Positions 1 through 64,000 of a stretch of DNA of 64,000 nucleotides are shown one piece after another. The DNA is taken from positions 1-64,000 of the forward strand of contig JAAPAO010000067.1 of the NCBI GenBank assembly GCA_013115145.1, in the 5' to 3' direction. The notes beneath the pieces are model-generated. The model was not told the DNA's origin and did no database searches. It was given only the letters and a program-made list of their open reading frames with translations. The stretch comes from Perkinsus chesapeaki (lineage: Eukaryota; Perkinsozoa; Perkinsida; Perkinsidae). Positions within the stretch are counted from its first letter, which is position 1; each line of letters begins with the position of its first letter. The position numbers and the translations under genes were made by a program.

Positions 1-1700
1 TACAAGCACGAATCTCGCTCACCCATAATTGTATGCATGAAACGGTCGCAGCTAAGCGGCTGGATAGGAGATCCGATAGAAGAATATATTGTTTGTACTT
101 AATCCAATTATGCCCAATCCAGTTGACAACTGGCAGTTGTTGAGTCAACCAGTGCGAGTGCATCTGCTTATAGTGAGACACTGCCGCGCGTGTCAGCGTA
201 TCGAGTGAGAGCAGCAGTGTCGAGAAAGATCATTTCCCCAAGGAAAATGCAGCGACACGGTGCCACGCCTGCTACGACTCCCCAAGGACGACTTCGCCCT
301 GCTGTTCGCGCACATGTGAACACGCGTTGAGCCTCCAAGTTGGAGCCTCCAAGTTGGAGCCTCCAAGTTGGAGCCTCCAAGTTGGAGCATCCAAGTTGGA
401 GCATCCGAGTTTGAGCATCCGAGTTTGAGCCTCCAACATGGAGCCTTCACGACGTTCACGAGTTGTTCATCGAGGCATCTTATTTTACGCTATATGTAGT
501 GTATGTATTTTCTGTTTATTTTGCTTGACACAACTTGCTTGTGTCTGCGTACACTTAAGGGGTCACGCGCGCATGTGTCGCCCTGCTTTAGTTCGAAGGA
601 TTGCTTGGATCTAAGGGTGTCGCAAGCACCGCTCCTCTATCGGGCAAAGATGGGATTTATAACAGAAAAGAAAAGGAAAAAACAACACCCACCCTCCCGG
701 GGAACACGCAGAGTGAGGCCTAGGGCCTAGGCACGACCAGCGCTCTCCCCAATGTCTTTAGTCAGGTTGTGCTTGAACCTTGGTAAACGTGTATGTTCAA
801 AACAAGATTGAAACCACTCTACATATCTTCTACAGATGCATGGACGTTGGAGGGGAGCATGCAACTCTTTCTCACGTTTTATCTATCGCTTGTTGGCGAG
901 TGGGAGCGTCGGCAGGACTCCGTAACGGAGTCTCCCTTAAGTAACAAACAGTACAGTGACATTATTCACTAATATATGCTCCCATACCCTGCCGACAATG
1001 GCATTGAGGTCGCTCGTAGGCTACGAGTCGTAGCAGCTGACCCTCTCCTCAACATGACCTCGACAGCAGTGGCATCGGTATATAAAACAAGTCGTCGGTT
1101 CGCCTGAGCACAGAAGGTGGCTAACATATGACAACAGCATACAAGTCACATGCAATTATCCGATTCTCACGAGGCCTCAGCAAGCATCGGTAGGTACCGA
1201 TAACCAGGAACCAGGTAACCTGGTAACCAAGTTGGATGTTCCAACGTCGGACGTTGAACGTCTGAGGGTTACTAATACTGTGATCGGTGTTAAGATGCCA
1301 CTGATATGTTATCCGTGGCCTAAACCTGGAGTGCTCATCACAAGAGAACAGTTCAGTGATCATATACCTTTTTCGAATCATTCGACGCAATAGGACTCCT
1401 AGTAGGAGTCTCAGATTGCGTTCTCTAGGGAAGGCTGCTTGTGTGAGACTGTGCTACGCATCGAGCCTCGGCGGTCGAGGGAAAAATACATAAACGGTCT
1501 GGATAACTGATTATCGAAGTTATTTCGCGCCGTGGAATCCACGGGGCGTTCTTAGTATTCCCTTTCGTGGACCACGAATCGTGGTGCTGTACACGTCTTT
1601 AGTACTTGTTTCGTTGAAGAAGACTGCTTGGTGTTTCTAACCCTGCGCAGCATTTGATCCCACCCCAGCCCCACTTACGGCCAGCCGTGATCTAGTCAGC
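1..1700. other. Gene-poor region
   Basis: No convincing gene is visible. Reading frames are short and lack recognisable domains. It holds the 14-bp tandem repeat at 329-446 and several short palindromes, for example around 1203-1230 (CCAGGTAACCTGG) and 1530-1595 (repeated CCACG/CGTGG blocks). A remote exon of an unrecognised gene cannot be excluded. Confidence 0.5.
329..446. repeat. 14-bp tandem repeat, about 8 units
   Basis: The unit GAGCCTCCAAGTTG is repeated head to tail about eight times, starting at 329, 343, 357, 371, 385, 399, 413 and 427. The first four are identical. Later units drift (GAGCATCCAAGTTG, GAGCATCCGAGTTT, GAGCCTCCAACATG). Since 14 is not a multiple of 3, reading through it in any frame gives peptide repeats that are artefacts of the repeat. 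Confidence 0.95.
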
Positions 1701-1742
1701 ACATTCTAATTGTATCAGTTGTGTAGTTTTTCGTTGCAAATT

Positions 1743-2264
1743 ATGACGAGCTTTGTGGATCGATTATTCCTCTCTGCAGAGGAGCACGCTATCGCTCTTG
1801 AGATCTCTACTGTGACTAACCCTCCTTCGACGCCGATACCTCGCAATGTTGTCATCCAAGTGGGCGAGCGCCTTCGAGGCATCACCGTTACCGAACTGCA
1901 GTGGTACGCTGTGAAGTTGCTGACGGAGCCCTTCCTGACCGTTGTAGAGAGCTGGCGAGGCATTGTCGGCGTTTGCTCTGTTTTGATCTACCTTGCCGAT
2001 AAAGCGCATCGTTTAAGTTGGTTGGATACGATAGTGATGCTTTGCAAGGAAATAAGTGAAGGTTTTGAACATGAGGATGCTCGCGTTACTTCTCTGGTGA
2101 GGATGGAGGCCTCGAGAGTTGTGAGCAAGTATGAACGTGGTATGACTAATAACACAGTGGAAAATGAAGTTGGAGGAAAACTATCGCATAGCATCACCAC
2201 CATTCCCACCTGGGATGAGCTTGGTGCTGACGAGGAGCTTGCCGATACTAGGGTGCCATTGTGA
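1743..2264 (+). CDS. Hypothetical protein, about 173 aa
   Basis: This is an uninterrupted frame whose composition looks protein-like, but I recognise no family. The ATG at 1743 (MTSFVDRLFL) is preferred over one 33 nt upstream at 1710 because the upstream stretch is a hydrophobic run typical of intron or UTR. A central hydrophobic segment (about residues 70-90, WRGIVGVCSVLIYLADK) could be a buried helix or a single membrane segment. The C-terminal half is charged and Ser/Thr-rich. It could be a single-exon gene or one exon of a longer gene. It ends about 500 bases before the convergent glycosylase gene on the minus strand. Confidence 0.35.
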   Translation: MTSFVDRLFLSAEEHAIALEISTVTNPPSTPIPRNVVIQVGERLRGITVTELQWYAVKLLTEPFLTVVESWRGIVGVCSVLIYLADKAHRLSWLDTIVMLCKEISEGFEHEDARVTSLVRMEASRVVSKYERGMTNNTVENEVGGKLSHSITTIPTWDELGADEELADTRVPL

Positions 2265-2779
2265 CTTGTCAAGGTGATATGATACCACTCTTTTCGTCAG
2301 ATTGAATTGGATATACCCTCGAGCCCAGCGTCCACGGCTTTCCAGTCTCCCAGGGATGGGTCCCCGCTTGTCTCGTCAAAACCAGCGCCATTACGAGTCC
2401 GTCAGCGGCCTGGTTTGCTTTGGCAGTGGTGTTGCTGTCTCGCTATGTGTTTGCGATGTTGCCCGACCAGGTGTCTGCGTTTGCTAGGGTAGGGGCTGGT
2501 ATTCGTTCATCGTCAATTATCTGCATCAGGTGGCAAGGCGGTGACTGGAGAGAGCTGGCAAGCTCTGACGGCATGGATTGAGGTTGACAAAGCCGCAAGT
2601 TGCTTTTTAGGATTTTGTAAATTTGCGTGTTGCCGTGGGTTCACTTCTCTGTTATTCACCGGGATTGAGTTGCGAAACTCGAAATGGTATTGGAACACGA
2701 CATGGAGTAACAGGGAGAAAATGAGGTTGAATGAGAAAACGATAGATGTGGATATGATACGAACCACTTCCAAGCAGCG

Positions 2780-4050
2780 TTATAGCTCTAAAAAAATATC
2801 TTGGAGCTTCTCCTTCCAAACCTTCCCTTTCGCCCCTAGTGCGTTCGCCATGGCGTGGGCGGGACTGGTAGATGGGACCCTTGTTATGTCGGGTATGCGT
2901 ATTGATGGATCCAAAGCCTGAAAGAGATAAATCAGTGATAACAACGATGCGTAATCGACATCCGCCTTTCCACCGTAATGCCTTGGGGTTCATGCGAGAC
3001 TGGATTTCGCGAGCATCAAGGATCTATCAAGGATACCTACTCGTATCTTTTCCGTTAGCTTATACTTGCGGAGATTGTTAAAAGACGCCGATCCGTTACA
3101 GAGTATTCGTTGTATAGTTGGATGGGAGACTACCAGCTTGGCAATGTTACTGTACTCTAAAGTAAGACAGATCATTTGACACATTAACACTGACATTCGG
3201 TGCTTGAAACAGAGAATCTCTTGAATCTCTGTAAAACTGTATCACTTGAGAGGACCTCTGACAGAGATACAGTGACTTGTTTTTACCGAATTTCTTGACA
3301 CTACACTACTACTGCATGTTGCAAGTGTCGGTAAAGGTAGGGCATAGAACGGGCCAAAGAGCTCTTTCTGTCCTGAGAGGTCTTACCTTCGCATTGCAAA
3401 GTAGAATCGGCACTTTTATGACGCGTAAACTCATCGCAGACGTCCCATACTGCAATGCCTCTGTTCTTCAACACTTCACACCGGGAAATGTAATCGAGTG
3501 TTGAGAAGTCAGCGTCGTCCATGGCGAAGCCTAAGACGCCCCAGAAATGGTTGTGTGGGTTGGCGTAGTACTCCCCTCTAGCCAGGGAGATCTGGCTGGG
3601 CGCGGAGCCAAGAATCAGGACGCGAGGGTTCTCACCGAGAATTGGAGGAAGACCTGAGCAAGCCCGAAGCACCGCAAGAGTTCCAAAGAAGAGACCAATC
3701 AAACCCTGAACAAGCTGGTATAGCTGCTGAGAAGCAATAGTATAGAAGTAGCCGTTCAATATCAACCGAGAATCTCTGTGAAGCTACCTTGTCTTCTTTC
3801 AAAATGAAGTCCTTTTATTATACCATTACGTACAGAAGTGGGACGCTTACTTCGACCGCTGCTGCTGTTCGGTGACACCTTCAGTGCTGACCTGGAAGGA
3901 GCTGGGGTAGAGGGTGTGCCTGTCAGGTAACATACAGCCGCAATTTCGCGTACAAGCGTCACCCGATTCTCCGCCAACCCCTTTAAAAACGTAGCCTTCT
4001 AGACTCGCTAATAGCTGCTCTTCTGTACTTTTCCCCATTGCCGAATTCAT
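2780..4050 (-). CDS. Family-6-like uracil/hypoxanthine-DNA glycosylase, copy 1
   Basis: This is a base-excision repair enzyme of the uracil-DNA glycosylase superfamily, nearest to the group annotated as DNA-deoxyinosine (hypoxanthine-DNA) glycosylase or Mug-like. Seen on the minus strand: a basic Ser-rich N-terminus (start MNSAMGKSTEE at 4050, matching the start of copy 2); then the core exon of about 3390-3655 with PRVLILGSAPSQISL, YYANPHNHFW (motif 1 region) and GIAVWDVCDEF; then an exon of about 3010-3160 with SHPTIQRILCNGSASFNN; and a last exon ending at 2780 with VPSTSPAHAMANALGAKG (motif 2 region) and a C-terminus ending in LQDIFLEL. The order and spacing match copy 2 exactly. The second motif reads SPAH, where copy 2 has SPAN. 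Substrate is inferred from the family and not proven. Junctions are hand-read and approximate. Confidence 0.8.
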
Positions 4051-4232
4051 GTTACAATGTGCGTTGTGTTAATCGATACTGTTAACGAAAATCTCTACGC
4101 GATTCCGTTCTCTGGGTCAGCTTTTCAGTGCATTTCTCCCCAAACTTGAACGCAGTCCACAATGTCTTTCAGAAGCAGCCGTTTGGGTTATTGAATAATA
4201 GTAAGCATTTTAAACAGTGTACGTTTGAAAGG

Positions 4233-5691
4233 TTAGTCGCTTTGTAAAGCCTCTCGGAGCTTCTCTCTCCACACCTGACCCTTCGTTTCGACTGGGTTAG
4301 CCATAGCGTTGGCCGGACTGGTAGAGGGCAACTTGAAGATCAATGGTGAGTCTTTGGCTGTGATACCGTAAGCCTGAAGGAAATACGGTAGGATATACTT
4401 GTTAATAATTATGACTATTCTTGAATACATAGATGGCCGGAATGTAACGGGAAAGTCATACTTCTATCGCTTTTCATAGACAACTGTAGAGCAACCCATG
4501 TTGTGACGAGACTGGTAAATATTGTGAAGAATGCAACCAAGTGCTCTTTAGCATACACTTGCCCAGCCTAGAATTTTTCGTGCTGAGCATCGTGAGGGGC
4601 GAAGGAACAAATAATGAATGAGGGAAGATTCGTTACAATATCAACGATGCCCTGGTGACACCAGGTCAAAGTGTGACGCACACCAGGCTGGTGTGCGTCA
4701 CACTTTGACATTTGTAAGGATCTAATTGAATCTAGTCCTCACTTCAAGTCGCCCAGGGAGGTCGTACTTCACCATGTTATCGTAGGAGGCAGTGCCGTTA
4801 CATAGAATGAAGTGAATCGTAGGGTGCTGCAAGATGAGACCGGCAATGTTGGCGAACTCTGAAAGACAAGGTAAGTAGTTTCATTCACACCAAGGAAATC
4901 CTTGAACTAACACGACCAACAGTAAGTTCAACCTCCCAAAGTTAGCTGTTTCCGAAGATGTTTGCGAACTACTGTATCGCAAAGTAGGCTCCTAAATCCA
5001 TTTACCAACTATTGGTAAATGACAGAGCTTCATAGCCAGTACCCCATATGAAGCTCTTCATATAGAGCAGAAGCGTCACTAATGTCGGCTTCACTCTACT
5101 AGAACTATAAGTAATTGTGTTTAAAGGGATCACCTTCGCAATGTAAAGTGGCATCAGAGCTCTTATAACGACTGAACACCTCACAGATGTTCCACAGTGC
5201 AATGCCTCGTGACCGCAACACCGAGCATCGTGTTTCATAGTCCAGCATGGCGAACTGAGGGTCGTCCATTGCGTAGGCCATCACCGCCCAGAAATGATTC
5301 CGGGGGTTGCCGTAAAACTGTCCTTTCTCTAGGGACATCTCGCAAGGTGCCGATCCCAGTATCAAAACTCGCGGGCTTTCGCCAATGCTCGGGGAAAATC
5401 CTAATCGGCAATCCCCATCACGGAAGGAATGTATCGTCACCTCTATGCCGCTGCAATGGCTCCTTCCGAGGAGTTGTTTTTCTCTTCGGGCTGACACGTG
5501 GCCGTTTCGCTGGACTGCTGGAATCTCCCGTCACCTTTTTCAGGCTCCTTCGCACAGGCGTCCTCGAGGTGCTATCTAAAGACACTAGTTGCTTCCCCTT
5601 TATCATAATCACCTTGCAGGTCGTCATCGAACGCGAAGGTTGTTAGGGTAGAGAGAACGCTCTCTGTGCTCTTTAGTGGCTCATCCGCCAT
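4233..5691 (-). CDS. Family-6-like uracil/hypoxanthine-DNA glycosylase, copy 2
   Basis: This is the tandem paralogue of the preceding gene, same strand and 180 bases upstream. The start ATG at 5691 gives MADEPLKSTESVLSTL. A 37-nt GT-AG intron then joins to a basic Arg/Lys/Ser/Pro linker, which looks like a nuclear localisation region. A second intron of about 40 nt leads to the catalytic exon (about 5115-5405) with PRVLILGSAPCEMSL, FYGNPRNHFW and GIALWNICEVF. The next exon (about 4730-4865) carries EFANIAGLILQHPTI and ILCNGTASYDN. The last exon (4233 to about 4350) has IFKLPSTSPANAMANP, the canonical motif 2 of the family. The intron between the last two exons contains a perfect 22-bp-arm palindrome (4665-4709). 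Likely role: removal of uracil or hypoxanthine from DNA in the nucleus. Confidence 0.85.
4665..4709. repeat. Perfect palindrome, 22-bp arms
   Basis: Left arm 4665-4686 and right arm 4688-4709 are perfect reverse complements with a single-base centre. It lies in the last intron of glycosylase copy 2 and could extrude as a cruciform or form a long hairpin in the pre-mRNA. Confidence 0.95.
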
Positions 5692-5823
5692 TTAACAATC
5701 CTCTAAGATGTTCCTCCCAACTGGCTGGTAACACAACAGGCGGAATTCTGATGATACTGGTACGTTGTCATCAAACTAGTAGTAGTAATGACGATGGGAT
5801 GGCATTATTCTGACACCTCTAGC

Positions 5824-6418
5824 TTAGAACTCAGGCTTGGGCTGCTGGGTCAAGAGGACGCCGAAACGCTTCTTGATCGTTACACGCTCAGCAGAGTACC
5901 TTAAACGATAATATCATCAAATCCACACTGGCTAGACTGATGCCGATTTCGGGGCTACAGACTCTACTAGGAGATCGTATTGGGATGCTTACTTGTCATC
6001 AGGACTGAATCTGGCAGGGTGAGCGCTGAAGGTGGGCTGCTCGGCATCGGAGCCTACACCAGGAACAAGCAATAGAGATTAGGAGTTAGAAACGACGAAC
6101 CCTAAATCACCTCCCAGAGATGATGTTCATGCATGTAGATTGAGTTGATAAATATCCGGATGTTTGTAAACAGTGACTATCCGAACAAAACTATGCGAAA
6201 CGTGAGGGAAGTAATATAGGAGCTTACGAAACAGCAATATACAAACATAAATACAGGAGCACGAAAGTAGGCCTTAGAGCTCTGGAAACAAGCGTAAAAA
6301 CGAACAGTTCTAGTACGGCCTTTCGCTGAAGGAGCCACTTACCGTCATTGGCAGGTACAGACTGCTTTAAGGTGTAAACGCGTTTACCTTCATTATCGAG
6401 ATAGAAACGAAGCAGCAT
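5824..6418 (-). CDS. NOP10: H/ACA snoRNP subunit NOP10
   Basis: NOP10 is the small core protein of H/ACA ribonucleoproteins, which guide pseudouridylation of rRNA and snRNA in the nucleolus and (in many eukaryotes) telomerase RNA stability. Three exons are clear: 6418-6343 (MLLRFYLDNEGKRVYTLKQ...), 6053-5993 (SDAEQPTFSAHPARFSPDDK) and 5899-5824 (YSAERVTIKKRFGVLLTQQ then PKPEF-stop). Joined by phase they give about 64 residues, the usual length. The tell-tale features are the SAHPARFSPDDKYS block, the KKRFGVLLTQQP block and the ..RVYTLK.. start. All introns are GT-AG. It sits between the glycosylase pair and the hydrolase on the same strand, with no sign of a shared function. Confidence 0.96.
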
Positions 6419-6547
6419 GGCGATGAAAGAGTAAACTAGGGTACTACTACTGAACAGAGTAATACAAGGGGAAGAAGAATGCAACAAGAGAGAAAGGCAT
6501 GGGAAACACAGTAATAATTCAAAGTGTTGTTGGTCGAGTTGATCTGT

Positions 6548-8369
6548 CTACAGAAGCACCGGCCTCAAGCTGGCCGCTATGAAATCCACCATAAAACTCA
6601 CAGGATACCTAACGCCCGAATCAGGGCTGAGCTTCGCCGGCCTTCTAGGTCGGAACAATGAGCCCGTTGAGAAACCACCACAGTGACCACCAGTTTCGGT
6701 AACTGCTGTCACCACGTGCTCTCTACCCTTGGCGGAGAGCTGTAGGAGATCTACGTCAGAATCGAACTCCATTGTGGGGTCATCACGGGAGAAGTACAGA
6801 CAAGTTGGGATGCTCAGGGCGGAGATGCTATCATATGGCCTGAAGGCTCCAACTGAGGGGCCAGTGAGGGGCAAAAGGGCGGTCTCGAACTCCAGGAGAG
6901 TCTCCGCTTTCATGGCAGCTTCGGCCTGCTCCAAGTCAGAGTCGCCAGCGGCGCAACATTGCCGCAGCAGACCTTTACACCGGACAAGGAAGTCCTTCTT
7001 TGCGCTACTGGAGTCGGCTGCCCATTTCTCGGGCCTTAGGGGTATATGGCCGAATGCACAGGCACCGATACCCGAGTAGGACGAGGTATGGTCGGCATCG
7101 GTCCCATCAGTGGGGCTGGCTAGAGGGTCACCAGAGGTCTTTGAGGTAGAGGAGGCCAGACAGTCCAGAGCATGCAGGCCACCTGCTGAGAAGGCAATAA
7201 GGCCCTTAGGTAGGGATACAGGGCCCGATGGCTGCTGGCCTGGTCGAGGTGAGGCTGCTGGGGAAGACCGAGGCGCATCTGAGGTCGAAGCTTGCATCTG
7301 AAAGGTCGCCAAGATATTTAGAACCTTCGTGAGACGCTACCTGTTGTTCCTGTAACTGAGACCAGTTACGTAACCGCCTATCGATAGCATCAACTGCCTC
7401 AGCAACCTCCTTACGAAAGGACGGCCTCAACACACTCGCACAGGGCGTCAAGCTACCCCCTCCTCCTTTCGAAGGCAAAGGGGCCACTGTACCACCGGCA
7501 CCGGGTAGATTGATAACGACACAGGCGAAACCGAGAGACTGAGGAAAATACGGCACGAAGGGAAAGGCTGCTCACCTTGGCGTATTGGATCGTCTCTATA
7601 ATGCAGCCGTTCACAAGTGAGCCGCCTATGCCATGATTTAGGATAATTAATAGAGCAAAGCAGTCCTGTGGTCGGAGGCCGGTGCCGGGGGGAGTGCCTT
7701 TGTCCCCTATGGGAAGCCAGTCCAAGGAAACAGTACGGCCAGTGGAGACCTGATGAAGGTGATGGGAGGGAGAGAGGAAGGCTACGGGGTACCTGGACGA
7801 ACTCTCGGGAGTATTGACAGGCTCCGGGAATAGGTGGGGCTGGTGGGGTGTGCTCATCGTAGTTACCGAGAGGCCAGATGCCTGCTAGGGTTTGGAGATT
7901 GCCGCTACCAAGGCACCATAAAGCTGGCGAGAAGGAGGTTGTTGCCGCTGGGCACAGCTCCTGAAGTTAACCTATTATGTATCTTGCAAGGGTCGAGCTA
8001 AGATACTACCAGAATTCTAGTGGACTTAGTGCCTGAGAAATAGACGTAAGGTCGTTGATGAAGGAGCATAAAGTAGTGCAGCCCCCAGATGACCAAGGCC
8101 ACCCCGAGGAGCATCCATCTTGGGCCGAGGACGCCGTAGAGGTACTCTAGGGTGGTCTCCACTTCAAGGAATATACCACTTACCATAGGGAAAGTACCAT
8201 CTAATACCAAAGATTCAAAATAGGTTAATTTGATGACCATTTGATCGATTTCATTTTTGTACAAAATAAACTTCGGTCCCCCTGACGGCAGGCCTTCCCA
8301 AGCCCCCTCCGTGCCAATAAACCCCCACCCTTCCCTCCGTATCATCTGAAGCTGCTTAGAAGTCACCAT
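6548..8369 (-). CDS. Membrane-anchored ABHD1/3-like (YheT family) alpha/beta hydrolase
   Basis: Several exons on the minus strand add up to an esterase/lipase-type alpha/beta hydrolase of the ABHD1/ABHD3/YheT kind. The N-terminal exon (to about 8000) has a transmembrane segment (GPRWMLLGVALVIWGLHYFM). The next exon (about 7850-7580) carries LDWLP and FALLIILNHGIGG, the oxyanion/HG region. It is followed by SLGFACVVINLPGAGGT (about 7555-7450) and a helical region. The last exon (about 7310-6548) has the nucleophile elbow IAFSAGGLHALDCL, an acidic residue in YFSRDDPTMEFDSD, and the His in ETGGHCGGF, giving a plausible Ser-Asp-His triad. In known members the substrates are phospholipids or acylglycerols, but that is not readable here. 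The start is uncertain: 8369 and 8186 are both possible, and the ATG at 8186 overlaps a GTAAGT donor-like site. Confidence 0.7.
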
Positions 8370-8510
8370 TAAGCCAGTAAAATTTTATATATGTCACCTA
8401 ACTTCTCGAGGGGCCTTGCTAACAAGGCGGAGCGAAGTGATTCACGATCTACACTTTGTTAGCGGAGCGAAGCGTTTCATATTTGTCATTTTTGCTATAA
8501 AGCATCTTTT

Positions 8511-10347
8511 TTGTTCTGGTCGCAGATGGCCGTAGCAAGGCTTGCTGAACGGCATGGTGGGCGCCCTGGTAAAATGATAGGTCTGGTTCACTACGGCCTT
8601 AATAAGCTGCCCAAGGAGCCCACCTCACAACAGGACGCAATCGAGGTCCTCGGCGAGTTTAGGGTCATGGTGTCGGGGAAGGGATGGGACTGGTAGGGGC
8701 TCGAGGAGGAGGAGGGCGTGGGGTAGTAGGGTAGCTTAGGTATAGGGAAGCTGAGCTGACGCCGAGGAATATAACTACTATGCTTTGGTGTGCACAGAAG
8801 ATAGAGGATAGAGAGCTGGGCCGATGGTGGGAGAGGGAGATACCCGAAGTGGTTGCAAAGGGTATCTTGGACCTGGTATGTGCAGAGGATCACCAATCAA
8901 CCTCTGGAGAATCTTTTGATATCTTTCAGTCGACCTTTAACGTCTTCGACCTGGTCAACCTATCCTATACATTAGTATCTTGTGATTCGGTGCCCACATC
9001 GACCATCGCCATCCAGCGGGCTCTCGAGACCTTGCGTGCCTTAGACCAGTCCCATCTCCGTGAGGAACTTCTCAAGTGAGGAGTCCTAAGCTTGAAGCGT
9101 GCATCAACAACGGCTTTAGGATACCTCCACACAACCTAGGTCTGCTACTGTGGGCCACTGCCCGGCGGGAGCTCTGGAGCGGCCCTGCTCTTCAATTTGA
9201 ACGGTTTGTGGCCGAGGTAGGTCGGCACTCGATAGCCTTTGAGGCATGATATTTTACTTAGTTAATAGTGGATGAAGTTGTCGAGCATTTCTCGTCACAA
9301 AATATATCCAATACGCTTTGGTCTCTCGCACGGATACCTGTAGAAGGTGCTCAGCTGAAGTATGATGTCACCTGGAGGGATACAGTTGTGGAGAAGCTTT
9401 GTGAGAGGGCACTGTCGAGTAGGTCGGGAAGGTGGCGGCTGTTCTAAGAGCGCGCCGGACAAGCTAGGCGGGCGCGGGTGGTTTTCGAGCGGAAATGATC
9501 GCCAAGTTGGTTCAGTCTGGTGTTATTATCTTTCCATTGATATGGTATTGTTATCAGTCATCGATACAGCCTCCTCCCAGCACACTTCTACTATGCTGTG
9601 GTCTCTGGCGAACCTATTGCCATCTAAGGGCCCTATGGCAAGGCAGCTCGCCGAGGCATTGAGCTCTCGAGCGCATATTGCTCTGTATAAGGGAATTGAC
9701 GTTGGTCTGGCCAATGGTCTTTGGGGTTGCTCGGTGAGCTGCTGGTGCTGTTGCTGCGGGGATCTTTATAGTGCGGTCCTCTGAGGTCCTACTAGGTGCT
9801 TGCCGGTAATGGTGTGGTGTCTTTGGCTGCCTGTCATCAAGCTTGGAGCGATACCAATCGATTGGTCGCCAAGATCGCTGGTTTTAGTTCCTCCTGTACA
9901 GGGACCTTAGCCCGAGCGTTGAATGCGATAGGGTGTACGTAGGCGTGCTTGATGAGCCTCCTCCTCAAGGTGTCTATTTAGTGTGCCCTCCGCCGGCCAA
10001 CACAGTGCTATGGTCGGCAACGCTCGACCGAGCGAAGGCCCTGGCTGACGAGGGAAAGGTAAAGGAGGCGGCTGATATGATTAAAGTCGTGTAAGATTCT
10101 TAATAGGTTGATTCGCTGCCATCTGCTCTCCAGGTATTTCGCATCACATTCATCTCCAGTTGACGCCTCGGATGTCCTCGAGAGCTTCGCCATCGACTGG
10201 GTCGCCGAGGCTCCGCGGGAAGTTCAACGCTTCACAAACCAGAACCTCATCCGCCTTGCTGTGGGCATGGCCGGAGTGCAGGCTGACGAGATTGCTTCGC
10301 TCCGCCTTCCACCTCGGAAAATGCATGTTTCAGACAATCGTTTCTAA
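8511..10347 (+). CDS. Helical-repeat protein (FASTK/OPR/HPR-like), putative RNA-binding
   Basis: Multi-exon gene divergent from the hydrolase. Exons show at least five copies of a loose helical motif centred on a Leu-Trp pair: NVFDLVNLSYTLVS (about 8940-8980), NLGLLLWATARRE (about 9135-9175), ISNTLWSLARIP (about 9305-9345), TSTMLWSLANLLP (about 9580-9620) and ANTVLWSATLDRA (about 9998-10035). Such NxLWSLA repeats are typical of protist octotricopeptide-, heptatricopeptide- and FASTK-like proteins, which in known cases bind organellar RNA. No RAP domain was recognised. The last exon (about 10136-10347) ends in LRLPPRKMHVSDNRF. The start at 8511 is the first ATG of the first coding exon. The true 5' end may differ. 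Function is inferred from repeat style only. Confidence 0.55.
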
Positions 10348-10422
10348 CTGGTCCTTTCTGGAGTTGCCAAATGTCATACCGTATTTCCCTCTAATCAGCG
10401 CTTATACCCCCTTTTATCATCT

Positions 10423-13400
10423 ATGATTACTGCTGCTGCCCTGCCATGGATTAGTAATCGACGTGTGAACAATGTCACCACCACCGAGGAGGGGAGTCGC
10501 CGCGGCCCTTCTGCCACTGTGGGCCGTAGACTTCGTGGACTGTACTTCCAGGAGCACTTCGCTCGAGCCAATCCTACATTTGCCCCTTTTACCGACTTCG
10601 GACGCCTCGTGATCGGGGTAGAGTCGGATGATGACGAGGATGATGATGAGGATGAGGAGTCGGAGGAGTCGGAGGAGTCGGAGGATAAGGAGTCGGATGA
10701 TGATGACGAGGATGATGATGAGGAGGAGGAGTCGGAGGAGGATGAGGAGGATGAGGATGAGGAGGATGAGGAGGAGTCGGAGGAGGAGGAGTCGGAAGAG
10801 GAGGCGGAGGAGGAGGAGGAGGTAGAGAGTGTTCAGGAGGGAGAGGATGTGCAATCTGCCGTCGAAGAGGAAGACGTGAAATCTGTGACGGGAGAAGGAG
10901 AAGAGAGGCCTCCTAGAATCCCCCCGGTCAATTACGATAGGTCGGAGCCTGCATTTGACAGGAGTGAAAGATACTATCAACATCAATTGCAACCCCGTGA
11001 AGAGCAACAGAACAGAGTTCGACCTCAGCAAATCGTCGTTCCCGGCTTCGGCGGTGGCAACTTTTACGGCGGAGCGGTGTTCTGCTATGATGCTCACCAG
11101 TAAGTCATTATACCTTTTATTATTGCAGTGTAAATGTCAGGTTGATGGGTAAAGTGTCTCCTAGAGGAGGAGGAAGAGGCTACCACCGCTATGAGCATTA
11201 TGATGAGTATGAGTTTGCCATTGGAAGGGTGGTGCCATCACCAACGACCAGGGATGTTGAGTATAGGATTATCGATCTCCTCGGTGAAGGTGTGTTCGGA
11301 AGTGTAAGTTTTCGAGGCAGCTGGTAAAGCAGCTTGAGTTTCGTTATAGGTCTTCTTGTGTGTGATGAGATCGCTCGCCAGGAGGTTTCCGCCGAGGCAG
11401 GTTGCCATGAAGGTCTCTAAGAACAATGGCAGGTAGTAGGCATCGCTGTTTCGGCTATCCCGTAGTATTGTGCTGGTTTCAGGAGCCTAAAAAATGCCGC
11501 CTTCGAAGCCCGTGCGCTTGAGAAGCTCAGCAAGAAATTTAATGTGCGAAATAATGAAGGGAAGGCCAGCTCCGGGCCAGGTGGGTCATTATCGTCTGCT
11601 ATCTTTATTATTATATATTCCCTTTATTATTATATATACCCTTTATTATTATATATTCCCTTTATTATTATATATTNNNNNNNNNNNNNNNNNNNNNNNN
11701 NNNNNNNNNNNNNNNNNNNNNNNNNNNNNNNNNNNNNNNNNNNNNNNNNNNNNNNNNNNNNNNNNNNNNNNNNNACTTTATTATTATATATACCCTTTAT
11801 TATTATATATTCCCTTTATTATTATATATTCCCTTTATTATTATATATACCCCCTCGCCTTTATCCCTACAGTACCTTAGGCCGTTCTGAGCAGTCCTAT
11901 ACTACCGACTACCTCTTCGCTCTATATTCACGTCTATATCTCGGGCTCCAATGCTGCTGCCCATCTCTACTCAGGTGATACTCCTTCAACCTGCACTTCA
12001 CCGTCAGTGAATCATGATTGGTACGAGCCCGAGTTCGAGACCCCCTTCCTTCAGTTCTACGACAGCTTTATGTACCTCGGTCGAGCCTGCATTGTGGTCG
12101 AGCGTATGGACATGACTTTATACGAGTAAGCATAATCGATCAATCGGGCGAGCGCTTCTTTTTGCATTACCTGTCTCAGTATGATTCGAATGAGCTGCAA
12201 CCCGGGACCGGGGCGACATGGGGGATACTGGGGGGTGCGACCGGGGCTGCCATTGGAGGTGGTGGCGGATTTAAGCGAACAGATACTTAAGAAGTTGGCG
12301 TTGATGAGGTTGACGGGTGTGATACACTGTGATCTGAAAATGGATAATATATTGATACGGCAAGGGAGGGAAGGGGAACCTATATGGAAGATGGAGGCTA
12401 AGATATCTGATTTTGGATGCGGAATGAGCGAGGGGGATCCGATACATAGGAAAGTCCAAAGTCGATATTACAGGGCTCCGGAGGCAATACTGGGGTTGAC
12501 TCCGTATAGCTGCGCCCTCGATGTGTGGTCACTGGGGTGCATGATGGCGGAGATGGCTACGAGAGAGCCGCTATTTGAAAGCACGGATGAGCTGGACCAG
12601 CTGAATAAGATGACTCGCATACTAGGGCCGATTCCGCACCATATGGTTCGAGATGCTATGGCGAGTGGTAGGGGAGGGCAGGTCCTTGAGTTCTTTGATC
12701 CAGTCGTTATATTGGACACGGTTTATCTGGACACCTACGAACGAGTGGTATGCCAAACAAGATATGTTCGGGAGGGACAGGATAATTTTGAGACGCCGGG
12801 CAGAGTGTTGCCGTGGATGTATTACAGTATGAATCCGGAGGAGACATGGCTCAGTACAACAAGGTTCTTGCCACTTTCGGAGAACCATCTAAGGGGGTGG
12901 GCGGAGGTCCAGGCTGGATTGACAGGTCAGACGACAGAGGAAGTTTACGGTCGTCCGTGCACGATGACGTGGAGGCTTTGGGACGGATTCAGGTTGAGGT
13001 TTCCTGGCGAGAGGATCAACACTAGAGTTCGTCTAGTAGAGTCGGGGCCGACGGTGTGTGGGGTACGGGAAATGGTCGTCGATACATCACAAATGATGTT
13101 CTCACCGAAGGGGATGGATAGATTGTTGAGATCTAAATGTGTGGAAGGGCTACAACAGAAGAGCAGTCCAATGGAGAAGAAATGGGCTCAGGCAACCGCG
13201 GCCTGTTTTGTCTGGGACCCAGAGTTGCGGGTCACCCCGGCCCAGTTGCTGAGCGCTCCCTTTTATAACTATCCGGATGACGTATCGCCGAAGAAGGGGG
13301 AATGGGAAGAGGGTAGTGAGTGGACGAGGCTTGAAGGCTTCTTCAAGAGGAAGGAGAGCTTCCTGGTGAAAGCTGCGGAACGATTAAGCGGCGGGAGGAA

Positions 13401-13647
13401 GTTCAATAGTATGGCCGGTCTGCAGCTTTACGCCGATCGAGTCGCTCGGAAATGGGCCAGTGACTTTCGCAAAGTGAGAAAGTCCGTCCCGGATGATGGT
13501 TATGTTCCCTCGAGTTTCCCCGGTCTTGATTTCTCCTATTTGTTCGGAATCGATAGTGAAGAGGAAGATGACTCTTGGGGAGCTCTGGATGATGTTGGGT
13601 CTCTGGAACGGTTGGTCTGTCGGGGGACAGTGAGTTGTGACATATAG
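10423..13647 (+). CDS. DYRK-like CMGC protein kinase with acidic N-terminus
   Basis: Six or so exons form a Ser/Thr (possibly dual-specificity) kinase. Exon 1 (10423 to about 11102) is a low-complexity extension with an acidic Asp/Glu/Ser run of about 75 residues. The kinase core shows the Gly-rich loop IIDLLGEGVFGSV (about 11265-11305), the catalytic Lys in QVAMKVSKN (about 11398-11425), an alpha-C exon SLKNAAFEARALEKL (about 11485-11530), the hinge CIVVERMDMTLYE (about 12088-12127), HCDLKMDNILI (about 12325), DFG in KISDFGCGM and QSRYYRAPE. HCD instead of HRD and the QSRxYRAPE block point to DYRK/PRP4 relatives. An insert of about 150 residues separates the CMGC-like LDQLNKMTRILG block from the late-lobe block FVWDPELRVTPAQLLSAPF. 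A long C-terminal tail follows. All catalytic residues are present, so it should be active. Exon boundaries around the assembly gap are uncertain. Confidence 0.85.
11600..11855. repeat. 19-bp AT-rich tandem repeat with assembly gap
   Basis: Units of CCCTTTATTATTATATATT (last base T or A) run head to tail on both sides of 98 N bases (11677-11774). The array lies in an intron of the kinase gene, between the alpha-C exon and the exon that begins near 11908. The gap probably marks collapse of the array, so the true copy number is unknown. Confidence 0.93.
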
Positions 13648-14320
13648 CAGAGACGTGGGAGGGCAGGAGGAGGAGGATAGGAGACGTTCCCACGAATGTT
13701 ATCATTACGCAACATTTGTTGACCATAAACCTTGGAAAAAATAAAAATGCTACCAGACTGCTTACCAGTATCGACTGTCACATTTTAGCGTTCAGAGGGA
13801 AGGAGAAGCGAAGCTGGGGCTCCCCGCCCGAGCCCATTGGTACCGGCCCGGTTGGGCATACTGTGTGTTGCCAGAGATTGCGGACGCTGTTGATGTTTTA
13901 TCAAGTAAAAAAATAAAAAAGGGGACGAAGATGTTATTGTGATCGTGAGGGACTTTGGCATGGTTCACATGGTTACGTGGGGGAAATACGGTATTGTTGA
14001 GTTTACGTTATCCCAGAGCAAGGGGGGCTGGCGCGGGTGGAAGGGGGGGCGATTGAGGGGTTGTTTTGCAATGAACATACAGATTCGATCGTTACTTGTT
14101 CATTATATTAATTTTGCATCCACTCGTTCATGAGGGAGCGATTGAGGCTGTATTACATCTCATCTCCGTGTCCTCTCTCACTTTTCTGCCGTGAAGAGAG
14201 CTTGCCTCTGTATGATGGAATAATGGTTAGTGGAATGGAGCGGACTGACAGTTGGATATGATAGGAGGCCATTGTTGGATATGGACTAGCTCAAGAGGCG
14301 TTATTAAGGGTTTTCATTCA
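13648..14320. other. Intergenic region
   Basis: No gene is seen. It holds A-rich stretches (13735-13750, 13905-13922) after the kinase stop that could serve as 3' processing signals, and short frames without protein-like content. The first bromodomain exon begins near 14350. Confidence 0.5.
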
Positions 14321-14349
14321 AGTGTTTTCAGTTGCGCGGTGGTTGCGGT

Positions 14350-17300
14350 TGTTGTTGTCCTCATATATGGACTGGCGAGATGAATGTCGTAAAGTACGGG
14401 CTAGGGTACAGAAGGCTGATAGGGGATATGTCTTCATCAAACCAGTGATGGAGTGTGAGCTGCCAGATGAGGTGAAACAGCGCTATAAATTGGTAATACA
14501 GAGGAAGGGGGGAAGGATGATGGGGTCCTGAGCGTTATTTATTAATAGTAGTTAATAATAATAAATTATTATTATGACTCCAATGCCCTATTAATAATAA
14601 TATTAGTATTATCGTTCGTATGGTATTTACTTTATTATAGTAGTTATTCTGTCACGCACTACGTAATATTCCTCCACAACATCCATAACCACCTGCTCAT
14701 CATTATCATCGCCATCAGTATTAAAGTTGCGATACCGCATTCGTTTGACTAACTAATAATAATACTTAGGCGATAAGCAAGCCGATGGACCTCCGCACCA
14801 TCGAGGAGAATTTGGACAAGGACCCGCTCTATACATCACAGAGGTTCGAGGAAGATATGAACCTGATGTTCTCAAATTGCTTCTCGTTCAACACTGTCGG
14901 TGAATATGCCTACACTGAGGGTAAAAGGCTGAAGAAGCTGTTTGATACGGCCTGGAAGACGGCAAAGGAAAGGAATAGTAAAGGTGATAAAAGCATGGGA
15001 AATGGTAGTACAGTTGCCGAGTCTACAGGGAGAATCTAGGGGCCTCGCTCTCGAGTTTAAAATGACGTATCTAAATTCTCGCTATATGGACGTGATGGTG
15101 TGTGTGAGATGTCGATATCTCTTTAATAGCATGTTTTTTGAACGTGCTGCTGAATCCTGTAGTGGAGAATGCGTGTGTGCATGCTGTACTCGCTTTGGTG
15201 TATTAAGAGGCTTGGACTGGGACTGCTGCAGAGGTGGAAGGAAATGTTCGGGGATTCGTGCAGCGTGAAAGCTGCTCGTTATTAATGATTATAGTGTGAC
15301 GGGGGACTCATTCCAATAGGTGTTGAGAGAACCCCCGGCAGCAGCACTCGCAGGAGGGCACCTTCATCCACAGTGTCATCTCCGCAGTCTCGTAGGTCTA
15401 CTAAGAGAGGTAATAGAGAGTTGTCAGTAGGGAAAGTTGGCAGCAGCGTTATATAGTTATAATGACGTTACCAATTTGGTGCTTCCTGAAAAATTCTTGT
15501 GCTTGTGGGAACTTCTCAAGGCCAAGTGATTAAGCTATTCTCGTATACTTTTGGTAGTCGCACCTTTAGTGATATCTCCATTCTGTCTTATCGTCATCAT
15601 CATCATCATTGTCATCATCATTGTCAGAGGCTCTGATTCAAAGCCTATCGATGAAACGCTACTGAGGGCTGGCTGATTGGCCCAAGGAAATTCCGTCTCA
15701 TCCATGACCACTCTTTTCGGCTCCCTGACCACAAAATCGAATGTGTCGTTTTCGTAGGTGGTCGGACGCCGGCAGGGTCACGGGGAGCGAAGAAGAAGGT
15801 TTCAACAGCAACCTCGGGGAAGACGGGGAAGAAGGTCTCAGAGGGAGGTAGGAATTGGGATATGGCATGGCGGCCGAGGAATGGTGGTTTGCAGCTCCAG
15901 TGGCCAGTGGAGCATCATCATCGTCATCTTCGAGTAGCGCGGGAGCATTCCCAACACTCTTTCCAAACGATTCGACTCCGGTGGCAGCAAAGCCGGCGGA
16001 TGTGTCTCGGGTGGCTAAGCTGACAGCGGACTGGCATCGGTCTATTCGAGTGATTTATAGGGCTGTTAAGTAAGGGGGAAGTAGAGGGGACATCAGAGGA
16101 TGTAAAGGCATTGAAGCAAGCTTCATAGTCACCGCATTGGCAACACTTTGATCACCGTGGAACACGTTTCTGCGAGGGAAGATGATAACTAGGACTAATT
16201 TATGATTCGTGAGGGATAGATCGGTTGATGCGCTAAGCGATCCCAGTTTGAGTGGAATATGTGCTGTGAATGATGCTGGGTTAATCTGCTGACGATTATC
16301 TCAGGAATCATAACGACGCGTACCTCCTCGAGAGCCCAGTCGTTGAGCATCCCGCAGTGTCCTTGGAGGAAAAAAAGAAGTACGAGAGGACCATTAAAAG
16401 GCCGATGGATCTGCGTACGGTTGAGGTAGGAGGAGGTCTTGCGGCGCATTTTTGGTATTGATTATGCATCCTGAAGTCTCACTTTGAAGTCGTATATTCT
16501 TACATATCACGCCGAACGAAACGCTTGAAAAAATGAATAACTATCCGAGCTCGTCGACTCTACCCGCTGCGTACTTCCGACGGTTCGGTTGTTGATATTT
16601 TAAGATATGACTTGTAAACTGTTGAACTGGTTAGTTGGCGGCTCCAATCCCTTTTGCATCACATTCCCCTTCCTCTAGTTCGTGGCTGTTTAGGAAAATC
16701 TCGAGCTCTTTCCGCGGCCGATAGACTTCCATAACGATATGATGGTGATCTTTTCTAACTGTGAGGAGTTCAATGGTGAAGGGCCGATCACAGAGATGGC
16801 CAGAGCTGTCGAGAGGCATTATTTGAAGCAATGGACCTACCATAAGAACGAGTGGGGATATCGCATCGCTCCGCTAGAACTTATGCGTTTTTGTCAGCGT
16901 TATGGAATCTTACAACACGGCATTGTCTTTGGGATATCAACCTCTTGTGGATCTATGGGAGGAGTGGCGGCATGAATCTCCGAGACTTGACCTTGAAACC
17001 GTAAGATACTCCAGAGGTCGGAATACGTACCTTGGTGGTATTTTGTGTATTAATACGGGGCCTCGCAGTAAGTTTGATAAAAACTGATTTACTGAGGCGT
17101 GGAAGAATAGTACGGCTCATCGTCGAGTGAACTAGCAAGGCACAAGACACGAATGGCTTGGTGTGAAGTTGACAGCGGTGTAGGAGTAGCTTATTATGTA
17201 TCTATAGTAGGGGCTGGGCATGCTGCAAAGGAAAATTCATCAGTCTTTCCGAGATTATCTCCAGGCGTGCATACGTTCATTCGAACTGATGATTTGAGCG

Positions 17301-20300
17301 GTAGCATTTTGTGGTTCGCGGTGTTTTGAAGTCCACTTAGCCAGTTGAGATGCTTATGTCCTAAAGCCCTCCGCTCAGCTTTGTTTGCACTTAGTAACTG
17401 ATCCTTGGGAGGCCATAGAGAAACAAGGAACTTTCCATATTTCAGGGGAAAGCTATTCGTATGAAGAAGGGTCATCACGGCACACCACCACAGCTGTGGG
17501 AAGTCACCGCTCCGCCCAAGAACTTCCAAAACGAAACCCTCGAGTTCTTCCCCCGAATCTCATTGCCGCCCCCTCCACCGCCCCCGCCTCCTCCACCACC
17601 GCTCGATCCTCCTCGAGGATCTCCTCGACACAGAAATGAGCATCGGAGAGAGCGGGCGACGAGCGGCGGCGGCAACCGAGCGGGTGTGAGGAAGCATTGG
17701 CGGCAGCTCCTTGGGGCAGTTGTCAAGCAGCTCCAAGATATCCCTCAGGGATGCTTCTTTCTCAAGCCTGTACATAAATATACGGACATCCCCATTGACA
17801 ATAGGAAAGCATACTACCGGCTTATTAATCGGCCGATCGATTTGGAGACGATATCGCGGAATTTAGACCGGTACCCGAGCCCCAAGGACTTCGTGGAAGA
17901 TCTCGAACTCCTCTTCCAGAACTGCTTCGCTTTCAATAAGCCCGGGGACGATGTCTATATCGCAGGGTCCCAGCTGAGGAAAATATACAGAGAGAGTTAT
18001 GAGCTTATGCGAGAGCAAATAGAAGAGAGCTATGCAGTCGAGTTGGAGGAGGGCGTGGCTTCAAAGCCGGGGGAGTGGAACCTGCCCAGGTTCGATCCCG
18101 AGCCGCCGAAATTTGAAGTCACGAAAGGGTGGTGGAAAGATGCCGAAGAAGGCACTTTAAGGAAGCGACCGTTGGAGGAGGAAACAGCGGCTGTTAAAGA
18201 GGAGGAAGGGGAGGCGTTAAGGAAACGGGCGAGGGTGGAGGAGGGAAATAGAAGGGAGGAAAAGAAAGAGAAAAAGAAGGGGAAAAAGGGGAGTGGGGAT
18301 AAGAAACATAAAGGGGGGCAGCAGCAAAGGAAGGCGGTGGGGGATGATGGGGATGATGAGCTGGATAAGGCAAGGGAGAAGGTGGTGGCTAGAATATTAA
18401 TGAAGGAGGAGAAGAAGAGAGAAGGGGATAAAGGGATAAGTAAGAATGTTGTGATAGATAATGATAAGACAACAGCTAGTGAAGGATCGGTTAAACTAGC
18501 TAGTAGGAAGAGCAAGGGAAGCATTAATGCAGCAGAAGGTGAAACTAAGAAAGGGAGCAAGAAAGGAGCAAAGAAGAGCACGGCGGGTAGCAAAGGCCGA
18601 AGCAAAGGGCGAAGCAAGAGCAAGAAAGGCGAGCTGGCCTCCCCATCCCCAACTGCATCTGAAGGGCCAACCGACTCGAGTCCGGCGACGATCAGTGAAA
18701 AGAGCCCGTCGAGCCCGGCTCTGGTTGAAGACGAGAAGAACGCTCTTGGTGCGTCATCAGCAAGCCCAAGTCCATTGCTGGACGGCAAGTCGAGCCCGTC
18801 TCCGACAGGGGGGAGTCCAAGCCCAAGTGCTAGTAGCTCTGGCGATGATTTGGCGCCGATATCCTCACTGGTGTTTGATAAGAATGCAGAGGCCGAGAAA
18901 AAGATGCAAAGCATAGTGTCGAGCTTCCATGAAGCAATGGTGAAGTCTGATAAACAGACAACTCACGGCAAGAAGCGGAAGAAGCGAGAATCTGCGGGCT
19001 CCTCCTCGAAGCCCAATCGTTCGCCCTCCCCCTCACCGTCTGGTTCGGAGGGCTCCCCTGCCGCTAGTAGCCTGTGCAGCCCATCTCCCTCGGAGGACGA
19101 GAAAGCGAGTGAGATTGAGGGAGAAGTTTTCGATGGTATATGGAGGCTGATTTTGGGGCAGGTTCCAAGGAGCGAAGGAAGAGCAAGAAAAAGCATCATC
19201 ACCGTCATCATCACCGGCATCACGAGCACTCTTCGAAAAAGCGTCGTCTAGGATCAGGGGACTCCCCCTTGCCATCGGAGCTATGCTCTTCTCCTTCTGA
19301 GATGGCAGCTTCACCGGTAGGAACTTCATTAGTGAACACATGCCAACTGTTGGACGTACTTTTGCAGTCGCCGGAGTCATCCGAGAGCCGTCCGTCACCA
19401 CCTAGCCCGCCACTGGAAAACGCCTCGGCATACGACCTTCCCGTGGGAGAGGCTAGGGACACTGCTGGTGAGATGGTCATGCCGTCTTTGGCCTGTCATA
19501 TTGTGTTCCTCAGTATCTCCTCTTCCGCCTCCTTTGACATTGCCCATTCCTTCGAAGAGAGCGCAGGGTACTTTCTGACGCTCTTCGTCGAACCCCACTG
19601 AGATCTCGCTGCAGGTCACGCTTCGAGTATCGCTGAAAAGGCAAGCCTGCCTGTTGAGGCAAAGAAGCAAGAGGCTCTCTCTCCGAAGCTTGTGGCGCTC
19701 GGAGAAGGAAGCAGTCCGGAAGATTCTTCTGAAGATCTCTTCGGGGAGCCGATTCGAGGTGGGTTCAGGTTTGGCAGTGATGCGTTCTTGAGGGCCTCCA
19801 GCCGTTCTAGGGCCAGGAAACATCCGAATTGCGAAATTTTTCCGTCAGATGACGCAGCGACACCTGAGCTTACTGACTCGATCACATCATCTCCCGTCGG
19901 GAACGGCACTGTCCGGAAAGGGACGGATACCCCTGTTGTTGTGGCGTCACCCAGTGAGGAGGCGACGTCTACGTCTGAGACGGGGCGAGCGAACGAAGAG
20001 AAAAAGAAGTCTATCTTGGACGCATTTGCTTCACCACCGTCTTCTAAGAAAAGCAGCAAGTCTCGATCATCACACAAACTGAAGGTGATGCGACTTTTCC
20101 TTAACTGTCACGGATGATGCTCACAGGGAGTCTCCAAAGAGAATCGCCACGCTCATCGCTCATCAACATCGGACGTTGACGGTCGGAGTGTGTCGGTGGC
20201 TTCAGTAGATGGGCATGACTGGAGATGGTATTGAGCCAACACCATCTATTGCCAAACTTATCTATACTAGGTACTTATCTCGAATCGTTAGCGCCACTCG

Positions 20301-21400
20301 CAACACGAAGGACGCCGTGTCCGGCACGCGAATATCTTATATTTTCGATAAGGCATTGTTCAAGTACGATTATGAATGGGAACTTAAACCAGGGTGTTTA
20401 ATAGGTATGATTTGGAGGAGGCTGTGGTGAAGGATTATTATAATATTATTAAAGAGCCTATGGACTTTGGCGTCATTCGAAGGCGCATACCGCTTTACCC
20501 CAATCCTGATGAGTTCAAGAAGGACATGGACCAGATCTTCCGAAACTGTCTACTCTACAACAAGTAAAATGCGCTTGCTGTCGTGCATTTTGTGCACTTA
20601 TCCAACATAGGGTCGGATCGGACGCATACGGCATGGGTGTGGATGTGCGAAAGTCCTATCAGGACGCATGGTGACAGAAAACGAGGACACGTTGTCTCGG
20701 GAATGACTGCATTTCAGGGAGACCAATCTTGAGGCTTTGACCACTGCATTCGAAAAATCATCCGACTCTGGTAATCAGAAGGAACTGTTGGAAGAGTACA
20801 AAACCAATAGAGTCATGCCAGACTTGCCGCGTCTAGAAGATGACGAAGTCGCTAAGGTAGCGCGGGTCTGCTTGGCTTCATGTCTGGGGTTGATCTCTCA
20901 TAAAATTCTTCTTGTCAGAAATCGCCAGAAAAGCCTCAGCAGACGGAGAACTCGCGGCGACGGCCAGCCTCATCTGAGAAAGCTCCATCAGTTATTGAAA
21001 GCAAGCCATCAGCCACGAAGAAGGCCAGCAGCACCAAGAAGTCGACGGCAGCTATCAAGAAAGAGACATCTACCTCTCGTGCCGAGACCAGGAAGGATAC
21101 CACCGCGCAGGCCACAGCCTCGAAAGTAGGCTTGCACTCATCCCATTTAACTAGTCATTTATGGGGTTCAGGTTGGTGTCGCCACATCTAAGACGCCGAT
21201 GAAGCCTTCCGGGAGTGGAGTAACCGTTGGCCGCGGGTGGATACCAGAGTTCTCGATGGATTCTGATGCTATGCGAAGGGTGCAGTGTCGGCAAGCAAGG
21301 CAGCGGAGGCGACGGTGTACAAGCGTTCCACCATTGAGTATATCGAACGAGCCGGAGCTTGTAGACATTTCGCATTTGCCAAGCTGGCTCGACCGGCATG
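14350..21400 (+). CDS. Poly-bromodomain chromatin protein (four bromodomains)
   Basis: Bromodomains bind acetyl-lysine on histones. Four are recognisable in order, most split by introns. BD1: WRDECRKVRARVQ to YVFIKPV (about 14350-14492) plus SKPMDLRTIEENL and NCFSFN (about 14769-14982). BD2: TADWHRSIRVIYRAVK (about 16030-16070), YERTIKRPMDLRTVE (about 16375-16421) and FHNDMMVIFSNCEEFN (about 16722-16775). BD3: VRKHWRQLLGAVVKQL to NCFAFNKPGDDVY (about 17680-17965). BD4: YYNIIKEPMDFGVIRRR and NCLLYNK (about 20436-20566), then GSDAYGMGVDVRKSY (about 20610-20660). Each keeps the acetyl-lysine-binding Asn and the PMD/PID block. Between BD3 and BD4 lies a Lys/Glu/Ser-rich disordered region (about 18150-19250) and a polyproline run (about 17570-17600). 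The C-terminal part is Lys/Ser-rich. It could be one polybromo-like gene or two adjacent genes split near 17000-17460. Start and end are approximate. Confidence 0.75.
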
Positions 21401-22524
21401 ATCGCCTAAAGAGTCTTGAGCAATCAAAGCCTCCTTTCACGGCCAAAGTTGATAAAATTGATTTATACTCGGGTCCCTTTTGTGTGATGACTATTCACCG
21501 TTCTGGGCCCATGTGAATATTTACTGTACACTGAGCAACAACTGTAATAATAATACACGAAGCAAGTCGAAGGTGTACAACTTTGTTGAGTTCTCAATCT
21601 GGAGATGAAAGTACCGTCAGCTAGGTTGGTTGGAAGCCGCCAAGATAAGAAAACCTTATTGTCAGAAGCTGATGTTAAATCCGTGGGACACGAGTCGGAT
21701 CCTTGATAACCATTTCTTATAAAACTCGTTAGTTTGCATGCTAAGAAAGAAAGTGAAACCGTTCACAAATTATCCGAGCGCGGTTATCGAACTATAGGAA
21801 GAGGAAGCATATTCATGCTTCCCATAAGGTGTAGCCTACACAGTGTAGGGCCTACACTGTCGGCTATCGGACACTTTTCGGAACAGAGAAAGTTCTGGCG
21901 TTTCAGTATGAAATTCAGTGGGCGAGAAATAGGTTTCGACTATGCTACTCATTTGGAGGCCCTGGCAGGGCTCTCTGTTTCTCAGGGTCGTCCTTCCACA
22001 ACTATCATACGTAATTTCCGCTCCCAAGGAGCGGACTTGCATGTGACGGTTTTACTAGGACGAAAAATCACGCTCGCTCCTGCGGGAGCGGTCAAGTTCA
22101 CTCGACTAGTGCATTCACCATATGCTTAGATCGTGAAAACTGTTAAAATGGAATGTTTGATGCCCGTTGGCCCGTCTCTGGATGGCTTCCTATCTGTTTG
22201 CAATAATTTAGTGCATCGGAAAGAGGGAGAGGAACACGGGGAAGAAGTGTGCTGTTGCTCGCCGTTCCCCCCTTCTACCGCTAACTCCGTGACCATTCGG
22301 ACTCGAAGGCATCACGAAATACAGTTAGTTGATAAGCTAAAGTTGTTCCCCTAAATGATGGGTGCAATACCATTGCACAATAGTTGTACTTCAAGATCCG
22401 CCTATTCATTCACGCCGTGAATTTCACGCTCCGTGGAGTTAATCCACGTGGAATACACGGCGTGGAATGATCCCAGCGGAATCCAGGTCTTGCGAGGGTC
22501 TATTATATCGTCCTTTTGCGGGGT

Positions 22525-22790
22525 ACCTTGGTTCGTCCATTTTTGTTTCGTACACGGTCATACACATCGGTGTTCGTACACTCTTTTCGCACAAGCTTGT
22601 TTTGTAGTGCGGTTCATACACTTGCAATTCGTACATGCTCGTTTCGTACAAAGTTGTTTGACAGTGTGAAACTCACAGATGCTGTTCCATACAATTATGC
22701 ACTAACTCTGCTTGTTTCATCCATGAGCGACTCACACCCATTTTGTAAACACTTGCTTCGTACATGCTCGTTTCATGCATTTTGGCCATA
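22525..22790. repeat. Degenerate TTCGTACA-type repeat
   Basis: The words TTCGTACA, TTTCGTACA, TTCATACA and close variants (for example CTTGTTTCGTACATGCTCG) recur roughly every 15-20 bases. On the minus strand they create a repeated Met-Tyr-Glu/Tyr-Glu-Thr pattern, which I take as a by-product. Units are too diverged to define a period confidently. Confidence 0.6.
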
Positions 22791-22824
22791 TATGGATATC
22801 TCACGAGTCAACGCCGATATCACC

Positions 22825-22870
22825 GTGACCGTTGACCCAACGGTCACGATGCCACCGTGACGGTGGCATC
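22825..22870. repeat. Two abutting short palindromes
   Basis: Two hairpins lie side by side without spacing: GTGACCGTTG (22825-22834) with CAACGGTCAC (22838-22847), then GATGCCACCGT (22848-22858) with ACGGTGGCATC (22860-22870). Both arm pairs are perfect, with 3-base and 1-base centres. Confidence 0.93.
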
Positions 22871-23223
22871 GGGTGCAAGTGCCTCTGCAAGCTCCGGGAG
22901 AGCTCCTGAGGAGCCTGAGATACTCCTGTCATTAAAGAGCTATCAAGAGGATTGCGCATTCAGGTAGCAATGCGTACGCAGTCTGCTTCGGACCACGGGC
23001 GCTGTTCACTGCGGCGCACAGGAGTTCGTGCGCTCACGTGCTGTATAGCGCATGCGTGCGATCCGTTAAATAAGCTTGGACCAGTTCCATCATGATGTGC
23101 GGGAACTTTTGGTTAGGCAGGTATCTCTACCCTGAGTACGATTTAAAATATCGTCCCGCCATATCTGAGGGGCTGGTTTCACTCGGGTTAGTTAAACGAC
23201 TCTTTGTGCATCTTCTGCCCATG

Positions 23224-23958
23224 ATGAAACTCTCATCCGTTATGATTGCTGCTCACATGGTCCCTGTCGTTATGGCTGACCCAGGCAGGTATGTCTACAC
23301 TGAGAAGAATGCAGAATATCGTCTCACCATTGATGTCTCCAAGGATATGACTGTTGCAATCGTCTTCGATACCCCAAACAAGCATGTAACTGGTGGACAC
23401 CTGCCGATCCGTCGGCAAGCTGGAGATACTTACGGCATCGACTTCAACGGTACAATGGAAGGTGTCCACTACTGGTACTCTGGAATACAGTCTGTTTATC
23501 CAGACATCGAGTTTCAAGATGGGGATTTGACGACTCTGACTTATGTCACTGGTGATAGTGTCTCTGTCACGTTTGGTGGCAAAAAGCTGGAACTGGTTAG
23601 GCAGGCCTTCAACTGGCAAGTTGGTGAGTTCGTATACACGGAGGATGACTTCCCGTCCCCTTTTCACCATATAAGCTACACCGTTCATGAAAACGGCCAG
23701 GTGGATATACATTTTTTATGTTTCGATGTCTTGTCGTCCACGGTGTCGTTCACTCTCGCTGATAGCAAGCGGCCTACGTACTATAAAACATACGATTTAG
23801 TACCCGCTGTCAATGTTGCGAAGCTGAAGGCTAATGTAAGGATGATCTGCTCGGGGGGTGCGTTCAACCCGAATGATCTCAACCAGGTTGTCTTTGCTGA
23901 TACGTCAACAATTTTTGTCGTTATCCACGGCACTCGTTATACATTAAACAGAGTATGA
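23224..23958 (+). CDS. Secreted protein, family A, copy 1
   Basis: About 244 residues encoded in one exon. It opens with a clear signal peptide (MKLSSVMIAAHMVPVVMA, cleavage probably before DPGRYVY) and has no other membrane segment. I recognise no domain. Its composition (many aromatic, Asp and Thr residues and alternating hydrophobic positions) suggests a beta-rich extracellular fold. The start at 23224 is chosen by alignment with the paralogue at 27465. An ATG three bases upstream and the longer in-frame ATG at 23092 are alternatives. The stretch upstream of GTTAAACGAC has no counterpart in the paralogue and could be a 5' UTR intron. Only two Cys are conserved in the mature part. Confidence 0.85.
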   Translation: MKLSSVMIAAHMVPVVMADPGRYVYTEKNAEYRLTIDVSKDMTVAIVFDTPNKHVTGGHLPIRRQAGDTYGIDFNGTMEGVHYWYSGIQSVYPDIEFQDGDLTTLTYVTGDSVSVTFGGKKLELVRQAFNWQVGEFVYTEDDFPSPFHHISYTVHENGQVDIHFLCFDVLSSTVSFTLADSKRPTYYKTYDLVPAVNVAKLKANVRMICSGGAFNPNDLNQVVFADTSTIFVVIHGTRYTLNRV

Positions 23959-25469
23959 TTTCTATCATTTCGGTATGTCTCCAACTTGGCATCTGTTCCC
24001 GTTTAGAATTCTATAGATTTTGTTATCTCGCAGGGCATTCACCGCCTCCTGCTCCCTTGGTTAGCTAATACGACAGGTAGAGTTATCAGATTGCTGCCTG
24101 GTTAGCAAAGTCCCAACAGGGACCCTCGGTCAGATTTTTGACATCCAATGAAAATACAGTGCGATGATGAGCAATAATAGCTCAGCGATTGGTTTTACAA
24201 TTATACGCACTTAAATTGCTACTACCGTCGATGAACCGCCTGTTGCGTTCCTAGTAACCGAAGGATTCTATCAATGAAAGAACTTATGTGCTTCACGATC
24301 CGTACATTTCCAGGAGCCATACTTATCATTACAGCATCGAATTACTCATCTAAACTGTAGACGGTGCACCCAACGCTTGTTTATGTTGTTCGGTGTGATA
24401 CCGCGTGTTGCGTAACGCTTCTCAAGTCGAACCTAATGCCAGCGGAAGACTGCCACCGAAGCAATATCGTAATGATGATAAGTTTCTGACTCAGAGGACG
24501 CTTGTCGACAATAGGTCCCTGATACGACCTCTAGTTAACGCTTACTATGAACTGCTTTGGTCATGCCAGGGGTTTTGGAAATGACATCGTACCTAGTAGG
24601 CAGTTTGCTCTGTGCTCTGGGTAACAGTATCGACTTGGCCGTACATTGGAATAATGTGCCAGCGATGCTCCTTCCGGTCTTGGACGAACAACTAAGTACG
24701 CAGCGCGCTCCCCATTAATGAGGATCGTGAATCAGGTCACTCTAACTTCACCAGCGTCGAGGAGTATTTAAGAACAAACATAGTATCAGCTGAACGCCGG
24801 GTTTACACTGTACCACAAGCAAAGACATTCTTGGCAGCTCTACTGTAAAAGATAATTGCTGTTACTGATGTAACTTAGTTGAACAATCTACTCGCCGAAG
24901 TTGCTAACAAAGAGGATCCCTGACTAGTAGCGGTGTAACTAACCGTGCAGTCTCGCCTAGTCCACGTGACTGCAGTCGCTCTTTATGTGTTGTATGCTCG
25001 TTACATCATCCTTGTTTGGCCAGTTCTTGTGCTACACCGATACGTAGGCACTTTCGGGGTTACACTCAAGCGCACTCGGATGAAGCAGACGAACTATTAT
25101 TAGAACTATTACAAGGGCCGGCGGAAGAGATCCCGATTCTCGAAACCGGTAATTTAATGTGCCTTACGATGATTTATAACTGAGTCGCGCATACGAATTT
25201 TATGAAAAGTGTAAACAGGGGATAGTGAGTCACTACCCATAGGAAACTGGCTGTCTAAAATAGCTCGTACATATCAACTGCAAAGTTCACGCAGAACGCG
25301 TGTTAACGACAGATCGAATATGGTACATGCGCAAGTCAACCAGCAGTCTCTATTGCAGTCTGACAATTAATTGGCCATGCGATCAGCTGACTGTTAGTAA
25401 AAACATTTCCTATTACGAACTGTTTCATACCGTGACAGTGAAAGAGTAATGTTATTATTATGTCATCGT
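23959..25469. other. Intergenic region
   Basis: No gene could be supported. Frames are very short in all six readings. A 5' exon of the methyltransferase downstream may lie in the last few hundred bases but could not be identified. Confidence 0.5.
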
Positions 25470-26291
25470 ACCAGGTGCATGGACAGGAAAAGACGCCGCT
25501 GACTTTCACGTTCATGACAACAGCCTGGCTGCTGCAATTGCATCCGTTATGTTTAACGAGACAGACCCGCTTTATGTTGGTTGTGGTTCTGTCGTTGATA
25601 TGGGCTGTGGGCTGGGGCTCTACGCAAGAGACTTCGAGGTAAGGTGGACCCCGCAGCCCTCGATGCTCGCGTTATGTGCCGTTTCGTCTTACCTCACTTC
25701 AACATGTGTCCGTCACGACTGATTGTCTCCCTCTACAGAACGTGGCTAAGTCCTTTGGCAAGGATCCTCGAATAGTCTGTGTCGACGGCAACCCGCACAC
25801 GAAGACCCTATCAGACGGAAGATGTGAGAGTGTCGATCTTACTGATAGCACCGAAATGATGTATGCGAACACATCATGTGGTCACATGATTTGTTTTCAG
25901 GAAGCTAGGCCGTTTTGACTGTGTCATGTCCCTCGAAGTTGCCGAACATATAAAACGGCCTCTTGAAAGACGATATTTAAGGAACATCGTCGGTAGCATC
26001 ATCGACTCTCAATTGAAGTTTCTCCTTCAGGTATACGCGGCAGCCAAAACGTTATTTATTAGCTGGGCCAAACCTGGTCAAGGAGGTGTAGGCCACTTCA
26101 ATGAGCGATCACAAGCGCATGTCGAACATCTTTTAACAAATGGATTCAACTTCGTCCGTGACAGTGAAGTTGAAGATAAATTGAGAAGATCTGCTCTTAT
26201 GTTGCATTTTACTGATCCACGCTCTGGTGTCATGGTGTTCAATAGGCGTGCATGGGATAGTGACAAGCGTGTCATGATCGATCATCAGTAG
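25470..26291 (+). CDS. SAM-dependent methyltransferase
   Basis: Class I methyltransferase of the Methyltransf_23-like kind. Exons read by phase are: up to 25638 (WTGKDAADFHVHDNSLA, then VVDMGCGLGLYARDFE, the SAM-binding motif I), 25739-25860 (RIVCVDGNPHTKTLS, motif II acidic residue, then VDLTDST) and 25901-26291 (FDCVMSLEVAEHI, motif IV region, then LFISWAKPGQGGVGHFN and a short C-terminus ending MIDHQ). The intron at 25861-25900 is 40 nt. The 5' end was not found: coding similarity begins near 25476 without a convincing ATG, so an upstream exon is likely. The substrate cannot be told. It lies between the two family A secreted genes on the same strand. Confidence 0.75.
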
Positions 26292-27464
26292 GGTGACTTC
26301 TGTTGTGTTCCCCAAACGCCTCTGTATACCACTGTGACGCGTGGGTTAGTCTAGGTCCGCTCAGTACGCTTTAGGGTTGGGATGCGAGAATATCGCTCTC
26401 ACGTCATATCAGCCTACTGCATCCTGCTGGACCCACGAACCATGACCATCCAAGTTGGGGTACGCCATCGCATGCTCGACTTGGGCAACACCGTCCGTAT
26501 GCGCCGAAAATCGAAACCACGAGTCGTAGGCTCTTGATTCCTCTGTCGGGTTGGTAAGAACAAGTTGACCTTCCACACCCGACTGTTTGACTGCGGTAGA
26601 AGCTAAACGTTGCCTCTCGTGGGACACCTGGTTTCCTTCTCATTCCTCAGAACCAATTAGTTTGCCGGGCGAACCACATTCAGGAGGACATCTGTGATGT
26701 TTGATATTATACTTGGACTTCCACTCGCACTTCAACAAGTAGAAAGGAAGTAGAAACATGTTGATCTCCAGAGCGGCGCACGGCGTCACGGCGCTGCTGT
26801 TCAAACCACACCGCTGACTACTAGAGGTGAACATCGCTGCTGGTCAGAGAAGACGATACATCTATCGTAAACAATGTTCAGGCCAAGACTTATAACTGGA
26901 TGACAAGGGAGGCTATCGGTATTGGAATGCCAATCGCGTGTCCCACGACTGCTCCTCGGCCTCCTTCGATGTCCCGAACACCGTGTCCCATCTTAATGTA
27001 GCCTTAAAAGCACTCTGCTAAGCCTGTAAGCCTAATACGAGATGTTCGCTCTCTCCAGAACACAGCTGGTACATAAGCCCGCTTTGATTTCCGCACTTTT
27101 TCGGTGCGTGAGGTGCATCTCTGTGAGTAAGTTGTTTAAACATAACTCCATTTGATGGAGTCCGTCACTCGGATTTCTACCATGTCACTGCCTGGTGACT
27201 TGCTAGTAAGTCGGTACCTTTATCAACCCAGTAGCATTACAATTACCGACTTAGACTGACTGTCACCCTGCCTTCAGAGATGCCAATTGCACTCTACGTG
27301 TTTCCAGGAATTGCACGCCCTGGGCAGAGCAAGAGAATCATGGGGGAGTAATGTCTCTGAAAGGTCCAGGAGCCTAGGAAGTGCATAGGAAACAGCGCAT
27401 GCGTACTCGGCGGCTTAATAAATACAGTTTGTTAAACGACATTTTTCGATTCTTCTCCCCAACA
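26292..27464. other. Intergenic region
   Basis: No gene is supported. The word AGCGCATGCGT at 27394-27404 also occurs at 23047-23057 upstream of the paralogous gene and is a candidate shared promoter element. Confidence 0.5.
27394..27404 (+). promoter_or_regulatory. Candidate shared upstream element AGCGCATGCGT
   Basis: An identical 11-base word with a GCATGC core lies 61 bases upstream of the ATG at 27465 and 167 bases upstream of the ATG at 23224 (there at 23047-23057). It is followed in both by an AT-rich stretch (TTAAATAAG or TTAATAAATAC). It could be a promoter element or merely duplicated sequence. Confidence 0.3.
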
Positions 27465-28214
27465 ATGAGATTCTCATTCGTTACGATCGCTGCTTACATG
27501 ATGGGCATTGCTATGGCGCACTCACCCGGCAAGTATGTCTACACTGAGAAGAACGGAGAGTATCGCCTCTCCATTGACGTCTTCAAGGATAGGACTGTTG
27601 CAATCGTCTTCGATACCCCAACTACGTATCCAACCAAGTATTTCGTCGATGGTCACTACCCGATCTATTGGCAAGCTGGATATACTTACGGCATCGACTT
27701 CGTGGGTACAATGGAAGGTGTCCACTACTGGTACTCTGGAATACAGTCTGTCTACCCAGACATCGAGCTTCAAGATGGGGATTTGACGACTCTGACTTAT
27801 ATCTCTGGTGATCGCGTGTCTGTCATGTTTGGCGGCAAAAAGCTGGAACTGGTTAGGCAGGCCTTCAACTTGCAAGTTGGTGAGTTCGTATACACGGAGG
27901 ATGACTTCCCGTCCCCTTTTCACCATATAAGCTACACCGTTCATGAAAACGGCCAGGTGGATATACAGTTTTTATGTTCTGATGTCTTGTCGCCCTTACA
28001 AACATTCACTCTAGCTGAAACTAAGACCCCTGTGCTATATACGACCTACGATCTGGTTCCCACTGTTAATCTCGCCCAGCTAAGGTCAGGTGTTGAATTG
28101 GCCTGTTCGGGAGTTTCTTTGGGGCCGAATGATCTTACCAACGTTGTCTTCGCCGATCCGTCAACTATTTTCGTCGTCATCCTAAGCCGTCGTTATCGCT
28201 TGAATAAATTGTGA
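27465..28214 (+). CDS. Secreted protein, family A, copy 2
   Basis: Single-exon paralogue of the gene at 23224, about 249 residues, with a signal peptide (MRFSFVTIAAYMMGIAMA). The central blocks (VHYWYSGIQSVYPDIE, GGKKLELVRQAFN, VGEFVYTEDDFPSPFHH) are almost identical in both copies. The region after FLC.DVLS diverges quickly at DNA and protein level, although the last 25 residues again share VFAD.STIFVVI and RY.LN. It has a 4-residue insertion relative to copy 1 near PTTYPTKYFVDGH. No known domain was recognised. Secretion and lineage specificity suggest a surface or host-interaction role, but that is a guess. Confidence 0.87.
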   Translation: MRFSFVTIAAYMMGIAMAHSPGKYVYTEKNGEYRLSIDVFKDRTVAIVFDTPTTYPTKYFVDGHYPIYWQAGYTYGIDFVGTMEGVHYWYSGIQSVYPDIELQDGDLTTLTYISGDRVSVMFGGKKLELVRQAFNLQVGEFVYTEDDFPSPFHHISYTVHENGQVDIQFLCSDVLSPLQTFTLAETKTPVLYTTYDLVPTVNLAQLRSGVELACSGVSLGPNDLTNVVFADPSTIFVVILSRRYRLNKL

Positions 28215-29484
28215 TCTTCACTTCCTAGGTAAGCACATTTCAAGCTCTGCTATACCCTTACCTCACTAGTAGTGGGGTAGTGTGTCACTAGCTGTTCATC
28301 AAATACCAACGAGCTTGGCTCTAACAGTGACTGCTAAAACTTAGGTCTGGATGTAAATTTTCACATCATTCTGGTCATCCTTATGTTTTCACTGAGCCTC
28401 AGACGCTCATGCATGGGAGAGCTCTGTCCACTTCGTAGAGAACAGATGCTCTTACGCTGCGCCACATGATGTGCATGCTGTATTTGGGCTGCTTGTGCGC
28501 CCTTGGCATGTCGTGTGTCACAATGTCGGTGCCCCCCCTTTGTCAGTCTTCTGACTACGAATGCTGCTCGATTATTCTTTGTAGCACGAGCGAGAATTGC
28601 TCAGCAACTAGACCAATCGGATCGGTCCTACAGTTGTACGTACGTACATGATTATTATCGTCGAAAAGCAAGCGTTGGGTTCTTAATACTCGAATGTCTA
28701 ACCGAGCTCTATAAGTGATTAAATAGAGGGTGATGCTCTGCTAATCATATCGATTAAGGCTCTCGTGGAGCTCCAGTAATTCCGGTAGATCGGAAATCGA
28801 TTGCCCAATAATGAGCATGGACCGTGCTGCACGGTAGGAGAAATTACTAACACGACTTCATTGATCACTTATGAACGATCTGTTATACTCCCCTTTTGGA
28901 CATCCTAATAATATGCGATCCTAATACAGAATAGAGTTGAACTCTAGCAAGGGTTCCTCACCGTCTACTTACCCATCTTTAACTCAAAGCTACCTGCATT
29001 CCACATACCACCGAGTTGAGAATTGCCACACTGCTCCCAAGTTTGAGGTCACCTAGCGGTTGGGTTCAAGGCTGCTTATTTTTCCTTTTTTTGCTCTAGC
29101 AGATTATCTCCAGTCAACTATCGGCTGGATGTGCCAATATATACCTTCCTATGGTCAACTATCGGTTAAAGCCGTAGGAAATCTCTAATTGTTGCGATAC
29201 CAACTCTCAAGGATGGATTCGCATAGTGTCAAGCCACAGTCACCACGTTGGTGACACTAACAGATGAAGAGATACTCAGTTACAAAACAGTGTTGGCGCC
29301 GCCATTACAACGTCCTTGGTGGATCCGCGACTTTTTCGTTATGTTATTTCTGACTGCTCATTCGTGAATAACTCAATAAACTCAACAACTTAATAAACTA
29401 GAAAACCGCAGTAAGCTGTTAATCGTTCACCATCCACTCCTACAGTTCCTCGGCCCCCCGAGAATCCTAAAACGAAACATCAAG
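28215..29484. other. Intergenic region
   Basis: No gene is supported. Two short overlapping frames near 28466-28718 have Cys-rich but unconvincing content. A small inverted repeat (GTCACCA/TGGTGAC) lies near 29240. Confidence 0.5.
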
Positions 29485-31267
29485 TCAAGCTTCCTCCGAT
29501 ATTAAAATAACCTCATCTTCACTCATTGCCTCATGCTCTTCAATGCCCTTCCTTAAAGCTTCGACATCCTCCGCCGAACATGACCCCGGATGAGTCACCT
29601 CAGCCTCGTACCTTCAAAACATACCACAACCGAGTAACCGTCAACTGCCTACTTGCAACGAGAAGGCTCCTTCACTGATATCAGTTGTAATGTAGCACCA
29701 CAACTCATCCTCACTTTAATCTCTCTGGCCGGCCCACCCGGGCACCAATCACCACCGGTAAACCTAATATCAACTGCGCATCTCATCCCTGCTCCTCGAT
29801 AATCAACCCACATGTGAGCGGAGTAATCTGGAGTGCTGTCCGGATTTGCCATGTCCTTATAATATCCCGAAAACTCTCCAAGTTTCATATCCGAGAACGC
29901 CCTGCCTTCCTCCTGATCGACCAATCACCACCTACTCGCACTGTGGCCTCTACCTTCTGAGTGACTTTCCCAAAGAAGCATATCTTATAATTATAATGCT
30001 CGAAGTCAGCATCAACACATTGGTTGGCGAGGCTGAAGTACCTGTTACCAAATCTTAACAGATGAAGCGAACAACGAACACGCCACTACGCGTAATCAGG
30101 CCCGAAATCGGTGTCCAAATTTTTCTTGTGTTGATCAACTCTCCGTTGTATCTCATCGGCCTCCTGACGTAGCTTGTCGGCCCTGACCAGCGCCCCTCCA
30201 TCCCACCAAAAAAAGCTATTAACACTTTTCCCGCGCAATTTGGAGAGGCGTTTGCTCCTCCTTAACCTCCTCGGTAGTATTCTCCTTCTTATCAACCCCC
30301 TCGTGCTCCATCCACTGGGCGTATTCACTCTCATCATCCTCCTACACAAAGACTGCCCCCTGGCCCAACACAACCAGCCCAACCTTCTCTTCTTCATCAC
30401 TTTGCTCGGTCGGTTCATCTTCGGGTGACTTGGCAGCTTCCTTCTTTTCATGCTCTTCATGCTCTAGCCGTCCCAGTTCAACTTGAGCTGCGTTCCTGGC
30501 TGCCTCCAAATCCTAACCTCATCACGTCACCCTCAGCAAACCGCCCGCAACCCACTGGCAGTCTGGCCTGTAGCTCCTCGAGCTCCTTCTTCCATGCAGC
30601 TAGTTTCTCATCAGTGTGCAGCCGCTCCTCCTCCTTCTGCCTAAGCCCAGCCTCGATGCGCTGTAAATCCCTCTACATCAGAAACCGCTGTCCACCCGGC
30701 CAGAAGCGCACGTACTTCTCTCTGTTCTCGAATCTTTAAGCCCTCAGCTTGGCAAGAGTTTTCGCACCCACCGGCTTGCCATTCATCCGACCCATCACAG
30801 CAGTCGCAGACACCATCACCGACGTGTGAGGCCCAAATAAGCTTGGACACTGATCCTCTGTTTTGACAGTAAAATCTGGGTTAAGCAGCTAAAAGGGCGA
30901 CAGTGGAAAAACTCACTGTGCATCGGCGAAATGGGAACAAGCTGCTGTACCTGGCTCATCGGTGCCATTGCTACCTGCAACGAAGGGTTCCCAATCAACC
31001 TTGGAAGAATCTTCATCCTACAGTCGCAGTAGTCATCGTTGAGACTGGAATACGGGATCAATTCTGGATCACTCCCCGCCAGAGGGTCACATTTAAAGTA
31101 TTGCTTGCCGTCAGCTGACAACACGGGCTCGTAGCGCCTGAGAAATCGGTATAGTCCTGGCAGCCTTGGCATGCTGCGAACTTTTGTAGCTTTGGGTTGA
31201 TACCGGAGACCTTGCCTGCTGCAAAGGTACTCAAGAAGAACAATAATAAAAAGGTAAGTGTTACCAT
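29485..31267 (-). CDS. Glucosidase II beta subunit (PRKCSH-like)
   Basis: This is the regulatory subunit of ER glucosidase II, which trims glucose from N-glycans in the calnexin/calreticulin cycle. The start at 31267 gives a signal peptide (MVTLTFLLLFFLSTFAAG) then KVSGINPKLQK. Short GT-AG introns join to RYEPVLSADGKQYFKC, then NDDYCDCSNGTDEPGTAAC, then FYCQNRG and GDGVCDCCDGSDEW: two LDL-receptor class A-like repeats, as in the family. A Glu/Arg/Lys-rich coiled-coil and acidic middle (about 30700-30100) follows. The C-terminal exons (about 29925-29485) encode the mannose-6-phosphate receptor homology lectin domain: MWVDYRGAGMRCAVDIRF, GDWCPGGPAREIKVRMSCG, EPSRCKY and THPGSCSAEDVEALRK. The protein ends in ...VILISEEA with no obvious KDEL signal. 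Middle exon borders are not fully resolved. Confidence 0.93.
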
Positions 31268-31684
31268 GAGAAAAAAAACTAATAGGTTTGATAGGGACAA
31301 AAACACTCATGTGGCGATTGATATAATAACGGTTGCGGAATGCGATTACGATCAAGTCATGTTCAATTTATCGAATTTGGGATCGTTCAATAAACCGATT
31401 TTGAAATTCAGAATCGATTCCAGAACTGCTTTTAACACGTAAAATGCGATGCTGGAATCGATTCTTGGGTTTGACCGAGTAAATCTATCTCGGTAAAAAG
31501 CGCGCGCCCGAAAAATCGCTTGTACAGGAATTGAAGAAGGGGGTTCAACCACCGTGGTTGACTACCACTGGTCGTAGATAGGTGTAAAGGCGTATGGTGT
31601 GATGGTGTAGGAGGGGATCCTGAAGAATCATAGGAAAAAGAAACTTTCTTATACCCGTCTAAGATTCATGAATAGTAGTATAAA
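31268..31684. other. Intergenic region
   Basis: Nothing clear is seen besides a short palindromic CAACCACCGTGGTTG near 31549. It separates the glucosidase II beta start from the next minus-strand ORF. Confidence 0.5.
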
Positions 31685-31993
31685 TTACACTGTATAATCA
31701 TCATCATCCAGATAATATTGTTCAGTAATAGAACGGAGTTTATCGACAGAGTCTTTCCGTGACTCTCTCGAGTTATGGACCTCACGTTCGATAACTGTCT
31801 CTAGAACCCGTCTGTAAGAACTGATGATAGGGTTAACAGCCGCTCCCACCCTGTTAACCAAGTCGTGGGCATTGGTTGTATGAACCAACTGTAAGAGGCC
31901 CAGTAGATTCTGTGTAGATTCTGATAACGGGTAGAAGTAGGCGGGTAAGAACATATTTTTATATAGTACAGAAATGATGCACACATACACCAA
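31685..31993 (-). CDS. Small hypothetical protein or 3' exon
   Basis: An open frame of up to 102 codons. The C-terminal 80 residues look like real helical coding sequence (TQNLLGLLQLVHTTNA, RVGAAVNPIISSYRRVLETV, EREVHNSRESRKDSVDKL) and end in an acidic LDDDDYTV. The first 20 residues are hydrophobic and may be intronic, so this could be the last exon of a gene continuing upstream to about 32595. There, another minus frame starts MEQISTDSLVTSSESSGDS. No family was recognised. Confidence 0.4.
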   Translation of the reverse strand: MVYVCIISVLYKNMFLPAYFYPLSESTQNLLGLLQLVHTTNAHDLVNRVGAAVNPIISSYRRVLETVIEREVHNSRESRKDSVDKLRSITEQYYLDDDDYTV

Positions 31994-32700
31994 GTAAAGT
32001 GGGGCATACTAACGATGCCAGCTCAGCTGACTCAGCTGTCAGTTATAGTAATGAGTCCCTCTTTAATGAACTCGACCGATCTCGACAAGGTAACAGTAAA
32101 CGCATGTTACATGCCACCACCCATACGCAAGCCGAAGACCGTCACAGCAGACTGCGTGTGAGCTTAAAGCGTCGCAAACACAAATAGCGTATCATTATCA
32201 TCATCATCACCGCCTCTTGTGTGATATGAAATCCTCGACCATTCTTCTTACATCATTCTCGAGTGCCTACAATGATACTTCTTGGCAGAAGGGCGAGTAG
32301 AACATATCGGATGCCTGTCGGGGTTCGTGGATTCCACGAGACCGTCCAGAAGTCTGGCTGCACAAACTAAGCAGAAATATATCCTTTACTGCGGAGCCAC
32401 AACAAGAAGCATAATACAAAGTGTACATCTGGAGCAAAAAGAAACGCACCCGACTGCATTCCCTATATAATAATTCTCAACTCGCCAAGCTATTGTTCTT
32501 AAATAGATGATGCGAACGTCATGCTGTCTCACAATGATAGAGTCCCCTGACGACTCTGATGAGGTCACAAGACTGTCTGTAGAGATCTGTTCCATCTCTT
32601 CAGCGAAGACCCGATGATGAGTTGAGATTTCGGGGTTAAATGTGCCTGACCAAACCGAGTAATCGGAAGGACATAACGAAAAAAAGAATATTCAACAAAG
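31994..32700. other. Unassigned region
   Basis: It may contain 5' exons of the minus-strand hypothetical gene ending at 31685, with a possible start at 32595 (MEQISTDSLVTSSESSGDS). Splice joins could not be established. Confidence 0.35.
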
Positions 32701-35700
32701 AGCAGGCTTCACTAAATGTTTCGAGCCGAGGTGGTCTTATGAGCTCACATTCCAACATTTCTTCCTCTACACGTGCCTTCCTCGCTGTAGCGTACATCGC
32801 ATCTCTTCTCATCTTACTCAGTATACCCCTACCAGTAGAGCTTCAATGCTAACTTTAACATAAATCCCGACCTCTCGTATAGTCTTTCGTGTACGCTCTT
32901 CCGGGACTGAGGCTCAACTTGAGCGCGACTCCGCAGCTTCTCTCCCTACATGAAAAGTAAGTCACCTAATGCAGCTTAGAATCCTTACGTTAAGGCCTGT
33001 GACAGCTCTGATGCTTGGCTGGAATGTGCATTCGGACATCTCGATCATTCTGGCAACATATTCCCCATTATCATTTCTTCTCGTACGTCTCACCGATGCA
33101 GATCCGACTTAGCTTTCGTACGCCTCTTCCTGGATTCCAGGACTCTTTCAGTGCGGGACAGGAATTGCTCTATTCTGTCCGAGGCGTCCTCGGGAGCTTT
33201 AGTTGTACGAGCCTTCGGACTCTCTTCGAGCTCCAATCTGAAGCGGATAGATGGCTCCAATTTTACGACTTGAAAAAATAGCCACAAGCATTCCACATTA
33301 TTCACACCGAACGGGCATGCACGCGTGCGTTCGCAAAAGCTTCCGAGTAAGCGCTCATAGTTGCCGTGACTCCGGCGTGGGAGAGAGAATAGATCATTCA
33401 GACTAATTCAGATCGGAGAGATAATTGACCCCTCCAAGCTTGAGGATGGCAACAAGGAGTCGTCTGGCCTCAGAAATTGAAGATCGAAAAGTGTTACTGG
33501 TACTGAGATACAAAGGAACTATGAGAATATGTTTCTGAGCCAATAAGATGCACTCCCCCCGAGGGGCATTCGATGTTCCTCTATGGCAGCCTCACATGTG
33601 GCGGAAGACTCTCGGTGTGGTCACTGGCATCCTCCTTGTTTTCCCTTTCCTCGCCAAAGTTATCGATTTCGGGCACATCTTTCTAAGTCCTGCTAAAGCC
33701 TTGGCCTCCATCTCCTGTAAAGCTTCCGAATTTTCTTGCTTCTTTCTGCGAATATCTGCCTCCTTGTACCTAGTCGAACTCCTCTAGCTCCGCTAGAGTC
33801 ATCTCGATGATCATCCCTAATATGACTCCAACCGGGCTACATGGGCCATCACTTGGGCCGGGTCCTGCACAGAACCTTACAAACTTTCAAGCCGTTTCGT
33901 TGCTCTCCTATAAGCCGCGATATCTTCATTTTTCCCCTTTCTCCTATTCGGCTGCTCTCTCTGCAGCATTTGCTTCACCACAGCATCACGGTATCTAGCG
34001 ATAGGGGTAGTCATCCGACTATCTTTGAAGGGAGCCTCGAGCCGCTCGTCACTGGAGGCTATCCACACTCACAGCCTTCTGCTAGCTATTGCTGCGTTCC
34101 CCATACAATCTCCTTCCATTCGCACAATAGCGGGAGAGAACCCCCAACTGAGAAGGGAAGTCAGCGACGCACAATTAGTTTCTTGGTAGCCGGCCGAGTC
34201 TACCATCAGCCGGAAAGACGCCGAAGACGTTGGCAACGAGCCGCTTCTAGAGCTGTCGAGAACCGCTTGATTGGTCGCAATTATAGGTCAGGTGTTGCCG
34301 AGTATCAGTAGCAACGAAGGCTTGCTACTTGTCATAGAGACGCTGTCCGTCATTTTTCCTTCTTGCATGTTTTTCGGCTTGCTCCTTCCACCCACGGATC
34401 TGAAGAATGCCTGGTGTCGGTGAGGCTTACGGGAGCCGCTGTGAGCTATACTTTACACTGGGTAGTCGATATGTGATTGCGGAAACTCCCGAATACGATT
34501 ATATTTGTGACCCGGTGGTGCTCACTGGATCAACATAGACTAGCCCTCCCTGATCGAGTATCTCCCTGCTCTTCTTCATGCCAGGCCGATCGATTGGATG
34601 AAAAACCTAAAGTCCATTTCATCTCAAACAGCACTTGTCAACTCGCCCCGTGCCCACGCGGCACCCGAGTTCAGAACATCCATGTGTGCGAAACATCACG
34701 TCCGGAAAGATAGACAGGCAGGTAACCATCAGATTCGAGTCGGACTATGATTAAATGGTCCTGCTTACGCATTCAGCCATAGTCTGCATTTCAACCGCTG
34801 TCTTCTTTTCTGCGATGGCGGCATCACCTGGGAACGCATAGGCTATGCCAAGCAAGTCTCATACGGCTCATCTGCCACCCTTTGCCGAAATCAGCCTCTA
34901 GTGGTGATAGCCGTGGTGAAGGGTCTTCTCGTGACCATTGTCTCGGTGTTTTCTTACCAAGGCTATGATAGGGAAACTGAGCCAAGTAGCTGAGCACGCT
35001 TGGGGAACTGAGCAGTAGTTGAGAAGGCTGGATCCAGCTTTACCGTTTCGCTCCCTGTAGGACTGCCTTGGTCATTACGAATAAGCCGACGAGGCGGGGT
35101 CCTCTTAGGGCGCGGAGAAGGAATCGACATGAAGTTGATACTCTATCACGCATTCCTCATGCCAGCCACGTCGAAATTATCTTCAAATCGCGCCCCGCAG
35201 GCCGTGAGCCCCAATGTGAGCGCTGAGTTGAAACAGTGACTAACGTCCATTGTGGCTCCATCGGGCTCATCTCTCAATTTCTCGTCCAATGATAAGAGAG
35301 CCCCGGACACCGCCATGAGACCCTGTTTCAAAGCGAGGTCTCCTCGAGAGATACCGTGTCATTGGCAATTTGCCATTCAGTTATTTAGCAATGCGATACC
35401 CTGCGCTCGTCTCATCAACACGTCTATTTACGCGATTTTGCTTTCGCGGGTCCCGAATCCGAGGGATCAACTTCCGAGTAACCTTCTATTCAATTGCTAG
35501 GCTAACTTTTACGAGTGGCGAGTATTAAGCATATTTGGCAGTTTCCGAAGAGATGCTCGCGAGCTCGTCACCAGCAACCTTTACTCTCAGTAATCGCTGG
35601 AGGGCTAGCTCTCGCCGCCTAGCCGGCTGGCTCTATGCCCCTCTACAAGTGGCTGTCCCTGAGCCTCTGACCAATAGTTCGCGGAGTTCTCGCTTACACT

Positions 35701-35750
35701 GTTGTAACAACACAAAGCAGATTCATTACTTGATAAAAAACTACGCGATT
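32700..35750 (-). CDS. Unidentified intron-dense gene with charged, coiled-coil exons
   Basis: Many short minus-strand exon candidates have protein-like, charged, helical content and splice-site-like borders. They include RELALQRLLRVKVAGDELAS (about 35610-35550), KQGLMAVSGALLSLDEKLRD (about 35325-35265), YKEADIRRKKQENSEALQEM (about 33765-33705), DVPEIDNFGEERENKEDAS (about 33690-33630), ARRLLVAILKLGGVNYLSDL (about 33465-33405), RIEQFLSRTERVLESRKRRT (about 33165-33110), GEKLRSRAQVEPQSRKSVHE (about 32950-32890) and MYATARKARVEEEMLECEL (about 32795-32740). Together they suggest a mostly coiled-coil protein, perhaps cytoskeletal, but I recognise no family and did not resolve the exon joins, start or stop. 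It lies just downstream of the acyl-CoA synthetase on the same strand. Confidence 0.45.
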
Positions 35751-35940
35751 AAGAAATGAAACTGTTTCGGACAAATCACATTTAACTAGAACCACGTATA
35801 AAAACTCATAGTCGATCACGTCCGCCACGCACGTTGCCTTACAACTTGGCTCTTGAAAATGATGTAGACGTGGTAGGTATAGACATCGGCATTGATGGAC
35901 TAAAATTCAGAAAAATTCTCAAGTGCAATTCTTGCGCGCC

Positions 35941-38900
35941 TCACTCCCGTCCAAAGGCCTTTAGCTTCTCCAACAGCTCTTCATGTCGAGCTTCGATCCC
36001 ATGCCGGGACAGCTTGTTGGTGGCGGTTAAACATCTGACATCAGTGTTAAAGCATACCACATGCACCCAACACTGACTCAACTAGCATGCTGGAAAATTT
36101 GGGAAATACGAAAGACTTTCGATTTCTATGCCCGGACTGCAGTGAGAGCTCAGCAGCAGCAACCAGACACGAGAGGCTCGAAATTTCCCACTTGCTCCCC
36201 TTGCTAGGGTGCCTCCGCCCGGTGAAGAGATGCTCCAATAATGTTAATGGATGGAACACTCAGCCGAGATTCCGCAGATCTTCCAAGATATTGCCTATCG
36301 CGTATCGAGTTCCTTACTTGTTCTCAGGAGTCCATGGGTCATTCAACAATACCACCGCACATAGCTGCTCCAAAGGAGACAGCTTCCCGACCTTCCAGCA
36401 CTTCCTCAAAGAATCCATCACCTGCCCAGATTTGAACCACCATCACACCTTGGCCATTCGCCCTACCGCTTTGTTGGCCTCGGGCTTCCTGATAAGCTCC
36501 TCATAGGTGGCATATTGTACGTTTGCAGACTTTGCCCAATTAATAAGGTTATCCTTATTCACTTGAACCATCGCTACTGGCCTATCCAGGCCACCTAACA
36601 CCAACTCAGCTATCTCGAAACACAAGAAAATCGAAGGACCGGGCATTTTTCTCACTTTCCACCACGCAAGTTTCTTCTCACCTAGGCTGCTACTAAACGG
36701 AGTGTTCTAAAACTAAAGGATATTCCGACACTTGTTGACGAGCTGCTGCTGCTGCTGTTGCTGACCCATCCCCCACTATCCTACCATCGCCGTAACACAT
36801 TATACCGCCATTAACAGCATCAATAAAGGGCGAGCTGCCGTACACGAGTTCCATATTCTCCAAGGCTATGTACCTACAATGGGGAGCTTGACGCACAAGT
36901 GGTAATGGTGAACTCACTCTCCTCCGCGCAGCTTCACAAGATTCTTTACGCGGTCTATCAGCTGCAAACTGCCATCCGCGAGGAACTGCCCAACATCACC
37001 GGAGTAGAACCAGCCGTCGGGTTTGAACCTAATAAAAATGGTAAAGAAAAATCGCTTCGCTCCGCTAGCATACGCCTCTTTTGTCTTCTCCGGTAGTTTA
37101 TAATAGCCACTTGTCACACAAGGCCCGCGAATTAACACCTCACCGCGACCTGCCCAGAAATTGACCAGACGAAATCCACTAGACATACCTATAACCCGTT
37201 TGCCGTTAGCGGCCCTAGTATCCTTCGATAAGTATGGCTTCCCGTGACGGTCCAAGATCTCCGGCTCACCCTTGGCATCGAGGCAGGAACGGAGCTTAAT
37301 CTCAACACCAGGAATGGGCGGGCCGACTACTCCAGTGCGAAGGTCATCAACTCTGAAGACAGCAAAAATAATACTTCTAAATGGACCACTGCGCGAGACC
37401 GAGGCTGAAGGAAAATATAGTGGTCACTTTTTTATACGTACTAGGTATTGCTGCGCTCGAATACTCGTTGAATCTCTTCACTTACTAACGTGTATTTGAG
37501 AAAACGTTCCAAGGCGAGAGGGCGCGAGAATCGACCTCAATTCTACCCCCCCCCGAACCCCTGGGCTCGCCCGAAGATTAGCAGTGTAGTTGCTGCCTAT
37601 CACACTTCTAAACTTCAAGGAGATATTCGAAAGCATTATAAATTAGGATGACCTAATTTAACCCCGCCGACCGCCACTTACAACTGTATGGTCGATCCAG
37701 CGTTGGTCTCGGTAAGTCCGTAACCCTGAATTATTCGGCATCCGAAGGCCGTTCTTATCCACCTCTGCACATCGCCAGATAAGGGTCCACCACCAGACAC
37801 ACACAACCTGGCAATTAAAGCTTTTCCAGCCGACGACGCTCGATGAACTCACGAAATGCGACCTCCAAAGAGGGCCTTGAACTTAGAAAAGACAAGACGA
37901 TCGAATATAGGCGTAAATCTGCCATCTGAAAAATGGCATCAAATTCAACCAAACCAACCGCTATGTCACTTTCGATGGCCTTCGCTTTGGACTCGAACGC
38001 CGCATTGATCAGACTTCGCTTGGTTGCTGAAGAACACAATCGAAAGAGTGCTGCTGGTAAGTTCAAGGCTTACGAGATTCCGCGGCAATCTTGGCAAGTG
38101 CCCCTTTCATAATGACGTCATAGATCTTGGGCACCCCAATGAAGATATGCGGTTTGAACTCCTCCAAAGCTCCATGTGGCTTACTTAGAGTAACCGTCAA
38201 GCTCTCTGAGAAGGAAAGATCGAGCCAGATGCGATATTAAGAGCTTCCTCTACTGGGGTCGGCAAAGCCTATCCTGGCACCGGTGCTCAGACACCCAAGG
38301 TGAACTATGAGCTCGAAGATATGCGCAAGAGGCAGGTACCTGCGGAGGAAATGGATCGAGTAGCAACTCAGGTGTGTTGATTGATCAAAGGATGCCGGTG
38401 CTTCCGCCAGAGAGGAACGCATCCAGCGTCCCCATATCGATTCGAGATTCCGAAAGCACTGGTTGTAACCAAGTGGTTTCCGACCCTAGCCGTGACTAGC
38501 CCGGGGCTTACGAAATATGCGTGAAGTTGGCCGGCAGCCCGTGTAGCACCAGAGGTGTCACCGAGCGCATGCACGCCACTGTCTGACCGTGCTTTATTAC
38601 AACACCCTTCGGATTTCCAGTAGTGCCTGAATGATTACTGAAATCGACAAGAAAACCCGTCCAAAAAAGTCCCCGGAAATTCCCAAAGGCTATCGTACTG
38701 AAATCGACAAGAAACCCGTCCAAAAAAGTCCCCAGAAATTCCCAAAGGCTATCGTACTGAAATCGACAAGAAAACCCGTCCAAAAAAGTCCCCAGAAATT
38801 CCCAAAGGCTATCGTACTGAAATCGACAAGAAAATTCCAAGTCCGAAGGAAGCCAAAAAATATCCCATCACTGAGTGGTCACCTGAAGTATACATAATAA

Positions 38901-40719
38901 TAGCAACACTCTCCTTCTTTGGGGGCACTGGAGGGAACTCGCTCACTGCACTCTGACCACGTTTGAGGAGATCCTCGAAGCGAATGATCTCAATGCCATG
39001 GGTATCTGACAAGTGTACGGTAGTCAGTTACAAGTGGTATGAAACTAACTATGGACGATGTCTCTCTGTGGAGCAGAGAACTGGAAAACTTGGAATACGT
39101 GAGCATTTGTAGTTAATAACAATTGGTCGTATAGTAATTGATAGGACTTACTGAGCCCACCAGCTCACTCAAGTACTCATATAAATATAACGAATAGTCC
39201 AGCATTTCTACAAGGATTTTTTGATGCAAGTAACGCACAATAATCCATGACCCTTCTAGAGCCTATCAACAATTAAATTGACCTTCACCTTAACCACGTA
39301 AGGATAAGAAATATCCCAACAAACGGGTATACAGAACGCTTCGCGACCATTAAGCGACCTCCCTACGAAGCATATGGCATATCCAAGACGGGCCGTACCG
39401 AAACGAAACGCACTACTGCTAGTGTTAGAGTGACGCCAAATTGACTAATAACTCTTCAACATTGCTTACCATCGATCTCCAGTGGTCTGAGTCTGTCCTT
39501 TTTCTCCACACCTTCATCAGTGTAAATGATATGCCTCAGGGATGGCATTGTATCACGAGCAGCTATAACTCCAGCAACCTATTATCAATAATTTCGTGGC
39601 GCAGTGACGAAATTCAGCTTACATTCTTCCTGTTACAAAGCAGAGTCGTGCCCTGACCTTCCATGAAAGCCTGTGCCACCGCGTCAGGTCCAAGTGTGCC
39701 TGGGGGTGAATCTTTCCGAGTGAGTTGGCCTCCTCAGTTACTTACCGTAAATAGTCATGACCACCATGCTCTGCGACCAAGCTCCCAAAGCTGCTGTGAT
39801 CCACTCGGCACAGGTGTCCTCGAAAATAACTAGGGAGATCGGACCGGTCTGAAATACAGAGACCCCCTGCAATAGAAGCCAAGTTTATCCTTCATCATTT
39901 ATAGCATTGATTTCAAAAGTTGAATCTTTCATCAAGCCAGGAGATCATCGCAATGGTTTTCGATATCATCAACGGGAGAATCCTGAGGAGCTCTTGAAGC
40001 GCCGTGAATGTCGTTTAATATTCAAGAAAGCTTATTTCGAGTAAGCTTAGTGAGTATCACCCGACCTTACCAATGTGTCAACATCTCCAACATGTGGCGG
40101 TTGGGGGTTGTTGCCAATACAACGAAGACCGGCTCCAAATGCCAATACTCTTTTTTGAACTTGACGATATGTACCTGAAAACCGCAGTATTGGAATATCA
40201 AAGTCAATCTTACGCCATGTAGTCTTGCCGAACTCCTTGCCAGGTGCTGGCTGGCCCATGTCAACGAACCGCAGTAGCTCTCGAGTGCCTTGGCACTGAG
40301 CTTTACTGTGACTGAATAACAACAGTGTATCAGAGACCAGCCATAAAGCTCGGAAGGTATCAGCTGACGCTCCAAGTCGGTAAGATGAAACGTGAGAGCG
40401 GATTCATTAACTTACGTTTTAGCAGCAAAGGTGAAGACATCATGGAGCGACTGAGCTGAGGGGTCCCACGGCAGACCCTCTCCTCGAGCCGACATGCCAG
40501 TGCGACATCTTGCTGGAGCTTCCTAAAATGCCCCAAGCAAGAATTGAACCGAGGGTCTTTGGATACCGAGCCTACCGTATTGCCAGGATCGGGATAGGGG
40601 CTGGGCTCTGAGTTGGACATCGTTGCTGGATCGGTTGGTCTGAAGGCTGAACGTATGGGACCAGCGGCGGGTACGGCCCAAGTGAGGTAGTCGAGACCCT
40701 TCACGAGCTCACCGATCAT
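35941..40719 (-). CDS. Long-chain acyl-CoA synthetase
   Basis: This enzyme activates fatty acids with ATP and CoA to acyl-CoA. More than a dozen exons follow the eukaryotic ACSL/LACS order: [15 protein letters not shown] (about 40165), [20 protein letters not shown] (about 39830-39770), [17 protein letters not shown] (about 39690), the AMP-binding signature [17 protein letters not shown] split by an intron (about 38900-38590), [20 protein letters not shown] (about 38140), [16 protein letters not shown] and [17 protein letters not shown] (about 37800-37685), [17 protein letters not shown] (about 37150), [15 protein letters not shown] (37028 down), [15 protein letters not shown], and C-terminal exons with [20 protein letters not shown] and [20 protein letters not shown] ending at 35941. 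Several introns are 44-46 nt. One long intron holds a 60-bp tandem repeat. The start at 40719 ([12 protein letters not shown]) is probable. The organelle is not evident. It is not MenE by its domain pattern. Confidence 0.93.
37029..37073 (-). other. 45-nt intron carrying the GCGGAGCGAAGCG core
   Basis: The intron begins GTATGC and ends TTATTAG, between KTKEA and FKPDGWF of the acyl-CoA synthetase, both flanks being conserved family blocks. On the coding strand it contains CTAGCGGAGCGAAGCG near its 5' end, as do introns of the unrelated MenF-MenD gene. Confidence 0.8.
38637..38836. repeat. 60-bp tandem repeat inside an acyl-CoA synthetase intron
   Basis: Three full units (38637-38696, 38697-38755, 38756-38815; 60, 59 and 60 bases) plus about 21 bases of a fourth. 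On the coding (minus) strand each unit contains TTTTCTTGTCGATTTCAG or a one-base variant, a ready-made 3' splice site. The intron carrying it interrupts the AMP-binding signature, between the Gly of YTSG and the following GTTGNPKG. Confidence 0.95.
39579..39622 (-). other. 44-nt intron sharing a 21-base core with another gene's intron
   Basis: GTAAGC...AATAG intron of the acyl-CoA synthetase between CNRKN and [10 protein letters not shown]. Read on the plus strand it contains AATTTCGTGGCGCAGTGACG plus A, identical to the core of the 48-nt intron at 53159-53206 in the MenF-MenD gene. Confidence 0.75.
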
Positions 40720-42465
40720 TTAGAGGAGATTACAATAACTACAATATGACTGGAGCATTTCAGAGGGAGACGTTAAGTGAAGGGAATGCGAAATATAGCG
40801 AGTGAGAAGCTACTTGAACGATGAAGCGGAGGAGTTATCATAAGATATGATTCACAATGACACACAGTACAATTTTCTCGAGTCCAAATGTTATTGAAGC
40901 TACTTGACTTTGGAGTCAATTGAACAACCCACGGAGTATCATTCGAGTTCGACACCATAATCGGCAGATATTTCATCTCGCCGATCAGAAAGATACTTAT
41001 TAGCTCAGAATGATGTTCCCTAGCATGCCTTCGCTACTATTACTATGCAAGTCATTTCAAACCAGTAGTGAGTGCTCCTTTCTTCAACTGGGAAAAATCA
41101 ATTTTTATATATTGGGCGCGCGCTAGTTTCCTGCGCAGGCGTACGCGTTTGGACGGCTGTCCTGTTTCGCAACGTGTCACGGTCCCACAGGCACCTTATC
41201 TTGGGGATAGGTACCAGGTGCCTTGAGGGGCCGGGTCACCTATTCCACACCTTGCCCTCTACGCACTTTGCCTCGTGAGACTCACTCATAATCGTTGGAT
41301 AAAAAGGCGACCCTACGTCTCCAGCGAGTGAATAATGTTAAACATAGCAAAATCGGTCGATCCTTGATCTATGTTGTTTGTGTACATTTAAATACAGGTT
41401 AAGTTGGATTCCGGAAACATGGGACACACAGCGGAACTCGCGAAGCATGAGCGCACGCGTGACACGTGTTGAGGACGCCACTGGGGCAGCAAGCACTGGA
41501 GGCCCCCGGCCCCATGCGATTAGCGCATGGGGCACCGGGTGTCGGCACCCCACAACCCAAACCGAACATAAGACCACCCGGCTGCGGTATGCACGGGTTA
41601 CTTAACTCTTGAAATGCCTATAGTCAGCCCTCAGCTGCAAAGCAGGTCCACGTGCGATATGCGGTTAAATTTAATTAAACGCTGCGAGAAATTACCTCCC
41701 TTAATGCCATTCAACAGACTATTTTCTCGAGGCTGGTTCAATCCGTTCAGGTGAACGTGGTCATAAAACTTGTGGCCCAATTGAGAAAGGCAAGCGATAG
41801 ACATTTTAACATCGCTACGGTTATTCTACGACTTCTAGTGGACACAATTGAAGTCTCGCGCTTGCAGGAGCGCATTGGATCTCCAAGACGTCGATCTCTT
41901 TGGAGGATAGGAGAGAATTCTCCCAGCCGCGAAGCATGTACAGAGTCACTATCTTGGACAAACGTCATGGGTTTCTGACGTTCTCATTGAATTGATGCCA
42001 AACAAGGACTGCGATCGAGAACACTTGTAAGGGATGCTATTTGGGTGTTCCGTTATGCTTCACAGTTAACACAACAGTTAGGAAGATACCCAACAATAAT
42101 GATATGTAACAAGAGCAATCACCGGACAATTAGCTAAGGCGGTAGTTATTGTGTAGCTAGAATCATATGAGTGTGCAGGACCTGCACCTGGTGTATGTCT
42201 GGAAATACAACGCGCCTCCGGTCATGCCACAAAACGAAGTTACTTCATACTTATTGAGACTCAACTCGAGAATTCATTTAACCAGAGAATTTCTTTGACT
42301 AAAGAGATGTAGAGCCTGTGTCTAAATGGCCCATTTTGAAGTCACGCTTGTACGGAGCGTGTTTTTGTCTCTGACATTCGCTATAATAATAGATGTGGTA
42401 ATGAGAAGAATAAATGTAGCGTAAAGCCACAAGGACACCTTACTACGCTGAGCGTAGCACAACGA
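40720..42465. other. Intergenic region
   Basis: No gene is supported. Frames at 41751-41978 and elsewhere are open on both strands and look unselected. A hairpin with 10-bp perfect arms (GCCCCATGCG at 41509-41518, CGCATGGGGC at 41524-41533) lies here. Confidence 0.5.
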
Positions 42466-44784
42466 TTAGGACTCGTCTAATCGAGCAAAAGATACTTTAT
42501 GTAATGAAGCATCGAACTGAGTATAATAGTTCCTGAAATAAGGCTTACCAAGGAACCACTTATCTCTGTGATCCGGATGCAGAATTTCGCCAAAGAGAAC
42601 CCTGCAAGTACCACAATCAATAGTACTAGGAGCTGTATAATCTTCTGGTTTGAATGTAATTTTAACCTCACCTCCGCCATAACGTTGTAACACTATATGT
42701 ACATCCGGTAACTTCTTAACATCTTTACATAAAACCGTCCACCCTTGCTTAGCGTCCTTAACTTCTAGCTTATCCAACGTAGCCTTATTCAGAGCACTGG
42801 CCATCTCGTCTATGAGGTTATCAAGAGCATATGTTGGAGCATATATTAGTGGATAGGCACTGGCGAACCCAACCTCGCTGAAGTCTTTCACCTTACCAAA
42901 CGGTGTGGATTGCCCATTTCTAGTAGTATAACCTCGTATACCATTGACCCTAGGCCAAGTGCTGTTGTCAATTGGTCTTAGTGCACTACTCAGCTTACCT
43001 TCTGTAAGTGAGGGAGGGAGTCTAAACCCACCGAGAGAAAGGATCCCGAGGGCGTCAGTGGGCGAACGTTGACCATAGATAGAGAACTGTTTATGATTCT
43101 CTAGAGGTAGTTTACTCATTTGAGACAGTAGTGAAGGTCCTAGTAGTGACGTATCTGGGAAGGCAAGTCCAAGAGACTGGTAACCATTAGGATAGGCGCT
43201 GGATCCAAACTCTGAAACCGCAGTTATTGGAATCTTCACCGAAGTTGCTCCAATGGTCACGTAAGTGCCCTCGAGCGAGTAAATAGAACGATTGGTTAAC
43301 ATAGGATCTGTGTATTGTATTGGTACCTTATTTGGACAGTCGTGACTGTTGAGCGCTGCCGTGCAGCTATAGCACTCCTCCGGACGGCCACAACCTTCGC
43401 TCAGGATCGTCTTATCCAGGAGTATGATAGAATCCACCGAAGTATCAGCAACAACGTTGAGAGGTTGACGATCCACTGTTAAAATAGTTACCATGTCGTA
43501 GTCCAGAGCAAGTTGGATAGAGCCGTAGAGGGACGACGGCTTGGACTTCTGGTTGAAGTAGATCCTATTCTTTGGTTTGAACGAGAACGCCATATTATTA
43601 GCCCGGAATGCCGGCCAACCCAAAATAACATATGGCCTGTTATTATTTTGATTCAGTCTGGTAAAACTATCATCTTTAGGAGCACCGAATAGCCATCTAC
43701 ATCTACCATCACGTTTGTCGCCCAAAGGCATGACAGTTGCCCAATTCGGGATCAGAAAGCTCCTGGTGGTTGATCCGTGAGCGAAGAAGACAAAGTTGAA
43801 CTCCCAGTCAGGTAAATCGTCCACCACTTCACATGGGATAGTGTACCCTTCGATGGCATCTTCGACCGCAATCTTGGTCAAAAAGTGCCCTGTCCTTTTG
43901 AGAGCATCATTCACAGCCTTAATGTATTTAGAGTACAGGTCCTCACTTCTAACATAAACCAGCGGTGCCCCGGAAACGATACCACAGAATGGAGCAACGG
44001 GTCCGTGGTTCCACCCGGCACTGGCATATAGTGTCCGGGAATTGCCGCCAAAATTGGCAGCTACAGAACCAGCCGAACCCATGTAGTGACTTTGGCGAAG
44101 ATCCTTGAAGAGCTTCCTGAGATCCTCGTGGAAGTCAAATGCATCATTCTCAAAGAAGCCCTCCTTTTCGGGGTCGAGGCCATATTTTACACTTCCCGGT
44201 GGACCAAGCGGAGAGTCTGCCGAGAAAATGCCGAATGCACAATGTTCAGCGAGCTTATTGGGCGCACCATAGAGTTGCTCGAAGAATAGCCCTTCGGCGG
44301 TGCTTTCCTTCCCTTGTACGCCAGCAAAGCCAAGACCAAACCTAGTGTCAACAGGGCTCTCAACCCCCGGTCTTTTGTCATCAGGCTCCAAGTATACGAT
44401 ATGCTGTATATTCATACTCTTCGTTTTGTTACCATCTAACGATACTTCAGCGGTAGTATCAGCAAAACGCTGGGCATAACCATAGTACCCAGAATCGGTT
44501 GCTGCAGTAATTGGAGCTCGGGGGCAACGCTCATAACAGTTGTAGCACTTGTCGCCCGAGCAAGTGCGTTCGTGACCAAAGGCTCCTCGTGGCTGATGGG
44601 TATGAAGCCTTACCGAAGGGGCACCGGTATCGACAGTCCCAAGTACAATCTGGCCGTCGAACATGATGGTCGAACGGAAATCGTAGGTTAAAGGCAAGGA
44701 TACTTGGCAGTCTACCAGCAGCATCAATGTCGACCCACACAGAAGGTACCAACACAAGGTGATAGAGTATAATGAGTGTTCCAT
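42466..44784 (-). CDS. Secreted protein with two tandem pepsin-like units, probably inactive
   Basis: One uninterrupted frame of about 772 residues. The start at 44784 is chosen because it opens directly into a signal peptide (MEHSLYSITLCWYLLCGSTL); a start 24 codons upstream only adds unconserved residues. Unit 1 carries FDGQIVLGTVDTGAPSVRL, a canonical first active-site motif, followed by a Cys-rich loop and FGLGFAGVQGKES. Unit 2 (from about residue 445) has LNVVADTSVDSIILL at the equivalent place and LGLAFPDTSLLGPSLLSQM. Where an A1 peptidase has its second Asp-Thr/Ser-Gly, unit 1 reads FCGIVSGAPLVYV and unit 2 reads VGFASAYPLIYA, so the second catalytic Asp is missing in both. Conclusion: pepsin fold, A1 family, duplicated, likely non-catalytic. 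The role is unknown. Absence of introns contrasts with its neighbours. Confidence 0.82.
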   Translation of the reverse strand: MEHSLYSITLCWYLLCGSTLMLLVDCQVSLPLTYDFRSTIMFDGQIVLGTVDTGAPSVRLHTHQPRGAFGHERTCSGDKCYNCYERCPRAPITAATDSGYYGYAQRFADTTAEVSLDGNKTKSMNIQHIVYLEPDDKRPGVESPVDTRFGLGFAGVQGKESTAEGLFFEQLYGAPNKLAEHCAFGIFSADSPLGPPGSVKYGLDPEKEGFFENDAFDFHEDLRKLFKDLRQSHYMGSAGSVAANFGGNSRTLYASAGWNHGPVAPFCGIVSGAPLVYVRSEDLYSKYIKAVNDALKRTGHFLTKIAVEDAIEGYTIPCEVVDDLPDWEFNFVFFAHGSTTRSFLIPNWATVMPLGDKRDGRCRWLFGAPKDDSFTRLNQNNNRPYVILGWPAFRANNMAFSFKPKNRIYFNQKSKPSSLYGSIQLALDYDMVTILTVDRQPLNVVADTSVDSIILLDKTILSEGCGRPEECYSCTAALNSHDCPNKVPIQYTDPMLTNRSIYSLEGTYVTIGATSVKIPITAVSEFGSSAYPNGYQSLGLAFPDTSLLGPSLLSQMSKLPLENHKQFSIYGQRSPTDALGILSLGGFRLPPSLTEGKLSSALRPIDNSTWPRVNGIRGYTTRNGQSTPFGKVKDFSEVGFASAYPLIYAPTYALDNLIDEMASALNKATLDKLEVKDAKQGWTVLCKDVKKLPDVHIVLQRYGGGEVKITFKPEDYTAPSTIDCGTCRVLFGEILHPDHRDKWFLGKPYFRNYYTQFDASLHKVSFARLDES

Positions 44785-47700
44785 TGGTGGTAGAACCAAA
44801 GTTGAAACTAAAAAGGACGCATTATGTAATGTACTGCACAAGGAAGCACAGCTCACCGCGCCTTAAGCTCAGCTAGCTATCGCGTAGCTTTCTCGAAGCT
44901 TACTGACCCCCGTAAGGTGCGGCGCGATGTGGAGCGATATAGTATATTCAGTTCTTCACCCAACTCGCGTCAGACCGCTATCCTGCCAATAGCAGGGCAC
45001 CAAAACACATTGGCTAGCGAATCATCTAGTGATTTGTACCCCTCAGAGATCAAGCTGTTAGTGATGTGTCTGACTCAGTTTATTTGTTGATATGCGTGTG
45101 CGCCCTGTAGTTGTACGCATACGCATAGCTAAGTCGGTGCAAAAGGCTCCCTTGATGGTTAAGCTCGGCTTTCATTTATCTCTAACTTGAGTTACACCAG
45201 GGCGACTCCTCTTCCCCTCCCACTACTGGTCCCTTAACTGCTCAACCTTTACACAAGCTTACGAGTGAATGAAAGTTGAGAAACAGAAAACACGGTACAA
45301 TGCATGACAAACGTGTCACAGTCGTGTGACGCGAAATCCTGCTGAAGCAACCTACAATATTGCCCCATGCTTAGTACCAGCTCGAGATGACACTGTGTTT
45401 CCCGAGTTTAATTGTTCGTATAACAATGACATGAATTCTCTAAATTTCCCACTCGGGTCAATATCCGAATCACTTCCACGTTGCGGGACCTCTGCAAGCA
45501 GCAGACTCGATAAGTGCATGCGTGTCGATTGCAGCGTTACCACGCTCCATGCTCTAGGATTTAAATGATTATCAAAGATGGATAACTACACCGGCGCGTC
45601 AGTGTAATGATTAGATGTAAGATTGCTAGGTCTTATGCTTCGGACACAACAGGTATATCCTTTCCTCGTTGAGTGAGCCTAAGTTTCAGCTAAATTTAGC
45701 CAAGACGCATGATTCGAGCCTTCTATCGAATGCAGCATAATCAGAGTTACGCGCCTTGTGCGAACAGTTTGTTGGATTTCGTACACTGTATGAATCACTG
45801 GCTGATTTACCACTCATCACATGTCTAGCTGTCCGCAATCGACCTTGCCTGGTTAAACACTTCCCTCGACACCACTCAACTCCATCGGCGCGTACATTTA
45901 CGAACCCGCCTAAGCTATTTTCGAGAAATTCGGCTAGGCTCGTCGACGGAGGTGAATCGAGGAGTGGCAAGGCGGCCCGAGATTATAGGGCCTTCGCTAT
46001 TAGCACGAGTAGCTATTCTATATTGTATTTGCCTCAATAATGTCGGCTAATTCAGAGTCTGAATTTCAAACAGTCCAATTATTAAAACAACTACGCTACC
46101 TGTAAGGCCTTTAAATCTAGCCAAGTTGACACAAGGGTATGGATGGATGGTACGGAACGTGGAGTAGGGCAGTTAATCAGATCCCAGGGAAGGTTCAATC
46201 ACGTATTAACCACACCAGCATCGCGCGCTTCGGACGGCTCTGCTCCCCTGGAGGCAGCAGGGGCGGTCACACAGCTCCCTGAAGATATAGAGAAGCCCTC
46301 AATTTGAAGATCGCATTGGCGACGCCAACTTGGCGTCTCGTGAAGTAGAACGTATCTCAAAGTCTCCACAGATTGGCATCATTACTAATGATTCATTATT
46401 CGGTGCTTCGAGTCGGTGGTGAGCGGAGATCTTGTCCATTTTCGCAACCTAGATACGTCGGCCCTCTCAAACAATGGGGCCCATTGAATGGGCTCTCTAT
46501 TATCAGTAGGGAGTTAATACAGTAGTAGGCTACTAGGGAGTCCCTAGTTCCGAGATACTCTTGGAAGTGATACGCGGACCATCTCCTACAGCAGTGACTG
46601 TCAAATGCTTCTTAGGAGCGTGACTGCTGATGCAGTCCGCTTCAAGTTCAATAGGCTTCAATAGGCTTAGAGTCCTACTCGCCAAGAGTCACTCTTGTCA
46701 AGAGCTGCAATATCTTCATAAATCTTTATAGGCTCAACGTCAGATTTGCTTCCTGGTCTAAGCGCCAGGTCAAACCCTGAACGCTATTCTGTCATCTAAT
46801 CGGAACGGACTGTTCCCTCCATGCGGGATTGAATGTACCCTTCCTGTTCCCTATGCCTCTTCACGCAGCCTTCTCATTAGCTAGCTGAAGTTACTAACTG
46901 TCTTCACCCGCCTCATTATACTCAATCTCGCTCACACCTGTATAGCATCCGCTACAGATGATCTGTACCAGAGCCTTTTGTAGGGAGAAGGTAATGTGGG
47001 CTCCTTTTGATCATCGGGGAGAATGATTCTCCCCGATGATCAAAAGGATTCTCCGGAAATCTGTAGTTTACAGACTGTATATGACTTTGCTTTTTTAAGT
47101 TGAAACGGAGCCCAATTTGACAAATCGAATTTGTGTCTTAATGACCTGGTACAGTACCAGGAATGGCGTCCATTGGAATACCTACCGAAAGTGGAGATAC
47201 TCTCCTTATAGCAGGATAAGGTGATGAGGGAGCGGTGGTGTTTGAGGAAGGCAGATGTAGGCGAAAATACTTTGAAGACGAGGGGATGGATGTAGAGGGC
47301 AGCATAAGAAGACTGAGGATTTAGGGCACTGAAGCAGCTAGATCTTATTAGGAATTAGATAAATGATGTACTTTCACAGGGAATCGAACAATGGACCTTT
47401 CGATTGCCTCCATTGATCAGCTTTGAAGACTGCATGGCAATCGCTATTTTTCTTCCCACCAGCCACCCTTATTCTCATCCAAGCCGGCCCTACTTTAGGC
47501 TCTAAAGTTTAGGGCCGCCTTGGATGAGATTAGCGGGTTTAATTCTTAAGGGCACCTGAACATCTTCCTGGAGTCCAGGAATCCTGGTGCCCGAGCGCCT
47601 ATCTGATGAGGTTGCGAGCAGCTTCGGAGTCGGCTTCGTCTGAATGCGTCCTCCGAGAATCATTCTCGGATGAGTCACTCCTGAGAAGGAATCGAGCAAG

Positions 47701-48899
47701 ACCGAAAAAGTGTTTCTTCGGCACACGATGCTCTCGGCGTGTTTCAATGGAAAGCCTTCTTTATCAACCCTTTACCATGTATCCTGATGAGTGTAAGAGT
47801 TGTCCAACCGCTCTTCTGTAGCCGCATCTCACTGATGTATTAATATGCGTGAACTTATTAAGTACGTATACTGCGGTATCGTCGTGGTTAAACCACGGTG
47901 GTTCCTAGAGTTTCATCATACTATGAACTATGCTATGCTATGAACTGTTCATACTATGCTCTCCCACAGTTGGGTTGAAGTGGGACGTATATGTTGGATA
48001 AAATGGTACAGGATGATCACCTTTGAAAAGCTTTTCTCTTCTGAAACGACAGCAAAACTGTTAAGCTGGATGAAATAACAATGAATGAAGTAATGATGGA
48101 TCAGCAGATACAATGGCACCACTGGACCAACTGGCCACTGGACGTAATTGTACTGGATCAGATGAGATCCACTCAATCGATTCTGCTCGGTCACATGAAG
48201 CTACGAGTCCTTGCATTCCCCCTACTGCTGTGGTCGGTCGCAGGTGTGGCGCTCTTTGCGCGAATAACCTAATTGAGCACGCGTACGGTCACCGTACTGC
48301 GGTGTAAGTCGCGAAGGGAAGATTCGCCGGAATCTTTTATCCGTGCTGTTGGTTCACCTACGCTTCATTATTCCTCCGAGGTCTCGAGTCATTAGTAAGT
48401 ACCTCGACATATTGTACGTCGAAGCTGTATTGCCTGCCCCGCTGAGCACTACTTCGTAAAAAGCCTTTGGGATTGCGTTACCAGAGTCACCCATCGTCTA
48501 CCGACAGTACCAATCGACGTCGCGAGCACGACTCCGCCCACAACATGCCTAATTTGTGTCGAATCGTGCGAATTATCATTGCTAGTGCGCAAGTTGTTAT
48601 TGCGCTGATTACAGCGGAGCGAAACACATTCAAAGTTGTGGTTTACGGGTCTCTTCCACAAGCAACTCACCCATGAACATGACAACTTGACGTAAAATCG
48701 TTTACCACCGAAACCCTAGAGTGGATTCGATGGTATTTAGGTGATTTTTCTCGTGACGTTTTGCGCTTCGTATGGCGGCGCAAAACAGCGCCATTTAAAT
48801 CTGCAACTGTTCCCTTGCTGTATATCACATTCATATGAGTGTCGCGTTTACCTCTTAATTGTGGTCATTGCTTATGGTCTTTCTTGGTTTGTTGTAGAG
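44785..48899. other. Large intergenic region
   Basis: No gene is supported in 4 kb. Scattered frames of 60-95 codons are unconvincing. The region has a perfect palindrome at 47003-47047, a smaller one at 47653-47669 (CCGAGAAT/ATTCTCGG) and other inverted repeats. The last 160 bases may contain a 5' extension of the MenF-MenD gene, since a frame is open from an ATG at 48741. Confidence 0.5.
47003..47047. repeat. Perfect palindrome, 22-bp arms
   Basis: Arms 47003-47024 and 47026-47047 are perfect reverse complements with a one-base centre. The arm length and centre equal those of the palindrome at 4665-4709, but the sequence is different. Confidence 0.95.
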
Positions 48900-51800
48900 A
48901 TGCCATCGCTCAGTTCGGCTCCCCCAGCAGCTCTAGGGGGTTCTATAATGAACTCCCATATCAAGTTGCAATACTGTCCTTCACCAGAAGTAAGCCGGGG
49001 ACTGCAAGTTGACCTATTTTGTATCGTTGGCAAGTTGACCTATTTTGTATCTTTAGATTGCCTGTCTTCGTATCATGGATGCGATATCGCACTATGGACA
49101 TTCCCAGGCTACCACTGCACCATCTCATACCAGTAAGGTTGACCATGCTTCTGGTCCCTGTAAAGATACCTTGTAGGGATTCTCCGTATTGAGTGCCCGA
49201 CATCTCTCACCATCGAGAGCGCTGATGGGTTGCCGAAGTATCTCTTACGGCTATTACGTTACCAATGCTTTGGACGACAGTCTCGTAAGTATCTTGACGC
49301 AGTAATTGGGTTCTCAGAGCTGAGTCCTTTCCAAAAGCCTTCTATTTAACGCGGTGGACGGTCTGCGAGTTTTTCACATCAGGCAGGTTATTGCAGTGTC
49401 ACCATGGCGCCTTGAATCCATTATCGAGTTCGTAATCGATTACCGCATTGCATTTTACGTGTAGAATGGCTGTTGAGTAGCAGCTGAACAAGAAATAAGT
49501 ATTGAAGGTCTCCTCAGTCTGTTGCTTTGTCAGGTTCCCTATTTGTGGCGCGTGACTGTTCTTATTCTCTGGCTGGATGGGGCCAAGCCCACGTTGCATC
49601 CTCATTGGAGACTATGCTATTAGCTGATACCGACAAGAGTGTTAGATACGTTGGAGGTTAGTTCGTGTCCCATGGCAACTTAGCTCCATTTTATTAATTT
49701 AACTTTTACGTGCTAATTTCAAGCATTTCCGACTCGATATATTACTGACTTCAGTTTGATATTTCCGACATTTCGTATAATATTTTCAATTTTCGGTGAA
49801 TTTCGGGGCGCTTTTTGTCTTGAATAATGAGAGATAAATGTGGCCAATGATCTCACAAACCACATCGGAACCTCTCCAGAGTTCTTGGTAGTTTTGTTTC
49901 CATCAGTCTGCCACTTTTCCCGTATTAGCACTCTCCGTCTCGGAATCACCCATTGCTATCGCACACTTGACTTGTCGTCATTCTCTCAGGCCGCCGATTC
50001 GACGAGGATCGAGCGGTAGGCCATGAATGGCGCGATTTCTTCCGCGATCCAACTCAAGAGTAATGCCGCAGTAGTAAACTGCTGCCTGGTTGATCGTCTC
50101 TATCATCAGGTACTGGGTACTACCTCGTCTGGAGATATCAACAGATGGTATCTTTCCTGATATCACGTGCACGGTCGCAGCTAATCTGCTTTATGACGAT
50201 CGCACTGGCAATATTCTTAAAGGAGAATCGGATGAGGGTAGTATTTTATGGGTGTTGTGGCGGGAGCGGTAGAGGTGATTTTCAGCTCTGTCAACATTGG
50301 TCTCCTTTAAATGGCCGACGATGCTCAGCGATCTTAGTACTGGTCCGGCCCCTCTGCCACCCCTCTCTGGCGATATAGCGCAGGCAAACACGCTGGAAGA
50401 GTAATAATGGTTGCGGGGTTCGAACGCAGGACCTTCGGATTAATTTGAAGAGGATCGGCGCTCGACTATTAGGCTAACATTTCTCTTAGATACACTGATA
50501 CTGTCAACACAGCTATTTCCAAATTCCGTAACGGTTCTTTAGATAAAGTGGTAAGCTGCTAATCTATTGCATACCGCTCCTCCCTTATATAGTAATGCTT
50601 TTGCAGGTAATTTCCCTTCGGTCCACGTTAAGTTTTGTTGATTCCGCCAACCCGATGGATCCCATCGATTGGCTTATTACTGTTGTTGAAGCAGTACCGG
50701 ATACCAAAAGATATGTAATATATTTACCACGCGGGATGCTGCTCCTGCCACGTCGAGAAAAAATCATGTGGAAAAATTCTTGGTGTTTCCGTGCTTCCCT
50801 ACTCTGTGCAGCGAAGTTTGAATGCATTATAATCTCTTCCCACCGCCTATCACTATCATTGAAGGTTTCATTTAGAAGGTCGTTCCTAGGAGGGTTTTCT
50901 CATTCTTGTCTTATGTCAGACTATCTATCTGGAGCCCCCGGTCGGCGGTGACAGTGCTTTCGTTTGCCTAACTCCCGAAAGACTTTGCCGTGTTGTGGGT
51001 GGCCATATCGATACGGAGGCGGTCGCTGGCACTTGGAAACCATCTGAGATCAACACTAAAGATGAAGTAAAGGCTTCGAGAGGGGATGGTAGTGTAGTTC
51101 GCTTCAGGCCGATGTAAAGCGAACTACCGAGCATAGCACCGTGACTAAGTACATAAAGGGCATACTTTGTCGGAAGGCACATGACGTAAGGGTCGGGGAA
51201 TTGTGGGCCAATTTGGTTACATTAAATTGCTTATATTGATACTTGCTATATCTTACCATGCTTGATATATTTACTAATGTGTGGTTAGCTTTTATAGCAT
51301 TATCTTTTAATACCGTATTTCTCTCAACTTTATGATAGGTAGTACGTGTCTGTAACCTTTTCATTATCAGGTACACGTTAGTAAGGTTCATCTATTGAAA
51401 TTAAAGGAGTTGGTGCATTGCAAGCAGATGCTTGAGGGAACAGTTGACTTGGTCTCCAACTGTGCTGAAACTAACGTCAATGGTAGTAGTATTACTACTT
51501 TAGGCTAGTACTAGGATCTAGCATTTCCTACTACTGTAGTAGGAAATGCTGATACCTCTATTCTCAGCGCAGTATGGCTATAGTCTCTCGGCACTCCTTG
51601 CTTGATGTGGCTTTGGAGGTCCACCGAAAAGCCTTATGTTTATGCTCTTTAATGAACTTAAAACTGAACGAAGAGTATGTTTTATTTATTTAAACTCGTC
51701 TTTGTCACATTCTGCATGCTTCTCAGAATCGATCTACTGTACATTGGTTCTAAGGTACTGTTGAAGCCCCAAGGACCGGCCGAGAGGTGCTCGAGTGGCT

Positions 51801-54800
51801 GCTCCGAGATCTGCATCCTACTCCGGCGGTGGGAGGTCAACCGTTAAAAGATGCTATGACATTTATTAGAGCTCGAGAGCCGTTTGATAGAGGTACTTAC
51901 TATTATTATTGTCCCTCGATGAGCATTCCATCACAGGCTTCTTTGCGGCACCATGCGGGGTGGTATCATCAGACGGCGGAGAGCTTGCAGTGTCCTTGAG
52001 GAGCGCTTTGGTGGAGCGTCGTCATGGATCCAAGGTCATACATAGGGCTCGGGAGTGTCGGGAATGTTTCTTATCGGTCGTAGAGTTGTCCTTGATTTTC
52101 TACATAGGGCTGATCTTAAGTGTTTACAAACACCTGCGTAGGTTACGGAAATGCCATTAGAGATGCTTGAAGAGTTACTTAAGAAATTTATTTAAGCCTT
52201 ATAAAAGTAGCGGTATCTTATTCGATAATAATAAGGGATGTCTTCAAACTAGGCCGCAGCAGGCTTTGATTATCTCATTAGTAGTATGCTTTTTGGTAGG
52301 TCCATGTGATGGCCGGAGCAGGCCTGATCGATGGCTCAGTGCCAAAGGACGAGTGGAATGAGATACGCCTCAAAATGAGACAGTTTGTTGGGACTCTTTC
52401 TGATGGTGAGCGGAGCGAAGCGATTCGTGAATTACGATTTTGCTGTTAGGTTCGAGGCCTGCTTTACAGGACCCGAAAGATTTCCCGAACTTCAACACCT
52501 TCTGGTGTGCAGTTTTTGTTGATGAATTAGTTCGACTTGGCATTAAACATTTCGTAAGTTGCCATCACGTTGTGCGTGCGTGCACGTGCGCATCCGTTGG
52601 TCCTCAGGTGGTGTGCCCCGGCAGCCGATCGACTCCATTAACGATAGCTGTTACGCAACATCCTCAAACGTCTCATATTGTAATGAAAAATGGATCAGGT
52701 TTGAGCGGAGCGAAGTTTTATTATTCTTGTTAAGGTTCACACTGATGAAAGGGGCGCGGCGTTCTACGCTCTTGGGTATGCTAAAGCGACTGGCTTGCCG
52801 GCACCTGTTATAGTTACTAGTGGTGAGATAGGGTCGAAGAGGGTTACCCGCATTGATGGCCGATATTTTGGATTAATGGAAACAGTCGCATCAACAGTGA
52901 AATGTCAGAAAACTCTTTGATGTCTTCGCAGTCGAATTTATTTCGGGCACGATCTTCGGTTTTCGGAAATTAGATTGTTTTTTGGGTTTCGGCTGCGAGA
53001 AGCCAGGAGATATGAGTGCGTCGGTTAACCAATTATACTTTACTGTTTTCAGGTTCAGCAGTTGCTAATTTGCTGCCAGCAGTGACCGAGGCCGAGGCCG
53101 CTCGAGTGCCGATGATGCTTTTGACAGCGGACAGACCCGCTGAACTAAGAGATACTGGGTAGGGGCATTATTGGTAATTTCGTGGCGCAGTGACGATTGT
53201 TTCCAGGAGCAACCAGACCACTGATCATATGGGTATCCTGCGGTCCTTCGCTGTGTGGTCTCGAGACATCGCTCCGCCGAGTGAAGCCTTACCGATTCGA
53301 TCGCTACTGAGTGACGTTGATTATGCCGTTGAACGGTGTCTGAGCCAGAGGGGAATGATCCATATGAACCTCCAGTTTCGGGAGAATCTTGCGCCGGAAG
53401 GAGGACCAGTAGGGAATTGAATTGATGGTCTGGATTATCAAAAGGTTTGAGTTCAGGTTCGTGGTGGCCAGTATGGCGAGACGAGCGCGTTCCATGTGCC
53501 AGAAGATGGCCGGTTCACTCGTTGGCAGACGAGATCGACCGAGCCTTTTACACTTCCGGCTCGTCGATCGGAGAGGATTATCAGCGATGAGAGAATTAAG
53601 GAAATGATAGGCAAGTTGGAAGGGTTTTCCTTTCCCCGTTAAGGGCTGTATTTCAGGCTCAAATACAGTGGTTTTGGTTGTGGGGGCATTATCGTCACCG
53701 ATGGAGGCAGCGGCAATCGATGCTGCTGCGGATAAACTACAATGCCTTGTGTTGGCTGACGTCACAAGCGGTAGTATAGAAGGCACTGGTGTTGGGTTAC
53801 TTCAGCGGGATACTTTGGTTGTTCGAATCTGATGTTCTTAAATTGTTTCCAGAGGGATGTATCACCTTCTGGTTCATTATTGAGATATTTCCGGTCGCAA
53901 TAGCGCGAGTCTGACGGGGCTTGGGGGAGTTAGAGTCGCTGAAATTGGAAGTATAATTTAATAAGAGCCGTGCGTCATCTGTATTCAAGTTGGAAATACC
54001 GTAGCTTTCTCTGGCTTCATTTTAAACTGCTGCTATGTAGGTTGCCGGCGGGAATGCCTTCCGAGTCTATGTCTCGGTTCCCAGCCAGTAGTGGATCTGC
54101 TGGAGCTCAGTCGTCCAGTGGTTGTCAGACTGGGTGGTGCGTTGATATCTAAGCAAGTACAAGGATGGATGTCGTCCAAGATGGGGGGGCCTGTAGGAAC
54201 TTCATACCGCTCCTTTCTCTGATCTTATGTCAAGGTTAAGGATCAAATCAGAGTAATTGATGTCCCTATCAGACATGATGTTGACTGGACAAGTAAGCAA
54301 TATCGCTATACAGATATGGAATCCTTCGTCCAGAAAATTTTCGGAAAATCTTATTGGAATTTTCGGGTTTATTCTCGTATGCGTACGTTGGTGAGTCGAA
54401 GTAGAAATGTTGAATTCGAAAGGTTCAACTGTGATTGAGCTTCAATTGTGAATGATAGCTTTCCCGTCAGGCACCACCACCCTCGATGCCACTTGCTCCG
54501 AGTTCGCTCGTATGGTTGATGATCTGAGTGTATCGCCACAGGTACCCCAGCCATGCCTCGCTTCCTCCAGACCCTGCTGCTTGTTCAGGTGCTCAAATCT
54601 AATAGGGTGCTTCGTGACAGGGTTAAGGCGATCAGTCGTCGGGTGGACAAAACCGTTGAAGATGAACTTGGCAATTCCTGTAGCATTGAAGCGCTAGACG
54701 TAGGGATCTATTCCTGGCAGGCACTGAACCTAATATTTCACGAACTCTGGCTAGTTTTGTGGCGCGCAAGAATGAGGCATTGGTCATCAGTAGCAGCATG

Positions 54801-55655
54801 AGCTGTCGTAATTTCGACACGTTCGTGAGTACATTGTTTCTTCGTGCCTGTAATCTCCAATTTTCAGTGTCCTCTCGGCTTGGATCTTCCTCGGGTATCC
54901 TGTAGTAGAGGGGTCAGTGGCATCGACGGCACAATAAGTATTTGCCTGCTTCGCTCCGCTCCTGTTGTTGTATTTACTTTTCAGGCACGGTTATTGGATA
55001 CGCCTTTGGACTTGGTCGAGCGACGAATCTTTTGATTGGTGATGTGGCTAGTATACACGATTTGAACTCGATAGTTCAGTAAGATTCTAAATGAGGTCGA
55101 TTGGCTGCAGCTGCAGTTGGCTGCGTATCTTAGGTTGGCCAACTACCTGAGTGGGCGTGGTGTGATGGGCGACGTTAAGGTTCCTTTGGTTAAGCTTGTT
55201 GTCTGCAACAACGATGGTGGCAGTATGTTCAAGTTCGTGCCGATCGGGAAGTATTCTGATGACGTTGGGTTCAATGAGAACTTCCGAACTCCCAGTGGAG
55301 TGTCATTCGCCGGCGCTGCTAAGATGATGGGCTTGAATCACTGCTCGACTGTCGATAGCCTCGAGAAACTGACCAATGCCCTCGATAAGAGCGGTCTTAC
55401 GGAGATTGTAAGTGGTAGCGGAGTAGTCGAGCTTCGTTGTTCATGGTGGCAGTGAAGAGAATTTAAGCTATGGAACTTTCTCGCGGGAAGGAATTCTTGT
55501 GGAATTCTATTTTGGAATCAACCACTGGCATGTCTGTCTGATAGATACCAGAGACCACCCAAGATGAGGACGTGGCATTGCGCCGGCGGATATCAGCTGC
55601 TATTGGTCAGGTTGTTGATGACACGCTTAGGCTTCATCCGAGAGTTAAATTAAGG
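48900..55655 (+). CDS. menF-menD: MenF-MenD fusion (isochorismate synthase and SEPHCHC synthase), PHYLLO-like
   Basis: More than 20 exons joined by phase. MenF part: LESIIEF (to 49431), [18 protein letters not shown] (49518-49656), [16 protein letters not shown] (49990-50059), [10 protein letters not shown] (50110-50237), [16 protein letters not shown] (50286-50400), [14 protein letters not shown] with the catalytic-type Lys (50490-50550, 50607-50714), FVCLTPERL and DTEAVAGT (50920-51066), [13 protein letters not shown] (51108-51185), LHPTPAVGG and EPFDRG (51727-51892), [11 protein letters not shown] (51937-52034), [15 protein letters not shown] (52300-52405). The next exon (52450-52553) runs, in frame, from the linker [15 protein letters not shown] into Men[28 protein letters not shown] (52608-52679), [12 protein letters not shown] (52735-52822), [14 protein letters not shown] (53053-53158), [13 protein letters not shown] (53207-53408), [17 protein letters not shown] (about 54117-54167), [34 protein letters not shown] and CNNDGGSMF (thiamine diphosphate site). 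Predicted: chorismate to isochorismate, then SEPHCHC with 2-oxoglutarate. Start at 48900 ([11 protein letters not shown]) is tentative. An in-frame TAA sits at 51751. Confidence 0.9.
50401..50489 (-). other. Intron made of an antisense tRNA-like sequence
   Basis: The 89-nt intron between TLEE and [11 protein letters not shown] of MenF, read on the minus strand, contains TAGCCTAATAGTCGAG (like an A box) and GCGTTCGAACC (like a B box), about 45 bases apart, plus a CCTCTTC...GAAGG anticodon-arm-like stem. The 5' half of an acceptor stem is missing, so it is a tRNA relic or chance likeness rather than a working tRNA. Confidence 0.35.
51520..51550. repeat. Short palindrome, 14-bp arms, in a MenF intron
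   Basis: AGCATTTCCTACTA (51520-51533) and TAGTAGGAAATGCT (51537-51550) are perfect reverse complements with a 3-base centre. It lies in the intron after the exon 51444-51482 ([13 protein letters not shown]). Confidence 0.93.
52406..52449 (+). other. 44-nt intron carrying the GAGCGGAGCGAAGCG core
   Basis: GTGAGCGGAGCGAAGCG...GCTGTTAG intron joining the end of the MenF part to the linker and MenD. Removing it keeps the frame (phase 1). The core recurs in introns at 52680-52734, 54938-54984 (inverted) and 37029-37073 of the acyl-CoA synthetase. Confidence 0.85.
53159..53206 (+). other. 48-nt intron with the AATTTCGTGGCGCAGTGACG core
   Basis: GT...CAG intron between LRDTG and SNQTTDH in MenD, a conserved family block, so its borders are well fixed. 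The core of 21 bases is the same as in the acyl-CoA synthetase intron at 39579-39622. Confidence 0.85.
53611..53656 (+). other. Probable GC-AG intron in MenD
   Basis: The phase needed to join [13 protein letters not shown] to [13 protein letters not shown] is met by a GCAAGT donor at 53611 (exon ending ..ATAG) and the TTTCAG acceptor at 53651-53656. The GT alternatives nearby give the wrong phase. GCAAGT after AG is the usual context of rare GC-AG introns. Confidence 0.65.
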
Positions 55656-55869
55656 TGCGCGAAGTGAATAGTGGGATTTTATCATCATTATAAGTTTATA
55701 CACGTATCCAGAAACGTTTTAATCTCCGCCTGGGCCTGAAAAGATACTAGAGTACTAATTTTCGAAATCAATTATTGCCGTTCTTGATGAAAATAAATCA
55801 CAGTAAAATTTCCGTAAGTTCCACGCAACTGCAGCGAGCTTTATACAGCGGATAGGTGGGCAGCAACTT

Positions 55870-56724
55870 ATGAGAAAGATGACTGAGACAAATCCTGCAG
55901 CACTGGGGGAAATGATACCATGTTCATGTGTTACTGTTTTCAGTTATATCCGCGGCGGTACTCCTGGTAAGGCTCCCCTCGTGCTTCTACATGGCTGGAT
56001 GGGCAGCGCGAAGTCCTTCTCCGATTGGCTTGGGTGTGACGAACTTGCTGCCAAGTACGACATCATTGCCATTAGTCTACCTGGTCACGGTGACTCGTTG
56101 CCTCTTGAGAGCAGCACTTTGTTCGATTACGGTATGTCGGCCACGATCCCCAACCTCCGTGGTTTGGTCAAGGAGTTGTTCCACAATAAGCCGGTCACGT
56201 TATGTGGGTACTCGCTTGGCGGGCGAGTAGCTCTTGAATGGGCGCGTCGTGCTCCAGCGGATATCACTCGTTTGGTCATTCTTGCCGCCAGCACCTTCGT
56301 TGGTGGCCCTGCGGTGCGCGAGAAGCGCTGGTGGACTGACTGCGCCTGGGCTGACAAACTTGAGTCTCGCAATCTGGACCTTGGTCTGTTCCTCACCAAA
56401 TGGTATGGCTCAGGCTCGGTGTTTGCAGACCTGCCGACCCGGAGGCCTGAGGAGTTCTTCGGCCAATGGTTGCCATCACGTGTCGGTGAAGCTGCTAATC
56501 CCTTAGGATGGGCGAAGTCAATGTTGGCCATGAGCCAGGCGTGGGGTGTCGACTGCACTGATGTCCCTGTTGATAGATTTGTCGCTGGTGCGTTGGACGC
56601 CAAATACTCTCGTATGAAGATATCTCTGGCAAGCGATAAAGATAGGATAATCATTCCAGATGTGGGCCACAGTCTTCTTTGGGAAGTTGACTGTGAGACC
56701 CTCATTCACGCTGCAATGCTGTAG
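55870..56724 (+). CDS. menH: MenH (SHCHC synthase) alpha/beta hydrolase, adjacent to or fused with MenF-MenD
   Basis: MenH eliminates pyruvate from SEPHCHC to give SHCHC, the step after MenD. The frame shows LVLLHGWMGSAKSFSDW, ISLPGHGDSLPLE, the nucleophile elbow TLCGYSLGGRVALEWA, the family block REKRWWTDCAWADKLE with FLTKWYGSGSVFADL, an acidic residue in VAGALDAKYS and the His in IPDVGHSLLWE, so the Ser-Asp-His triad is complete. Length is 284 residues from the ATG at 55870. The upstream MenD exon ends near 55655 at HPRVKL plus two bases. An acceptor just after the ATG (ATGAG, with AAAGATGAC following) would join it in frame as VKL-R-KMTETNP, making a three-domain protein. A separate mRNA starting at 55870 is the alternative. 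There is no space for a MenC domain in between. Confidence 0.9.
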   Translation: MRKMTETNPAALGEMIPCSCVTVFSYIRGGTPGKAPLVLLHGWMGSAKSFSDWLGCDELAAKYDIIAISLPGHGDSLPLESSTLFDYGMSATIPNLRGLVKELFHNKPVTLCGYSLGGRVALEWARRAPADITRLVILAASTFVGGPAVREKRWWTDCAWADKLESRNLDLGLFLTKWYGSGSVFADLPTRRPEEFFGQWLPSRVGEAANPLGWAKSMLAMSQAWGVDCTDVPVDRFVAGALDAKYSRMKISLASDKDRIIIPDVGHSLLWEVDCETLIHAAML

Positions 56725-57963
56725 ACTTGTAGTAACTACTTCTTTACTCCTATCGAGTCATTAGCGCCTCATGCTGCGCTTAGTGTTTCTAAACGCCTAT
56801 TGCTTGAGCGATCTTATGTTGTGTTTTAGAGTAATCTTGAACGTCAGCTAATGCTGTCTCTATGAAAAAAGCGACCTTAATTATTGCAGACACAGTCTCC
56901 TCGTTAGCTTCATACTGTAAACAGACCTACACTGATATCGCAGCCTTGATAATGAGATACAAATTTCTACACCTGTTCATCTGCTATAGGAGGACCCTAG
57001 GACTCTACAACACACGCCAACTTGGTCCCTTCCGCGACATCCTTGACACTGAAAATGTCCATCGTGAACATTTGCAAGCAAAAGAACGAGATAGCAGCAT
57101 TCGGGCGTTTCTCCAATCCAGCCTCAAATGGTGTTGTTGTTGTCCCTTACTTCGTGGGCGAAGCTTGAGTGGCGCTCAGTGTGTGCATCCAGGAAGCCAC
57201 AATGGTGAAGGTGTTCGGGCCTCTAGGAGCAGTGTGCGCCACTTACTCGATGTTTGACGCTTTTTTGGGGCTTCTGACAAGAAACACTAGGAAGAACGTG
57301 CACCTAGAGGCCGCGCCAGCGCCCTTCAAGAAAAAATTAAAATTCTTCCCATACTGTTTGTTCACAAATTGTTCCTGTAAATATTCCCAGGAACAGGAAA
57401 CAATAACCAATTATTCCCGGAGATGTACAACCCTGTAAATTGCGAGCTCTCCTCTCCTCCGAGGAATGTTCTTCCTTCACCAGCTCAGGTCACGGTGAGG
57501 CGGCGCACAGCAGCATACACCCGCTCCCTAATGGTTATTTCATAAACTAGAGAAGATAAGCAGCCATACTCGAAATTATTGTCTGCTATTTTCAGAAAAT
57601 AACAGAAAATAATTTGGATTTCCCGTGAATCGCCTCGCATCCGTACTTTGGGTAGACTCCAACACGGGCATGTTTGTTGATACAGTATTATAAATTAAGT
57701 AGTAGTGTAATGGGTAAAACCTCGGAGTTAACTACGTCTCCGTCTCTCATCGATCAATCGATGTAGCTAATGAGGCGCTACTATAACAAAGATGAATGAT
57801 GCGCTGAAGCATCTACATTCTTAATATCATCAGGATCATCATATAAACTTGAAACTCATATAAGGCTGCGTTATCTTCATGAAGGAGAATTATTCTGATA
57901 GAGCGGTGTTCCTGTACAACGGGTCTCTACCGACAACACTAAAAAGTTGGATACACACATTCA
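56725..57963. other. Intergenic region
   Basis: No gene is supported. A frame at 57169-57438 is open but has intron-like composition. A palindromic CATCGATCAATCGATG lies near 57749. Confidence 0.5.
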
Positions 57964-58422
57964 TCATCTTGCGCATACGATAGCTGGATAGAGGTGGTTA
58001 GCCGGTAGAGCGATAACGTTACCGGGATCACCAAGGTCTAGCACAAGTCGTGCTGGCCCATCAAGCCATGCAGCCTGTCGCAAAGCTGTGCGCCCCAGGT
58101 TAAGTCCGGCAATATGTTGATCATTGAATTCATTGATGAGCTCTAGGCGGTCTTGATCATGCCAATCAAAGGTAATAGTATCATCGTTCATGTCGTACCC
58201 GAGACGTATGTGGAAGGCAAATTCTTCAGTATCGATCAAGAACAGAACTTGTGGTGGGACACGGCCTGGCTGAAACGGTAGAAAGGCAACGTTGATACTG
58301 GCCACAAAATTACCGTTAGGAGAGTAGCGCAACATGAAGGACACCCCGTTCAGCTGGGCATCACCGCAGGCGACTAGGGCCATCAGAAACCAGCCGTGAA
58401 TCAGCATCATAGTCAGCTTCAA
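57964..58422 (-). CDS. Small secreted protein
   Basis: Single-exon frame of 152 residues with a clean signal peptide (MKLTMMLIHGWFLMALVACGDA, cleavage about residue 22) and no further membrane segment. No domain was recognised. It shares with the two family B proteins nearby a short post-signal beta-strand pattern (hydrophobic strand, then N..F.ASINVAFLPF) and overall size, so it may be a distant relative. It has few Cys. Divergent from the gene at 59593. Confidence 0.7.
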   Translation of the reverse strand: MKLTMMLIHGWFLMALVACGDAQLNGVSFMLRYSPNGNFVASINVAFLPFQPGRVPPQVLFLIDTEEFAFHIRLGYDMNDDTITFDWHDQDRLELINEFNDQHIAGLNLGRTALRQAAWLDGPARLVLDLGDPGNVIALPANHLYPAIVCAR

Positions 58423-59592
58423 CAGTTTTTGAAGGCGACTTTAGCAATCGTTTTAGCCAGGTAACTTGCTGGGCGCACGTACTGCCGCTGTAACAGCGGC
58501 TCGGCTGAAAGTTCCATGCTCCGGAGCCGAGCATTTGACATATTATCGACTTCGTTCATTCACTATGATTGGTCGCAGATTGCCTTCAAGTGACACACTA
58601 AGAGGTTTCGGTCGCTCTGCTCCTGAGAGGACGGAGAGCGGACCTAGACATGCCAAGCTTTATATAGCTGATATTGTGAGCTGGGGCGTATGTGCAACTC
58701 GGCTTCATCTCTCTCACTCAATATAAAGGGATAAGGCTGGGCACAAGACAATCACACCTGCAGTAGGTGACCTGGTCGGTGACCTACTCGACTGAACTCA
58801 GAGAAAGCCTCAAAGAGTAGAACCACTTAAGCGGAAAATCTTCCTGCGGTTGTTCCCTTAACCAAGCCGCTTGTTAGAAACACTCGCCTTGGATAAAGGA
58901 GCTCCCGCAGAAACACGGTGCTTCTCCCGGAGCGACACGGTGGGTAGCCTACCCAGGATAGGCGCTTTCCAGCACTGGCAAGTCTGAAAAAAGCGCCGAA
59001 GTGCCAGCGAAAAAGCGGATCTTCCGCGACACGGACACGTGAAGGGTTGAAAAGCAGAACAATTCTGCGTCTCAAGCTCAGTGGAGGCTCCAGAACAAGG
59101 CGTGGAGCGCGGCGTACAAGCCGACCGACTCTCTCGCTGCATTAGGTGCGAAAGGCGTAAGGTGTGAAATAGGCCGCCTCACACCTTAAGGCACCTTCCG
59201 CCTTGCACCGTTCGTAAGGAGCAAGGTGACAGACTCTTCCTGCAGTGCAGGCTGCACTTCGCTCATTTACTCTACGCACAACAAGTGGAGCTCCGCAAAT
59301 ACCGGAATCGAATGCGACTGACTATAGCCGATATACTCGGAGTGCGTCTCCCCATGAGACCCTCATATTGTATAGCAGTCGCACAGCTCAAGACAACGTG
59401 GCAAGAGTAGGTCACTTTTCATCGCGGAAGCATTTTCGCCTCGCCGGTGGAGTTTCGCATGCATACTTTTAAAGCTATGAGGAAGTTGCACGTACATCGG
59501 GGCTCTCGATGACCGGGCACACTTGGGTATCCGTCACTTTAACCTCAGGATCCCTGAACCAGTTCCACACTGATTGTTCATCACTCTCCCGT
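58423..59592. other. Intergenic region
   Basis: Bidirectional upstream region between divergent secreted-protein genes. It contains an inverted repeat with AAGGTGTGA and TCACACCTT near 59158-59190. No gene is supported. Confidence 0.5.
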
Positions 59593-60147
59593 ATGACGAA
59601 CATCGCTCTGCTCGCTCTCCTTGTTGGTGTGCTACCTGAATGTTATGCTGAGGACATCCTGCGTGGATACGTACTCCGAGTTGCGGATGGGGAATGGCAG
59701 ATTATGGTGGCATTTGAACCATATAGCGATAGGGTATACATTTCGGCTAATTCTCCTCAACACTCAATCAATGCTTTTTTGCCCTACGAGGTTGATTTGG
59801 ACGAGGGTGTGCCGATAGAGGTCCATCTGCTATGGGACCATCCCAGCGCGTCTACAACAAGGGCCAGCTTCTTGAGGTCTATTGGGGACGCTGGAATCAA
59901 TGATCCTGAGATCACCGCAGATGACCGAATCGATACCATATATGTGTCACGAGATGATTTTGGAAATAATGTCGTCAATATATTAGCGCTGGCCCCGCGA
60001 CTGAGCCGCTTACCTGTAGTTGTGTCAACAACCACCGACCCATTACACACCTTCAGCATGGCTATAATTGCTTTGTTCTGTGCTATACACAACAGTTATC
60101 AACCACACAGAAGTCTGATCGACGAGAGCTTGCTAACTGATGCTTAG
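59593..60147 (+). CDS. Secreted protein, family B, copy 1
   Basis: Single-exon frame of 184 residues. The start at 59593 opens with a signal peptide (MTNIALLALLVGVLPECYA). A longer in-frame start at 59509 is rejected because the paralogue has no matching extension. The mature part shows RGYVLRVADGEWQIMVAFEP, a Pro/His-rich HLLWDHPSAS stretch and a hydrophobic block near the C-terminus (SMAIIALFCAIHNSYQPHR) that recurs in copy 2 as VVVALFCSIQSRYRPGR. No known domain. The conserved C-terminal hydrophobic block could be a packing helix or membrane-binding segment. Confidence 0.8.
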   Translation: MTNIALLALLVGVLPECYAEDILRGYVLRVADGEWQIMVAFEPYSDRVYISANSPQHSINAFLPYEVDLDEGVPIEVHLLWDHPSASTTRASFLRSIGDAGINDPEITADDRIDTIYVSRDDFGNNVVNILALAPRLSRLPVVVSTTTDPLHTFSMAIIALFCAIHNSYQPHRSLIDESLLTDA

Positions 60148-61462
60148 TATTGACTCTTTCTGTGGTATTCTTAGAAAAGTATCCTATGCCGTTTAGTTAT
60201 GCTGTTCTTGAAAGTTTCAAGTTGAAACGGTCTATCGGTATGATGATGTTGCTCCTCCAACGATCCGATGACATCCCTCATGCTTCACGGGTGTGTATTC
60301 CTGTAATCTGAGTACAGTACTCGTTTCACTAATCCAGGATATCATTATCATCACCCGCCTCATCCGCTATCATAAACAATGGGCAATAATTGGTCGCCCG
60401 TTCAACACAACAATCTTTTATAAGAAAGAACTTTCACTGGCCGGGAGCTGTGTTGAGTCAATCAAGATGAAGTGAACTAATTATTGATTCTTCGGGGTAA
60501 GCCGACTTTGGCGAGGTAGACGAAACCACCACCGCCGGCACATCATGGGTCTATTAAGTTAACCCACTCGATACAGGGTTCCGTGTATTGTTGCTGGGGG
60601 GTTCCAAGTTGCTCACTTCGAGGGTCGTCTCCAAACGTGTGCTGCAACTGAACATCACCCTATCTATCGCACCGTGTTGGGTGCACACAGTAAGTGTCGA
60701 CAACGCTACCGTACCCCAGTCTGCCGTCATCTACTTTAATGGGTCAAAGGATGGTCACTGACCATTGGTCAGCTGCTGAACGCAGCGGGCACTGACCCAT
60801 TGCCGAGCCAGAGGTGGCGGACATGCTGCGCAGTTGACTGTCTCATTGTATTGTAGTCTTGTGGTATTCTTCCCAGTGAGGCTCTATGGAGGTCTATTAT
60901 AGCTACAACAGGAGTTCACCTCTCCAGCTTAATCAAGGCTACGAGCTTGAATTGAAATGACCTCCCTCTGAACTAACGCTACTCAGGGATGAAACTCGGA
61001 CTCGAAACCCGAATAACTACTTATCCATCTTATGATACCTTATATGAACCAAGTTCTTATTAAAGGCACCTTGAGCATCGAGATATGTGGCTGAGATCCG
61101 CCTGGTGATTCCTTCGCCAAAAAATTAGTATGCTTGCACCAGCATGTGTGATGGACAATTGAGGTAACCACTGAACACACGATGTGTTGGTCTTATGGGT
61201 GTAGACTGTACTAGGCGTATAGCCCAATAACCAAGTTAAGTAAAAGACAACTACAACGGGACAAATTAGTTAACAATTCTGAGACTATCAGGGAATAGCG
61301 TCTGCGCATGATGCAAGAACGCTCGTCATAACGATCGATCAGGTTCAAGGTTCAAGGCTGGTATCAACAAGTGTTTATCCTACAAACGACAACGAGACCA
61401 TCATAACATATACACTGGCAGACGCGAAGCATAGAATAAGTAGAGATACTTGAGAATAGTCA
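60148..61462. other. Intergenic region
   Basis: Convergent 3' flanks of two family B genes. No gene is seen. A short inverted repeat with repeated GGTCA/TGACC words lies near 60745-60800. Confidence 0.5.
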
Positions 61463-62008
61463 TCAAGTTGATAGGCTCCTGCCGAAAGGATTCCTCCCCG
61501 GCCGATAACGGCTCTGTATCGAACAGAACAGAGCGACCACAACCAGATTCAAGCTTCTTCTGAAATCGGTACTTGTTGGCACAAGGTTAAGGCGAGACAA
61601 ACCCGGTCCTAACTCGAATATGTTGAGGACATCGTCCTCGGTGTCGTTTTCAGCCAAAAAAATAGTAGTAAAAGGGTTATCCCCGCTGAGATCAGCATGA
61701 AGTAATCCAGCATTCCTCATAGAAGAGACGAAGTCGGTGTAGGTTGACCCAGATGCACCAGGACTGCCCCACAGCAGATGGACAGGTATGGACACAGCAT
61801 CAGGGTCTCCAAGCTCATAGGGTACAAAAGCGTCGAGCCATTGGTCAGGGGAAGCAGCTTGGATGTATAACAGATCCCTGTCTGACTCAAATGTAACCAC
61901 AATCTGCCAATGCCCATTCGCAATAGAGAAAACATGCCCACGTGGAAACTCTTGACCGTAAGACATGGATAGCGCAGCCAAGAGTGAGCCAAAGAAGATG
62001 CTCTTCAT
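61463..62008 (-). CDS. Secreted protein, family B, copy 2
   Basis: Single-exon frame of 181 residues with a signal peptide (MKSIFFGSLLAALSMSYG). It aligns over its length with the gene at 59593: RGHVFSIANGHWQIVVTFES, DAFVPYEL, VHLLWGSPGAS, TIFLAENDTEDDVLNIF and a C-terminal LVVVALFCSIQSRYRPGR block. Identity by eye is moderate, so the duplication is old compared with the family A pair. The pair is arranged tail to tail. No domain was recognised. Confidence 0.82.
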   Translation of the reverse strand: MKSIFFGSLLAALSMSYGQEFPRGHVFSIANGHWQIVVTFESDRDLLYIQAASPDQWLDAFVPYELGDPDAVSIPVHLLWGSPGASGSTYTDFVSSMRNAGLLHADLSGDNPFTTIFLAENDTEDDVLNIFELGPGLSRLNLVPTSTDFRRSLNLVVVALFCSIQSRYRPGRNPFGRSLST

Positions 62009-64000
62009 GTTGAAGAGTATGAGTTAGCCTCAACGTAGCTGTGGATTGTAGCCTGTAGTTTTATTCGCATGTCTGATAGGCTATTCGCTAGACTCATCCC
62101 TACGGATTGACTCGATCGGCTAGCATGTGGTTTCCGGCTTCAGTAGTTTCCTGCTGCATCTGGCGATCGTGACGCATCTTGCGCGAAGAAGCCAATTGAT
62201 TCGTGGCTCTTGGCTCTATGATATGGCACTGTTATGAAAGCTCTGTTGAGCAGCGCTGCTTATCAAGCTTCCACGGAGCTAACGCATCAACGACGCGCGA
62301 TTATCATTAGACGGTGTCACTCTTATTCGACTAACACTCGGTGTATCCTATTATCTAACTGCCCCTCCTCGAGGCCCCTCGAATTGATTCTAAGGTTACT
62401 ATTACTGACCCTAGATAAGCCCCTCCGTAGAAGTCCGCCTTGAAATAGGCTCGAAACACCGCCATTCGTGGTAGTCTGAAGCTATGGTAGCTGGGAAGCA
62501 TCAACTTGATCAATTGAGTGATTGCTCGTCATGCATATCTTCCGGATAGTGGCACCAGGAGTCGGTCGTGGTGTTCAATCGATCATCTTCCACCAGTCTC
62601 ACTGAATGTCCAGACCACGAGGCTCCGCCACCGCGAGGCACTTCGCGGACCGCGACACAAGCTAAATTAGGTTGGCTAATAGTTGGGGGAGCGAGGCACT
62701 CGGGAAGATGCCAGCCACTGTGACCGCGGAAACGAGTCGCGCTAGCCAATACGACTGAGCCACATACAAGATAAACTATGCATCTGTGGAACTCCGTAGG
62801 CTACCCAGGACCTGCCCAAACCCTCTGGCGGACCAATGAATTCCCCTAACAGACTTCCAGTATCGTAACAGCCCGTATGTACGCTCGCCCTCGTGGGAAA
62901 CTCCTAGTGAGACGCATCACCATTCTACCACTCCACGGATCATCACAACTGCCGACAGCCATACCCGATGAGAATATAGTAAACATCTTAGCTACTTCGC
63001 TCGAATTCGCGATCATGCTGGGGAGTCATCATAACGCTTCCACAACACTCATCGGACTTATCAGGTATGAATGCTGCACTATTCGATTCTTGGTAGGATG
63101 CTTGCAGTACTATTTTGCTGAGAAATATACTCACGACGTCTTCGTTGTTATACCCGAGATAGTCTTAGAGTTATTTCATCTTCACGTTGGCCCGCAGAGT
63201 ACACACGCGCTACAAACTTGGCTGTGTTGGCTTGGCTGTTCTGTCCCACACACAAGTTATCGGACGAGAGCCAAAAGGCTCTTCTAAAAGAGCCACTCGA
63301 CTTGATGGTTGTTTCCAGTGCTACCTAAGATATTCCTGCTCGCCTATATCCTATAGTAGCACGGCTTGTCAATGAATTATAGGCGATAACACTGCCAGCG
63401 ATGATGTGCACGATAATGGAATGGTGGACTGAGTGCCATTCAGTGGTGGAGCTGGAGTCTTAAAGTTGAAGCTCTCTTCAAGTGACAGGCAAGTGAACTG
63501 TATTGAGTAAATTAGTAGAAATAGAAGCAATGACAATGGGATATGCCTACTGGAAGTATGCTGAACCCAATAAGTGAGATTCTATAAATGACATGATGCG
63601 AGATTCAAGTTTGATTTGGGTGTGTAGTACACAACGTGTGTCCGCGTGACCTGGGTACGAAAACTAACAACACCATATGAAGTATGAATGAAAAGTATTC
63701 ATGCAGAATGACTGTCAGAAACAGAGTAGTGTTGTTCTTCATTCTATCCGCTACCGTAGATGACCATATTATGTACTTCGCCTCATCACGGAAGCAGGGG
63801 GCAACTTGGTATGGAGAGTGGTTATCTAAGAGACGGTCATTGATTAGAGGGGTATCTTGCTACCAGCTCTATATGCGCCGGTGCTTTAGCAGTCTGTTTC
63901 CTCCAAGTGTCTCGATCAAATACAGCAAAGCTTGCTCTTGGTTTCTTCGCTTCCGACGTCGAGCTTTCCCCTACAAAAATGTCAGCGGTGCATTATTTCA
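62009..64000. other. Region without recognised genes
   Basis: Nothing convincing in 2 kb. A frame at 62877-63287 has no start context or domain. A coding exon running past the window end cannot be excluded. Confidence 0.45.

What the first reader, a model, noticed from the sequence alone, without database searches (positions are those of the whole stretch)
48900..56724. PHYLLO-like MenF-MenD(-MenH) locus in a protist nuclear genome
Seen: consecutive, phase-consistent exons encode MenF and MenD motifs in one reading frame with a linker of about 15 residues, and MenH follows on the same strand. Known: plants carry a nuclear MenF-MenD-MenC-MenH fusion called PHYLLO, and bacteria use separate genes. 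Inference: this organism makes, or made, a menaquinone/phylloquinone-type naphthoquinone from chorismate, possibly in a relict plastid or peroxisome. I know of no description of such a fusion from a heterotrophic alveolate, but could not search.
Basis: partly seen in the sequence, partly recalled or inferred. Interest (0 to 1): 0.92.

Follow-up and report, generated by a model that had tools for sequence, protein, structure and literature searches.

The report
Three-enzyme vitamin K fusion in Perkinsus
A non-photosynthetic shellfish parasite carries an intact nuclear gene that fuses three of the enzymes that start vitamin K synthesis in algae, with the fourth enzyme split off into a separate gene, which suggests that the parasite still makes a vitamin K-like compound for something other than photosynthesis.

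Summary
At 48900-56724 (+) 30 exons, with 28 GT-AG and one GC-AG intron, join into one 1336-codon frame: MenF-MenD-MenH. MenH is in the same frame, not merely downstream. Two Perkinsus olseni gene models are the nearest proteins; one spans both junctions at 76.5% identity. The host is a Perkinsus, not contamination. The 19 active-site positions tested in MenF, MenD and MenH are kept. MenC is absent from the fusion but encoded alone on another contig, with its 7 tested positions kept and a stand-alone P. marinus orthologue. MenF-MenD nests among algal fusions of order F-D-H-C, next to dinoflagellates; the lone MenC does too, more weakly. Best reading: an inherited algal PHYLLO whose MenC module was split off, making o-succinylbenzoate from chorismate. 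MenA-like, MenG/UbiE-like and chorismate synthase sequences are present; MenB and MenE were not identified, so the product is inferred. A four-module relative occurs in a Hematodinium transcriptome, a dinoflagellate reported to have lost its plastid, so the retained function may not be plastidial. Euglena longa is the known parallel. My limited open-access searches showed no report of it. New variant of a known kind.

The parts
48900..52405 (+). Exons 1-13: MenF (isochorismate synthase) module, aa 1-455 (48900-48989, 49057-49132, 49534-49656, 49990-50059, 50110-50268, 50490-50550, 50607-50714, 50920-51066, 51108-51185, 51371-51482, 51755-51892, 51937-52034, 52300-52405)
   Evidence: Splice model; PF00425 exon hit; TIGR00543; residues equivalent to E. 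coli K190, E240, E284, E416 kept. Exons 1-2 the least certain.
52406..52449 (+). Phase-1 GT-AG intron (44 nt) at the MenF/MenD border; with it in place the frame meets a stop
   Evidence: P. olseni P0002 continuous across it (QFVGTLSDGVRPALKEPMEFPNFNTFW)
52450..55654 (+). Exons 14-29: MenD (SEPHCHC synthase) module, aa about 463-1070
   Evidence: (TIGR00173 over its cut-off); 10 of 10 tested E. coli MenD positions kept
53611..53656 (+). GC-AG intron (GCAAGT...CAG, 46 nt) inside MenD, the only non-GT one of 29
   Evidence: removing it agrees with the P. olseni protein P0001 (KELISSGTVVLVVG against KEMIGSNTVVLVVG)
55655..55943 (+). Phase-2 GT-AG intron (289 nt) joining MenD to MenH in one frame; with it in place the frame meets a stop
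   Evidence: P. olseni P0002 reads through the same junction
55944..56724 (+). Exon 30: MenH (SHCHC synthase, alpha/beta hydrolase) module and stop codon, aa 1076-1336
   Evidence: TIGR03695; 5 of 5 tested E. coli MenH positions kept; C-terminus AAML here, AAKL in P. olseni

Best explanation
The gene encodes one 1336-aa protein of Perkinsus with three active-site modules in pathway order: MenF turns chorismate into isochorismate, MenD (thiamine diphosphate, 2-oxoglutarate) makes SEPHCHC, and MenH eliminates pyruvate to give SHCHC. A stand-alone MenC, on contig C276 of the same genome, then makes o-succinylbenzoate. The protein descends from the F-D-H-C PHYLLO fusion of algae with red-type plastids, inherited through the common ancestor with dinoflagellates, and the MenC module was split off in the Perkinsus line. 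The o-succinylbenzoate most likely feeds a vitamin K-type naphthoquinone used in a redox role unrelated to photosynthesis, with the middle steps (MenE, MenB) done by diverged or unrecognised enzymes. Shown: gene structure, fusion, kept residues, conservation in the genus, position on the tree. Inferred: activity, the split, the route beyond o-succinylbenzoate, product, compartment and use.
For: One frame over 30 exons; P. olseni orthologues, one spanning the junctions; 19 of 19 tested positions kept in MenF, MenD and MenH and 7 of 7 in the separate MenC (roles recalled); MenC gene with a P. marinus orthologue, 60% identity over 75% of it; domain orders FDHC 93, FDCH 23, FDH 5, DHC 3, FD 1 among 125 proteins; Perkinsus inside the dinoflagellate-type clade (100/99) and Perkinsus outside all the F-D-H-C group rejected, p-AU 0.00125 (group chosen after the quick tree); Perkinsus MenC inside a 13-row group with fused MenC (99/95), and outside all fused MenC p-AU 0.030; chorismate synthase exons, MenA-like (E 7e-16, below cut-offs) and MenG/UbiE-like (E 1.5e-54, over its cut-off) hand-joined fragments. 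E. longa makes 5'-hydroxyphylloquinone with PHYLLO, MenA and MenG but no recognisable MenE or MenB (PMC7580956, section 7 and passages).
Against: No MenB was found: the best hit (C88) scores best as ordinary enoyl-CoA hydratase; of the other five contigs hit, C811, C298, C157 and C81 show no MenB signature by eye and C552 was not read. MenE hits are other adenylating enzymes by my reading. MenG/UbiE could be the ubiquinone enzyme COQ5, and the MenA-like gene resembles UBIAD1 (both recalled). MenC alone does not reject a place just outside the alveolate-type fused MenC (p-AU 0.153) or outside the whole F-D-H-C group of MenC (0.059). No transcript of this gene and no chemistry was seen here.
Confidence: 0.76

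Rival explanations
1. The upper pathway is kept but does not lead to vitamin K: isochorismate or o-succinylbenzoate feeds another product, and the MenA-like and UbiE-like genes serve salvage (UBIAD1-like) and ubiquinone.
For: MenB and MenE not identified in three MenB-type searches and one MenE search.
Against: E. longa lacks recognisable MenE and MenB too, yet makes 5'-hydroxyphylloquinone (PMC7580956); the exon-by-exon search is weak: it also missed the MenD middle domain that is present.
Confidence: 0.22
2. MenH is a separate gene starting at its own ATG (55870) downstream of a MenF-MenD gene.
For: An ORF 55870-56724 with an ATG exists; the P. olseni model P0001 is garbled at this junction.
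Against: The P. olseni model P0002 runs through the junction; the stretch before 55944 ends in TTACTGTTTTCAG, a good acceptor; MenD is directly followed by MenH in 101 of the 125 proteins scored (FDHC 93, FDH 5, DHC 3).
Confidence: 0.05
3. MenC was never fused in the Perkinsus line (three-module ancestor, C added later to relatives), rather than split off.
For: p-AU 0.153 and 0.059 for trees that keep fused MenC rows together without Perkinsus; P0017, in the dinoflagellate clade, also reads F-D-H only.
Against: F-D-H-C occurs both inside (dinoflagellates, Hematodinium) and outside (diatoms, P0020-P0023) the group that Perkinsus joins on the F-D tree, so C would have to be added at the same end more than once; p-AU 0.030 against Perkinsus outside all fused MenC.
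Confidence: 0.15
4. Contaminating alga or a dead gene.
For: None found; gene loss would be expected after loss of photosynthesis.
Against: Orthologues in P. olseni and P. marinus, intact frame, tested catalytic positions kept; of nine other open frames of the window scanned, three carry Pfam domains, all of eukaryotic kinds: kinase, bromodomain, aspartyl protease.
Confidence: 0.02

Closest known systems
PHYLLO of diatoms (MenF-MenD-MenH-MenC plus a DUF), Gross et al. 2008, PMC2412073 (passages seen)
   Same: Same order F-D-H, nuclear, one polypeptide; same large clade
   Different: MenC and DUF modules absent from the Perkinsus protein; the diatoms are photosynthetic
PHYLLO-type F-D-H-C proteins of dinoflagellates (Durusdinium P0015, Effrenium P0018 as a D-H-C piece, and unnamed relatives such as P0006)
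   Same: Nearest clade; P0003-P0008 are 34-38% identical to the draft protein
   Different: MenC fused at the C-terminus
F-D-H-C protein in the Hematodinium transcriptome (EukProt GEMP01000645.1, P0024)
   Same: Parasitic heterotroph; 25 of 26 tested positions kept (MenH R168 is K)
   Different: MenC still fused; Hematodinium is stated to lack a plastid altogether (passage in PMC6733595)
PHYLLO of plants and green algae (MenF-MenD-MenC-MenH), passages in PMC6189191 and PMC2412073
   Same: Same activities in total
   Different: Order F-D-C-H, MenC inside the fusion, different clade
Euglena longa PHYLLO pathway (PMC7580956, section 7 and passages)
   Same: Non-photosynthetic; PHYLLO kept; MenE and MenB not recognisable
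   Different: Green-derived plastid; the quinone was demonstrated; PHYLLO described there as catalysing all four steps

Membership tests
PHYLLO (four-module fusion) | MenF, MenD, MenC and MenH modules in one polypeptide | tested here: not met
   F, D and H only in the window protein and in two partial P. olseni models; no C match; MenC encoded alone on C276 and alone in P. marinus
PHYLLO (four-module fusion) | MenF followed directly by MenD in one frame, in a nuclear gene with introns | tested here: met
   P. olseni models
PHYLLO (four-module fusion) | Common descent with PHYLLO proteins | tested here: met
   MenF-MenD inside the F-D-H-C PHYLLO clade, p-AU 0.00125 against exclusion (group chosen)
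PHYLLO (four-module fusion) | Catalytic residues of each module present kept | tested here: met
   MenF 4 of 4, MenD 10 of 10, MenH 5 of 5; a fifth MenF position that I had recalled as R347 is a glycine in E. coli and was dropped
PHYLLO (four-module fusion) | Enzyme activity, chorismate to o-succinylbenzoate | not testable with these tools
   No biochemistry
o-Succinylbenzoate synthase (MenC), gene on C276 | Enolase-superfamily catalytic lysines and metal ligands | tested here: met
   7 of 7; best NCBIfam model is MenC TIGR01927, E 2.1e-21 but 76.5 bits against a cut-off of 130.55
Complete menaquinone/phylloquinone pathway | MenB and MenE present | tested here: inconclusive
   Not identified, but the exon-wise search also missed a MenD domain known to be present
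Complete menaquinone/phylloquinone pathway | MenA-type prenyltransferase and MenG-type methyltransferase present | tested here: inconclusive
   MenA-like fragment E 7e-16, below cut-off; UbiE/MenG-like over the TIGR01934 cut-off; could be UBIAD1-type and COQ5
Plastid-targeted or peroxisomal protein | Bipartite plastid leader or PTS1/PTS2 | tested here: inconclusive
   No leader seen by eye; C-terminus AML here, AKL (PTS1-like, recalled) in P. olseni; no predictor run

The most novel reading that the evidence does not exclude
Parasitic alveolates of the dinoflagellate line kept the algal vitamin K head-group pathway as a non-plastid redox system: Perkinsus with a split PHYLLO, and Hematodinium with a whole one even though it is reported to have lost its plastid. 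The retained naphthoquinone would serve mitochondrial or plasma-membrane electron transfer, possibly with new enzymes for the MenE and MenB steps.
Probability: 0.33. Interest if true: 0.82.

Novelty: new variant of a known kind. Interest (0 to 1): 0.62.

Why it matters
Phylloquinone's best-established job is in photosystem I (stated in PMC7580956). An intact, conserved upper pathway in a non-photosynthetic parasite, and in a transcriptome of a dinoflagellate reported to lack a plastid, says that selection keeps it for another reason. It gives a genetic handle on the open question of whether and how alveolate parasites make vitamin K (vitamin K forms have been reported from Plasmodium; abstract and passages of PMC9069557). 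It also suggests that fusion of these enzymes can be undone, one module at a time.

Tried and rejected
Rejected: contamination, pseudogene, and MenH as a separate gene (see rivals). The first gene model (1317 aa) was corrected at three introns (10, 20 and 27) with the P. olseni proteins; the first homologue search and the NCBIfam scan were run with that draft. C88, at first noted as a MenB candidate, is an ordinary enoyl-CoA hydratase. Of the other crotonase-type contigs hit, C811, C298, C157 and C81 were read by eye and show no MenB signature; C552 was not read. Two of the three MR_MLE_C hits (C179) are enolase. C857, C535, C143, C723 and C233 were read as NRPS-like and long-chain acyl-CoA ligase type enzymes, not MenE (my reading). 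The other chorismate-binding hit, C77, reads by eye as a folate-type (PabA-PabB-PabC-like) protein, not an isochorismate synthase; my attempt to confirm that with NCBIfam failed because the reference held stop codons and was not repeated. The MenD middle-domain search of the genome found nothing, which shows that exon-wise misses mean little. Trees: the quick F-D tree used 39 of 125 rows plus E. coli, the careful one 25; the MenC trees used 62 rows and 34 rows, chosen by me for spread; the groups tested by AU were named after the quick trees were seen. In one search one recalled MenF position (R347) was not an arginine in E. coli and was dropped. ARAGORN found no tRNA in the window. Host identity: the size and contig count recall P. 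chesapeaki to me, but no call names the assembly. The protein lists are capped: one search listed 120 of 200, from 7999 candidates scored. No structure prediction was run.

Full report
What is there. The window is part of contig C632 of a 35,393,606-base, 884-contig assembly. Between 48900 and 56724 on the + strand, 30 exons join into one open frame of 1336 codons; 28 introns are GT-AG and one is GC-AG, 41 to 401 nt long. In 20 of the 29 introns, reading through in the upstream frame meets a stop; of the other nine, eight have lengths that shift the frame and one (intron 14, 54 nt) does neither. The order is MenF (aa 1-455), MenD (463-1070), MenH (1076-1336). The two borders between modules coincide with introns 13 and 29.

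Is it real. The nearest proteins are two unnamed P. olseni gene models, FOZ61_006018 and FOZ62_022742, both partial. The second matches the refined model at 76.5% over 843 aligned positions with 3 gaps and runs across both module junctions. The first (67% over 1157, 112 gaps) has a foreign N-terminus and a garbled MenD-MenH junction, most likely a wrong gene call. So the gene belongs to Perkinsus and is conserved between species. By identity the species here is not the sequenced P. olseni or P. marinus; P. chesapeaki is my recollection from assembly size, not a tool result.

Residues. E. coli MenF, MenD, MenH and MenC were aligned with the Perkinsus and related proteins. Kept in this protein: MenF 4 of 4 tested, MenD 10 of 10, MenH 5 of 5. 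The positions and their roles are recalled from the enzymology of the E. coli proteins.

The missing module. Among 125 proteins (P0001-P0124 and the window protein), 119 match MenC: in 96 it follows MenH (FDHC 93, DHC 3) and in 23 it precedes it (FDCH). Perkinsus has MenC as its own gene: C276, two exons joined by hand, 384 aa, best NCBIfam model MenC though below its cut-off, 7 of 7 tested positions kept, and a P. marinus orthologue of 296 aa, 60% identical over 75% of it. P0017, in the dinoflagellate clade, may be a second MenC-less case; P0025 is probably a cut gene model, since its near twin P0023 is FDHC.

Where it comes from. On MenF-MenD the three Perkinsus rows join dinoflagellate-type proteins and the pair P0022 and P0024: 18 rows with Durusdinium and Effrenium, SH-aLRT 100, and 11 rows without Effrenium, 100/99. 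A tree with Perkinsus outside the whole F-D-H-C group is rejected (p-AU 0.00125). The lone MenC falls in a 13-row group with the dinoflagellate-type, P0022/P0024 and P0020-P0023 fused MenC domains (99/95), though its exact place there is open (88/91 for the 10-row fork). A place outside all fused MenC is weakly rejected (p-AU 0.030); a place just outside the F-D-H-C group of MenC (0.059) or outside the alveolate-type MenC (0.153) is not. A split-off of MenC from an F-D-H-C ancestor is the simplest account. That this group stems from red-type plastids is general knowledge; only some rows bear names.

Hematodinium. P0024 is EukProt GEMP01000645.1, labelled a complete ORF; a paper cites another GEMP01 record as Hematodinium (PMC6642578, passage), so by accession prefix it is from that transcriptome. 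It holds all four modules in the order F-D-H-C with 25 of 26 tested positions kept (MenH R168 is K). Hematodinium is stated to have lost its plastid (PMC6733595, passage). If this transcript is its own, the pathway can outlive the plastid. Its sister P0022 has a proline at the MenH histidine in the alignment.

The rest of the pathway. Chorismate synthase exons are present (C201), as are a MenA-type gene (C10; a second one by motif at C36) and a UbiE/MenG-type gene (C244). MenB and MenE were not identified. The search works exon by exon and missed a MenD domain known to be there, so this is not proof of absence. E. longa makes 5'-hydroxyphylloquinone although MenE and MenB cannot be recognised in it (PMC7580956).

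Compartment. The model has no evident leader and MenF homology starts near its first residue; PHYLLO of E. gracilis is described as apparently cytosolic (PMC7580956, section 7). The C-terminus is AML here and AKL in P. olseni, which might hint at peroxisomes; no predictor was run. The N-terminus is the weakest part: the ATG at 48900 follows an acceptor-like TTTGTTGTAG, fitting spliced-leader addition, but the frame stays open upstream without another ATG to 48741 and no transcript was seen.

Known or new. F-D-H-C in diatoms and F-D-C-H in green algae are known (PMC2412073, passages), as is retention of the pathway in E. longa. I found no paper on this pathway in Perkinsus in the open-access library: Perkinsus with menaquinone gave 3 papers, judged by title, with phylloquinone 2, passages seen, with plastid and tocopherol 4, with relict plastid 7. 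PHYLLO with dinoflagellate gave 48, of which 20 were listed., which also named Hematodinium and isochorismate, asked for any two terms and showed 15 of 1,113 and 12 of 858, so they say little, and no clean Hematodinium search was made. Subscription journals are not covered.

Noticed in passing
G000:C133:7627-8287 and 17407-17601 (L019, L020, L022): Two neighbouring genes with homogentisate phytyltransferase-like motifs (best NCBIfam PRK12887, E 1.1e-11 and 3.7e-11 for two fragments): Perkinsus may also keep a tocopherol-type pathway.
   Followed up: partly
P0024 (EukProt GEMP01000645.1) and P0022: Four-module PHYLLO in a Hematodinium transcriptome, and a sister protein of source jgi whose MenH histidine is replaced by proline in the alignment.
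   Followed up: partly
P0017: 1425-aa protein within the dinoflagellate clade that reads MenF-MenD-MenH only and seems to end properly: a possible second MenC-less fusion.
   Followed up: partly
G000:C53:59662-60081 and G000:C465:18988-19404 (L015, L018): Two UbiA-family membrane proteins with motif GMNDMADLDVDAINDRK or GLNDMVDFDTDQLNDRK, of a subfamily I could not name.
   Followed up: no
G000:C857:58199-59542 (L023): Adenylation domain that reads as the NRPS type, in an open frame of 824 aa.
   Followed up: no
G000:C77:23460-24242 (L008): The genome's other chorismate-binding enzyme, by eye a folate-type PabA-PabB-PabC-like fusion in one long open frame.
   Followed up: partly
G000:C298:16194-16373 (L047): Crotonase-like frame with many asparagine runs, unlike the other genes read here; not followed.
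   Followed up: no
window 53611-53656: GC-AG intron with GCAAGT donor among 28 GT-AG introns.
   Followed up: yes
window 12181-13647, 17461-19251, 42466-44856: Open frames with protein kinase, bromodomain and aspartyl protease domains, three of nine frames scanned: ordinary eukaryotic neighbours.
   Followed up: partly
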